DNA of 43,560 nucleotides from Gammaproteobacteria bacterium (GTDB taxonomy: Bacteria > Pseudomonadota > Gammaproteobacteria > UBA6429 > Thiohalophilaceae). The stretch spans positions 1 through 43,560 of the forward strand of contig JAUVEN010000011.1 in the NCBI GenBank assembly GCA_030594815.1, given 5' to 3'. Each line of letters begins with the position of its first letter. Position 1 is the first letter of the stretch. The notes under the pieces are model-generated. The model saw nothing but the letters and a program-made list of their open reading frames with translations, was not told the DNA's origin and ran no database searches. The position numbers were made by a program, and so were the translations under genes. Shown here one piece after another: positions 1 to 43,560 of the stretch.

Positions 1-963
<963 letters not shown>

Positions 964-993
964 TAATTTTCGTCAAACTTTTGGAGAAAGCGT

Positions 994-1413
994 ATGGCAA
1001 TGACCATGCATTTAGATATTGTTAGTGCTGAGAAAGAGATTTTCTCAGGTCGAGCAGAAGTTGTAATTGCACCAGCAATTATGGGTGAAGTGGGCATTCA
1101 CGCTCGCCACACCCCAATGCTGACACCACTTAAGCCAGGTGAAGTTAAAATCACTAAGCAAGGTGGAGAGGAAGAATTGATTTATGTCTCAGGTGGCATG
1201 ATGGAAGTTCAACCTAGTGTAGTGACTATTTTGTCTGATACAGCAGTTCGTGCAAGCGATCTGGATGAAGCGGCAGCAATGGAAGCAAAACAAGCAGCAG
1301 AAGAAGCTATCTCAAATCGCGAAGGCGATATTGATATTGCTGAAGCGCAGTCACAGTTACTTGAAGCTATCGCACAATTACGAATGATCGAGAATTTCCG
1401 TAAAAATCGTTAA
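994..1413 (+). CDS. atpC: F1Fo ATP synthase subunit epsilon
   Basis: Epsilon subunit of the F1 central stalk, which couples rotation and inhibits ATP hydrolysis. The 139 residues match the family's usual length. The N-terminal beta-sandwich starts MHLDIVSAEKEIFSG and contains GEVGIHARHTPMLTPLKPG and the YVSGGMMEVQP segment; the C-terminal part is the alanine-rich helical hairpin ending in RMIENFRKNR. The start ATG at 994 follows a good ribosome site (TTGGAGAAAGCGT). Two further in-frame ATGs lie within five codons, so the exact start is slightly open. It is the last gene of the atp operon and is followed at once by a strong hairpin terminator. Confidence 0.97.
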   Translation: MAMTMHLDIVSAEKEIFSGRAEVVIAPAIMGEVGIHARHTPMLTPLKPGEVKITKQGGEEELIYVSGGMMEVQPSVVTILSDTAVRASDLDEAAAMEAKQAAEEAISNREGDIDIAEAQSQLLEAIAQLRMIENFRKNR

Positions 1414-1440
1414 TTTGCAGGCAATATCAAGAAATATTAA

Positions 1441-1471
1441 AAAAGGGCAGATTTTATATCTGCCTTTTTTT
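1441..1471 (+). terminator. Rho-independent terminator of the atp operon
   Basis: GGCAGA (1446-1451) pairs with TCTGCC (1459-1464), flanked by A-rich sequence on the left and a run of seven T on the right. It lies 28 bases after the atpC stop and separates the atp operon from the FKBP gene. Confidence 0.85.
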
Positions 1472-1604
1472 GTGGCTGAAAAATATTTATTTATTAAATT
1501 TATGCAGTTCTAAAGCGGATGGCCTCAGTATAGTTTTGAACGTGAAAACTGTTAAACTAGCATATCAAAAGAAAATAATTTACAAATGGTCATTGGATTT
1601 TGAA

Positions 1605-2108
1605 GTGTCGGATACAATAGAAAAAAATAAGGTCGTTTCATTCACCTATAGTATTTTGAATGACAAAGGTAAAGTTGAAGAACAAAGCGATGTCCCGATG
1701 GAGTATGTGCATGGTGCGGATGATCGTGTATTTCCTCTTGTGGTGGAAGCAATGGAAGGTGCAAAAGTTGGCGATACAAAAGAAATTATTTTAGGGCCGT
1801 TAGATGGGTTTGGTGTCTATGATGAAAATAAAACCTATCGTGATAAAGTAGAAAATGTTCCGCCTGAATACCGCATGGTGGGTGCTGAAGCAACTTTTAA
1901 GAATGAAGATGACCAGGAATTAAAAATGAAAGTGGTTTCTGTTGAAAATGGCGAGGTTCTTCTTGATGGAAATCATCCTTTTGCAGGTCGAACAATGACA
2001 TTTAAAATTACAGTCGAAGCTGTTCGACAAGCAACTGCTGAAGAAATTGAAACAGGTTTAGTTATTGAGCAGCAATTAGATGATCAATCAAAACCAGTAG
2101 TACACTAA
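1605..2108 (+). CDS. FKBP-type peptidyl-prolyl isomerase, SlyD/FkpB-like
   Basis: Probable peptidyl-prolyl cis-trans isomerase and folding chaperone in the cytoplasm. From the start chosen here it has 167 residues. It opens with NKVVSFTYSILNDKGKVEEQ, the usual first strand of SlyD-type FKBPs, followed by EAMEGAKVGDTKEIILGPLDGFGVYD and, after the insert-in-flap part, the diagnostic DGNHPFAG motif. There is no histidine-rich metal tail as in SlyD. The frame is open back to a TTG at 1470, but that start would fall in the atpC terminator and add 45 residues unlike any FKBP. GTG at 1605 with GGA seven bases upstream is preferred; TTG at 1593 is possible. It sits between atpC and glmU, which are often adjacent in related genomes. 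Confidence 0.85.
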   Translation: MSDTIEKNKVVSFTYSILNDKGKVEEQSDVPMEYVHGADDRVFPLVVEAMEGAKVGDTKEIILGPLDGFGVYDENKTYRDKVENVPPEYRMVGAEATFKNEDDQELKMKVVSVENGEVLLDGNHPFAGRTMTFKITVEAVRQATAEEIETGLVIEQQLDDQSKPVVH

Positions 2109-2139
2109 ATAAATTATTAAGAGTAATTATAGAATTAGT

Positions 2140-3516
2140 ATGACAAACATAGAACATCTTAATATTGTAATTCTTGCTGCTGGACAAGGTACAAGAATGA
2201 AATCTTCTTTACCTAAAGTACTCCATCCTCTTGCAGGCCAAGCTTTAGTTCAGCATGTTATTAATGCTTCAAAAAAATTAAGTCCAGAAATTATTAATGT
2301 TGTGTATGGTCATGGTGGTGAGCAGGTGCAGCAATATATTAATGATCCAGAGATTAATTGGGTGTTACAAGCAGAACAACTCGGCACAGGGCATGCGGTT
2401 GACCAAGTTAAAGATCAGCTGAAAGATAATCAGCTAGCATTAATATTATATGGCGATGTACCGCTGATAAAAGTTGAAACATTAACTAAATTATTAGATC
2501 AAGCAAAAGATGGCTTCTCTTTATTAACAGTATCACTTGATAATCCACAAGGTTATGGCCGCATCGTTCGTAATTCAAAAGGTTTGGTTGAAAAAATAAC
2601 GGAAGAAAAAGATGCGAGTAATGATGTTAAAAAAATTAAAGAAGTAAACACGGGTATTTTAGCAGTAAAAGCAGATTTATTAAAAAACTGGCTAGGCAAG
2701 TTAGATAATAAAAATGCGCAAGAAGAATATTATTTAACAGATGTCATTGCAATGGCTGTGAAGGATGGCTTTACGATTGAAACGACTCAACCTAATGATG
2801 AATATGAAGTGTTGGGTGTAAACAATCGATTGCAGCTTGCGGAATTAGAGCGTTATTATCAACAAGAGCAAGCAAATAAATTAATGGCAGGTGGCATAAC
2901 ATTGGCCGACCCAACAAGAATAGAAATACGTGGTGAATTAATACACGGCCAGGATATTTCGATTGATATTAATACTATTTTTGAAGGGAATGTATCAATC
3001 GGAAATAATGTTTTAATTGGTGCGAACTGTATAATAAAAGATTCAAAAATTGCAGATGATGTTGTGATTTTACCAATGAGTATTTTAGATAATACATCAG
3101 TAGGAAAAGGTAGCAAGGTTGGCCCCTTCGCAAGATTAAGACCCGGTGCTGTATTATCAGAAAATACACATATAGGAAATTTTGTAGAAATTAAAAAAAG
3201 TTTTGTTGGCCTTGGCAGTAAGGTGAATCATTTGACATACGTAGGTGACTCAATGGTTGGTAAAAACGTCAACATTGGAGCAGGTACGATTACTTGTAAT
3301 TATGATGGCGCCAATAAACATCAAACAGTCATTGAAGATAATGTTTTTGTTGGTTCGGCAACACAGCTCGTTGCCCCTGTAAAAATAGGGAAAAATGCAA
3401 CTATTGGTGCTGGTTCAACAATTACTACTGATGTTGCGGATGATGAGCTTGCAATTACACGTGTGAAGCAAAAAAATATTAAAGGCTGGAAACGTCCAGT
3501 GAAAACAAAAAAATAA
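2140..3516 (+). CDS. glmU: Bifunctional GlcNAc-1-P uridyltransferase / GlcN-1-P acetyltransferase
   Basis: Makes UDP-GlcNAc, the entry precursor for peptidoglycan and lipid A: the C-terminal half acetylates glucosamine-1-phosphate and the N-terminal half joins it to UMP. The nucleotidyltransferase signature [20 protein letters not shown] is near residue 12, and LYGDVPLI marks the metal-binding region. From about residue 250 come hexapeptide repeats of a left-handed beta helix, with [17 protein letters not shown] typical of the acetyltransferase site. At 458 residues it is full length. It is followed 31 bases later by glmS, the enzyme that supplies its sugar upstream in the pathway. The ribosome site is weak (AAGAG about 20 bases upstream). 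Confidence 0.98.
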
Positions 3517-3547
3517 TGTATTCTATTAGTTTAAGCTGAGATTTAAT

Positions 3548-5380
3548 ATGTGCGGTATAGTTGGTGCAGTTTCAAAAAGAGATATAACTCCGGTATTACT
3601 CCATGGTTTAAACCGCCTTGAGTATCGTGGTTATGATTCTGCTGGTATTGCTGTTTTAGACGGTAGTGGAAGTATTCAGCGTGTTAGAACAGTCGGAAAA
3701 ATAAAAAATCTTGAATCTGCATTAAAAGAAACACCTGCGAATGGTTTTATCGGGATTGGTCACACACGCTGGGCAACTCATGGCGAACCAACTGCGAAAA
3801 ATGCACATCCTCATGTATGCAATGATTGTGTCGCGATTGTTCATAATGGCATTATTGAAAACCATGAAGACTTACGTGCGGAACAAATTAAAGCAGGCTT
3901 TAATTTTACTTCCGATACAGATACCGAAGTTATTGTTCATCAAATTCAAAAATATTTAAATGAAGAAAATTCATTATTCGATTCGGTTAAAAAATCAATT
4001 AATGATTTAGAAGGTGCTTATGCCTTGGGGGTAGTAAGTACTTCTGAACCAGATACATTAATTTGTGCACGTAAAGGTAGCCCGCTTGTAATTGGAGTGG
4101 GTGAGAATGAAAATTTCATTGCCTCAGATATGTCTGCTTTATTGTCAGAAACGAATCAGTTCATTATTCTTCATGAAGGTGACATGGCTATTATTAAATC
4201 ATCACACATTGATGTGTTTGATGAAGAAGGAAATAAGGCAGAAAGAGACCTCCATGAAAGTAAACTCTCCGGAGAGGCTGTCGACAAAGGTGAATATGCT
4301 CATTACATGCTTAAAGAAATTTTTGAGCAGCCCATTGCTATCGCGGATACATTAGAAGGTCGGTTGGGAAAAGACACAGTTTTAGATTCAAGCTTCGGCC
4401 CTAAAGCAATAGAAATATTCGACAAAATTAAATTCATACAAATCATAGCTTGTGGCACGAGCTACCATGCAGGTTTAATTGCAAAATATGGCATTGAATC
4501 GGTTACAAGTTTGCCGGTAAATGTAGAGGTTGCGAGTGAATTTCGATATAGAAAAGTCGTTGTGCTGCCAGATACATTAATCATTACAATATCTCAGTCT
4601 GGTGAAACGGCTGATACCTTAGCTGCTTTACGTAAGGCAAAAGAAATTGGATATGAACATAGTCTGGCAATATGTAATGTTCCTGAAAGTTCTTTAGTTC
4701 GTGAATCAGAGCTTAGTATGATGACACGAGCAGGCCCTGAAATTGGTGTAGCCTCAACCAAGGCTTTTACGACACAACTTGTTGCCATATTATTATTAGT
4801 AACAGTATTGGCGCGTCGTTTTGGATTTCCAGCAGAAACTGAAGCAAAAGTGGTAGAACAGTTACGTCATTTGCCCGGTATTATTGATGATGTTTTAAAG
4901 CTTGATGATGAAATTAAAGAAATGGCGAAAGACTTTGCCGATAAAGAACATGCATTATTTTTAGGGCGAGGCATGCATTATCCTGTTGCAATGGAAGGCG
5001 CATTAAAGCTTAAAGAAATTTCGTATATACACGCAGAAGGTTATCCTGCCGGTGAATTAAAACATGGACCAATAGCATTAGTTGATAAAAATATTCCTAT
5101 TGTTGCTGTTGCGCCGAACGATAATTTAATTGAAAAATTAAAATCTAATTTACAGGAAGTAAAAGCGCGTGGCGGGCAACTTTACGTTTTTGCTGATAAA
5201 GGCACAAACTTAAAGTCAGAAGATGGAATTAAAGTAATTGAAGTTGCACCACTTGATATTGCAGTTTCACCAATTATCTTTTCGGTACCACTACAAATGT
5301 TGGCTTATCATGTTGCTGTTTTGAAAGGAACCGACGTAGATCAACCGCGTAACCTCGCCAAATCAGTAACCGTCGAATAA
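3548..5380 (+). CDS. glmS: Glutamine--fructose-6-phosphate aminotransferase (isomerizing)
   Basis: First enzyme of the hexosamine pathway: fructose-6-phosphate plus glutamine gives glucosamine-6-phosphate. The N-terminal MCGIVGAV provides the catalytic cysteine at position 2 after Met removal, and HTRWATHGEPT and HNGIIENH belong to the glutaminase domain (residues 1 to about 240). Two SIS sugar-isomerase domains follow, with IACGTSYHAG and SQSGETADTLAALR in the first and EGYPAGELKHGPIAL in the second; the protein ends DQPRNLAKSVTVE as expected. At 610 residues it is complete. No GlmS ribozyme is expected in this group and none is apparent in the 31-base gap to glmU. A palindromic repeat begins 9 bases after its stop. 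Confidence 0.98.
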   Translation: MCGIVGAVSKRDITPVLLHGLNRLEYRGYDSAGIAVLDGSGSIQRVRTVGKIKNLESALKETPANGFIGIGHTRWATHGEPTAKNAHPHVCNDCVAIVHNGIIENHEDLRAEQIKAGFNFTSDTDTEVIVHQIQKYLNEENSLFDSVKKSINDLEGAYALGVVSTSEPDTLICARKGSPLVIGVGENENFIASDMSALLSETNQFIILHEGDMAIIKSSHIDVFDEEGNKAERDLHESKLSGEAVDKGEYAHYMLKEIFEQPIAIADTLEGRLGKDTVLDSSFGPKAIEIFDKIKFIQIIACGTSYHAGLIAKYGIESVTSLPVNVEVASEFRYRKVVVLPDTLIITISQSGETADTLAALRKAKEIGYEHSLAICNVPESSLVRESELSMMTRAGPEIGVASTKAFTTQLVAILLLVTVLARRFGFPAETEAKVVEQLRHLPGIIDDVLKLDDEIKEMAKDFADKEHALFLGRGMHYPVAMEGALKLKEISYIHAEGYPAGELKHGPIALVDKNIPIVAVAPNDNLIEKLKSNLQEVKARGGQLYVFADKGTNLKSEDGIKVIEVAPLDIAVSPIIFSVPLQMLAYHVAVLKGTDVDQPRNLAKSVTVE

Positions 5381-5388
5381 AGAATATT

Positions 5389-5549
5389 GGCCACCAAGGA
5401 CACAAAGAAGATCAAAAAATTAATCATGGGGAACATGGGTTCACTGGGCTTTAAATATTAAGATTATTTTCCAGTGTGCCCCGTGCCCCCAGTGGTTTAA
5501 TCTTTAATAACTTAATGTTTTCTTGGTGTTCTTCGTGTCCTTGGTGGCC
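5389..5549. repeat. Composite palindromic repeat D1 (CCACCAAGGACAC family)
   Basis: The left end GGCCACCAAGGACACAAAGA (from 5389) is the inverse of the right end, which finishes CTTCGTGTCCTTGGTGGCC at 5549. A second palindrome is nested inside (ATGGGGAACATGGGTTCACT near 5427 against GCCCCGTGCCCCCAGTGG near 5478). It fills the gap between convergent glmS and trkH and could fold into a long hairpin, so it may end transcription from both sides. Two more copies of the outer repeat are at 22012-22185 and 23221-23345. Similar arms recur in many unrelated bacterial genomes (general knowledge). Confidence 0.85.
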
Positions 5550-5558
5550 CTGTTAGTT

Positions 5559-7013
5559 TTATCTTCGCCAGAATGCCGGTGTGAGTAATACCAATAGTGT
5601 AAAAATCTCCAAACGCCCTAATAACATGGCAAAACATAATATCCATTTCGCAGCATCATTAATTCCCGCATAGTTTGATCCCACTTCATTTAATCCTGGT
5701 CCAAGATTATTCATGGATGCTGCTGTTGCAGAAAAAGCACTGATTTGGTCTAACCCTGTAAGCATAAGTGCGAGTAATATTATAATGAAGGCGGCAACGT
5801 AAGCTGAAAAGAACCCCCAAACAGCCTGTATAATTCTATCGGATAATGGTTTACCACCGATTTTAATCACAAATACAGCATTAGGATGTATTAAACGTTT
5901 AACTTCACGCATGCCTTGTTTAAGTAGAAGTAAAAATCGAATCATTTTCATGCCGCCACCCGTTGAACCTGCACATGCTCCGATAAAGCTGGTAAAGAGT
6001 AATAAAATGGGCAAGAAGCCGGGCCAGTTGTAGTATTCGTAAGTAGTAAAGCCTGTGGTTGTTCCGATTGATACGGCTTGAAACATACCATGTAGAAAAG
6101 CACGTTCTGGTGCGATGAAATAATTTGTGTAATATAAATACACCGCTGAGATAAGTGTGATTATCATTAGCAGACTTATATATATTTTAAACTCAGAATC
6201 AAGAAAATAAGCTTTGAGAGAACGACTACGCCAGGATAAAAAGTGAAGTGAAAAATTCACACCTGAAAGAAGCATAAAGATAATGGCAACCACTTCAACC
6301 ATGGGGGTTTCATTAAAAAATCCCATACTAGCATCATGTGTAGAAAAACCACCGATAGCGATAGTTGAGAAACTATGACCTATTGCATCAAATGCATTCA
6401 TTCCCGCCATCCAGTACGCGACTGCGCAAGCAATGGTTAGTGTTAAATAGATGTACCAGAGTGCCTTTGCAGTTTCGGTAATGCGAGGTGTTAATTTATT
6501 GTCTTTCATTGGACCAGGTGTTTCAGCTTTGTATAGCTGCATACCACCAATACCTAGTAAAGGCATGATAGCAACCGCTAAAACAATAATACCCATGCCA
6601 CCCAGCCATTGAAGCTGTTGCCGATAATAAAGAATAGATTCTGGTAAGTTATCCAGTCCGACAATGACGGTTGCCCCCGTTGTCGTTAAACCGGATAAAG
6701 ATTCAAATATGGCATCGGTGATCGATATATCAATTTGTGTAGATAATATAAAAGGTATCGCCCCAAATGATGCTAAAACTGTCCAGAATAAAACAACGAT
6801 TAAAAATCCATCTCTAAGGCGTAATTCATTTTTATAATTTTTAACCGGAAGCCAGGCCACTATCCCTGTAATTAAGGTGACCGCAAAGGCATCAAAAAAA
6901 GGTTCAAAGGCACCATCAAGATAGATAATAGAAACAATAATCGGTGGCACCATGGTAAAACTGAATACCATTAACAAAATGCCAAGAATGCGTTGTATGA
7001 CAAAAAATTGCAT
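5559..7013 (-). CDS. trkH: Trk potassium uptake channel subunit TrkH
   Basis: Membrane-embedded K+ translocating subunit of the Trk system. The 484 residues form about ten to twelve hydrophobic helices in the four-repeat M1-P-M2 layout. Pore loops carry the selectivity glycines in SGLTTTGATV, FSTIAIGGFST, SIGTTTGFTTY and SMNNLGPGLNEVG; CAGSTGGGMKMIRFLLL is a characteristic TrkH segment. Its start lies 5 bases after the trkA stop, so the channel and its gating ring are co-translated, the last two genes of the long minus-strand operon starting at def. The full length and all four filter glycines suggest a working channel. Confidence 0.97.
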   Translation of the reverse strand: MQFFVIQRILGILLMVFSFTMVPPIIVSIIYLDGAFEPFFDAFAVTLITGIVAWLPVKNYKNELRLRDGFLIVVLFWTVLASFGAIPFILSTQIDISITDAIFESLSGLTTTGATVIVGLDNLPESILYYRQQLQWLGGMGIIVLAVAIMPLLGIGGMQLYKAETPGPMKDNKLTPRITETAKALWYIYLTLTIACAVAYWMAGMNAFDAIGHSFSTIAIGGFSTHDASMGFFNETPMVEVVAIIFMLLSGVNFSLHFLSWRSRSLKAYFLDSEFKIYISLLMIITLISAVYLYYTNYFIAPERAFLHGMFQAVSIGTTTGFTTYEYYNWPGFLPILLLFTSFIGACAGSTGGGMKMIRFLLLLKQGMREVKRLIHPNAVFVIKIGGKPLSDRIIQAVWGFFSAYVAAFIIILLALMLTGLDQISAFSATAASMNNLGPGLNEVGSNYAGINDAAKWILCFAMLLGRLEIFTLLVLLTPAFWRR

Positions 7014-7018
7014 AATTA

Positions 7019-8395
7019 TTATATAAAGGTTATGCCAACTTGAAATAACTTTTCAACATCAGAAATATATTTTTTATCAATCAGGAAAAGTATGACGTGA
7101 TCTTCAGGTTCAATCACTGTGTTGTGATGAGCAATTATCACTTCCTCACCACGGACAATGGCACCAATGGTCGTTCCGAAGGGTAATTTAAGTTCACAAA
7201 TTTCACGGCCAACCACTTTTGATGTTGTTTTATCACCGTGAGCTATGGCTTCAATTGCTTCAGCGGCACCGCGACGTAAAGAATGCACTTTTACTACATC
7301 GCCACGGCGAACATGTGCCAATAAACTACTTATGGTTGATTGTTGAGGCGAGATAGCAATATCAATTTCTCCACCCTGAATAAGATCAACATAGGCTGCG
7401 CGATTAATTAAGGCCATAACTTTGCGTGCACCTAAGCGTTTTGCCAGCATAGCGGATAAAATATTCGCTTCTTCATCATTGGTAACAGAACAAAAGATAT
7501 CGGTATTATCGATATTTTCTTCAATCAACAAATTCCCATCTGAGGCATCACCATTAAGTACAATGGTATTGTTGAGTTCTTTAGCAAGGCTTTCAGCACG
7601 GATGGAATTATGGTCAATAATTTTGACCTGGTAATCATTTTCCAGCGCCTCTGCTAATCGTTTACCAATGTTACCACCGCCAACAATCATGATTCGTTTA
7701 TAAGGTTTATCAAGACGACGTAATTCACTGATCATGGCGCGAATACTTTTTGGCGTTGCAACAAAAAAGACTTCATCATCAGCTTCAATGACCGTGTTGC
7801 CCTGTGGAATAATGGCACGATCTCGACGATAAATAGCTGCAATACGGATTTCGACAGTAGGCATGTGTTTTTTAATTGTACTTAATTCATGTCCAACTAA
7901 TGGTCCACCATAATATGCTCGTACACCAACCAATTGTACTTTTTTATCTGCAAAATCGAGGACTTGCAAGGCTCCCGGATGAGTGATTAAGCTTACGATA
8001 TATTCTGTAATAAGCTGTTCAGGACTGATTAAAACATCGACGGGTAAGGCTTCTTGCTGAAAGAGTTGTGGATGCGATAAATAACCCAAAGCACGAACAC
8101 GGGCAATTTTTGTTGGAGTATGGAAAATGGTATATGCCACCTGGCAGGCGACCATATTTGTTTCATCACTATCTGTGACAGCAATAAGCATATCGGCATC
8201 ATCAGCGCCCGCAGCTCTTAGAATATCAGGGTGTGAGGCATGGCCAGTAATGGTACGTAAATCCAGGCGATCCTGAAGAGCGAGTAGTGTTTTTTCATCT
8301 TTATCGATGATAGTAATGTCATTGGCGGCTTCACTAGTGAGATTTTCTGCCAGTGAGCTACCTACCTGCCCTGCACCGAGAATGATAATTTTCAT
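7019..8395 (-). CDS. trkA: Trk system NAD-binding regulatory subunit TrkA
   Basis: Peripheral cytoplasmic subunit that gates TrkH in response to nucleotide binding. The 458 residues hold two RCK_N/RCK_C repeats: the first Rossmann motif is [19 protein letters not shown] at the N-terminus and the second is [18 protein letters not shown] near residue 235, each followed by a conserved acid at the end of strand two (DKDE; DHNS). Both halves end in a TrkA-C domain (about residues 140-225 and 365-455). It lies 35 bases after the ntrX-like gene. The rsmB...trkA linkage is a known gammaproteobacterial arrangement. Confidence 0.97.
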
Positions 8396-8430
8396 AAGGT
8401 TATTCTGTTCTTATTGTTGTATTTTTTCAA

Positions 8431-9825
8431 TTAATACTGTTTTGGATCAATGTTTAAAGCACGCAATTTTCGATAAAGATGAGTACGTTCCATGCCAATG
8501 AGTTTTGCTACTTTGCCAACACTACCACCTGTTTTGATTAAATGGTGTATCAAATAATCCTGCTCAAAACGTTCTCTTGCTTCACGTAATGGTAGATCAT
8601 AAGCGACAGAAATACCCTCTCCCGATACCGTTATTTTTTCTTTTTGTACAATGGCAGATTCAACTTCTTCCAGACTAATTTCGTTACTTGCTGCGGTAAT
8701 GAGTAGATGTTGTACCAAATTAGTTAATTCAAGAATATTGCCCATCCATTCATAATTACGTAGTCTGTTTTGCGCCGCGAGACTGAAATGACGATAGGGT
8801 AAATTTTCTTGCTCAACTAATATATTAGTATAAAAACTAATTAAGTCTGGTATATCTTCACGATGTTCGCGTAACGCAGGAATATGCAGGGGAACAACAT
8901 TAATCAGGTAATATAGGTCCTTTCTAAAGGTATTCTCTTCAACCAGCTTCTCAAGATTCTTGTATGACGAACAGATGATACGTGCTTTGAAAGTAGTAGA
9001 GGATGAGTCGCCAATATGCTGAAAAGAATGTGTTTGTAAAAGACCAAGTAAGAAATTTTGCGTAACATCATCGGCCTGATCAATATTACGCAAAAATAAT
9101 GTCCCACCCTGGGCTTTATCAAGCAAACCCTCAATGACATCGGAGCCTGAGATATGCCCTACTATCTCTTCAGGATTTTTTTCATAACTTAAAGCAGAAA
9201 GATTCGCTTCAATAAAATTTTTATCATTATGGAGGCTATTGGCATGTAAATAGTGAGCAGCGACTTTTGTTCCGCTGCCTGCTTCACCACTTAGTAAAAC
9301 CCAACTATCGTGTTCAGCAATACGTTTTATTTGTTCTCGTAAACGTTGCATTACAGGACTATGACCAACAGGCTCATTAACAATCAGGCCTTGTTGAGCA
9401 TAACTTTGCGGTTCATGGGTTGCTTTATCAAAATTAAATGCTTGTTCAACGGTTAACAGGAGTTTGGCTAAAGACAGGGGTTTCTCTATGAAATCAAAAG
9501 CCCCAAGTCGGGTGGCTTCAACGGCTGTTTCGACGGTACCATGGCCCGACATCATAATAACAGGTGCTGTTAAATTTCCGTTTTCAGACCATTCTTTTAA
9601 TAACGTTATGCCGTCTACATCAGGCATCCATATATCGAGGAGGATAAGACCGGGTTGGTGCTGGCGATATGCTTTACGTGCAGACTCTCCATCTTTCGCA
9701 ACTTCAACGACATAGCCTTCATCCTGTAAAATTTCTTGCAGCAAATGTCGAATATCGGGTTCATCATCAACCACGAGAATATGAGGTTGGTTCGATGCAC
9801 CAGATTGAGTTGTTTTATTATCCAT
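8431..9825 (-). CDS. NtrX-like response regulator with a degenerate AAA+ domain
   Basis: Two-component regulator, partner of the kinase encoded 4 bases upstream. Residues 15-127 are an intact receiver (DD at 20-21, phospho-acceptor D64, S93, K115). Residues 155-385 are clearly derived from a sigma-54 activator AAA+ domain but have lost key residues: Walker A is GEAGSGTK at 180-187 (lysine shifted by one), the GAFTGA loop is replaced near 226-233 by ISGSDVIE, Walker B reads GGTLFLRNI in place of GGTLFLDEI, and the sensor II motif is GNILEL in place of GNVREL. A Fis-type helix-turn-helix remains at about 420-460 (VGKVAKLIGMERTHLYRKL). It therefore probably binds DNA and responds to phosphorylation without ATP hydrolysis or sigma-54 remodelling, acting as repressor or sigma-70 regulator (inference). 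Confidence 0.9.
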   Translation of the reverse strand: MDNKTTQSGASNQPHILVVDDEPDIRHLLQEILQDEGYVVEVAKDGESARKAYRQHQPGLILLDIWMPDVDGITLLKEWSENGNLTAPVIMMSGHGTVETAVEATRLGAFDFIEKPLSLAKLLLTVEQAFNFDKATHEPQSYAQQGLIVNEPVGHSPVMQRLREQIKRIAEHDSWVLLSGEAGSGTKVAAHYLHANSLHNDKNFIEANLSALSYEKNPEEIVGHISGSDVIEGLLDKAQGGTLFLRNIDQADDVTQNFLLGLLQTHSFQHIGDSSSTTFKARIICSSYKNLEKLVEENTFRKDLYYLINVVPLHIPALREHREDIPDLISFYTNILVEQENLPYRHFSLAAQNRLRNYEWMGNILELTNLVQHLLITAASNEISLEEVESAIVQKEKITVSGEGISVAYDLPLREARERFEQDYLIHHLIKTGGSVGKVAKLIGMERTHLYRKLRALNIDPKQY

Positions 9826-9829
9826 TGAA

Positions 9830-12097
9830 TTAAGCTGCTGTATCGTGATTATTATTTGTTATGTTATCAGTGTCCAAAAAAAGGCTTGTAGCTTTTTTTA
9901 CTGGCAGTCTTATTATAATACTTGCCCCACGATTTTCTGCATTTTCAGCAAATATCATTCCGCCATGTTCTTCAACAATCTTTTTCACAATAGCAAGGCC
10001 GAGCCCGCTACCTTTTGGTTTAGTGGTGACATAAGGCTCAAATAATTGATCGAACATGTCTTCAGCTATTCCAGGACCTGTATCAGTAATGATTAATTCA
10101 ACATAACGACAAGCATGCTCTTCAGCACAGCGGGTGGTGATATATATTTTTTCTTCTTTTGACTCTCGTTGTGATTCTGAATGATTTTCCTGATTCGCTT
10201 CTAATGCATTTTTAATTAGATTATGGAGCAATTGCCGTAAGCGACCAATATCAGCTTCAATAGTTGGATTACTGGAATCAAGTGTAACTGAATATAGAGT
10301 GTCATTGTTAGGTGAGATATATAAATCGAGTACTTCATTAATGATTTGATTTAAATCAACAGTGTCTAATTGTAGTGTCGGCATACGTGCGTAATCAGAA
10401 AAGGCTTTGACCATTTCTTTTAACGTTTTAACTTGTTGCACAATAGTGTGGGTAGAACGATCAAGAATATCGGCTTCTTTTGGATCCATTTTATCCAGGT
10501 ATTTATGACGAATACGCTCTGCAGAAAGTTGAATTGGCGTTAAAGGATTTTTGATTTCATGGGCAAGACGCCGGGCAACTTCTCCCCATGCTGCATTTCG
10601 TTGTGCCTTAACAAGTTCGGTTACATCATCAAATACGATAATGTTACCTTCCCCATTATTTTCATTATTAATGGATGTTGAAAGTCGTGTACCACGGCAA
10701 ATTAATATTTTACGTGTGCTGCCAATAAACAAGGTTACTTCCTCCTGCCATTGTTGTTCTTTGGCTTCAAGGTGAGGATAAATAGCATCAACAAAATGTT
10801 GTAAGTGTTGATTCTCTTCTACTGCATCATCTAAAAAATTCCCAATAAAGGGTGTTAATGTTGCACTAAGAATCTGGTTAGCCGCATGATTAGCAGTTTG
10901 TAAAAAATTATGTGTATCAAGCGTAATTACACCAGAAGATAAATTACCTAATATAGTTTCAAGATAAGCATGTTGTGCTTCTGTTTCCTGCTGGCTGAGA
11001 CGTGCACTTTCCTGGGCCATGGAGATTTTTTGAGTCATTTCATTAAATGAACGCACTAAAAAACCAAGTTCATCTTTACCGGGTAAGGGTAGCCGTTTTT
11101 CATAATTACCTGCTGCAACCGCACGTGTGCCTTCCACCAAATCAGAAATAGGTGCAACCATGCGTCGAGCGGCAAAAAAAGCGGCCCAGATTGAAGTTAA
11201 AATACTGAGTAATAAAATGAGTGACAGGGTCAGTATAAAACTATATTTAAGCGGTAAACGTAATACCGTTAATGATCGCACTGCACTGAAAGCTTGTTGT
11301 ACATTTTCAGCAAGCTCATTGATGCGCGGGGTAATTGGATAGAGAAGCTGTAAGATTCGACCATCTAATACGGGGTCAGGGTTTTCCATATTAATTGCGA
11401 TTCGAATGTGTAATCCAATTTCAGGAATGGGTACTAAGCCAAAATCATCTTGCCCCAGTCGTAAGCGTTGTAATGTGTTGTCTTCTAAATGTTGTGGTAG
11501 CAGGCGAGTCGTTTCTCTGATACTTGATGCAATGATACGACCATCGTTAGTAAACAGGGTTAATTCATTTGCCCCGCTTTCTGCTCGAAGTTCATTTAAG
11601 GTCAAGGTTGCAAGTTCATTTGATATGGCATTTAAACGTGGTGACATCTGTTGTGTTTGTCGTAGCAATTCTCGTGTACGCACACCTAATGATGTTTTAC
11701 TCAGTTCAAGTGCATCATTTAATGCATTTTCAACACGTACATCAAACCAGCTATCAATACCACGTTGTAAAAAATCTAAAGAAAAATAATACACCACAGA
11801 TACCGGCGTTACGGAAAGTACAACAAACATAACAACGAGTCTGGATGTTAAACGTGAGCCTGTTTTACCCTGACGGTATTGTTGTATAAGGTGCCAGACA
11901 CTTTTACCAATTAAAGCAACTAATAATATGGTTGCCAGTAAATTAATACCAAGTAATAAAGAATATAAACGACCAAATAATAAAGAGTTATGTGTTGCGA
12001 TACTCATTAAATAGAGTGACGTTAACAACAGTACCACCACCATGGCGATAGGTGTATTACCCGAGAAAAAACGTTTGATTAAGGTTTTAATGGCCAT
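9830..12097 (-). CDS. NtrY-like membrane sensor histidine kinase
   Basis: Sensor kinase of the NtrY type, 755 residues. Three hydrophobic segments near residues 17-35, 45-65 and 87-107 and a fourth near 287-308 enclose a periplasmic domain of about 180 residues. HAMP follows (309-362), then a PAS-like region (about 375-495), the phospho-acceptor H513 in LAHEIKNPLTPIQLSAER, and an HATPase domain with LIKNALEAN, DTGPGIAED and GSGLGLAIV. All catalytic motifs look intact, unlike those in the ATPase domain of its partner regulator. The start overlaps the end of the DUF4390 gene by 19 bases, indicating translational coupling. The signal is not evident; position beside trkAH suggests envelope, redox or ion stress (inference). 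Confidence 0.93.
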   Translation of the reverse strand: MAIKTLIKRFFSGNTPIAMVVVLLLTSLYLMSIATHNSLLFGRLYSLLLGINLLATILLVALIGKSVWHLIQQYRQGKTGSRLTSRLVVMFVVLSVTPVSVVYYFSLDFLQRGIDSWFDVRVENALNDALELSKTSLGVRTRELLRQTQQMSPRLNAISNELATLTLNELRAESGANELTLFTNDGRIIASSIRETTRLLPQHLEDNTLQRLRLGQDDFGLVPIPEIGLHIRIAINMENPDPVLDGRILQLLYPITPRINELAENVQQAFSAVRSLTVLRLPLKYSFILTLSLILLLSILTSIWAAFFAARRMVAPISDLVEGTRAVAAGNYEKRLPLPGKDELGFLVRSFNEMTQKISMAQESARLSQQETEAQHAYLETILGNLSSGVITLDTHNFLQTANHAANQILSATLTPFIGNFLDDAVEENQHLQHFVDAIYPHLEAKEQQWQEEVTLFIGSTRKILICRGTRLSTSINNENNGEGNIIVFDDVTELVKAQRNAAWGEVARRLAHEIKNPLTPIQLSAERIRHKYLDKMDPKEADILDRSTHTIVQQVKTLKEMVKAFSDYARMPTLQLDTVDLNQIINEVLDLYISPNNDTLYSVTLDSSNPTIEADIGRLRQLLHNLIKNALEANQENHSESQRESKEEKIYITTRCAEEHACRYVELIITDTGPGIAEDMFDQLFEPYVTTKPKGSGLGLAIVKKIVEEHGGMIFAENAENRGASIIIRLPVKKATSLFLDTDNITNNNHDTAA

Positions 12098-12663
12098 GAA
12101 AACCAGTCACTTTCTAATTGCCATTGTGATGAGATATAAGCAATGGGACGCATTGGAGCGGGTAAAGATTCAATATCAAGATAAGTACGTAGACGTACAT
12201 AATATTCATCATCTTCATCAAGTAAGTTTTTATCGATTAAGGGAAAGTCACGAATATTACTTAAAGAATGTAATGCAGTATTTAAACTAATGTAATTGAC
12301 TTGTGCACCACTATTTAAATTGTGAATAATATATTTCTCAGACAGGGCGTGATAAAGCAGTAAGTAACCTTGTTCGAGTTTAGCAATGGTTTTATCCCAC
12401 CACCAGTTTCGATCTTGTTGTACTTCGATATTAATAAGCACTATTAACGGCACACCACTGCGAAGTGCTTCAAGAGCATCATAAGAAAATTCGAGGTCCA
12501 TGTTTGCATCCAGATGAAAAACATGTTCCTTGAGTTTTGTCTCGGCACTGAGAATTTTAAAGCCTTCGGCCTGACTTAGTGATGGAAAAATACTGCTAAT
12601 CAGAATGCACAGTAAAGCAGCAAATAGTATTTTATTTATCTTAATGCTTTTGTATAAGTGCAT
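12079..12663 (-). CDS. DUF4390 family exported protein
   Basis: Function unknown. From the start chosen here there are 194 residues: a signal peptide of about 32 residues (MHLYKSIKINKILF, then a hydrophobic core ending SLSQA) and a mature part of mostly beta-strand character with EFSYDALEALRSGVPLIVLINIEV and a late YVRLRTYLDIESLPAPMRPIAY, which fit the DUF4390 family. In related genomes this gene lies between rsmB and the ntrYX-like pair, as here. It overlaps the rsmB end by 23 bases and the kinase start by 19. An ATG seven codons upstream (12684) is possible but lengthens the signal peptide N-region. A role in signalling to the neighbouring kinase is only a guess from linkage. Confidence 0.85.
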   Translation of the reverse strand: MHLYKSIKINKILFAALLCILISSIFPSLSQAEGFKILSAETKLKEHVFHLDANMDLEFSYDALEALRSGVPLIVLINIEVQQDRNWWWDKTIAKLEQGYLLLYHALSEKYIIHNLNSGAQVNYISLNTALHSLSNIRDFPLIDKNLLDEDDEYYVRLRTYLDIESLPAPMRPIAYISSQWQLESDWFSWPLKP

Positions 12664-13957
12664 AAAAGAAGCCATCCATTCCATCTTCGCTATTTGTACC
12701 GCCTTCGCCAGGCAATATTTGTTTACCAGCGATTTGTTGCTGTCCCCAATCTGAGTTTATAGGTTGAAGTTTGGCATCTGCATGATGTTGAAGAAAGTGT
12801 TGTATTTGTATTGTATTTTCTTCTGCCAGTACGGAACATGTTGCGTATAACAGCATACCCCCTGACTTCAATAGAGGCCAGAGCGCATTAAGAATTTGCT
12901 TTTGATCTTGTACTAATTTAGCAATGTCATCCGGATGTCTTAGTAATTTTATATCTGGATGGCGACGAATTACGCCACTGGCACTGCAAGGTGCATCGAG
13001 CAAGATGCGGTCGAAAGGTTCTTTATCCCACCAGGAGTCTGGATCAAAGGCATTAGCGGCAAGAAGTTGTGCTTTTAGCTGAGTTCGATCAAGATTTTCC
13101 TGAACCCTTTCTAACCGACTTGCTTCGATATCAAGAGCAAGAAGATCAATGTCATTTTCTTTCTCCAGAAGATGAACGGTTTTGCCCCCGGGTGCAGCGC
13201 AAGCATCAAGAATACGATCGCCTTTTTGTGGATCTAATAAAATAGCAGCAAGTTGTGCCGCTTCATCCTGAACCGATACTTTGCCTTCTGCAAATAATGG
13301 CAATGAATATACAGGCACAGGTTTTTTTAAGTAAATGGCATCGGGTGAATATTTTGCCGCGCTTGCTGGGATCTCGTTTTGTTCTAATAATTTTAGATAA
13401 TCTTCTCTTTTTATATGGCTCGTATTTACTCGTAAGGTCATGGGTGGATTTTGATTGTTGGCTTGTAATATTTGTTGCCAACGTTTTTCTTCAAGCCAAT
13501 TTTTTTTGATTATATTCAACCACCATTGAGGGTGAGCAAACTCAGCAACTTCATTATTTTTAATTTGTTTTGTTAATGTTTCTGCCTGACGTTGGTAGTT
13601 TCTTAATACTGCATTAACGAAATTTTTTGCCCAATGTTTTTTTAATGCTTTAGTGACTTTAACCGTTTCGGAAACAGCGGCATGATCAGGAATACGCATT
13701 TCAATGAGTTGATATAGCCCACTTAGTATAAGAAGAACAACGTCATAATCCTTTGTTTTAAGGGGTTTGCTGATGAGTTGGTCGGCAATATATTCCAAAC
13801 GAGGTAATAAACGAATAACGCCATAACTCATGGCTTGAATTAACGGGCGATCATTTTCTTCTATATTGTCAGCATATTTTGCAATGGCATCAGGAAGGTT
13901 GCGACCATGCTGAGTAACTTGAAATAAAATTTTAACAACGGCGAGTCGACTGTTCAT
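12641..13957 (-). CDS. rsmB: 16S rRNA (cytosine-967-C5)-methyltransferase
   Basis: Methylates C967 of 16S rRNA with SAM. The N-terminal 140 residues are the NusB-like RNA-binding domain (LAVVKILFQVTQHGRNLPDAI). The SAM site is ILDACAAPGGKT, and the two cysteines of the m5C mechanism are in LLDAPCSASGVIRRHPDIK and LLYATCSVLAEEN. At 438 residues it is full length. It overlaps fmt by 4 bases (ATGA), a classic coupled junction in the def-fmt-rsmB order. Confidence 0.97.
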   Translation of the reverse strand: MNSRLAVVKILFQVTQHGRNLPDAIAKYADNIEENDRPLIQAMSYGVIRLLPRLEYIADQLISKPLKTKDYDVVLLILSGLYQLIEMRIPDHAAVSETVKVTKALKKHWAKNFVNAVLRNYQRQAETLTKQIKNNEVAEFAHPQWWLNIIKKNWLEEKRWQQILQANNQNPPMTLRVNTSHIKREDYLKLLEQNEIPASAAKYSPDAIYLKKPVPVYSLPLFAEGKVSVQDEAAQLAAILLDPQKGDRILDACAAPGGKTVHLLEKENDIDLLALDIEASRLERVQENLDRTQLKAQLLAANAFDPDSWWDKEPFDRILLDAPCSASGVIRRHPDIKLLRHPDDIAKLVQDQKQILNALWPLLKSGGMLLYATCSVLAEENTIQIQHFLQHHADAKLQPINSDWGQQQIAGKQILPGEGGTNSEDGMDGFFYALIQKH

Positions 13958-14913
13958 TCAGATGGAGTGCTTGTTAATAAACTGCCAACAGGAAGTTGTT
14001 TAGCATGACCATTCATAAAGGCAGCAACATCCATAGCTTTACTGCCAGAGGGTTGCAGTTTAAGCAAGCGCAACGTCCCTTCTCCACAACTAATATCAAT
14101 ACTTTTTTTATCACAGCGAATAACTGTTCCTGCTTTAAGTTCTGAATTTTCCGGGAGAGCTTGTGCTTGCCAGATACGTAAGGTTTTATCATTAAGATAA
14201 GTAAAGGCAACCGGCCAGGGATTAAAAGCGCGAATAAGACGTTCTATATCGGTTGCAGAATTTTGCCAGCCAATGATGGCTTCTTTTTTATCCAGCTTGT
14301 GCGCATAGGTTGCCAGTGAATCATCTTGCTTAATTGGCTTTGTGTTATCGCTATCTAATTCTTTAAGTGATTCCAGGATAGCTTTTGCTCCCATTTCAGC
14401 CAGGCGATCATGAAGCTCGCCACCACTATCTTTATCTGTAATAGGACACGATGTGAGTTGTAAAATATCACCGGTATCTAATCCCGCATTCATTTGCATA
14501 ATCGTAATACCGGACTCTTTGTCGCCCGCAGCAATGGCTCGTTGAATTGGAGCGGCCCCGCGCCACCGAGGTAATAAAGAAGCATGAATATTTAAACAAC
14601 CTAACCGTGGAATATCTAAAACAACTTGTGGCAATATCAAACCATAAGCTGCCACCACCATTACATCTGCATTAAAATCTCGTAGCTCGTTCTGTGTTCC
14701 AGCTTCCTTTAAATTCTCTGGTTGTAAAACAGGAATATTATGTTCAAGTGCGACTTCTTTTACTGGACTTGCGCGTAATTTGCGCCCTCTTCCTGCTGGA
14801 CGATCGGGTTGAGTATACACCGCGATAACTTCATGTTCAGATTGAACGAGTGCAATCAGTGCGCTTGCGGCAAAATCAGGTGTTCCTGCAAAAATAATTC
14901 GAAGAGATGACAT
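13954..14913 (-). CDS. fmt: Methionyl-tRNA formyltransferase
   Basis: Formylates Met-tRNA(fMet) with 10-formyl-THF so that translation can initiate. The start MSSLRIIFAGTPDFAASAL and the catalytic-site segment LNIHASLLPRWRGAAPIQRAI (near residue 110) are diagnostic; NAGLDTGDILQ also fits. The C-terminal domain ends in SGSKAMDVAAFMNGH. At 319 residues it is normal. It lies 41 bases after def, whose product removes the same formyl group. Confidence 0.98.
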   Translation of the reverse strand: MSSLRIIFAGTPDFAASALIALVQSEHEVIAVYTQPDRPAGRGRKLRASPVKEVALEHNIPVLQPENLKEAGTQNELRDFNADVMVVAAYGLILPQVVLDIPRLGCLNIHASLLPRWRGAAPIQRAIAAGDKESGITIMQMNAGLDTGDILQLTSCPITDKDSGGELHDRLAEMGAKAILESLKELDSDNTKPIKQDDSLATYAHKLDKKEAIIGWQNSATDIERLIRAFNPWPVAFTYLNDKTLRIWQAQALPENSELKAGTVIRCDKKSIDISCGEGTLRLLKLQPSGSKAMDVAAFMNGHAKQLPVGSLLTSTPSE

Positions 14914-14954
14914 TGAATAGTTTCGTTATTGTTTATTTTATAAGGGCCAATTGC

Positions 14955-15458
14955 TTACATCGCATTTCTTTGTTGTTTTTCGAGTTTTTTACGAATACGT
15001 TGTTTTTTAAGCTGAGAAAGATAATCGACAAAGAGTTTACCTTCTAAATGGTCCATTTCGTGTTGAATGCAGACAGCAAGCAAGCCGTGTGCGTCCATTT
15101 CAAAGCTTTCCCCCGTTTGATTAAGTGCTTTAACACGGACTTTTTCAGCACGATGAAGTGTTTCATAAATGCCCGGCACGGAAAGACAGCCTTCATCAAA
15201 CTCTTGATCGCCCTCTTTTTCCAGAAGTTTGGGGTTTATCAGTACAATTGGTTCGTTTTTCTCTTCAGATATATCAATGACCAAAATTCGCTCATGTACG
15301 TTAACCTGGGTCGCAGCGAGACCAATTCCAGGAGCATCGTACATTGTCTCCAGCATATTACTGATTAGCGTACGGTGTTTGTCCGTCACTTTATCAACCG
15401 GTTTTGCCTTGGTGCGTAAGCGGTCATCAGGAAAATGTAAAATATTTAAAAGTGCCAT
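14955..15458 (-). CDS. def: Peptide deformylase
   Basis: Metallo-hydrolase that removes the N-formyl group from new proteins. All three family motifs are present in its 167 residues: GIGLAATQ (about 45-52), EGCLS (about 89-93, metal-ligand Cys) and QHEMDHLEG (about 131-139, two His ligands and the catalytic Glu). The charged tail ending [12 protein letters not shown] is common in this family. It is the first gene of the long minus-strand operon; its promoter must lie in the 284-base gap shared with the divergent LysM gene. Confidence 0.98.
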
Positions 15459-15742
15459 GATATTGTCTTAATTAGCCTATGTAATAGATATTGAGCATAA
15501 CTGTAAGCTGCTAGTATATTTTGTGAAGCGTTTTTACACCAGAACCTATTTTCATTAACTTTATCGTAGGTTTCTCTAGTACATTAGTAGGAAAAGCTGC
15601 TAACATGATGATACTAATAGATAAGAAGGTGTTAAGAAGAAAGGAAAATAACTGGATTTTTTGCAAATTTTGCACTAAATACACTTAATAACTACAGAGA
15701 TCCTTCACAAAACTTTTTAGCCCCTCGATTTAAGGGAAGCAT

Positions 15743-16942
15743 ATGAATAATAAAATGACTGGCTTGCGACTCGCGTCTGTTCTTATACCTGCGCTTATTA
15801 CTCTCGGTTTGAATGGTTGTAGTTCTTCTAAACCTGCTATTCAACCTGAGCCCATGATGATTGTTGAGCAGCCTGAGCCTGAATTGGCGCCGGAGCCCGC
15901 TCCAGAATTAGAATCTAGTATCGTTACACCGGATTATCCTGAACGCTATGTTGTTGTAAAAGGCGATACCCTTTGGGACATTTCAAAACGCTTCCTTAAA
16001 AATCCTTGGTTATGGCCATCTGTTTGGCATATCAACCCAGGTATTCGAAATCCTCATCTGATTTATCCAGGCGACATTATTGTTATGTATATGGTTGATG
16101 GTAAACCTTACATAACATTAGATGGTCAGGCTGGAATGAGACCTAGCGGTACTCCAGCAGCAGAGAAACTACCAAGAGAAATCAAACCGGGATTAAAAGT
16201 TGTTAAGTTATCTCCATCATCCCGAATAAGTGGAATTCACAAAGCAATTTCAACTATTCCGATGAATGCAATACGTCCCTTCCTGGATCGTCCTCGTGTA
16301 GTAACGGAAGATCAATTGGATGATGCACCCTATATTGTTTCGAGTTATGAAGAGCATTTAATCAGTGGTACGGGAAACCGTGTTTACGCTATGAATGTAG
16401 AGACACCACTTGCTGCCTATAACATTGTGCGTCCTGGTAAAGAATATATTGATCCAGAATCAGGTGATGTACTGGGTTATGAAGCTATTTACTTAGCCGA
16501 TGCACGTTTGCTTAAAGTAGACGAAGACAAGCCTGCAACATTAGTCATTACAAAAGCATTACGTGAAGTATTAAATAACGATGTTTTAATTCCATATGAG
16601 CAACGTGATCAAATGTTCCAGTTCACGCCACGTTCACCAGAGCAACAAGTGAAAGGGCAGATCATGTCTGTTTTCAACGGTGTTTCTCAAATTGGTCAGC
16701 ATATGGTTGTTGTTTTAAATAGAGGCGAAGAAGATGGATTAGCACCGGGACATGTTTTAGCAGTGTTGCAAAAAGGTGCTCGAGTTTATGATTCACAAGC
16801 TTTCTTATTTAGTAGTGTTGATTTGCCGGATGAGCGTGCAGGAATCATGATGGTGTTTAAAACGTATAAGAATTTGAGTTATGCACTAATCATGGAAGCG
16901 AATCGGGCAATGCATGTCAACGATCGCTTCGAGAATCCCTGA
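15743..16942 (+). CDS. LysM-domain lipoprotein
   Basis: Secreted lipoprotein with one LysM module, likely a peptidoglycan-binding envelope protein. The signal peptide ends in a lipobox with the acylated Cys at residue 26 (TLGLNGC). A proline/glutamate-rich spacer follows (about 30-65), then LysM at about 68-115 (YVVVKGDTLWDISKRFLKNP ... HLIYPGDIIVM). The remaining 280 residues are the conserved long C-terminal region seen in proteins at this locus (the PA0020-like gene upstream of dprA). It is divergent from def. It has an unusually clear ribosome site, AAGGGAAG at 15732-15739, complementary to a loop of the candidate RNA near 37070. Its stop touches a palindromic repeat. Confidence 0.92.
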   Translation: MNNKMTGLRLASVLIPALITLGLNGCSSSKPAIQPEPMMIVEQPEPELAPEPAPELESSIVTPDYPERYVVVKGDTLWDISKRFLKNPWLWPSVWHINPGIRNPHLIYPGDIIVMYMVDGKPYITLDGQAGMRPSGTPAAEKLPREIKPGLKVVKLSPSSRISGIHKAISTIPMNAIRPFLDRPRVVTEDQLDDAPYIVSSYEEHLISGTGNRVYAMNVETPLAAYNIVRPGKEYIDPESGDVLGYEAIYLADARLLKVDEDKPATLVITKALREVLNNDVLIPYEQRDQMFQFTPRSPEQQVKGQIMSVFNGVSQIGQHMVVVLNRGEEDGLAPGHVLAVLQKGARVYDSQAFLFSSVDLPDERAGIMMVFKTYKNLSYALIMEANRAMHVNDRFENP

Positions 16943-17063
16943 CACGAATAACGAGAAACTAAATAGCGGCGTTATGACTTAGCTCAAAATGCTCATGTAC
17001 TCATCGTACACTCCGCTTTTTCACTAAATCATGCCTTGCTCTTTAGCCTCTCGTTATCCGTGT
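16942..17063. repeat. Palindromic repeat A (about 122 bp)
   Basis: The arms at 16942-16963 and 17042-17063 are inverted copies matching 19 of 22 (CACGAATAACGAGAAACT against CACGGATAACGAGAGGCT). The inside holds GGCGTTATGA at 16968 and ATGCCTTG at 17031 around a 40-nt core, 16984-17023, that recurs with one mismatch in reverse orientation at 30585-30624. It begins at the last base of the LysM gene stop codon, so it may act as that gene's terminator. No transposase is nearby, so a non-autonomous (MITE- or REP-like) element is the best description. Confidence 0.85.
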
Positions 17064-17193
17064 GCATTATCTATTTTATTCTTTAAATTCCTTTTTATTT
17101 CTTATCTACTTTTCATTGTAAGAAAGTTAATCAAAATAGTTTGTCAAAAAGTGAATATTTATTCGTTTGCCATCTAAAGTAAGGGTATGGAAT

Positions 17194-17287
17194 TGAGTGT
17201 GTTAAATTAAGGCCGTCTGCCACAAGGATGTGGCAGTCGAGCAGCCAAGGATGGCAGTATTTTGCGAGCCTTGATTTAACACACTCA
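17194..17287. repeat. Palindromic repeat F (about 94 bp) with internal hairpins
   Basis: The arms GAGTGTGTTAAATTAAGGC (17195-17213) and its inverse at 17268-17286 match in 18 of 19 positions. Inside are a perfect hairpin CTGCCACA-AGGA-TGTGGCAG (17217-17236) and a second AAGGATG motif near 17247. It lies 99 bases before dprA and would separate dprA transcription from the LysM gene. The rest of the 443-base gap between the two genes (17064-17193 and 17288-17385) is AT-rich, with no gene seen and presumably the dprA promoter. Confidence 0.8.
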
Positions 17288-17385
17288 TTTTCATGTCCGA
17301 ATTTAAACTAACATATCAAATAATTTCAAAATCTAATTTAGTGCTACACTCTGTTTACCAAACGGATTTGGTGAGGACAGATTAA

Positions 17386-18543
17386 ATGACACAAACAGAA
17401 AACTCTTTACGTAACTGGTTAGCGCTAACCCATATACCCAATCTTGGGCCTATTCGAATACATTCATTGCTTGAAGCTTTTGAGAGTCCTTGTGCAGTTT
17501 TAAATGCGGGATTGTCTGGCTGGAAGCAAGCGGGTTTATCTGAAAAATTAATTCAGCATTTATCTTCACTTGATTGGGATAAGGTCGATACTGATTTAAA
17601 ATGGTTGGAGCAGGACAATGCCAGTATTCTTACATTGGATGATGACTGTTATCCTCCTTTATTGAAAAGTATTCCAGATGCACCCCCTCTATTATATATA
17701 TTAGGTGAGCCTGAGATTCTCAAATTACCTCAACTTGCGATTGTGGGAAGCCGTAACCCAACCCATGCCGGGAAAGACATTGCGCATGATTTTGCTGCTT
17801 ATTTAACATCTATGGGAATGACGGTGACCAGTGGCATGGCTTTGGGGATTGATACGGCAGCCCATCAGGGTGCGCTTGATAGTATGCAGAGTGATCGAGA
17901 AGGAACGGGATTCACTGTTGCTGTAACAGGTACGGGGTTAGATCGAGTATATCCTGCTAAAAACCGTGATATGGCACATAAAATCGCTGAAAATAGTGTG
18001 ATAGTCTCTGAATATGCACCTGGCACACCTCCTTTACCCGGTAATTTTCCACGTAGAAATAGAATAATTAGCGGCCTCAGTATGGGTGTGCTGGTTGTAG
18101 AAGCAGCATTACAAAGTGGTTCCTTAATTACGGCAAAGCTTGCAGTAGAGCAAGGGCGAGAAGTTTTTGCTGTACCGGGCTCGATTCATCATCCGCTGGC
18201 AAAAGGTTGTCATGCTTTAATACGCCAAGGGGCAAAACTTGTCGAAACGGCTGAGCATATCCTTGAAGAATTAGGGGGCTTAGCTGGCTTGGTGGTAGAA
18301 GAAGCTAATGTAAATGAAAAAAATATTGAACAAAGTCAAAATACTGAATCTAATTCATTAAATAATGTGGATGATGAGTATAAACAGGTCTTGAAATGTG
18401 TTGATTTTGAACCCACTTCAGTGGATAAGGTGGTTGAAAGAAGTGGATTGACTGCGGATGCGGTTTGCTCCATGCTATTGGTATTGGAATTGCAAGGGTA
18501 TGTGACAGCCTTATCTGGTGGCTACTACTGTCAAGGCAGGTAA
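17386..18543 (+). CDS. dprA: DNA-processing protein DprA (Smf)
   Basis: Loads RecA onto incoming single-stranded DNA during natural transformation; also common in bacteria not known to be competent. The 385 residues comprise a SAM-like N-terminal domain (LALTHIPNLGPIRIHSLLEAF), the Rossmann core with LAIVGSRNPTHAGKDIA (about 120), SGMALGIDTAAHQGAL, and FPRRNRIISGLSMGVLVVEA, and a C-terminal winged-helix domain (about 325-385). It is followed 11 bases later by smg, the normal order. Confidence 0.97.
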   Translation: MTQTENSLRNWLALTHIPNLGPIRIHSLLEAFESPCAVLNAGLSGWKQAGLSEKLIQHLSSLDWDKVDTDLKWLEQDNASILTLDDDCYPPLLKSIPDAPPLLYILGEPEILKLPQLAIVGSRNPTHAGKDIAHDFAAYLTSMGMTVTSGMALGIDTAAHQGALDSMQSDREGTGFTVAVTGTGLDRVYPAKNRDMAHKIAENSVIVSEYAPGTPPLPGNFPRRNRIISGLSMGVLVVEAALQSGSLITAKLAVEQGREVFAVPGSIHHPLAKGCHALIRQGAKLVETAEHILEELGGLAGLVVEEANVNEKNIEQSQNTESNSLNNVDDEYKQVLKCVDFEPTSVDKVVERSGLTADAVCSMLLVLELQGYVTALSGGYYCQGR

Positions 18544-18554
18544 GAGGAAGTAAA

Positions 18555-19031
18555 ATGAAAGAAAATATACTCGACGTATTGATGTATCTGTTTGAGAACT
18601 ACATGAACGATGAAATTGAGTTCGATACAGATGAAGAGTCGCTCAGAACAGAATTAGAACAGGCAGGTTTCAATAAAGTAGAAATCAGCAAGGCATTTTT
18701 GTGGCTTGAAGGTTTGGCTGGCTTGCAAGATGGTACAGAGCAACTCGCTTTTAGTGCGGAATCCATTCGTCTTTATACTGCTGAAGAAATTGAAAAGCTC
18801 GATTTAGATAGCCGTGGCTTCTTGATGTTCCTGGAACAAACAGGTGTGTTAGATCACAATACGCGAGAAATGGTTATTGATCGTGTAATGGCATTAGAGT
18901 CAGAAGAAATTGATCTTGAGCAACTTAAGTGGGTTGTGCTCATGGTGTTGTTTAATCAGCCTGGTCGTGAAGCCGCGTATGCCTGGATGGAAGATTTAGT
19001 CTTTGAAGAAATGCCTGGCATCCTTCATTGA
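18555..19031 (+). CDS. smg: Smg family protein (DUF494)
   Basis: Conserved gammaproteobacterial protein of unknown function, nearly always found next to dprA. The 158 residues start MKENILDVLMYLFENYM and contain LEQAGFNKVEISKAFLWLEGL and LDSRGFLMFLEQTGVLD, as in the Smg/DUF494 family. It is rich in acidic residues and helices. The start at 18555 follows AGAGGAAG, a good ribosome site; the frame is open further upstream into dprA, but that extension does not resemble the family. Confidence 0.93.
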   Translation: MKENILDVLMYLFENYMNDEIEFDTDEESLRTELEQAGFNKVEISKAFLWLEGLAGLQDGTEQLAFSAESIRLYTAEEIEKLDLDSRGFLMFLEQTGVLDHNTREMVIDRVMALESEEIDLEQLKWVVLMVLFNQPGREAAYAWMEDLVFEEMPGILH

Positions 19032-19060
19032 GTTTGATTACTGACAATAAAATTATTCAG

Positions 19061-19088
19061 TGCCCGCATATGCGGGCATTTCCTTTTA
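19061..19088 (+). terminator. Hairpin between smg and topA
   Basis: TGCCCGCATATGCGGGCA (19061-19078) is a perfect palindrome followed by a T-rich tract with C interruptions (TTTCCTTTTA). It fits a modest Rho-independent terminator or attenuator ending 18 bases before topA. Confidence 0.55.
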
Positions 19089-19106
19089 TGTGATGGTTTA
19101 AAAGTT

Positions 19107-21440
19107 ATGGCAAAGAATCTCGTCATTGTAGAGTCACCCGCAAAAGCTAAGACAATAAAAAAATACCTGGGTAAGGGTTTTGAAGTTCTGGCATCGTATG
19201 GCCATGTGCGAGATTTATTACCTAAGGAAGGTGCGGTTGATCCGGCAAATGACTTTCATATGAAGTTCCAGCTCATTGAGAAAAATGAAAAGCATGTCGA
19301 TGCCATCGCCAAGGCATTAAAAAAAGCAGACAATTTTTATCTCGCGTCAGATCCGGATCGCGAGGGTGAGGCCATTGCCTGGCATTTGTATGAGATTTTA
19401 AAAGAACGTGGATTATTAAAAGGTAAAACAGTAGGCCGTATTGCTTTTAATGAAGTCACTAAAGGTGCAGTTAAAGCAGCAATAGAAGATCCTCGTGAAC
19501 TTTCACAAGACATGATTGATGCACAGTTAGCGCGTCGTGGCTTGGATTATCTTGTAGGTTTTAATCTCTCTCCATTATTGTGGAAAAAAATTCGCCGTGG
19601 TTTATCTGCTGGTCGCGTGCAAAGCCCTGCATTACGTTTAATTGTTGAACGTGAACTAGATATAGAAAAATTTGATCCAAAAGAATATTGGACTATAGAG
19701 TCAGAGCTTGAAAGTGATAAACAAGCCTTCACTGCAAAATTGACAAAACTTGAAGATAAAAAAATTAGTCAATTTACGATTAACTCAGAAGAAAAAGCGA
19801 AAGCTGCTGAAAAAGTTTTAAATAAAGGTGCTGGTTGTACTAAGAACACCAAAGACTGCAATTTGATAGTAGAAATAATTGAAAAGAAAAAACGTAAACG
19901 TAATCCAACAGCACCTTTTACAACATCTACCATTCAACAGGAAGCATCACGTAAACTCGGTTTTACTACACGTAAAACAATGAGCATTGCACAACAGTTA
20001 TATGAAGGTATTGATCTTGATGGTGAAACTGTTGGTTTGATCACATACATGCGTACTGACTCGGTAAATTTAGCACAAGATGCTTTAGATGAGATTCGTG
20101 CTTATATTTTAGATACGTTTGGTAAAGAGAATTTACCGGATGAGGCGCGCGTTTATAAAACAAAAGCAAAAAATGCCCAGGAAGCACATGAAGCTGTACG
20201 CCCTACTTCTGTTTTGCATGAACCGAAAAAAATTAAAAAATTTTTAACTAAAGATCAATTTCGCTTATACGATTTAATTTGGAAGCGTACGGTTGCTTGT
20301 CAAATGATTCATGCAACGTTAGATACTGTTGCGGTAGATATGTCAGCAGGCGATGGAAATATTTTCCGCGCTAATGGTTCTACTCTTGTAAAACCTGGCT
20401 TTATGGCGGTTTATTTAGAAAGTCAGGATGACTCTAAAGCGCCTGCAGATGATAAAGATCGCTTACTACCACCAATGGAAGAAGGCGATAAAATCAAATT
20501 GATTAAAATTGTTCCTGAACAGCATTTTACTGAGCCACCACCACGTTTCTCAGAAGCAAGCTTGGTTAAGGCGTTAGAAGAATTTGGTATTGGCCGACCT
20601 TCGACTTATGCGTCAATTATTTCAACATTACAATCACGTGAATATGTTGAGATGGATAAGAAACGATTTATTCCAACCGATGTTGGGCGCATTGTTGCGA
20701 AGTTTTTAACTGAACATTTCACTCAGTACGTGGATTATGACTTCACCGCGAAAATGGAAGATCACCTTGATGCCATTTCTCGTGGTGAAGAAAAATGGGT
20801 GCCTATGATGAAAGAATTTTGGCAACCGTTTAAAGATTTGGTTGTTGATAAAGAAGCATCGGTTGATCGTAAAGATGTCACCCATGAGCAGATAGAAGAA
20901 AAATGTCCTAAGTGTGGCGGAGGCATGGCTATTCGTTTAGGTCGTCGTGGTCGTTTTATCGGTTGTAATGATTATCCTGATTGTGACTACACGCGCAACG
21001 TTAACGAAGATGCTGACTCTGAACCTGAAGTCATTGAAGATCGAAAGTGCCCTGAGTGCGAATCTGATTTAATCATTAGGCATGGTCGCTACGGAAAATT
21101 TATTGGCTGTAGTAATTATCCTGAATGTAAACATATTGAACCTCTAGAAAAGCCACAAGACATGAAAGTGGAATGTCCGGAGTGCCATAAAGGCACTATG
21201 CTTAAGCGGAAATCACGTAAAGGTAAAATATTCTTTTCTTGTGAGCATTACCCCGATTGTACTTATGCAGTATGGAATGAACCCATTAATGAAGCATGTC
21301 CGGATTGCGGTTGGCCTATGTTAACGATTAAAACGACAAAACGTCGTGGTACGGAAAAAGTGTGTCCGCAAAAAGACTGTAACTTCACTGAAGCAGTAGA
21401 AACAGAAGATAACGAAGAAAGTGAAGAAGAAGCAAGTTAA
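19107..21440 (+). CDS. topA: DNA topoisomerase I
   Basis: Type IA topoisomerase that relaxes negative supercoils. The Toprim domain is at the N-terminus (LVIVESPAKAKTIKKYLG, and SDPDREGEAIAWHL with its catalytic acids). The active-site tyrosine is in GLITYMRTDS, near residue 314. The C-terminus carries four zinc-ribbon-like repeats, starting CPKCGGG, CPECESD, CPECHKG and CPDCGWP; the first three end in YPDC or YPEC. The last lacks the YPDC ending and has CPQKDC in its place. Length is 777 residues, shorter than E. coli TopA (865) but usual for this lineage. Its end overlaps tsaC by 20 bases. Confidence 0.98.
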   Translation: MAKNLVIVESPAKAKTIKKYLGKGFEVLASYGHVRDLLPKEGAVDPANDFHMKFQLIEKNEKHVDAIAKALKKADNFYLASDPDREGEAIAWHLYEILKERGLLKGKTVGRIAFNEVTKGAVKAAIEDPRELSQDMIDAQLARRGLDYLVGFNLSPLLWKKIRRGLSAGRVQSPALRLIVERELDIEKFDPKEYWTIESELESDKQAFTAKLTKLEDKKISQFTINSEEKAKAAEKVLNKGAGCTKNTKDCNLIVEIIEKKKRKRNPTAPFTTSTIQQEASRKLGFTTRKTMSIAQQLYEGIDLDGETVGLITYMRTDSVNLAQDALDEIRAYILDTFGKENLPDEARVYKTKAKNAQEAHEAVRPTSVLHEPKKIKKFLTKDQFRLYDLIWKRTVACQMIHATLDTVAVDMSAGDGNIFRANGSTLVKPGFMAVYLESQDDSKAPADDKDRLLPPMEEGDKIKLIKIVPEQHFTEPPPRFSEASLVKALEEFGIGRPSTYASIISTLQSREYVEMDKKRFIPTDVGRIVAKFLTEHFTQYVDYDFTAKMEDHLDAISRGEEKWVPMMKEFWQPFKDLVVDKEASVDRKDVTHEQIEEKCPKCGGGMAIRLGRRGRFIGCNDYPDCDYTRNVNEDADSEPEVIEDRKCPECESDLIIRHGRYGKFIGCSNYPECKHIEPLEKPQDMKVECPECHKGTMLKRKSRKGKIFFSCEHYPDCTYAVWNEPINEACPDCGWPMLTIKTTKRRGTEKVCPQKDCNFTEAVETEDNEESEEEAS

Positions 21441-22005
21441 GACAGAAATAAATCAAATAGAGCAAGCCGTAAAGATACTACAACAAGGTGGTACCATCGC
21501 TTATCCAACGGAAGCGGTTTATGGACTTGGTTGTGATCCTAAGAATATGTCTGCGATTAAAAATATTTTAAGACTTAAACATCGTGAAAAAGAAAAAGGT
21601 TTAATTCTTGTCGCAGCAGATATTGAACAACTCAAAGCCTATGTATTGCCTTTAGATAAAGACATCGAAAAAAAACTGCATGATAGTTGGCGGGATGCAA
21701 GCAAGGCAGTTACCTGGTTGGTACCTGTTGATAAAACAGTATCTGATTATCTCAAAGGACAATTTAATACGCTTGCAATTAGAGTAAGCCATCATCCAGC
21801 GGTAAAAGAATTGTGCAAACAATTTGGTGGTGCAATTGTATCTACCAGTGCAAATATTTCAAACCAGGAAGCAGCGCGAACAGCTGAACAAGTTAAACAA
21901 ATCTTTGAAAATAAAATTGATTATATTATCGAAGGTGAAACAGACATTAATGCACAACCGAGTGAAATTCGTGATGCGTTAACTGATAAAATAATACGAA
22001 AATAA
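21421..22005 (+). CDS. tsaC: Threonylcarbamoyl-AMP synthase (Sua5/YrdC family)
   Basis: Makes threonylcarbamoyl-AMP from threonine, bicarbonate and ATP for the t6A37 modification of ANN-decoding tRNAs. The signature GGTIAYPTEAVYGLGCDP (about 24-41) and LKHREKEKGLILVAADIEQLK match TsaC closely, as does VSHHPAVKELCKQFGGAIVSTSANIS. At 194 residues it is the short TsaC form without the Sua5 extension. The only plausible start is GTG at 21421, inside the 3' end of topA, suggesting translational coupling. Confidence 0.95.
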   Translation: MKKKQVKTEINQIEQAVKILQQGGTIAYPTEAVYGLGCDPKNMSAIKNILRLKHREKEKGLILVAADIEQLKAYVLPLDKDIEKKLHDSWRDASKAVTWLVPVDKTVSDYLKGQFNTLAIRVSHHPAVKELCKQFGGAIVSTSANISNQEAARTAEQVKQIFENKIDYIIEGETDINAQPSEIRDALTDKIIRK

Positions 22006-22011
22006 AATATA

Positions 22012-22185
22012 GCCACAAAGGACACGAAGAACACCAAGGAAAAATATTTGTAGCCTAGATGAAGCATAGCGTAATCTAGGAATTCCAAGCTCATCTCATT
22101 AAATTTCCCAGATTACGCTATGCTTCATCTGAGCTACGAGTTAAATTTTTTGGATCTTCTTGGTGGTCTTCGTGTCCTTGGTGGC
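22012..22185. repeat. Composite palindromic repeat D2
   Basis: Outer arms GCCACAAAGGACACGAAGAA (from 22012) and the inverse ending TCTTCGTGTCCTTGGTGGC at 22185 belong to the same family as 5389-5549 and 23221-23345. Where D1 and D3 hold the GGGGAACA palindrome, this copy holds a different nested palindrome (22050-22137). It fills nearly all of the 207 bases between tsaC and hemF, so the hemF promoter either lies in it or hemF is read through from tsaC. Confidence 0.85.
22050..22137. repeat. Nested palindrome E inside repeat D2
   Basis: GTAGCCTAGATGAAGCATAG (from 22050) is repeated inverted at 22107-22137, about 28 of 31 matching. The motif (GTAGCC..GATGAAGC..AGCGTAATC) is a type of intergenic palindrome met in many beta- and gammaproteobacteria (general knowledge). 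It sits at the centre of repeat D2 as if inserted there. Confidence 0.8.
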
Positions 22186-22191
22186 CAATAA

Positions 22192-23220
<1,029 letters not shown>

Positions 23221-23223
<3 letters not shown>

Positions 23224-23345
23224 CCACGAAGGACACCAAGAAAAAATAAAAAACCACGGGGAACACGGGGTTCACTGGGAATTATTATTTTTTACTCCGT
23301 GTTTTCCCAGTGGTTCAATCTTATTTTACTTGGTGTCCTTAATTG
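23221..23345. repeat. Composite palindromic repeat D3 between convergent hemF and dctM
   Basis: Left arm TAGCCACGAAGGACACCAAG (23221) and inverse right arm ending ACTTGGTGTCCTT before 23341, with the nested palindrome CCACGGGGAACACGGGGTTC (from 23254) against GTGTTTTCCCAGTGG (near 23299). The hemF stop codon TAG (23221-23223) and the dctM stop (TTA on this strand, 23339-23341) both lie in the arms, so the element is the entire space between the genes. It may end transcription in both directions. Confidence 0.85.
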
Positions 23346-24724
23346 CCATAAATAAGCGTTGGCAGCCACGTTGCCAGTTCTGGCCAGAACACCAAAATAG
23401 CCATGGTAAATATCTGTATTCCAATAAAAGGCATTACACCTTTATATATAGCGCTGGTAGGAATTTCTTTTGGTGCAACACCTCGTAAATAAAATAAAGC
23501 AAAACCAAATGGAGGGGTTAAGAAAGAAGTTTGTAAATTGATTGCAAACATAATTCCTAACCAGACCGGATCGATACCCATGGTGAATAAAATGGGTGCG
23601 ACGATAGGTACCATGACAAAAGTGATTTCGATAAAGTCGAGAATAAAGCCAAGTAAAAACATCACCAGCATTACAATGAACATCGCGCTGATAACGCCAC
23701 CCGGTAAGTCGGTTAAAATTTCACGTACAACATCGTCACCACCAAATCCCCTGAATACCAATGAAAATAAAGAAGCGCCGATAAAAATTAAAAATACCAT
23801 GCTGGTAATGCGCAGAGTATCGCGCATAACGTGTTGTAAAATTTCAAGGTTAAATTGACGCTGGCTTGTGGCGAGTAAAATTGCACCCATGGCACCAACT
23901 GAAGCTGCTTCAGTCGGCGTGGCTAATCCACCTAAAATTGAACCTAAAACGGCAAGTATTAAAAATAAGGGTGGAAATAAAACTTTGAGTATACGAACAA
24001 AAAGTTCTCCATTATTAATATCACGTTCATTTTCAGGTATGGCAGGCATTAAATCAGGTTTGATATAAGCCATTACAATGAGATAAATAATATATAAAAC
24101 AACAAGCAATAAACCGGGGACTAAAGCTCCAGCAAATAAATCACCAACAGAAACAGTTTTGGGGGCGAAGATACCCATGTCGAGTTGAGCTTGTTGATAA
24201 GCAGAAGATAAAACATCACCGAGTAAAATAAGAATTATCGAAGGAGGGATAATTTGACCTAAAGTACCTGAAGCACAAATAGCACCGGTGGCTATTGCCG
24301 GATCATAGCCACGTTTTAACATGGTCGGTAATGATAGTAATCCCATTGTTACAACAGTGGCACCCACAATTCCGGTACTTGCGGCGAGTAACATTCCAAC
24401 CAGGATAACTGATATACCTAAACCACCTCGCATAGAGCCAAATAAAAGTGCCATGGTGTCGAGTAATTTATCTGCGACTTTAGATTTTTCTAACATGACG
24501 CCCATAAAAATAAATAAGGGTACGGCGATTAACGTCATATTGGTCATAATGCCGTATAGACGATTAGGTAATGCCGTTAAAAATGCGGTATCAAAGGTAC
24601 CGGTGAGAATGCCGATAAAGGAAAACAAAAGTGCGGTGCCAGCTAAAGCGAATGCAACAGGGTAACCTGTTAAAAGTACAAGGCAAACAGTGATAAATAA
24701 AAGCAAAGCCATAACTTCAGGCAT
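23339..24724 (-). CDS. TRAP transporter large permease subunit (DctM family)
   Basis: Main membrane subunit of a tripartite ATP-independent periplasmic transporter, which imports organic acids or similar solutes with the sodium gradient. The 461 residues form about twelve hydrophobic segments; the ends MALLLFITVCLVLLTGYPVAFALAG and, inside, GAICASGTLGQIIPPSIILI (near 155) are hallmarks of DctM, as is LATPTEAASVGAMGA (near 275). It lies 2 bases after the small subunit gene. The usual periplasmic receptor DctP is not in the window, so the substrate cannot be inferred. The last codons and stop fall in a repeat arm. Confidence 0.95.
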   Translation of the reverse strand: MPEVMALLLFITVCLVLLTGYPVAFALAGTALLFSFIGILTGTFDTAFLTALPNRLYGIMTNMTLIAVPLFIFMGVMLEKSKVADKLLDTMALLFGSMRGGLGISVILVGMLLAASTGIVGATVVTMGLLSLPTMLKRGYDPAIATGAICASGTLGQIIPPSIILILLGDVLSSAYQQAQLDMGIFAPKTVSVGDLFAGALVPGLLLVVLYIIYLIVMAYIKPDLMPAIPENERDINNGELFVRILKVLFPPLFLILAVLGSILGGLATPTEAASVGAMGAILLATSQRQFNLEILQHVMRDTLRITSMVFLIFIGASLFSLVFRGFGGDDVVREILTDLPGGVISAMFIVMLVMFLLGFILDFIEITFVMVPIVAPILFTMGIDPVWLGIMFAINLQTSFLTPPFGFALFYLRGVAPKEIPTSAIYKGVMPFIGIQIFTMAILVFWPELATWLPTLIYGN

Positions 24725-24726
24725 CG

Positions 24727-25233
24727 TCAGGCTTCCTTACTGGATTTAATGAGTAAAAGGCTTTTTAAAGAAAGTGCTGTACCTTGTATCATTAATAGGA
24801 CGGGCATAATTAATAATGCTGTTTTTAAAATATAAACATAAGCTAAGCCACCGGCTTCACCAGATTCCTCAAATTGAGACCATGAAGTTAATACATAATC
24901 CCAGCTACTAAAGAGTATGAATAAACATACTGGAAATAACAGTAATAAGGTGCCGAGTAAATCAACTAATGCTTTATTCTTTGGATTCATTTTGCGATAA
25001 AAAATATCAACACGAACATGACTATCATGTTTAAGGGTATAGGCCGCTCCGAGCATGAAGACAAAAGCATGCATGTAAGAGATAGACTCTTGCATGGCGA
25101 TTGATCCAATATCAAATACATATCGCAGAACAACAACAATAAACGTTACTACCACAATAAATAGAGTGAGCCAGGCAAGATATCTTCCGGACAGCTCACT
25201 TGTTTGCTCAAGTTTATTAATAATGTTTTGCAT
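24727..25233 (-). CDS. TRAP transporter small permease subunit (DctQ family)
   Basis: Small membrane subunit of the TRAP transporter. The 168 residues contain four predicted transmembrane segments (about 18-40, 53-72, 90-112, 132-155), with YVFDIGSIAMQESISYMHAFVFMLGAAYTLKHDSHVRVDIF at the second segment, of which the QE-S-Y-H-F-G-A-Y pattern and HVRVD are typical of DctQ. It is the first gene of the two-gene unit; the 261-base gap upstream, shared with the divergent kinase, should hold both promoters. Confidence 0.93.
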   Translation of the reverse strand: MQNIINKLEQTSELSGRYLAWLTLFIVVVTFIVVVLRYVFDIGSIAMQESISYMHAFVFMLGAAYTLKHDSHVRVDIFYRKMNPKNKALVDLLGTLLLLFPVCLFILFSSWDYVLTSWSQFEESGEAGGLAYVYILKTALLIMPVLLMIQGTALSLKSLLLIKSSKEA

Positions 25234-25494
25234 ATTGATTGCTCAAAAAATCATGAGTGGTTTTGATAAAGCGGTATAGTTTGTACTTTAAAGCATTAAA
25301 AATCAAACATTTAAGCAGTAACCGTTAAAGATAGAAGGTTATATGATTTACTTGTGTGCGATTAATCATAGTAAGTGGTCATTAGGGTATACGTGTAGAT
25401 ATTAAATGTTGGTTTGGAGCTGAAATAGGATTATTGTAATAGATAAATAAAAACAGATTTTTCTGTATGAAGAATTCTATGTTGGTACATTCAA

Positions 25495-28149
25495 GTGCTT
25501 GATAAAAAACAAACTTTAACAAATGAATATTTTAATTTTTCATCCTGGCTAATTCCTTTTGGCTTAGCTGCGCTTCTTATTTTAAGTAGTTTCTCAAGTT
25601 TTATTTTATTTCATACGTTGGCAGAATTGTTTGCCATAATTATTGCTGTGTTAATGTGTGTTGTCGCATGGCAAATGTATCCATTTACAAAGAATAATTT
25701 TTTAATGTATTTGGGCGTTGGTTATTTTTGGATAGCATGTTTAGATTTAGCACATGTTTTAAGTTATAAAGGTTTGGCAATAATTCCTGACTCTACGGTA
25801 GACACACCGATACAAATCTGGATTATTGCACGTTACTTTGAAGCATTACTCTTAGTTAGCGCACCCTGGTTTTTGAGCCATGATTTAAATCGAAAAAATA
25901 TTTTTGTTATATTTGGAATAGTTGTAGTCAGTTTTACATACTTGATATTCGAAACAAATATATTCCCCGTTACCTTTATAGAAGGTCAAGGTTTAACGTC
26001 TTTTAAGGTTGTTAGTGAATACATTATTATTTCAATTCTTATAGCGGCAATATTTCATTTAAAAAAACAGGAACAATTACTCGATAAAAATATTGTTAAC
26101 GTTATGGTGTTTGCAATAGCATTAACCATGGGTGCTGAACTTGCTTTTACCTTTTATGTTGATCTATATGGATTATCCAATCTAGTCGGCCATATCTTTA
26201 AGCTGTTTTCATTTTGGTTGATTTTTATGGCAATGGTGAAAACCACATTAAAAGAACCTTTCCTGGTTATGTCCAAAGGTGCATCTACCTATGACGCAAT
26301 TCCTGATGCAACGATCGTGGTAGATGAAAATGGTGTTATACGTCAGGCGAATAATGCAGCATGTCAAATTTCTAAACAGGATTGTGAGCAGGATGAGATG
26401 GTTGGGAAAAGTAATCATGACTTATTTCATCCTGAGAATACTAAAATAGAACATTGCCCGGTGTGCCAGGCGATTATAAATAATGCTGAGTTAAGAGGGT
26501 TAGAGCTTCAGGTTGATAATGAGGGTCATTGGTTCGATTTCTCACTTTCGCGTGTTACAGGTGCTTCGCATCTTAATGGCATAGTAGAAGTAATACGTGA
26601 TATCACGCAACGTAAACTTGCAGAAGATAAAGTTAAAGAGCTGGATATATTAAAGAACTCTATTGTAGAAAATTTACCCAGTATGTTATTTGTAAAAGAT
26701 GCAAAAGATAATCGGTATGTTGAATGGAATAAGGCAGCAGAAGAATTAACAGGTATTTTAAAGGATGATATTTTAGGTAAAGATGATTTCAGTTTTTGGC
26801 CAAAAGAAGAAGCACAGTTTTTTATTGAGAAAGACAAAGAGGTTATTAAAAACAAAAAATTATTTGATATTCCTGAAGAACCTCTTACTACAAAATATAA
26901 AGGATTAAGGACGTTACATACCAAAAAAATCCCTATATTTGATGGCAATGGGAAAGCAAAATATTTACTTGGTATCTCGGAAGATATAACAGATAAATTA
27001 AAAACAGAAAATATGCTGCATCGTTCACAAAAAATGGATGCGGTAGGGCAAATGTCAGGCGGTATTGCACATGACTTTAATAATCAGATGGGTGTGATAT
27101 TAGGTTACGCAGAATTATTGTCAGAACAGGATTTAACAAAAGAGCAGTTAAAATGGATTGAAGCTGTTCGTATTGCAGCACAGCGTTGTGCGGATCTAAC
27201 CCAGCAATTATTAATTTTTTCACGTAGCGGAGAAGTTAATAAACAAGTTGTTAATGTAAATACACTATTTACAGAAATGGAAGTTCTTATTCAACGTACA
27301 GTAACACCAGAAGTAAACGTTAAATATTTTATGAGTGATGATTTATGGAAGACGGATGTTAACCCGGGTGAATGTAAAGATGCATTACTTAATCTTGTTT
27401 TGAATGCACGTGATGCGATGCCTGATGGTGGTTCTTTATTAATTGAAACAACAAATATTACTTTAAATAAAAATAGTGCTTTAACTCTTCCCAATATATC
27501 AGCAGGTGAATATGTTCAGATTATGATCAGTGATTCAGGTATCGGAATCGGTGAAGATGTTTTTGAACATGTATTTGAGCCCTTTTTTACTACTAAAGAT
27601 GTTGGTAAAGGCACGGGCCTGGGTTTAGCAATGGTTTATGGATTTGTACATCGTTATGATGGTGATGTTTTATTAGAAAGCACAGTAGGTGAAGGTACAA
27701 CCTTTAGAATTTATTTGCCGCGTTCCATTGAGAACAATGCAAGTGAAACTTCGGTACCATTTAAAAATAAAGTTTATCCAAAAGGTAATGAAAGCATACT
27801 TGTGGTTGATGATGAGGAGGCGCTGTTAACTTTTGCAGAACAAATTTTAAAAAAGTGGGGCTATGAAGTGTATTTCGCTAAAAATGCGGCAGAAGCTATC
27901 GTTATTTTAGAGAAATCATCGATCGATTTATTATTTACAGATGTGGTGATGCCCGGAAAGGTAAATGGTTATGAATTGGCAGAAAAAGCGCTACAAAAAA
28001 ATTCAGATTTAAAAGTTTTAATAACCTCGGGGTATGCCGATAAGTTTGGTGATAATAAAGAATATGCTAAATATGGGTTTGAATTAATTTCAAAACCTTA
28101 CGATATTGGTGAACTGGCAGTAAAATTGCGAGAGTTACTGGATAAATAG
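25495..28149 (+). CDS. MASE3-PAS-PAS hybrid sensor histidine kinase
   Basis: Membrane sensor kinase with a fused receiver, 884 residues. About residues 15-250 form a MASE3 sensor of seven or so helices (FHTLAELFAIIIAVL, YFWIACLDLAHVLSYKG). PAS 1 (about 265-375) contains the paired cysteines HCPVCQAI seen in many PAS domains; PAS 2 is at about 385-500. Phospho-acceptor H526 is in GGIAHDFNNQMGVILGYAEL. HATPase motifs are NLVLNARDAM, DSGIGIGED and GKGTGLGLAM. The receiver (about 765-880) has the acceptor D816 in LLFTDVVMPG. GTG at 25495 is the first usable start after an in-frame stop; there is no clear ribosome site. There is no DNA-binding output and no cognate regulator adjacent. It is divergent from the TRAP genes, so it may control them (inference). 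Confidence 0.92.
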   Translation: MLDKKQTLTNEYFNFSSWLIPFGLAALLILSSFSSFILFHTLAELFAIIIAVLMCVVAWQMYPFTKNNFLMYLGVGYFWIACLDLAHVLSYKGLAIIPDSTVDTPIQIWIIARYFEALLLVSAPWFLSHDLNRKNIFVIFGIVVVSFTYLIFETNIFPVTFIEGQGLTSFKVVSEYIIISILIAAIFHLKKQEQLLDKNIVNVMVFAIALTMGAELAFTFYVDLYGLSNLVGHIFKLFSFWLIFMAMVKTTLKEPFLVMSKGASTYDAIPDATIVVDENGVIRQANNAACQISKQDCEQDEMVGKSNHDLFHPENTKIEHCPVCQAIINNAELRGLELQVDNEGHWFDFSLSRVTGASHLNGIVEVIRDITQRKLAEDKVKELDILKNSIVENLPSMLFVKDAKDNRYVEWNKAAEELTGILKDDILGKDDFSFWPKEEAQFFIEKDKEVIKNKKLFDIPEEPLTTKYKGLRTLHTKKIPIFDGNGKAKYLLGISEDITDKLKTENMLHRSQKMDAVGQMSGGIAHDFNNQMGVILGYAELLSEQDLTKEQLKWIEAVRIAAQRCADLTQQLLIFSRSGEVNKQVVNVNTLFTEMEVLIQRTVTPEVNVKYFMSDDLWKTDVNPGECKDALLNLVLNARDAMPDGGSLLIETTNITLNKNSALTLPNISAGEYVQIMISDSGIGIGEDVFEHVFEPFFTTKDVGKGTGLGLAMVYGFVHRYDGDVLLESTVGEGTTFRIYLPRSIENNASETSVPFKNKVYPKGNESILVVDDEEALLTFAEQILKKWGYEVYFAKNAAEAIVILEKSSIDLLFTDVVMPGKVNGYELAEKALQKNSDLKVLITSGYADKFGDNKEYAKYGFELISKPYDIGELAVKLRELLDK

Positions 28150-28167
28150 TGCATGATGGCGGATGTT

Positions 28168-28362
28168 TTATACACAATAGTGTTAAGAGCTTGATTTGGG
28201 GGTTATATTAAAGATTTTTGTTATTTTGTGCTATAAAAATAATATAACATATTGTTTTTATTGATATTTTGTGCTGATTTTTGGACATTGAGATTTTAAA
28301 TGCTTTATTACTTTACGCCAACTATAAGGTACATAAGAAGCTTATCCACCGAGTTATCCACA
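28168..28362. promoter_or_regulatory. DnaA-box-like cluster flanking an AT-rich segment
   Basis: Three 9-mers fit the DnaA box TTATNCACA: TTATACACA at 28168-28176 (exact), TTATCCACC at 28342-28350 (one mismatch) and TTATCCACA at 28354-28362 (exact), the last two 12 bases apart. Between them is an AT-rich stretch (about 28200-28320) with an 11-base direct repeat TATTTTGTGCT at 28222 and 28265. This could bind DnaA as a titration or secondary site or, less likely, be an origin. No protein gene lies in the 215-base gap between the convergent kinase and thrB genes. Confidence 0.5.
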
Positions 28363-28364
28363 GC

Positions 28365-29315
28365 TTATTCGCTGTTTATCGCTTCAATTACCGGCTTTAT
28401 GTGGTTTTGTAGTATGCGCTGGTATTCTTTTGGCTCTTTACAGTGCGTAAGGTCGCCTTCTCGCTGAATGAATGAGTCCTCAAGCCGGGACAACCAGAAT
28501 CGCATCGCAGCCATTCTAAGCATTATTGGCCATGCATTAACTTCGGCGGTAGTGAGTTTTCGTATGGTTTGGTAACTTTTTAAGAATGTATTCATTAGTT
28601 TTTCGACTAATTTGCCATTTTCATCTGTACACCATGCATTAACAGTAATTGCGATGTCATATAAATAGTTGTCATAACAAGCATCGTAAAAATCAATAAT
28701 TCCACTTAATTGATCATTTTCAAATAAGGCATTGTCTTTGAATAAATCGGCATGAATGATGCCTTTAGGTAAATCACTATCATCAAATGATCGATAAGCT
28801 TCTAATTCACTCAATAATAATTCAGAGTCATTATTGGATAGTTTGTTTAACATCTTTTTGGCAGTATTTTCGCGCCAATCTTTCCCGCGCCTGTTTTGTA
28901 AAGATTGAGGAGAAATGGATAAAGGTGTGATATGAAGTTTAGCCAGTTCAACAGCAATGGCTTTGCATTGCATAAGATTAACCGAACTTACATTTTTTCC
29001 TTTCAAACGTGTAACAAAGGTGAAGGGTTTATTTTTTATTGCATTAATAACGTGTTTATTAATGTCTTCCCGTGGTTGTGGACAAGCAATGCCCGCATTT
29101 GAAAGATCTTGCAACAATGAAAGATAAAGTTTTAATTCATTTTGATTAATTTTTTCAAACAGTGTGAATACATATTCACCCTTTGTCGTAGTAATAAAGT
29201 AGTTTGTGTTTTCTATACCTGCTTGAATGCCCTGGGAACGTATAAAGTCACCAAGGTCATAGAAATTTAATATTTCAGAAAATTCTTTATCTGAAATAGA
29301 GGTATAGACAGACAT
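28365..29315 (-). CDS. thrB: Homoserine kinase, ThrB2 (APH-like) type
   Basis: Phosphorylates homoserine in threonine synthesis. The 316-residue protein belongs to the choline/aminoglycoside-kinase fold form found in Pseudomonas and relatives, not the GHMP form of E. coli. It begins MSVYTSISDKEFSEILNFYDLG and has GIENTNYFITTTKGEYVFTLFE in the nucleotide-binding lobe. The catalytic loop is IHADLFKDNALFE (about 190-202) and the metal-binding DFYDA follows near 208. It is the third gene of a LOG-DUF2782-thrB unit, an arrangement conserved next to polA in Pseudomonas-like genomes. Its stop is 3 bases from a DnaA-box-like site. Confidence 0.95.
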   Translation of the reverse strand: MSVYTSISDKEFSEILNFYDLGDFIRSQGIQAGIENTNYFITTTKGEYVFTLFEKINQNELKLYLSLLQDLSNAGIACPQPREDINKHVINAIKNKPFTFVTRLKGKNVSSVNLMQCKAIAVELAKLHITPLSISPQSLQNRRGKDWRENTAKKMLNKLSNNDSELLLSELEAYRSFDDSDLPKGIIHADLFKDNALFENDQLSGIIDFYDACYDNYLYDIAITVNAWCTDENGKLVEKLMNTFLKSYQTIRKLTTAEVNAWPIMLRMAAMRFWLSRLEDSFIQREGDLTHCKEPKEYQRILQNHIKPVIEAINSE

Positions 29316-29341
29316 AAAAGACTATTATGAAGGGTAAAGGA

Positions 29342-29734
29342 TCACCACTCTAATAAAATCCATTGGTTGATAGGTGGGTTAGTAAAATTATCTTCGCGTG
29401 TTTCCAGTATGCCATCACCATCGGTATCAACCATATAGTAAGGGCTGCCGACTGACGGAGTTATTTTAATAAAACGTAAACGTCCATTAACACGATACTC
29501 TTCAATGACAGTATCTTTTTTACGGATGATACGCACTTCAGGTTGAGGAATATTACGACTGTCATCTGCTTCATCGACTTCATCAGGTAAAGTGGGTATT
29601 GCTCCATTATTTTTTGCAGTGAAACTTTCTTCTGTTTTATTTAATGAAGGTGGTGCTGGAATATCATCTGTCGCAAATATCGCGCTAGAAAAAATAATCA
29701 GAGTAAATAAAGTGAAGGTTTTTGTTAATTTCAT
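29342..29734 (-). CDS. DUF2782 family periplasmic protein
   Basis: Small exported protein of unknown function, 130 residues. It has a signal peptide MKLTKTFTLFTLIIFSSAIFA, a low-complexity linker (about 25-68), and the DUF2782 core PEVRIIRKKDTVIEEYRVNG, RLRFIKITPSVGSPYYMVD, TDGDGILETRED. An upstream extension of 37 codons is open, but it overlaps the LOG gene out of frame and would hide the signal peptide, so the internal ATG at 29734 is preferred. It lies 10 bases after the LOG gene and 26 before thrB. The family is nearly confined to Gammaproteobacteria and is linked to polA and thrB; no function is known from that link. Confidence 0.88.
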   Translation of the reverse strand: MKLTKTFTLFTLIIFSSAIFATDDIPAPPSLNKTEESFTAKNNGAIPTLPDEVDEADDSRNIPQPEVRIIRKKDTVIEEYRVNGRLRFIKITPSVGSPYYMVDTDGDGILETREDNFTNPPINQWILLEW

Positions 29735-29744
29735 GTTATGACCT

Positions 29745-30464
29745 TTATAAATCGAGTAATACTTCGGCTTCTTCTGCAGACGGTTCAAAACCGCACTTCT
29801 CATAGTGTTCAAATATGGCATTTGCAATTTGTTTTGGTTCATCAATAATCTGTATCAAATTCAAATCTTCTTTGTTGATGACTTTTTCATCCACCATGGT
29901 TGAGGCAAACCAGTCTAACAAACCTTCCCAGAAAGGGCGATGCACAAGAATAATGGGTATACGTCGAGTTTTTTTGGTTTGTACCAGTGTCAATATTTCA
30001 GCCAGCTCATCAAGTGTGCCAAAACCACCCGGCATGACGACATAAGCAGAGGCATATTTTACAAACATAACCTTCCTGGAAAAAAAGTGCTTAAAAGAGA
30101 GGGAGATATCCTGATACGGGTTGCCTGCCTTTTCATGCGGTAACTGTATATTAAGCCCAATACTGGGTGATTTACCTTCAAATGCACCTTTATTCGCTGC
30201 TTCCATGATACCCGGGCCACCACCACTGACAACAGAGAAGCCGGCATCAGAAAGTTCGCGAGCAATATCAATGGTGAGTTTGTAATAGGGGTGTTCAGAT
30301 GATGTTCTGGCAGAGCCAAAAATACTGACCGATGGTCGTACACGAGCCATACGTTCAAAACCTTCAACAAATTCAGCCATGATCTGGAATATTTTCCACG
30401 ACTCGCGACTAAGCATTGAATCATTGATCGGATTCATTCCGGGATGCATCGATTTATCTTCCAT
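29745..30464 (-). CDS. LOG family protein (TIGR00730 type nucleotide phosphoribohydrolase)
   Basis: Likely cytosolic 5'-monophosphate nucleoside phosphoribohydrolase of the LOG (lysine decarboxylase-like) family. In 239 residues it shows the N-terminal fold SVSIFGSARTSSEHPYYKL, then SVVSGGGPGIMEAANKGAFEG (about 80-100), and the signature MPGGFGTLDELAEILTLVQ (about 144-162) containing PGGxGTxxE. The extended N-terminus before SVSIFGSAR (about 42 residues) is seen in the longer bacterial LOG group. It is the first gene of the unit reading to thrB and is divergent from polA, with repeat B in the shared 219-base upstream region. Physiological substrate unknown. Confidence 0.92.
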   Translation of the reverse strand: MEDKSMHPGMNPINDSMLSRESWKIFQIMAEFVEGFERMARVRPSVSIFGSARTSSEHPYYKLTIDIARELSDAGFSVVSGGGPGIMEAANKGAFEGKSPSIGLNIQLPHEKAGNPYQDISLSFKHFFSRKVMFVKYASAYVVMPGGFGTLDELAEILTLVQTKKTRRIPIILVHRPFWEGLLDWFASTMVDEKVINKEDLNLIQIIDEPKQIANAIFEHYEKCGFEPSAEEAEVLLDL

Positions 30465-30551
30465 AGTACCTCACTATTTGTACTTTAAGTCGAGCGGGCA
30501 ACAGAGTCTTCGCGTAAAATAACCTAAATTATTTTTGAAGCCTTTTTACGG

Positions 30552-30659
30552 ATAGTGAGAAGGCTGAGAATAAGGCAAAACCGATGAAAAAGCGTAGTGT
30601 ACGATGAGTACATGAGCATTTTGAAGAGGTTTTAACGCAGTTATCTGGTTTCTCACTAT
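30552..30659. repeat. Palindromic repeat B (about 108 bp)
   Basis: The terminal arms ATAGTGAGAA (30552-30561) and TTCTCACTAT (30650-30659) are perfect inverses. The core 30585-30624 is the reverse complement of the core of repeat A (16984-17023) in 39 of 40 positions, although the arms of A and B differ. It lies in the promoter region shared by the LOG gene and polA and ends 24 bases before the polA start. Confidence 0.85.
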
Positions 30660-30683
30660 TTGTGAATAGGTCTTCTTAAGTAT

Positions 30684-33410
30684 ATGTCAAAAAAATCAAA
30701 CAAACCCTTCGTTCTGGTCGATGGTTCATCGTATTTATTCCGCGCCTATCATGCCATGCCCGATATGAGTAATTCTAAACGTGAGCCAACAGGAACAATT
30801 TACGGCGTCATTAATATGATGCGCCGTTTATTAAAAGATTATGACCCTGAGCATCTTGCAGTTGTTTTTGATGCGAAAGGAAAAACATTTCGTAACGATA
30901 TGTACAAAGAATATAAAGCGAATCGTCCACCGATGCCAGATGATTTGCGTCAGCAAATAGAACCTATACACGAAATCATTAAAGCAATGGGTTTACCGTT
31001 GATTTGTGTTTCGGGTGTTGAAGCTGATGATGTTATTGGCACCTTGTCGGAACAGGCGGCGGCATTAGGAATTGATACGATCATATCAACGGGCGATAAA
31101 GACATGGCGCAGTTGGTGAATAAACATGTCAGCCTGGTTAATACCATGACCGACGTTCATATGGATATCGAAGGAGTAAAAGAAAAGTTTGGTGTTCCAC
31201 CTGAACGTATTATTGATTATCTCGCACTTATTGGCGACACCGTTGATAACGTGCCTGGAGTGCCAAAGGTTGGACCAAAAACAGCGGTTAAATGGTTAGG
31301 GCTTTATGATTCGCTTGATGGCGTCATGCAAAATGCTGAAGAAATAAAAGGTAAGGTAGGTGAAAACTTACGTAATTTCATGAGTGAACTACCACTCTCC
31401 CGTGATCTGGTAACCATTAAATGTGATGTTGAATTAGAAGAGAATCCGGAAACTTTACAACGGCAAAAACCAGACAATGGAAAATTAAGTGAGCTGTTCG
31501 GTCATTTCGAATTTAAAACATGGCTGGCCGAAGCAAATGCAGGTGGTAGTACTAGCAGTAACAACTCAACAACAAATAAAGCGTCTACTGTAGCCAAAGA
31601 AATAACCGCAAAATATGAAACTGTTTTTACCGAGAAAGAATTAGATACGTGGTTAAAGAAACTAAAAAAGGCGGATTGTTTTAGTTTTGATTTGGAAACA
31701 ACCAGTCTTGATTATATGCAAGCTGAAATTGTTGGTTTATCTTTTTCTGTTAAAGAAGGTGAAGCCGCGTATGTACCTGTAGGGCATGACTATTTAGATG
31801 CTCCAAAGCAACTTGATCGTGCAATGGTTTTAGAAAAGTTCAAACCATTATTAGAAGATGAAAAAGTATGTAAGTTAGGACAGAATTTAAAATATGATAT
31901 GAATGTACTAGGTAACTATGACATTCAACTGCAAGGTATACAGCACGATACCATGTTGGCTTCTTATGTGTTGGATAGCACGTTGCGCCATGGTATGGAT
32001 GACTTAGCAGTTCGACACTTAAGTTATAGCACCATTCATTATGAAGATGTTGCGGGTAAAGGTGCCAAGCAAATTACCTTTAATCATGTTGAAGTAGAAA
32101 CGGCAGCGCCTTATGCAGCAGAAGATGCAGACATTACGTTACGTTTGCATAATGTTTTATGGCCACAGTTAGAAGAAATAAAATCACTACAACATATCTA
32201 TCAGGAAATGGAATTACCTTTATTGCCAGTACTCTCTCGTATGGAACGTAATGGTGTTTTGCTTGATGTCATTATGCTGGCTAAACAAAGCAAACAAATT
32301 ACTCAGCGTTTAAAAGAACTTGAGTTAGGCATTTATGAAATTGCGGGTGAAGAATTTAATATTGGTTCACCAAAACAGTTACAGGTAATTTTATTTGAAA
32401 AATTAGAATTACCCATAATTTCAAAAACACCAAAAGGGCAACCATCAACCGCAGAGTCTGTATTGCAAGAGCTGGCACATGATTATCCTTTGCCCAAGTT
32501 AATTTTAGAATATCGTAGTTTAAGTAAGCTGAAATCAACCTATACCGATAAATTACCACAACAGGTTGAGCCGACTACCGGTCGGGTACATACCTCCTAT
32601 CATCAGGCTGTTGCGGCAACAGGTCGATTATCTTCTTCTGATCCAAATTTACAAAATATCCCGGTTCGAACAGAAGAGGGTCGACGTATTCGACAGGCTT
32701 TTGTGGCAGCGCCGGGCTATAAAATGGTGGCGGCGGATTACTCGCAAATCGAATTACGAATTATGGCGCATTTATCGGGTGATAAAGGGTTACTTGATGC
32801 ATTCTCCAAAGGGTTGGACGTGCACAGTGCAACAGCAGCTGAAGTCTTTGGTGTTAGTACCGATGAGGTAACAAAAGATCAACGTCGTTCGGCTAAGGCA
32901 ATCAATTTTGGTTTAATTTATGGTATGTCTGCTTTTGGTTTAGCCAAGCAACTGGATATCACTCGGCCAGAAGCGCAGGAATATGTTGACCTTTATTTTA
33001 AACGTTATCCCGGCGTTAAAGAGTATATGGAACAAACAAAAGAAAAAGCCAGGGAAGATGGTTATGTCGAAACGGTTTTTGGTCGACGTTTATATCTACA
33101 TGAGATTAATGCCAAAAATGGTATGCGCAGGCAGTATGCAGAACGCACCGCGATAAATGCACCTATGCAAGGTACAGCTGCAGATATTATTAAACGTGCA
33201 ATGATAAGCTTGGATAAAGACATTCAAACGGGTAAATTTGATATGCGTATGATCATGCAAGTGCATGATGAATTAATATTTGAAATAAAAGAATCGCAAG
33301 TTGACGATGCAATAAAATTGATAACAAATAAAATGGAACAAGCTGCCGAGTTATCCGTACCCTTGGTTGTTGATGTAGGTATTGGTAATAATTGGGATGA
33401 GGCACATTAA
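30684..33410 (+). CDS. polA: DNA polymerase I
   Basis: Replication and repair polymerase, 908 residues. Residues 1 to about 285 are the 5' nuclease (VDGSSYLFRAYHAM, FDAKGKTFRNDMYKEYKANR, VEADDVIGTL, STGDKDMAQLV, GDTVDNVPGVPKVGPKTA). A Ser/Thr/Asn-rich linker precedes the 3'-5' exonuclease domain, where SFDLETTSLDYM keeps the D and E metal ligands near 336-338 and YAAEDADITLRL is motif III. Polymerase motifs are VAADYSQIELRIMAH (A), RRSAKAINFGLIYGMSAFG (B) and IMQVHDELIFEI (C). All three activities look intact. The ribosome site is weak (AGGTCTTCTTAAG upstream). A small membrane protein gene follows after 16 bases. Confidence 0.98.
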   Translation: MSKKSNKPFVLVDGSSYLFRAYHAMPDMSNSKREPTGTIYGVINMMRRLLKDYDPEHLAVVFDAKGKTFRNDMYKEYKANRPPMPDDLRQQIEPIHEIIKAMGLPLICVSGVEADDVIGTLSEQAAALGIDTIISTGDKDMAQLVNKHVSLVNTMTDVHMDIEGVKEKFGVPPERIIDYLALIGDTVDNVPGVPKVGPKTAVKWLGLYDSLDGVMQNAEEIKGKVGENLRNFMSELPLSRDLVTIKCDVELEENPETLQRQKPDNGKLSELFGHFEFKTWLAEANAGGSTSSNNSTTNKASTVAKEITAKYETVFTEKELDTWLKKLKKADCFSFDLETTSLDYMQAEIVGLSFSVKEGEAAYVPVGHDYLDAPKQLDRAMVLEKFKPLLEDEKVCKLGQNLKYDMNVLGNYDIQLQGIQHDTMLASYVLDSTLRHGMDDLAVRHLSYSTIHYEDVAGKGAKQITFNHVEVETAAPYAAEDADITLRLHNVLWPQLEEIKSLQHIYQEMELPLLPVLSRMERNGVLLDVIMLAKQSKQITQRLKELELGIYEIAGEEFNIGSPKQLQVILFEKLELPIISKTPKGQPSTAESVLQELAHDYPLPKLILEYRSLSKLKSTYTDKLPQQVEPTTGRVHTSYHQAVAATGRLSSSDPNLQNIPVRTEEGRRIRQAFVAAPGYKMVAADYSQIELRIMAHLSGDKGLLDAFSKGLDVHSATAAEVFGVSTDEVTKDQRRSAKAINFGLIYGMSAFGLAKQLDITRPEAQEYVDLYFKRYPGVKEYMEQTKEKAREDGYVETVFGRRLYLHEINAKNGMRRQYAERTAINAPMQGTAADIIKRAMISLDKDIQTGKFDMRMIMQVHDELIFEIKESQVDDAIKLITNKMEQAAELSVPLVVDVGIGNNWDEAH

Positions 33411-33426
33411 TTTAGAGGGATAAAAT

Positions 33427-33732
33427 TTGTTAGATGCAGTAGTAATCTTCTTATGGGTATTCTTTGCTTATACTATTTATTTTAATATATTGGCTTTAAT
33501 TGTTATTTATTACGATAAAAGTTTGACCCAGTATCAAAAAATTGCTCAGACATTAATTATTTGGCTTGTTCCGGTTGTTGGGGCAGCCTATGTTTTACAT
33601 TTATTATTTAAAGTTTCACCTAAAACAATACCCCGTTCATGGATTTTATGGCCATTTAAAAATCTTGTTTATGGGCCGCCAATAAAAAGATATGATGATG
33701 CACCCCCACGACGCACAGGTGGTCGTCATTAA
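33427..33732 (+). CDS. Small membrane protein of unknown function
   Basis: Not recognised. The 101 residues contain two hydrophobic segments (about 5-27 and 41-61: LIIWLVPVVGAAYVLHLLF) and a basic, proline-containing tail ending DDAPPRRTGGRH. The start is TTG at 33427, eight bases after a strong AGAGGG; no ATG or GTG fits. It is 16 bases after polA and probably co-transcribed with it. The layout resembles small two-helix proteins of the PLDc_N type (a signal-anchor pair with a WxVP motif), but no PLDc_N call is made. Confidence 0.7.
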   Translation: MLDAVVIFLWVFFAYTIYFNILALIVIYYDKSLTQYQKIAQTLIIWLVPVVGAAYVLHLLFKVSPKTIPRSWILWPFKNLVYGPPIKRYDDAPPRRTGGRH

Positions 33733-33784
33733 ACTGTATTACTTAAAAAAATTATAAAAACGTAAAAGGAAAAAAGGGGTAGTT

Positions 33785-34939
33785 ATGGAAAGCACAAACA
33801 CAGAAAACGGAACTAATATAATTAACAAACCATTTGAATTTACCGGTAAATCGGGTGAGTTTTTTGCTATATGGATAGTCAATGTCGCGTTAACAATTCT
33901 AACGCTGGGTATTTATTCTGCCTGGGCTAAAGTGAGAACAAACCAGTATTTTTATGGTAATACATTGCTTGATAGCACGTCATTTCGCTATACCGCAAAT
34001 CCAAAACAAATTCTTAAAGGACGAATCATTGCTTTTATTCTTTTTGTTATTTATTTTGCAGTCTCAAATGTGAGTCCAATTCTTGGTGCCGGCGCATTTT
34101 TTGTTCTGATGTTGTTAGTACCGGCCTTTTTGGTCTTGTCGATGGCGTTTAGATTAAAAAATTCTGTTTACCGAAATGTACGCTTTAATTTTGATAAGAA
34201 TTTTTCAGGTGTGTATAAAATATTTGCCATTCCTGTTGTTGTTATGAGTGCTTATATTTTTGTGATTAGTCAGTTTCAGGAATCGGTAGAAAACAGCGCA
34301 GGCGCTGAACCAACATTCCCGATATTTGTTTTTGTTTTATTAGGGCTAATCATGTTAATGGCACCCTGGTGGGAATACATGATTACAAATTTTAAAGTAA
34401 AACATGCTAAATATGGTGATGCAGGTTTTTCTTTTTCAGCAAGTACTAAAAATTATTATTGGCTTTATCTAAAAATGGTTTTAATTTTAATTGCTTTCTC
34501 TGCTCTTCTTGGGTTTGGTGCCGCATTTATAATTCCATTATTTAAATCTGAATCAGCAGAGCCTTCTGCAATAATGCAATATATGCCTATTTTGATGTTT
34601 GTTGTTATCGTGCCTTTTTATTTATGGATATTTGCTTATATGGCCACTAAACGTACTAATTTGTTGTACAACAATATTGATATTGCCGGGCATAAAACCA
34701 AGTCAGAACTTAAAACCGGTTATATGATGTATTTGTATTTAACCAATACACTGGGCATGTTATTAACTCTTGGCTTACTCATGCCATGGGCTAAAATCCG
34801 AACAGCAAGATACCGTGCTTCGGTTACCTCGGTAGATGTAGCGGGAGATTTAAGTCAGTTCACAGCCGTACAAGCGGATCATCAGTCAGCTCTTGGTGAA
34901 GAGATGGGTGAAATGTTTGATCTGGATCTGGGCTTCTAA
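33785..34939 (+). CDS. DUF898 family (YjgN-like) membrane protein
   Basis: Integral membrane protein of unknown function, 384 residues with about six to eight transmembrane helices. The signature appears in both halves: FTGKSGEFFAIWIVNVALTI followed by YSAWAKVRTNQYFYGNTLLD near the start, and LTLGLLMPWAKIRTARY near residue 330, as expected for DUF898/YjgN proteins. The soluble acidic tail ends EEMGEMFDLDLGF. A GGAAAAAAGGGG ribosome site is just upstream. It is followed 15 bases later by an M48 protease; the pair recurs in other proteobacteria, so a joint membrane or protease role is plausible but not shown. Confidence 0.9.
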   Translation: MESTNTENGTNIINKPFEFTGKSGEFFAIWIVNVALTILTLGIYSAWAKVRTNQYFYGNTLLDSTSFRYTANPKQILKGRIIAFILFVIYFAVSNVSPILGAGAFFVLMLLVPAFLVLSMAFRLKNSVYRNVRFNFDKNFSGVYKIFAIPVVVMSAYIFVISQFQESVENSAGAEPTFPIFVFVLLGLIMLMAPWWEYMITNFKVKHAKYGDAGFSFSASTKNYYWLYLKMVLILIAFSALLGFGAAFIIPLFKSESAEPSAIMQYMPILMFVVIVPFYLWIFAYMATKRTNLLYNNIDIAGHKTKSELKTGYMMYLYLTNTLGMLLTLGLLMPWAKIRTARYRASVTSVDVAGDLSQFTAVQADHQSALGEEMGEMFDLDLGF

Positions 34940-34954
34940 GGCTGGTTTTGAAAA

Positions 34955-36073
34955 ATGATTAAAGGCAGTTACTTTAACGGCGAGACATCTGCTAAAAAAG
35001 ATGTCTCGCTTTATTATAAAGAAGATGGTCTGGTTGGCTTTAACGAGCTTGATATTGATGAAATTAGTTTTAATGACATCAATATTTCTTCTCGCATAGG
35101 CAACACGCCACGTTATTTAAATTTCCCGGATGGCGCACAATTTGAAACACTCGATAATGCGTCCATTGATGAAATGGTCGAAAAGTTAGCGAATGATCCA
35201 CTTCATGGTTTAGCGCATAAGCTTGAAAGTGCCAAATCCTTTGTTCTTTTTACAGTAGCAACGGTCATTATCTTTGGCTGGCTGTTTATTCAATATGGTA
35301 TTCCCGCTTTTAGTAAACAAATTGCAGAACTTTTACCTGATGAAGCATCGCAATACATGGGACAAGGTGTGCTGGATGCAATGGATAAAGGATTCTTTTC
35401 TGAAAGCAAATTAACTGAAAAAAGACAAAAGGAATTAACTGCACTATTTAATGGCTTATTAAAAAATATAGAAGGCAGTAAAAACTACCAGTTGAAATTT
35501 AGATTAGGCGGGAAAATTAGAGCAAATGCTTTTGCTCTACCTGATGGCACCATTGTTTTTACCGATGAGCTGATTAACCTTGCTGAGCATGATTCAGAAA
35601 TAGTATCCATTATGTTGCATGAAATTGGTCACCTGAAAAGACACCACAGTCTTCGGGCAACTATTCAGCAATTTAGTCTGGCCATGTTTGTAATGGTGAT
35701 CACCGGTGATGTATCAACAAGCAGTTCTATTATTACTGCAATCCCGGTCATGCTGGTTGAATCGGGTTTTTCACAGGACATGGAAACAGAGGCGGATAGC
35801 TATTCATTAGAGTACATGCTTAAACATAAGATCAATCCTAATAACTTTGCGACTATGATGGAGAAATTGGAAGCGAGTTATATGCCAGAATACACTGTTT
35901 GTATGGAAGCCATAAATGGTAGTGTTAATCAGAAGGTTAAGGCAATTAAGTGTATAAACGATGCTGTAAAATTGAGTAAAGATGAAAATAATGAGGATGA
36001 TAAAAGTACAATGGACTATTTTTCAACTCATCCTTCTTCAAAAGAACGCATGGATAGATTTAGGCTAAAATAG
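34955..36073 (+). CDS. M48 family zinc metalloprotease, membrane-anchored
   Basis: Putative membrane-associated zinc peptidase, 372 residues. The N-terminal part (1 to about 95) is a soluble small beta domain (SYFNGETSAKKDVSLYYKED). A transmembrane segment is at about 100-118 (FVLFTVATVIIFGWLFIQYG). The zinc motif HEIGH is at 222-226 in LHEIGHLKRHHSL, and the third ligand is likely the E or D in METEADSYSLEYM. STHPSSKERMDRFR near the C-terminus is typical of M48 proteases of the Ste24/YcaL/BepA group. It follows the DUF898 gene by 15 bases and is probably in the same operon. Substrate unknown; envelope quality control is likely from family knowledge. Confidence 0.92.
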   Translation: MIKGSYFNGETSAKKDVSLYYKEDGLVGFNELDIDEISFNDINISSRIGNTPRYLNFPDGAQFETLDNASIDEMVEKLANDPLHGLAHKLESAKSFVLFTVATVIIFGWLFIQYGIPAFSKQIAELLPDEASQYMGQGVLDAMDKGFFSESKLTEKRQKELTALFNGLLKNIEGSKNYQLKFRLGGKIRANAFALPDGTIVFTDELINLAEHDSEIVSIMLHEIGHLKRHHSLRATIQQFSLAMFVMVITGDVSTSSSIITAIPVMLVESGFSQDMETEADSYSLEYMLKHKINPNNFATMMEKLEASYMPEYTVCMEAINGSVNQKVKAIKCINDAVKLSKDENNEDDKSTMDYFSTHPSSKERMDRFRLK

Positions 36074-36261
36074 GCATATATGGGTGTTTCCTGTTAAAAG
36101 AGCCGTGTTCCGTGGAAGTGCTATTTTTTATATTTGGTAAATGTTTTATCTAATAGCAAAAAAATAGAAAAAGCGTGTAAAAAGTAATAAGCTAGTCAAC
36201 AGAGTATGTTTGAAAAACAGCTTTACAATAAACTAAACAGCATCATTTTGGGATAATTAAT

Positions 36262-36846
36262 ATGCAATTTAAAAATATATTATTACTGCTCAGCACAGCA
36301 TTATTCGTTATTGCTTGTTCAAGCGCAAAAAAACAGGATGTTGATGATAGCGCTTCAGCAAGAACCGATTTAATGCAAAAAGGTTTTTTATTGTCGTTGC
36401 CTGAAGATGAGGGCTGGTCAGTTGTTAAAGTGGGTGACTATAAAGTGCTGTTAAGCAAGCAGGCTGAGAATGGTGTGGATAGATACACAATTCAGACACT
36501 GGTTGTTAATTTGCCAACATTTGAAGATGATAATCAGTTTTTAGAATTTATTGAAAATCGTATGACGTCGAGTATGCAAAACGCTAAAGTTTTTGAACAA
36601 AATGCAGTATTTTTTACCGGTGACAATCAAATTTGTGTGCAGTACAACAGTAAGGAAAAACGTAAATCTAAAAGTGCTGAAGTATTAACCCTGGAAGTGG
36701 TGAGTTTTACCTGTCGTCATCCAGATAATGCAAATGCAGGTGTATATATAGCGTTATCCAAGAGTTATGCACCAGGAACGTCAGAAGAAGATTTAACTGC
36801 AACAGCGACTGAAATATTTAATCGTTTATATTTTACTGAGTTATAA
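36262..36846 (+). CDS. Lipoprotein of unknown function
   Basis: Secreted lipoprotein of 194 residues. The signal peptide MQFKNILLLLSTALFVIAC gives a lipobox ending in Cys 19, followed by SSAKKQD; no Asp at +2, so outer-membrane sorting is favoured by the usual rule. The mature part (LPEDEGWSVVKVGDYKVLLSK, then alternating strands, and ATATEIFNRLYF at the end) resembles small surface or secreted stress-type lipoproteins, but no family is recognised. It lies 188 bases after the protease gene, in an AT-rich gap that probably contains its own promoter. Confidence 0.8.
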   Translation: MQFKNILLLLSTALFVIACSSAKKQDVDDSASARTDLMQKGFLLSLPEDEGWSVVKVGDYKVLLSKQAENGVDRYTIQTLVVNLPTFEDDNQFLEFIENRMTSSMQNAKVFEQNAVFFTGDNQICVQYNSKEKRKSKSAEVLTLEVVSFTCRHPDNANAGVYIALSKSYAPGTSEEDLTATATEIFNRLYFTEL

Positions 36847-36854
36847 GCTTATCC

Positions 36855-36895
36855 ATTTGTCGGGTCTTTATTAAAGGCCTGACAAATCTTTATTT
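36855..36895 (+). terminator. Terminator-like hairpin after the lipoprotein gene
   Basis: ATTTGTC (36855-36861) pairs with GACAAAT (36881-36887), extended inward by GG/CC and CTTTA/TAAAG, followed by a broken T tract CTTTATTT. It starts 9 bases after the stop codon. Confidence 0.65.
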
Positions 36896-37005
36896 ACATC
36901 TAATAAAGATCCTTTTCATCGCCACATTTTTTAATTCATTTATTAGTCAGAAATAGTCTGATTTTCTCATCTTTTTTTGAAACTTTTTGAACGATATAAC
37001 GTCAT

Positions 37006-37131
37006 ATGTGTGGTGCACATGCACTCTTCTCACACTCTTCCCCGTATGTGAGGATGTTCGTCCGATTCTTCCCTTATTGGACGATATGATTGCCCCGGAC
37101 GTTTAACCCCAATCGTTCCGGGGTTTTTTTT
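37006..37131 (+). ncRNA. Candidate small RNA 1 with C-rich loops and own terminator
   Basis: No open frame explains this segment, which reads as a chain of hairpins. First, ATGTG/CACAT (37006-37020). Second, CTCACA/TGTGAG (37029-37034 with 37047-37052), with loop CTCTTCCCCGTA. Third, a 9-pair stem TCGTCCGAT/ATTGGACGA (37058-37066 with 37076-37084), with loop TCTTCCCTT. Last, a terminator CCCCGGA/TCCGGGG (37093-37099 with 37117-37123), with ACCCC in its loop and eight T. A plausible -10 box TATAAC is at 36995-37000, but no good -35 is seen. Repeated CUUCCC loops look suited to pair with ribosome sites, as in sibling sRNA families of other bacteria (inference). The 5' end is estimated. Confidence 0.6.
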
Positions 37132-37229
37132 GTTTACAAAGTTTCACAAAGGCCGGCTTTAAAGTCAGAGGTGTCTTGCCTATAGTTATATTACTTGATA
37201 TTGCTTTTAATCCCTTAGCGATATGGAGC

Positions 37230-37332
37230 GTTTGGTCCCCAATACCAGACAAACTACTTTGCCCCGGAATATGAAGAAAAAGTATTCTTCTACTCTTCCC
37301 TATCCCAACCCCTAATTCCGGGGTTTTTTTTT
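37230..37332 (+). ncRNA. Candidate small RNA 2, sibling of small RNA 1
   Basis: A stem GTTTGGT/ACCAGAC (37230-37236 with 37244-37250) displays the loop CCCCAAT. A perfect 9-pair terminator stem CCCCGGAAT/ATTCCGGGG (37262-37270 with 37315-37323) follows, ending in nine T. Its large loop holds a nested hairpin GAAGAA/TTCTTC (37273-37278 with 37285-37290) and the pyrimidine stretch CTCTTCCCTATCCCAACCCC. It shares TTGCCCCGGA, CTCTTCCC and TTCCGGGGTTTTTTTT with candidate RNA 1, about 200 bases upstream. The 5' end is unknown and may be near 37193, after a TATAGT box at 37181. The two could be separate transcripts or partly one. Confidence 0.55.
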
Positions 37333-37336
37333 GCCC

Positions 37337-37461
37337 CTGAAATGTCCTGTGAGCTTAAATTTCGGCGTTATAAATTCACGAAAATCGGTCATTTACTTGA
37401 GTAAGCTCCCTCTTTTCGTACAAATTTATGCCTTGAACTTTAAGCTCACAGGACATTTCAG
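37337..37461. repeat. Palindromic repeat C with perfect 23-base arms
   Basis: The arms at 37337-37359 and 37439-37461 are perfect inverted copies (left arm begins CTGAAATGTCCTGTGAGC). The inside keeps GGCGTTAT (37364) and ATGCCTTG (37428) around a TCATTTACTTGAGTAAGCTCC core, the same plan as repeat A (GGCGTTAT ... TCATGTACTCATCGTACACTCC ... ATGCCTTG), so A, B and C look like one superfamily with different arms. It lies 5 bases after the candidate RNA 2 terminator. Confidence 0.85.
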
Positions 37462-37529
37462 AAAATTGAGTTTAAAAGGTGATTTTGAGAGTTAATATTC
37501 ACTTAAAATAATCACTTGCAGGCAGGGGC

Positions 37530-37579
37530 AAGCTCCTATTTTTCGTACAAATTTGTGCCTTGATCTTTAAGCGCACAGG
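37530..37579. repeat. Partial copy of repeat C (right half)
   Basis: AAGCTCCTATTTTTCGTACA and following bases to GCGCACAGG repeat the right half of repeat C (about 37404-37454) in direct orientation with several changes. It has no matching left half nearby, so it is a decayed or truncated copy. Confidence 0.7.
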
Positions 37580-37698
37580 CTTTCTCAGCTGATAATTTTC
37601 AAATAAATTGCGGTACTTAATGAACGTGCTTCGCGTTTCGTCAGTATTACCCTAACCTGCTCCTGCGTTGTTCTACCTTCGCCCGTCCATGGGCTCGT

Positions 37699-37776
37699 CC
37701 CTCTTTTCGTACAACAAATGCTTTGAACTTCAAGCTCACAGGACGTTTCAGAAAATTATGTTTAAAAGGTGGTTTT
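37699..37776. repeat. Partial copy of repeat C (right half plus flank)
   Basis: From TCCCTCTTTTCGTACA through CAAGCTCACAGGACGTTTCA and GTTTAAAAGGTGG this repeats 37408-37480, including about 20 bases beyond the right arm of repeat C. The shared flank shows that the duplicated unit was longer than the palindrome. A reduced left-half copy follows at about 37819-37845 (GCTTAAATTTTGGTGTTGTA). Confidence 0.75.
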
Positions 37777-37777
37777 A

Positions 37778-37812
37778 TCCCCTCCCCTTCAAGGGGAGGG
37801 TTAGGGAGGGGT
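37778..37812. repeat. GC-rich palindrome H inserted between repeat C pieces
   Basis: CCCTCCCCTT (37780-37789) and AAGGGGAGGG (37791-37800) are perfect inverses, followed by TTAGGGAGGGG, which offers an alternative pairing. This CCCTCCCCTTC..AAGGGGAGGGTTAGGGAGGGG type is a common intergenic repeat in many bacteria (general knowledge). It separates a right-half from a left-half piece of repeat C. Confidence 0.8.
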
Positions 37813-37891
37813 GATTAATGCTTAAATTTTGGTGTTGTAAATTCAGACCCTCAGGATGCTTCAGGTTTTTGTGGTAAATCTTGTATAGAAG

Positions 37892-37938
37892 GACTCGTTA
37901 TTCAGGCGTGATCTTCACCCTTCGGGTACAAACGAGTC
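37892..37938. repeat. Inverted repeat after engB
   Basis: GACTCGTT (37892-37899) and AACGAGTC (37931-37938) are perfect inverses, enclosing a small hairpin ACCC-TTC-GGGT (37917-37927). It lies 20 bases beyond the engB stop and may help end that transcript, though no T run follows. The remaining parts of the 1.1 kb gap, 37580-37698 and 37846-37891, contain no gene that I can see. Confidence 0.6.
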
Positions 37939-37958
37939 GGAATCCACGTTTTTAGGGT

Positions 37959-38579
37959 TTACTTGGCTGGAAAATCTAACCAATTATCGAGTACGGCTTG
38001 AGCTTCTTCCAGACCGGTGCCTTTTAAGGAGGAGAAGAGCTGAATGCTGACGTTTGCAAGCTCGGCGAGGTCACGTTTAACCGAGAGCAGGACATTTTGT
38101 GCGGCGCCGCGCTTGAGTTTGTCGGCTTTGGTGAGCAGGATATGCACTGGCATATTGGAATGTAGGCACCATTCGAGCATTTTCTGATCAAAGTCGGTGA
38201 GTGGGTGTCTAACGTCCATTAATAGGATAAGTCCTTGTAATGATTGACGTTCTTGGAGATATTTTTCCAAGGACAGGGCCCATTCTTGCTTTACTCGGTC
38301 GGGTACTTTGGCGAAGCCATAACCGGGTAAATCAACAAGACGGCGTTCATCATCCAGACGGAAAAAGACCAAATGTTGGGTGCGACCGGGGGTTTTACTG
38401 ATGCGTGCGAGTGATTTCTGGCAAGTGATACGATTCAGTGCACTGGATTTACCCGCATTAGAGCGCCCGGCAAAGGCGACTTCACGACCAATATCATCGG
38501 GTGCTTGTTCGGGTTTTGGTACGCTTTTGTCAAATTGGGCGATATTGTAGCGTGCTGGATTGTTGCGTGTTTTAGTCAA
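37959..38579 (-). CDS. engB: Ribosome biogenesis GTP-binding protein YsxC/EngB
   Basis: Essential GTPase that helps assemble the 50S ribosomal subunit. The 206 residues hold G1 [15 protein letters not shown] (near 31-45), a conserved [11 protein letters not shown] (G2), G3 [11 protein letters not shown], and G4 [18 protein letters not shown] serves as G5. It begins with [19 protein letters not shown], as in YihA. It is divergent from the cytochrome c genes with 198 bases between; the engB/cytochrome c4 link is conserved in Pseudomonas-like genomes. Confidence 0.97.
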
Positions 38580-38658
38580 TTTTTCATTACCGGTTATGAG
38601 ATAAGTATGCTCTGGGGTATAATAATTAGAATTTAGGCGCAGTCCTGCAGATTACGTA

Positions 38659-38664
38659 TATAAT
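38659..38664 (+). promoter_or_regulatory. Possible -10 element for the cytochrome genes
   Basis: A perfect TATAAT in the 198-base gap between divergent engB and the cytochrome c5 gene. The -35 region at the right distance is poor (GGCGCA), so an activator-dependent promoter is possible. A second TATAAT lies at 38618. Suggestive only. Confidence 0.3.
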
Positions 38665-38777
38665 GCGACTCATTATTTCAGATGATTTTTGAATGAAAGT
38701 CATTTTAGCATGTCATAAACAGAACATGTGTACAGAATTAAATATAAAAATTTTGAATTAAGAGTAGGAGTTTTAAA

Positions 38778-39089
38778 GTGAAAAAATTAGTTTCAGTTTC
38801 AATCGCAGCAGTAGCTTTATTTGGAATGGTATCAACAGCACAAGCTGATATTGGTCAGTACCGTAAAAATGGTTGTGCAGCTTGTCATGCCTCTGGTGCA
38901 GCAGGTGCTCCAAAAGTAGGTGACAAAGCAGCATGGAAAGCACGTATTGCAAAAGGCATGGCGGTATTAGATAACAGTGCAATTAAAGGTATACCGGGTA
39001 CAGCGATGATGGCAAAAGGTGGTCGTGTAAACTTAACTGATGCTCAGGTTAAATCGATTGTTAAGTATATGGTTGACGCATCTAAATAA
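38778..39089 (+). CDS. Cytochrome c5-type periplasmic monoheme cytochrome
   Basis: Small periplasmic electron carrier, 103 residues. The signal peptide ends at AQA (residue 23). The heme attachment site CAACH is at 33-37, and the axial methionine is in GTAMMAKGGRVNLTDAQVKSIVKYMV, the signature of the c5 family. It follows a strong ribosome site (AGTAGGAG) and is 22 bases before the c4 gene. It likely passes electrons to a terminal oxidase (family knowledge). Confidence 0.93.
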   Translation: MKKLVSVSIAAVALFGMVSTAQADIGQYRKNGCAACHASGAAGAPKVGDKAAWKARIAKGMAVLDNSAIKGIPGTAMMAKGGRVNLTDAQVKSIVKYMVDASK

Positions 39090-39111
39090 TTTTAAAGGCA
39101 GTTAATATTTT

Positions 39112-39726
39112 ATGATTTATAAAACTTTAATTACTGTTGTTGCTCTGTCTATGACAGTTGCATCAACAGGTGTTAGTGCAGCTGAAGGTAATGCAAAAGC
39201 GGGTAAAGCTAAATCGGGTGTTTGCGCAGGTTGTCATGGTGCTGATGGTAATAGTGCTAATCCAACGTGGCCTAAGATTGCTGGTCAGCATGCATCATAC
39301 ATCGCTAAGCAATTAGCGGATTTTAAAGGCAAAAAACGTAATGATCCTTTAATGAGTTCACAGGCAACAGGCTTAAGTGAGCAAGATATGGCTGATCTTA
39401 GTGCATACTTTGCGAAGCAAACTGGCTCACAAGGTGCAGCAGATGAAAAATTAGCGTCAGCAGGTGCAAAACTTTATCGTGGTGGTAACAAAAAGAAAGG
39501 TATCGCTGCGTGTATTGCATGTCATGGACCTACCGGTGCCGGTAATCCAGCAGCGAACTTTCCTGGCTTAAGCGGTCAGCATGCACCTTATGTTGAAAAA
39601 GCAATGAAAGATTTTCGCTCTGGTACGCGTAGCAATGATATGAATAGCATGATGCGTAACATTGCAGAAAAAATGAGTGACAAAGAAATTAAGGCTGTTG
39701 CTTCATACATTTCTGGTTTGCATTAA
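39112..39726 (+). CDS. Diheme cytochrome c4
   Basis: Periplasmic diheme cytochrome, 204 residues, with a signal peptide ending about residue 23 (TGVSAAEG). The two homologous halves each have a heme site, CAGCHGADGNS at 38-48 and CIACHGPTGAG at 134-144, and the matched helix motifs PKIAGQHASYIAKQLADFK and PGLSGQHAPYVEKAMKDFR. Axial methionines are in DPLMSSQATGLS and MNSMMRNIAEKMS. It is a typical donor to cbb3-type oxidases in Gammaproteobacteria. A strong terminator follows 50 bases later. Confidence 0.95.
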   Translation: MIYKTLITVVALSMTVASTGVSAAEGNAKAGKAKSGVCAGCHGADGNSANPTWPKIAGQHASYIAKQLADFKGKKRNDPLMSSQATGLSEQDMADLSAYFAKQTGSQGAADEKLASAGAKLYRGGNKKKGIAACIACHGPTGAGNPAANFPGLSGQHAPYVEKAMKDFRSGTRSNDMNSMMRNIAEKMSDKEIKAVASYISGLH

Positions 39727-39776
39727 GTCGTTTTATTATTAACTCTGAATGAGTTAATTTAGAATGAAGAAGTAAT

Positions 39777-39808
39777 AAAAAAAGGGCGGCTAATTACCGC
39801 CTTTTTTT
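39777..39808 (+). terminator. Terminator after the cytochrome genes
   Basis: GGCGG (39785-39789) pairs with CCGCC (39797-39801), flanked by seven A before and seven T after, so it can work in both directions. It separates the cytochromes from resB. Confidence 0.85.
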
Positions 39809-39856
39809 ATGTTCGCTCTTTTATTAGTTCTATATATAAAGTTGTAAAAAAATTCT

Positions 39857-41857
39857 GTGAATAAAGTAAATAAAAAACATTCCCGATTAAGTATTGTTCT
39901 TGAGTTTTTTGGTTCAATGAATCTGGCTATTACAATATTGGTTGCAATTGCCTTTGCTTCCGTTATTGGAACAGTGTTACAACAAAACCAGCCTTACAAT
40001 GATTACATTATTAAGTTTGGACCTTTCTGGCATGAAGTTTTTCAAAGCATAGGCTTATATAATATTTATGGTGCACTCTGGTTTCTTGGTTTGCTGGTGT
40101 TTCTGGTACTAAGCACCAGTGTTTGTATTTATCGCAATGCACCGGTTATGTTGCGAGATATGAAACAGTTCAGATTAAACGTAAAAGAAAAATCATTACG
40201 TTTAATGAGTAACAGCCAGTCATGGACAACAGATAAAAATTCAGAAGAAGTAGAAAAGAATCTCCAGTATTTTTTAAAGCTTAAAGGCTTCCGTGTTCGC
40301 ATCAAAGAACATGAAAATCACAAAGTCATTGCAGGTATGAAAGGTGCCTGGAATCGTTCTGGTTATATTTTCACTCATGTTGGTATTGTTGTGCTTTGTA
40401 TTGGCAGTTTTCTCGATGGTGGTTTTGGTTTAACCATTAAAGAATGGACTGGCCGCATTATTCCTGAAACCAGGGATATTCGAGCGGATCAGGTACCTGC
40501 AACTGCACGATTAAAACCCGATGAATCTCTTTCTTTTCGTGGTTCAATTTCTTTGCCAGAAGGATCATCAAGTAACCTCGTTTTTTTAAATATACGTGAT
40601 GGCTATCTGGTTCAGGAACTTCCATTTGCTATTGAGCTAAAAGATTTTCGTATCGAGCATTACGCATCAGGTATGCCAAAATCATTTGAAAGTGATCTGA
40701 TTATTCATGATGATCAACTTGAAGAACCACTAGTGCAAACTATTTCGGTAAACCATCCTCTTATCTATCGTGGCTACGCGCTGTACCAGGCAAGCTTTGG
40801 CGATGGTGGATCAAACCTTTCGTTACTCGCCTGGCCGTTTAATAGTAAAAAGATTCAAACTCTCGAAGTCAAAGTTGCTGTTAATGGAAAGCGTAGCCTG
40901 GATACACTGGCGGGAAAATATACGCTTGAAGTAGATGATTTCAAGATGTTCAATATATTTCCAAACTCAAAAGAAGAAAAGGCGGAGACAGGTAAGCGTT
41001 TTAAAAACTTTGGCCCAAGTTTTACTTTTAAAATGCGTGATGCAAGTGGTGCCGCTAAGGAATATCACAATTACATGTTACCGGTAACACAAAATGAACG
41101 CCGTTTTTACCTTACCGGAATGCGTGGTTCTGTGGCAGAGTCTTTCCGTTACCTGCACATACCGGTAGATAAAAATGATGGTTTAGATCGTTTTATGACA
41201 TTTCATGCTTTATTAAATGACGCGGTCAAAGTCAGGCGCATAGCAGAAGCAAGTGTTAAATCGGCAATGAGAGAAGTGAGTAAAGTTGATAAAAAATTAC
41301 AAAAAGATGTCGTTACGTCTATGATGAATTTATTAACTTTGTTCAATCAAGGCGGCTATGCTGCAATTGATGAAGATATTTTAAAGAAAGTCCCTAAAGA
41401 TCGACAGGTTAATGTAGCGCAAGCTTATGTTAAAATTTTGCACAACCTTTTACAAAACACGTATCTTGTCTTATTAAAGAAGGAAGGTATAGCTACGAAA
41501 GAAGGCGTGAGTGCTGAAGATAGCTTTTTCTTTGAAGATGCTATTACTGCACTTGCCGGAATAGGCGCGTATGGTTCACCGGTATATTTCCAGTTGGCTG
41601 AGTTTAAACATCGTGAATCATCGGGTATTCAGATAACCCGGCATCCGGGACAAAATATTTTTTACCTGGGTTGTTTAATGTTAATTGTTGGCATCTTTAT
41701 GATGTTTTATATTTCATACCAGCGTGTATGGCTTATAGTAAAACCTGAAGGCGAAAAATTAGTAATTACTTTTGCGGGATCAGGAAATAGAAACCAACGT
41801 GATTTTGCTGAAGAATTTAAAAAACTTGCAAGTAAAGTAGAAGAGTTTACATCTTAA
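39857..41857 (+). CDS. resB: System II cytochrome c biogenesis protein ResB (CcsB-type)
   Basis: One half of the heme export and ligation machine that attaches heme to apocytochromes in the periplasm. The 666 residues include three transmembrane segments in the first third (IAIAFASVIGTVLQQNQPY region, YGALWFLGLLVFLVLSTSVCIY, and YIFTHVGIVVLCIGSFLDGG) and one near the C-terminus (IFYLGCLMLIVGIFMMFYISYQRVWL), with a large periplasmic domain between them. IYNIYGALWFLGLL and HPLIYRGYALYQASFGDGG fit ResB. The start is GTG at 39857. The ccsA gene follows after 52 bases. Confidence 0.93.
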   Translation: MNKVNKKHSRLSIVLEFFGSMNLAITILVAIAFASVIGTVLQQNQPYNDYIIKFGPFWHEVFQSIGLYNIYGALWFLGLLVFLVLSTSVCIYRNAPVMLRDMKQFRLNVKEKSLRLMSNSQSWTTDKNSEEVEKNLQYFLKLKGFRVRIKEHENHKVIAGMKGAWNRSGYIFTHVGIVVLCIGSFLDGGFGLTIKEWTGRIIPETRDIRADQVPATARLKPDESLSFRGSISLPEGSSSNLVFLNIRDGYLVQELPFAIELKDFRIEHYASGMPKSFESDLIIHDDQLEEPLVQTISVNHPLIYRGYALYQASFGDGGSNLSLLAWPFNSKKIQTLEVKVAVNGKRSLDTLAGKYTLEVDDFKMFNIFPNSKEEKAETGKRFKNFGPSFTFKMRDASGAAKEYHNYMLPVTQNERRFYLTGMRGSVAESFRYLHIPVDKNDGLDRFMTFHALLNDAVKVRRIAEASVKSAMREVSKVDKKLQKDVVTSMMNLLTLFNQGGYAAIDEDILKKVPKDRQVNVAQAYVKILHNLLQNTYLVLLKKEGIATKEGVSAEDSFFFEDAITALAGIGAYGSPVYFQLAEFKHRESSGIQITRHPGQNIFYLGCLMLIVGIFMMFYISYQRVWLIVKPEGEKLVITFAGSGNRNQRDFAEEFKKLASKVEEFTS

Positions 41858-41909
41858 TATTAATTAAGGTAAAACAAGCGCACAGTAAGAACAAAGTAAG
41901 GTGATATAA

Positions 41910-43085
41910 ATGTCAGTTACAAATGAATTTATGAACAATGAAATACAGCCGTCATTTTTTAAACAGTTAAATGTTTTTGACTGGGTTTTTGCTGCACTTT
42001 TAGTTGTTGGTAGTATTTACGCTTTCCAAAAATATTCTCATCTTATGGATAGCTATGAAGTAGGTATTTTATTCGGTACTGCGATTTCATTTATTGCTAT
42101 TGGCTGGATATGGAAACCTGCTCGCGCGTTAATGTTTTACGTAGCCCTTATTAGTCTGTTTGCAATTAATTTATATGGCACAGATTTAGCGGCAGCTGAG
42201 AACAATTTCTTTTTGAAATTTTTATTCTCTGCACAATCTGCAACCATGTGGATGAGTGCATTATTTGTAATGGCAACAGTTGCTTATTTTATTGAATTAT
42301 TTTCTGCAAATGAATTCACTGGCAAAGTGGCTACGGCAATGACATGGGCTGCCACAGCGATGGGCTTTATTGGTTTATTGGTTCGCTGGCGTGAAACATA
42401 TTTACATGGCATTGATATTGGCCATATTCCAGTGAGTAATTTGTATGAAGTTTTTATATTGTTTGCGATTATTACCGCACTGATTTATCTCTATTATGAA
42501 AAATTATATGAGACACGTTCATTAGGCGCTTTTGTATTATTAGTGATTACTGCTGCGGTTGCTTTTTTATTGTGGTATCACTTTGAAAAAGATGCATCTG
42601 AAATTAAACCTTTAGTACCTGCGTTACAAAGTTACTGGATGAAGATTCATGTACCGGCGAACTTCGTTGGTTATGGGGCATTTGCCCTGGCCGCGATGAT
42701 CGGTGTGGCGTACATCATTAAAGATGCTGCGTTAAAAAGAAATCCACAAGGGCTGGTTGCTTTACGTTTACCCTCTCTCGATATGATGGATGATGTCATG
42801 CATAAATCCATTGCTTTGGGTTTTGCTTTCTTTACCATCGCAACCGTATTAGGTGCAATGTGGGCAGCAGAGGCCTGGGGTGGTTACTGGTCCTGGGATC
42901 CTAAAGAAACCTGGGCTCTGATTGTTTGGTTAAACTACGCGGCTTGGTTACACATGCGTCTGATGAAAGGCTTACGTGGCACTCCATTAGCGTGGTGGGC
43001 GGTCATTGGCTTATTTGTGACCTTATTTGCTTTCCTTGGCGTGAACATGTTCCTTGCCGGATTACATTCTTATGGCGAGCTATAA
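41910..43085 (+). CDS. ccsA: System II cytochrome c biogenesis protein CcsA/ResC
   Basis: Heme-handling partner of ResB, 391 residues with about eight to ten transmembrane helices. The tryptophan-rich heme-binding motif WGGYWSWDPKETW starts at about residue 323, flanked by conserved histidines in KIHVPANFVGYGAF and WLHMRLM, and by FLGVNMFLAGLHSYGEL at the end. Together with ResB and the two cytochromes upstream this makes a compact cytochrome c unit. A perfect bidirectional terminator follows. Confidence 0.95.
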   Translation: MSVTNEFMNNEIQPSFFKQLNVFDWVFAALLVVGSIYAFQKYSHLMDSYEVGILFGTAISFIAIGWIWKPARALMFYVALISLFAINLYGTDLAAAENNFFLKFLFSAQSATMWMSALFVMATVAYFIELFSANEFTGKVATAMTWAATAMGFIGLLVRWRETYLHGIDIGHIPVSNLYEVFILFAIITALIYLYYEKLYETRSLGAFVLLVITAAVAFLLWYHFEKDASEIKPLVPALQSYWMKIHVPANFVGYGAFALAAMIGVAYIIKDAALKRNPQGLVALRLPSLDMMDDVMHKSIALGFAFFTIATVLGAMWAAEAWGGYWSWDPKETWALIVWLNYAAWLHMRLMKGLRGTPLAWWAVIGLFVTLFAFLGVNMFLAGLHSYGEL

Positions 43086-43107
43086 CTAAAGCTCAAGTTG
43101 AGAATAT

Positions 43108-43145
43108 AAAAAAGCCCCGCTCATTTAAATGAGCGGGGCTTTTTT
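43108..43145. terminator. Bidirectional terminator between ccsA and the convergent CNBD gene
   Basis: A perfect palindrome centred on TCATTTAAATGA (43121-43132), with GCCCCGC/GCGGGGC arms, flanked by A and T runs on the two sides. It serves ccsA on this strand and the convergent gene on the other. Confidence 0.92.
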
Positions 43146-43169
43146 ATATGTATTTATAAGGTAATGAGG

Positions 43170-43560
43170 TTAGCGCATAATTCCACCATACATATATTGG
43201 TTAAAGCTTGCGATATCCATGCTTACACCACGAAACAGGTGATCAAGACTCATAATCGCCTGCTCGAGTAACAGTACAGAGATATAAGGGTGCTCGACGC
43301 GTAAGCGGTTATACATCACTTTTGAGATGCGCAAAAGACGAGTATTTTTACTCATGGCGCGGATTCGGGCAGAACGTGGCTGGTTGTCAAAAAAGGACAT
43401 GGATCCCATCAGTTCGCCAGCTTCTAATTCGCCAATTTCAACTTCTTTGCCCTGGTTATCATGAAAAAGCCCCGTTACACCCTCGATAACGAAGAAAAGC
43501 GCATCACCAATTTCACCAAAATCAGCAATGATATCGCCTTTTCCATATGAAACCGCTTCG
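43170..43560 (-). CDS. Cyclic nucleotide-binding domain protein (5' truncated by window)
   Basis: The C-terminal 129 codons of a gene that continues past the window end. Read from the edge, the frame gives YGKGDIIADFGEIGDALFFV, then IEGVTGLFHDNQGKEVEIG and ELEAGELMGSMSFFDNQPRSA: the strand pattern and the phosphate-binding cassette region of a Crp-type CNBD, with MSFFDNQPRSARIRA at the cAMP phosphate site. The end is a helical tail (MYNRLRVEHPYISVLLLEQAIMSL), not a helix-turn-helix, so this is probably a CNBD sensor and not a Crp/Fnr transcription factor. The methionine at 43409 is internal. Confidence 0.85.
   Translation of the reverse strand, partial: EAVSYGKGDIIADFGEIGDALFFVIEGVTGLFHDNQGKEVEIGELEAGELMGSMSFFDNQPRSARIRAMSKNTRLLRISKVMYNRLRVEHPYISVLLLEQAIMSLDHLFRGVSMDIASFNQYMYGGIMR

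Follow-up and report, generated by a model that had tools for sequence, protein, structure and literature searches.

Annotation and modelling still treat NtrX as a nitrogen-responsive sigma54 activator; one paper, for example, counts NtrX/NtrY among the sigma54 activator systems (PMC12194929; this and the other papers given by PMC number are cited for part of their text). The solved structure closest to the NtrX examined here is that of Brucella abortus NtrX (5M7N/5M7O/5M7P; E 1e-85), which also provides the first Foldseek hits, and we compared it together with the alphaproteobacterial NtrX proteins of S. meliloti and Azospirillum. These alpha proteins share with ours the receiver-AAA+-Fis order, the NtrY partner and the lack of a GAFTGA motif, and in S. 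meliloti also the adjacency of ntrX and trkA. Unlike ours, they keep the Walker lysine, the Walker B DE pair, the finger arginines and the sensor II arginine. Moreover, ntrBC lies upstream in the alpha locus, in place of the rsmB-DUF4390 pair found here (PMC13001219; S. meliloti ntrC).

The betaproteobacterial type, NtrX/PlrR of Neisseria gonorrhoeae and of the Bordetella PlrSR system, shares the rsmB-DUF4390-ntrY-ntrX neighbourhood with our locus (PMC13001219), and its NtrX resembles ours in having neither GAFTGA nor the Walker lysine while keeping an intact receiver and the ERTHLYRK helix. In Bordetella, phosphotransfer and the modulation of PlrS by PlrP have been reported by genetics, PlrP appears to restrain the phosphatase activity of PlrS, phosphorylated PlrR (PlrR~P) is essential in vitro, and this NtrYX-type (PlrPSR) system matters for infection (PMC13001219). 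Two further groups of AAA+ relatives bear on the comparison. The NtrC proteins of Caulobacter and Rhodobacter capsulatus are also without GAFTGA and, like VpsR of Vibrio cholerae, act at sigma70 promoters; Caulobacter NtrC, however, needs its Walker A and Walker B residues in vivo (PMC10274813), and our protein has neither. VpsR is cited in the same paper as having an AAA+ activator fold that works without sigma54 and without ATP; it binds c-di-GMP according to its structure entry title, whereas our NtrX possesses a complete receiver together with a cognate kinase.

The window, the whole stretch of 43,560 nucleotides that we analysed, corresponds to contig 98 in a draft genome of 2.8 Mb, and the features of the locus are collected in Table 1. 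The genes form a same-strand run of def-like, fmt-like, rsmB, the DUF4390 gene, ntrY, ntrX, trkA and trkH. The names def, fmt, rsmB, trkA and trkH follow family knowledge; for trkA, the gene order ntrYX-trkA annotated in S. meliloti agrees. Pfam places a receiver at residues 16-126 of the ntrX product, Sigma54_activat at 153-313, AAA_lid_14 at 319-397 and HTH_8 at 417-456. The best of 114 matching NCBIfam models is the NtrX equivalog NF051870, but its score of 394.4 bits falls below the 600-bit cut-off at which that model recognizes an alpha-type nitrogen-assimilation NtrX. The features of a PlrPSR-type NtrX are all present, namely the receiver-AAA+-Fis order, the phosphoacceptor Asp, an adjacent intact NtrY and the upstream rsmB and DUF4390 genes, and in a tree the protein groups with other NtrX proteins, apart from canonical paralogues (support for the dividing branch 100 and 99). 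A reading made earlier from the DNA letters alone (the sequence-only reading) held that the NtrY-like kinase keeps all of its motifs, and indeed its H, N, G1 and G2 boxes are all intact. Among 20 fetched same-family loci, rsmB, the DUF4390 gene and ntrY are present in every one, as are the H, G1 and G2 boxes of NtrY, and the N box is found in 16 under a strict pattern; of 52 NtrY proteins in a less strict set, 42 matched all three box patterns and ten did not.

Table 1. Coordinates of the ntrX locus within the window
Feature	Position	Strand	Basis or detail
ntrX (plrR-type)	8431..9825	-	464 aa; ORF and translation, uninterrupted; Pfam domains
Receiver domain, residues 14-131	9433..9786	-	Pfam PF00072
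Codon of D64, presumed phosphoacceptor Asp	9634..9636	-	sequence, alignment
AAA+ core and lid, residues 150-397, predicted catalytically dead	8635..9378	-	PF00158, predicted structure
Former Walker A GEAGSGTK, Thr 186 at the Lys position	9265..9288	-	alignment
L1 loop region GHISGSDVIEG, without GAFTGA, five residues shorter than in paralogues	9127..9159	-	alignment
Former Walker B GGTLFLRNI, DE to RN	9082..9108	-	alignment
Arginine-finger segment, R301 kept, R307 to Leu	8905..8925	-	alignment
Former sensor II GNILEL, R365 to L	8725..8742	-	alignment
Fis-type DNA-binding domain, residues 412-458, ERTHLYRK helix	8452..8592	-	PF02954
ntrY, 755-aa membrane histidine kinase	9830..12097	-	Pfam NtrY_N, HAMP, HisKA, HATPase_c
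DUF4390 gene, plrP homologue	12079..12684	-	PF14334, E 5.8e-47
rsmB, conserved upstream neighbour	12641..13957	-	ORF
trkA, downstream neighbour	7019..8395	-	ORF
trkH-like potassium transporter gene	5559..7013	-	ORF

As canonical controls we took the nine best Sigma54_activat matches in the same genome and aligned them to the window NtrX. All nine keep the Walker A lysine, the Walker B DE pair, arginines at 301 and 307 and the sensor II arginine; the window NtrX has T186 in place of the lysine, R246-N247 in place of DE and L365 in place of the sensor II arginine (the names sensor II and, below, S93 and K115 follow family knowledge). Its L1 region spans 15 residues versus 20 in all nine paralogues. 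A GAFTGA-like string, counted with one and the same loose pattern in both sets, is found in 9/9 paralogues and in 0/213 AAA+-bearing orthologues, the window NtrX included. The PF00158 (Sigma54_activat) score is 123.8 bits, compared with 215.7-255.6 for the paralogues. A fifth loss, which the sequence-only reading had not listed, is the replacement of R307 by leucine at a position that aligns with the finger arginine of NtrC1 (an arginine-finger role is described for R299 in NtrC1 and R168 in PspF; PMC7175178); R301 is the arginine that the finger segment keeps. Of the features of a sigma54-dependent bEBP, GAFTGA, the Walker A lysine, the Walker B DE pair, R307 and the sensor II arginine are thus missing, and the Walker A lysine and Walker B Asp are reported to be needed (PMC10274813).

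The claim of a dead AAA+ domain between intact receiver and DNA-binding ends is borne out by T186, RN, the short L1 region and L365 on the one hand and by the kept D64 and Fis domain on the other. A shifted Walker lysine (K187, after T186) can be rejected: the same position is K in four, S in two and R in one of seven same-genus orthologues. Two species, at 96% and 93% identity, have identical residues at the lost motifs, which makes chance or an assembly error unlikely. As judged from its residues, the AAA+ domain is catalytically dead; with the loop, the lysine, the acids, the finger and sensor II lost, no normal ATP binding, hydrolysis or remodelling of sigma54 holoenzyme is expected, and sigma54 activation by this protein is very unlikely. 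The genome contains rpoN, a point on which the sequence-only reading had suggested a check, together with the nine canonical activators, so the loss is specific to NtrX, and loss of rpoN as the cause of motif decay is rejected. The presence of rpoN and the Pfam name of the domain, Sigma54_activat, could be taken to mean that NtrX still works as an ordinary sigma54 activator whose motifs are unusual, but the ring-ATPase and sigma54-contact features are missing together, R301 excepted, and we regard this explanation as extremely unlikely. Sigma54-like sites show no excess: allowing up to two mismatches, the window contains 27 matches, and 25.3 are expected.

The extent of these losses was followed in 224 NtrX orthologues. 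A search of 58 genomes, its own included, gave full-length orthologues in 7/8 same-genus genomes (again counting its own; G002, 88% complete, has none) and in 24/29 further genomes of the family; fragments at contig ends (G010, G028, G029 and G036) were excluded, and G016 gave a paralogue-level match only. The same search also supplied 12 loci of other families. Of 586 confirmed named-genome loci we took the best 80, a choice biased to near relatives, and 75 were left once five identical to others in the set had been dropped. A class-wide DUF4390 search matched 245/369 genomes; from about 150 top-ranking places in its listing we chose 68 loci, in most cases one for each family, and two of the 68 are cut off before ntrX, which leaves 66. 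In the G259 order, where 59/60 genomes matched, 40 of the 59 were used. The class sample accordingly numbers 78, the named genomes 75 and the G259 order 40. D20, D21, D64, S93 and K115 are present in the window NtrX and in 224/224 orthologues. The Walker A lysine is found in 0/7 proteins of the genus, 0/24 of the rest of the family and 0/40 of the G259 order, versus 65/78 in the class sample (ten more have Arg) and 42/75 among the named genomes (32 more have Arg); in genus and family 26/31 have Ile, Met or Leu in its place. The sensor II arginine is kept in 4/7 of the genus, 23/24 of the rest of the family, 61/78 of the class sample and 73/75 of the named genomes. As to whether the losses are fixed in the clade, then, the answer is divided: the Walker lysine is gone from 31/31 family proteins, and within the genus the sensor II arginine is missing only from the window species and its two nearest relatives. 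R301 is kept in 7/7 of the genus and 22/24 of the rest of the family. Outside the genus, the family list and the G259 order there are 151 other AAA+-bearing orthologues; 28 keep the lysine, DE and the sensor II arginine, and nine of these also keep R307.

In the pooled class and named samples (n=153), GAFTGA is retained in none, R307 in 21, the Walker B Asp in 62, the Walker B Glu in 94, the Walker lysine in 107, R301 in 132, the sensor II arginine in 134 and D64 in 153. This series reads as an order of loss from sigma54 contact through ring hydrolysis and phosphate binding to the domain itself, retention frequencies being no proof of order. Since GAFTGA is absent from 213/213 orthologues and from the alpha NtrX proteins examined, the loss of sigma54 contact probably dates from near the family's origin; the window NtrX probably represents a late stage of the subsequent ATPase decay. 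Walker B was altered many times, its Glu accounting for 17 changes on a 70-row tree. With Lys or Arg scored as kept, the free 70-row tree gives two losses of the Walker lysine; under a constraint that joins the family and the G259 order a single loss is not rejected (p-AU 0.85), the constrained tree being 24 log units higher. With NtrY, receiver and HTH, the family and the G259 order stand apart, and the tree in which they are held together is 19.5 log units lower (p-AU 0.085). Many forks are open in these trees, which were made in 'quick' mode or with FastTree, and given these conflicting tests we do not claim that the Walker-lysine losses are independent.

By the alignments, the motor losses of the window NtrX are of different ages and not one lineage-specific event. 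The 'four independent motifs' of the sequence-only reading are therefore a fair description of what is missing, not a count of four events in this lineage. That reading also took the protein to mark a change away from sigma54 activation; the direction stands, and the timing does not, the GAFTGA motif being missing throughout the orthologues and in alpha NtrX. More tentatively, we suggest that the NtrX family has been disarmed stepwise, with the sigma54 loop going first, finger and Walker B second, the Walker lysine third, sensor II fourth and the domain last, and that the window lineage stopped at a selected, phosphorylation-controlled scaffold.

The last of these steps is seen in the G259 order. 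In the products of 10/40 loci no AAA+ match lies between receiver and Fis domain, and a stretch of 28-80 residues links the two. In the other 30 a domain as long as AAA+ persists, with scores of 16-163 bits on a profile built from previously collected orthologues, a profile that contains neither the G259 set nor the 66 class-sample proteins; 60/66 of the latter score 275-416 on it. The receiver and HTH of one protein of this order (L242) are 96% identical to the ntrX product of Neisseria gonorrhoeae; the order therefore holds Neisseriaceae relatives, consistent with the betaproteobacterial type. In N. gonorrhoeae NtrX itself the AAA+ domain is eroded, not absent, and is without the Walker lysine. 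The statement that beta NtrX is without an AAA+ domain (PMC13001219) is thus too strong for 30/40 of the sampled G259 loci. The ten that do lack it mean that the AAA+ domain is dispensable in part of the family, and full deletion amounts to three changes on the NtrY tree. The window NtrX does not fit the AAA+-less beta type: where the sampled beta-type copies have a more eroded domain (30/40) or none (10/40), it keeps a full-length AAA+ domain whose fold is well predicted. The Pfam family PF14532, Sigma54_activ_2, matches eroded NtrX AAA+ domains at E 1.6e-43 (L161:3697-4962) and 1.5e-40 (L205:2419-3768), and its name may mislead on such proteins. One record with an ntrX locus, the 2.17-Mb NZ_CP119140.1 of Neisseria gonorrhoeae (L303), is listed as a plasmid in PLSDB and has a chromosome-like size.

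The AAA+ domain of the window NtrX is still selected as protein, its lid more conserved than its core. For the core, comparison with the two nearest relatives gives dN/dS values of 0.028 and 0.039; three further relatives give 0.06-0.10, with dS near saturation. The comparison covers these five relatives, dS not being computable for the sixth (L019). Across the same three genome pairs, pN/pS in the core (0.19-0.21) is roughly double the value for one canonical activator (0.09-0.10), and the receiver is faster too (0.10-0.16 versus 0.02-0.07), so it is the whole NtrX that evolves faster and not the dead domain alone. Mean identity over genus and family (32 rows) is 0.82 for the receiver, 0.74 for the HTH, 0.69 for the lid and 0.54 for the AAA+ core, whereas among the nine canonical paralogues it is the core that ranks first (0.44-0.49), and receiver, lid and HTH lie at 0.21-0.32; the two sets differ in kind and only the order of the domains is comparable. 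Purifying selection on ntrX and the intact kinase agree with the earlier suggestion that the NtrYX pair is in use. They also bear on the possibility that ntrX is a decaying pseudogene, to which we give next to no credence. Many catalytic residues have gone, sensor II most recently within the genus (three species), but the open reading frame is full length in seven of eight same-genus genomes (the eighth being the 88% complete one with no orthologue), the core dN/dS is 0.03-0.10, the receiver residues are invariant, and operon and kinase are kept. Canonical orthologues alongside signs of pseudogene decay were looked for in the sample, and that combination was not found.

The predicted structure of the window NtrX has a pLDDT of 80-95 in each ten-residue block from 151 to 390. 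The full-length model (mean pLDDT 82, pTM 0.53) deviates from Brucella NtrX by an rmsd of ~21 A, and its domain arrangement is not to be trusted. The modelled AAA+ domain superposes on that of FleQ with 2.3 A over 245 residues (Z 29.0) and also matches the fold of VpsR (Z 25.7), which to our knowledge is not an NtrX orthologue. These close matches to FleQ and VpsR raise the idea that the domain has become a receptor for a second messenger of the c-di-GMP type. H191 and H373 occupy both of the places that we infer for the binding arginines, a placement of which we are unsure, and we think such a conversion very improbable. Arginines for c-di-GMP binding are reported in FleQ/VfmH (PMC10714721). 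The retained fold, taken with rpoN and the nine canonical activators, might also suit a subunit that joins an active sigma54 activator from the same cell in mixed rings and poisons or regulates them; against this, 10/40 G259-order relatives have deleted the domain, and we consider it highly doubtful.

The strong purifying selection on the core also counts against regarding the domain as a scaffold, as it could mean a residual nucleotide-linked function. Moreover, R301 (22/24 in the other family members) and the family sensor II arginine (23/24), kept beside a lost lysine, would be odd for a purely passive domain. The pocket might bind nucleotide without hydrolysing it, with binding gating the regulator, as in R. 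capsulatus NtrC, for which ATP binding but not hydrolysis is needed (PMC10274813); Brucella NtrX crystals contain ATP and ADP, according to their entry titles. Brucella NtrX, however, retains its lysine in the alignment, whereas in the family of the window NtrX that lysine is lost in 31/31 full-length orthologues, mostly to hydrophobic residues, and in the window species the sensor II arginine is lost as well. We consider nucleotide gating unlikely.

The reading that we prefer, to which we assign a probability of about two in three, is that the window NtrX, of the rsmB-DUF4390-NtrYX (PlrPSR) type, regulates without sigma54 and under the control of phosphorylation, its ATPase having become a structural scaffold. 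It would be the NtrX/PlrR regulator of a PlrP-NtrY-NtrX three-component system. By extrapolation from Bordetella, the DUF4390 protein in the periplasm probably tunes NtrY; NtrY would phosphorylate D64, and phosphorylation would alter the dimerisation or higher assembly of NtrX. NtrX would then bind DNA through its Fis domain and activate or repress sigma70-type promoters. The dead AAA+ domain would serve as a passive module for assembly and spacing between receiver and DNA-binding domain, a role that may be filled by the 28-80 residue linker in some betaproteobacterial-type relatives. The nearest evidence for a working NtrX with a dead AAA+ domain comes from Neisseria, in which ntrX affects respiratory enzymes (PMC12697260) even though its product is without the Walker lysine.

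In R. sphaeroides, NtrX ChIP-seq gave six high-confidence sites, of which one is at the ntrX operon itself and the other five are at genes related to the envelope (PMC7240162). For possible targets we used the published motif GCAn9TGC (PMC7240162). Upstream of mraZ the motif occurs in none of the 26 usable loci, compared with 4.7 expected from the rest of the loci (of 30 given, three had no recognised start and one had only 7 upstream bases), a shortfall that counts against our preferred reading, and the window holds 10 occurrences versus 13.2 expected. One copy, at 12885-12899 of the window, sits in the 3' end of rsmB, with 200 bases between it and the start of the DUF4390 gene. Six of seven same-genus genomes keep it, but the codons that it overlaps are themselves conserved, and its conservation is therefore no evidence of a site. 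A promoter in the 3' end of rsmB is described in Bordetella (PMC13001219).

Already in print are the GAFTGA-less NtrX of Caulobacter (PMC10274813) and the AAA+-less beta NtrX. Among the papers listed by our searches of the open-licence literature we found no description of a dead Walker A in NtrX; new here are the catalytic death of a retained NtrX AAA+ domain and the graded series between these extremes, and part of this picture may already be published, given that the review PMC12697260, in the part cited, mentions 'four different classes' of NtrX. The residues of the window NtrX, its family and the sampled betaproteobacterial-type copies contradict the sigma54-activator label, an error that the Pfam names Sigma54_activat and Sigma54_activ_2 propagate. 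The graded orthologues offer material on how a motor domain turns passive and on what a minimal NtrX is.

Replacement of the Walker A lysine by Arg is common among the named genomes (32/75, within L057-L136), and 19/32 of these proteins keep the Walker B DE pair; to judge from their motifs, they represent a milder stage of decay. Apparent kinase-regulator fusions, read from long open frames at five loci (L047, L187, L195, L207 and L210), were rejected, since NtrY lies in another frame in all five. At L170, on a long contig, the NtrX open reading frame contains a receiver and an AAA+ domain and no recognised Fis domain, possibly by a frameshift or by a real truncation. In other class members, from six different families (L052, L054, L141, L190, L197 and L198) the L1 region or the core is partly collapsed, and these are apparently further stages of decay.

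What the first reader, a model, noticed from the sequence alone, without database searches (positions are those of the whole stretch)
36995..37332. Tandem pair of sibling small RNAs with repeated CUUCCC loops and matching terminators
Two adjacent non-coding segments share three motifs in the same order (TTGCCCCGGA, a CTCTTCCC-type stretch, TTCCGGGGTTTTTTTT), although in RNA 1 the CTTCCC loops come before the terminator stem and in RNA 2 the stretch is inside it. RNA 1 has a 9-pair stem with loop TCTTCCCTT (37067-37075), a 6-pair stem with loop CTCTTCCCCGTA and a terminator loop with ACCCC; RNA 2 has loop CCCCAAT and a long pyrimidine loop. Seen in sequence: the stems and T runs. Established: sibling sRNAs with C-rich, anti-ribosome-site loops exist in Neisseria and Alphaproteobacteria. 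Inference: these two regulate translation, perhaps with Hfq. I know no named family with this layout.
Basis: partly seen in the sequence, partly recalled or inferred. Interest (0 to 1): 0.75.

Follow-up and report, generated by a model that had tools for sequence, protein, structure and literature searches.

The report
Paired envelope-stress small RNAs beside engB
Two neighbouring genes for small regulatory RNAs, copies of one another, sit between polA and engB; they belong to a widespread, largely unrecognised family related to ErsA of Pseudomonas and anti-hemB of Burkholderia, and their promoters suggest that two different cell-envelope stress signals switch them on.

Summary
Two non-coding genes lie on the + strand between polA and engB: RNA 1 (about 37012-37131) and RNA 2 (about 37193-37332). 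Each has hairpins with C-rich loops and a CCCCGG...CCGGGG terminator. A covariance model built from RNA 1 of relatives finds a match in all 22 well-assembled genomes of the same family and in 71 of 184 genomes across the class. In 100 of those genomes, 45 of 59 matches lie in the short flank beyond engB, 44 convergent with engB. On 82 copies 94% of stem cells pair, 23 of 24 pairs show two-sided changes, and loops stay CUCCCU / CCCCAA. The model also hits RNA 2, so the two are paralogues. Upstream of RNA 1 is AAACTT-N15-GTCATA, a sigma-E-type promoter: 48 of 82 copies match it at 10 or more of 12 positions (0.6 expected). RNA 2 has instead a TTTACA-N4-TTCACA-like repeat, seen before every second copy examined. 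Rfam ErsA and anti-hemB models pick the same sites, mostly below cut-off. Best explanation: a tandem pair of ErsA-like RNAs whose C-rich loops mask ribosome-binding sites, RNA 1 under sigma-E, RNA 2 under an OmpR/CpxR-type regulator. Transcripts and targets are untested.

The parts
36980..37006 (+). sigma-E/AlgU-type promoter of RNA 1: AAACTT (36980-36985), 15-nt spacer, GTCATA (37001-37006)
   Evidence: same motif (>=10 of 12) before 48 of 82 homologues vs 0.56 expected; the rpoE gene of this genome has GAACTC-N15-GTCTAT upstream
37012..37131 (+). RNA 1, about 120 nt, ErsA/anti-hemB-like sRNA
   Evidence: covariance model R1 73.8 bits and R2 56.7 bits at 37012-37123; conserved in the genome's family
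37012..37025 (+). RNA 1 5' hairpin (GUGC/GCAC)
   Evidence: fold; helix 1 of A4, 4 of 4 pairs with two-sided changes
37027..37054 (+). RNA 1 hairpin 1, loop CUCUUCCCCGUA (37035-37046)
   Evidence: helix 2 of A4, 8 of 8 pairs with two-sided changes
37058..37084 (+). RNA 1 hairpin 2, loop UCUUCCCUU (37067-37075)
   Evidence: helix 3 of A4, 99% of cells paired
37092..37131 (+). RNA 1 intrinsic terminator with ACCCC in its loop and an 8-T tail
   Evidence: helix 4 of A4, 98% of cells paired
37133..37148 (+). Direct-repeat box TTTACAAAGTTTCACA (reverse complement contains GTGAA-N5-GTAAA, like a CpxR/OmpR-family site), just after the RNA 1 T run
   Evidence: present before all 23 second copies examined, >=9 of 10 informative positions vs 0.09 expected; only site with <=1 mismatch to the pattern in the genome
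37181..37186 (+). -10-like TATAGT of RNA 2, 32 nt after the box; TTTAAA 17 nt upstream as a weak -35
   Evidence: spacing to the box kept in relatives
37193..37332 (+). RNA 2, about 140 nt, paralogue of RNA 1
   Evidence: R1 29.0 bits (E 8e-5), R2 44.5 bits (E 2e-7; R2's training set includes it); 77-82% DNA identity in four genomes of the genus; 8 of 25 pairs with two-sided changes
37194..37228 (+). RNA 2 hairpin 1, loop UUUUAAUCCCU (37206-37216)
37230..37250 (+). RNA 2 hairpin 2, loop CCCCAAU (37237-37243)
37261..37332 (+). RNA 2 terminator with a long pyrimidine-rich loop (ACUCUUCCCUAUCCCAACCCC); a shorter alternative AACCCC/GGGGUU hairpin is possible
30684..33410 (+). polA, outer landmark of the locus (four other genes follow before the sRNAs)
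   Evidence: aligned to polA of relatives
37959..38579 (-). engB/yihA, convergent with the sRNAs
   Evidence: Pfam MMR_HSR1

Best explanation
RNA 1 and RNA 2 are tandem, paralogous, trans-acting sRNAs of an ErsA/anti-hemB-like family tied to the polA-engB locus. RNA 1 is the ancestral copy, read from a sigma-E (RpoE/AlgU) promoter during envelope stress. RNA 2 is a duplicate whose promoter has a sigma-70-type -10 driven from an upstream TTNACA-N4-TTNACA box by an OmpR-family response regulator, possibly CpxR-like. Both act by presenting C-rich loops (CUUCCC, UCCCC, CUUCCCUAUCCCAACCCC) that pair with G-rich ribosome-binding sites and block translation of envelope or metabolic mRNAs, possibly with Hfq. 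Shown by sequence comparison: existence as conserved structured units, paralogy, the two promoter architectures, constancy of the loops. Inferred: transcription, which factors bind, which copy is ancestral, the mRNA targets, repression as the outcome, Hfq use.
For: Folding z-scores -5.1 and -4.8. R1 matches in 36 of 40 genomes of the family, 22 of 22 well-assembled ones, and 71 of 184 across the class; in 100 of those genomes 45 of 59 hits fall in the 2.4-kb flank past engB, 243 kb in total, and 44 of 45 are convergent with engB, median 39 nt away. 82 copies: 94.4% of cells paired vs 74.6% shuffled, 23 of 24 pairs with two-sided changes, covariation 0.568 vs 0.198. Loops constant while stems change: CUCCCU in 64 of 82, CCCC in 73 of 82, CCC in the terminator loop in 71 of 82. 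Sigma-E promoter before RNA 1 types; rpoE present with the same kind of promoter before it. Box before all second copies examined. ErsA and anti-hemB models land on the same engB-side sites; a bona fide ErsA next to polA has GAACTT-N16-GTCATAG, and ErsA is known to depend on sigma-22 and to block translation at an RBS (PMC5819304, PMC6321483).
Against: No transcript data. Window RNA 1 has AAACTT, one mismatch in the -35. Neither RNA reaches the Rfam gathering score of any family. R1 and R2 score a true ErsA only weakly (8.9 and 17.3 bits). The box's regulator is unknown and its likeness to CpxR sites is by eye; 17 of the 23 second copies were located with the box as a landmark.
Confidence: 0.72

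Rival explanations
1. They are only terminators or 3' UTR structure: the first terminates the lipoprotein transcript and the second is a spare terminator facing engB; no independent sRNA.
For: Both end in strong terminators, convergent with engB; the lipoprotein gene ends 165 nt upstream.
Against: The lipoprotein gene has its own terminator-like hairpin at 36855-36887; other loci have polA, not this lipoprotein, next to the sRNA; four covarying helices, constant loops and a dedicated promoter motif are not needed for a terminator.
Confidence: 0.08
2. The C-rich loops are mainly a protein ligand or sponge (for example for Hfq or another RNA-binding protein) rather than base-pairing seeds.
For: A similar loop motif repeated in three hairpins also occurs in protein-titrating RNAs; Hfq is present.
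Against: CsrA sponges need GGA in loops, and these loops are poor in G (about 10% G, GGG in at most 2 of 82); sX13, with a similar layout, needs its C-rich loops and matching G-rich mRNA motifs and does not need Hfq (PMC3771888).
Confidence: 0.15
3. The likeness to ErsA and anti-hemB is convergence on a simple design (C-rich hairpins plus terminator) at the same locus, not common descent.
For: Short sequences, generic CCCCGG terminators; ErsA scores are weak in both directions; Spot 42 shares the locus without detectable sequence likeness.
Against: Three models built from different taxa agree on the same positions and strand beside engB in many genomes; shared promoter architecture and the polA-sRNA-engB order.
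Confidence: 0.2
4. RNA 2 answers to some other regulator (for example a PhoP-, ColR- or KdpE-like factor) or is constitutive, the box being an UP-element or remnant; the rest of the explanation stands.
For: Many OmpR-family sites look like 10-11-bp direct repeats; the regulator is not identified.
Against: Fixed spacing to the -10 and near-perfect conservation argue against a remnant; the reverse complement resembles the published CpxR consensus (PMC5063474).
Confidence: 0.45

Closest known systems
ErsA (Pseudomon-1, RF01719), Pseudomonas
   Same: Between polA and engB; sigma-22/sigma-E promoter GAACTT-N15/16-GTCATAG; C-rich loop in the terminator; in 100 surveyed genomes 11 of 13 RF01719 hits (all sub-threshold) fall beside engB, on R1-type sites.
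   Different: Window RNA 1 scores 14.5 of the required 50 bits; ErsA is described as a single gene and its first two hairpins differ from the CUCCCU/CCCCAA pattern.
anti-hemB / Burkholderia RNA 7 (RF02837; ncS04 in B. cenocepacia, PMC5688073)
   Same: Hairpin with UCCCU-type loop plus CCCCGG terminator; matches both window RNAs over the whole model (23.9 and 22.9 bits); passes its cut-off at R1 sites beside engB, with polA on the other side in L043.
   Different: Window copies are far below 49.5 bits; the Rfam model covers 81 positions only; in the papers read no promoter type, tandem copy or function is described.
sX13, Xanthomonas
   Same: Downstream of polA, 115 nt, three stems with apical 4C/5C loops that repress mRNAs with G-rich motifs near translation starts (PMC3771888).
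   Different: Single copy; Hfq-independent; sequence likeness and promoter type not tested here.
Spot 42 (RF00021), enterobacteria and vibrios
   Same: Same polA-engB interval and orientation.
   Different: No match to R1 or R2; known to be repressed by cAMP-CRP and to need Hfq.
NmsR sibling sRNAs, Neisseria
   Same: Tandem homologous sRNAs with CU-rich unpaired stretches complementary to ribosome-binding sites (as described in PMC5688073).
   Different: Homology, locus and promoter not tested here.

Membership tests
ErsA (RF01719) | Score over the Rfam gathering threshold (50 bits) | tested here: not met
   14.5 bits on RNA 1; no gathering hit
ErsA (RF01719) | Gene in the polA-engB interval, convergent with engB | tested here: met
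   four extra genes lie between polA and RNA 1 in the window
ErsA (RF01719) | Sigma-22/sigma-E promoter | tested here: met
   AAACTT-N15-GTCATA for RNA 1, by sequence only; not for RNA 2
ErsA (RF01719) | Base-pairs with mRNAs at or near the RBS | not testable with these tools
   no expression or target assay
anti-hemB (RF02837) | Score over the Rfam gathering threshold (49.5 bits) | tested here: not met
   23.9 and 22.9 bits; genome-wide E 0.003 at RNA 1
anti-hemB (RF02837) | UCCCU-loop hairpin followed by a CCCCGG terminator | tested here: met
   full-length model alignments for both RNAs, 1-81 of 81
engB-side sRNA family defined here (models R1/R2) | Full-length match with covariation-supported helices and C-rich loops | tested here: met
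   RNA 1 73.8 bits (in the training set), RNA 2 29.0 bits (not in the training set) with R1
Spot 42 (RF00021) | Sequence/structure match to RF00021 | tested here: not met
   no hit in the window; R1 and R2 miss E. coli spf
sX13 | Three stems with 4C/5C apical loops downstream of polA | tested here: inconclusive
   layout and locus alike, but the window's loops are a mix of UUCCCC, CUUCCCU and CCCCAAU, and the sX13 sequence was not compared
sX13 | Hfq-independent repression through C-rich loops | not testable with these tools
   needs experiment

The most novel reading that the evidence does not exclude
One ancient sigma-E-driven sRNA with C-rich loops aimed at ribosome-binding sites is inherited at the polA-engB locus across much of the class; ErsA and anti-hemB are two separately named twigs of it. 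In this lineage and others it has been multiplied in tandem (two to four copies), and in this family the extra copies were handed to a second, probably envelope-stress, regulator, so one loop code reads two signals.
Probability: 0.5. Interest if true: 0.75.

Novelty: new variant of a known kind. Interest (0 to 1): 0.62.

Why it matters
It would turn two narrowly named sRNAs (ErsA, anti-hemB) into one widely inherited sigma-E sRNA, giving many unstudied bacteria a predictable envelope-stress riboregulator at a fixed address. The tandem copies with different promoters offer a clean case of how a duplicated sRNA is re-wired to a new signal while its targeting loops are kept. It also makes the old question of why the polA-engB interval so often holds an sRNA (Spot 42, ErsA, sX13) directly testable by comparison.

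Tried and rejected
Rfam at gathering threshold: nothing in the window. The plant microRNA hits MIR7807/MIR8562/MIR2630 at 37326-37467 are chance matches to a long inverted repeat. snoRNA, suhB/mmgR and NsiR1 matches: sub-threshold, no support. Spot 42 membership: rejected. Short ORF inside the sRNAs, as SpfP in Spot 42: a 10-codon ORF in RNA 1 is seen by eye, but related copies such as L019 lack an ATG there. CsrA-type sponge: loops are poor in G. MAFFT default alignments misplace the terminator, so covariation was counted on the model-guided alignment A4, which leans towards its structure; slid and shuffled controls are far lower. Phylum-wide search with R2 was insensitive (9 candidates scored per genome, and every genome listed was of the same class) and says nothing about Alphaproteobacteria. 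The genome-contig scan found five close relatives only. Genome-wide sigma-E pattern counts were no higher than the reversed-pattern control (7 vs 17), so the motif alone is not evidence; its fixed place before the sRNA is.

Full report
What is there. The finding lies in a 1.1-kb gap between a lipoprotein-like gene (36262-36846, +) and engB/yihA (37959-38579, -), with polA (30684-33410, +) further upstream. Both segments fold much better than shuffled sequence (z -5.1 and -4.8). RNA 1 runs from about 37012 to 37131 and RNA 2 from about 37193 to 37332. Both have the order hairpin, hairpin, terminator, each with a C-rich loop; RNA 1 has one more small 5' hairpin.

Conservation. A DNA search of this genome and 57 relatives showed RNA 2 at 77-82% identity in four genomes of the genus, and short matches in other genera, many of which proved to lie beside engB. 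Extracting the interval from these genomes shows both RNAs, side by side, in many genera. Alignments gave two-sided compensatory changes in 7 of 19 pairs for RNA 1 and 8 of 25 for RNA 2.

A class-wide family. A covariance model (R1) from 16 RNA 1 sequences finds full-length matches in 36 of 40 genomes of the family, 22 of 22 well-assembled ones, and in 71 of 184 genomes across the class. For 100 of these genomes I took the 2.4-kb flank beyond the 3' end of engB (the first 80 were fetched and read). Of 59 hits in those genomes 45 fall in that flank (243 kb in all, against genomes of about 3 Mb each), 44 on the strand opposite to engB, median 39 nt from its end. In 13 of 20 loci inspected polA lies on the other side. 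On 82 copies, 94.4% of helix cells are standard pairs (shuffled 74.6%), 23 of 24 pairs show changes on both sides, and the covariation score is 0.568 against 0.198, with slid structures at 0.09 or less. The alignment was guided by the model, which favours it, and the sequences are related, so the shuffles are not a probability; the size of the effect is the point. While stems change, loops do not: CUCCCU in hairpin 1 of 64 of 82, CCCC in hairpin 2 of 73, CCC in the terminator loop of 71. Copies are often tandem: two in G009, G012 and G015, three in G032, four in G190.

RNA 1 and RNA 2 are paralogues. R1, built without RNA 2, matches RNA 2 end to end (29.0 bits, E 8e-5) and the RNA 2 of another genus better (45.6 bits in G008, L039 119-237). 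R2, trained on both kinds, gives 44.5 bits.

Promoters. Before RNA 1 there is AAACTT-N15-GTCATA (36980-37006). Across the 82 copies 48 have at least 10 of 12 matches to GAACTT-N15/16-GTCATA in the preceding stretch of about 75 nt (0.56 expected from shuffles), 34 have at least 11 (0.02 expected), mostly 5-10 nt before the RNA. This genome has an RpoE (321.7 bits, cut-off 236), whose own upstream region holds GAACTC-N15-GTCTAT, as expected of a self-regulated sigma-E gene (inference). A true ErsA locus (G182, 121 bits to RF01719) has GAACTT-N16-GTCATAG just downstream of polA, and ErsA is sigma-22 dependent (PMC5819304, citing Ferrara 2015). The second copies of the genome's family lack this motif and carry TTNACA-N4-TTNACA about 30-33 nt before a CTA-type -10: 23 of 23 at 9 or 10 of 10 positions, 0.09 expected (17 were located using the box itself, so the figure is partly circular, but six were not). 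In the window the box (37133-37148) directly follows the RNA 1 T run. On the other strand it contains GTGAA-N5-GTAAA, close to the CpxR consensus GTAAA-N4-8-GTAAA (PMC5063474). That an OmpR-family regulator binds it is inference.

Relation to named families. Nothing in the window reaches an Rfam cut-off. Below it, anti-hemB (RF02837) matches both RNAs over its whole length and ErsA (RF01719) matches RNA 1. Run over the 184 genomes, RF01719 hits fall in the engB flank in 11 of 13 cases in the 100 genomes examined, and RF02837 in 41 of 56 of the stronger hits; at L043, L103 and L108 anti-hemB passes its cut-off exactly on R1 hits beside engB. So three models from different taxa point to one family. 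R1 and R2 see ErsA itself only weakly (8.9 and 17.3 bits, right place and strand), so common descent with ErsA is likely but not proven. Spot 42 shares the locus only. sX13 shares locus and layout and is the best functional guide: C-rich loops repress mRNAs with G-rich motifs near the start codon (PMC3771888); its sequence was not tested here. I found no paper in the held library that mentions both ErsA and sX13.

How it most likely works. Envelope stress frees sigma-E, RNA 1 is made, and its C-rich loops pair with G-rich ribosome-binding sites to stop translation, as ErsA does on algC (PMC6321483) and oprD (PMC7264166). RNA 2 repeats the loop code from a promoter that a response regulator probably controls, so a second signal can impose the same or an overlapping programme. 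Hfq is present (104 bits) and the RNAs end in 8-9 U; for ErsA both Hfq-dependent (PMC7264166) and Hfq-independent (PMC5819304) effects are reported. Transcription, factors and targets are not shown here.

Verdict. New variant of a known kind.

Noticed in passing
window 37337-37461, 37530-37588, 37693-37776: Short repeated elements, one with 27-nt inverted arms (CTGAAATGTCCTGTGAGC...GCTCACAGGACATTTCAG), fill the space between RNA 2 and engB; similar sequence sits at the same place in L011 and, in part, L012. They look like MITE- or REP-like insertions and explain the false plant microRNA hits.
   Followed up: partly
window 33427-36846: Four genes (small membrane protein, DUF898, M48 peptidase with DUF7092, lipoprotein-like) separate polA from the sRNAs here, whereas polA adjoins the sRNA in many relatives.
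   Followed up: partly
L157 558-1300 (minus strand): Four tandem copies of the sRNA in one genome (G190), each with a sigma-E-like element upstream (8-9 of 12 matches); L163 has three copies.
   Followed up: partly
L162 770-1137: A second locus on another contig than engB in G057 with two tandem copies of the sRNA, each with GAACTT and a sigma-E-like -10; G188 has a similar pair (C35).
   Followed up: no
window 37261-37324: RNA 2 can form two exclusive terminator hairpins (CCCCGGAAU/AUUCCGGGG with a long loop, or AACCCC/GGGGUU), which would expose or hide the last C-rich stretch; RNA 1 has the same AACCCC/GGGGUU option.
   Followed up: no
window 37778-37817: A C/G-rich palindrome-like repeat (CCCCTCCCCTTCAAGGGGAGGG) between the sRNAs and engB.
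   Followed up: no
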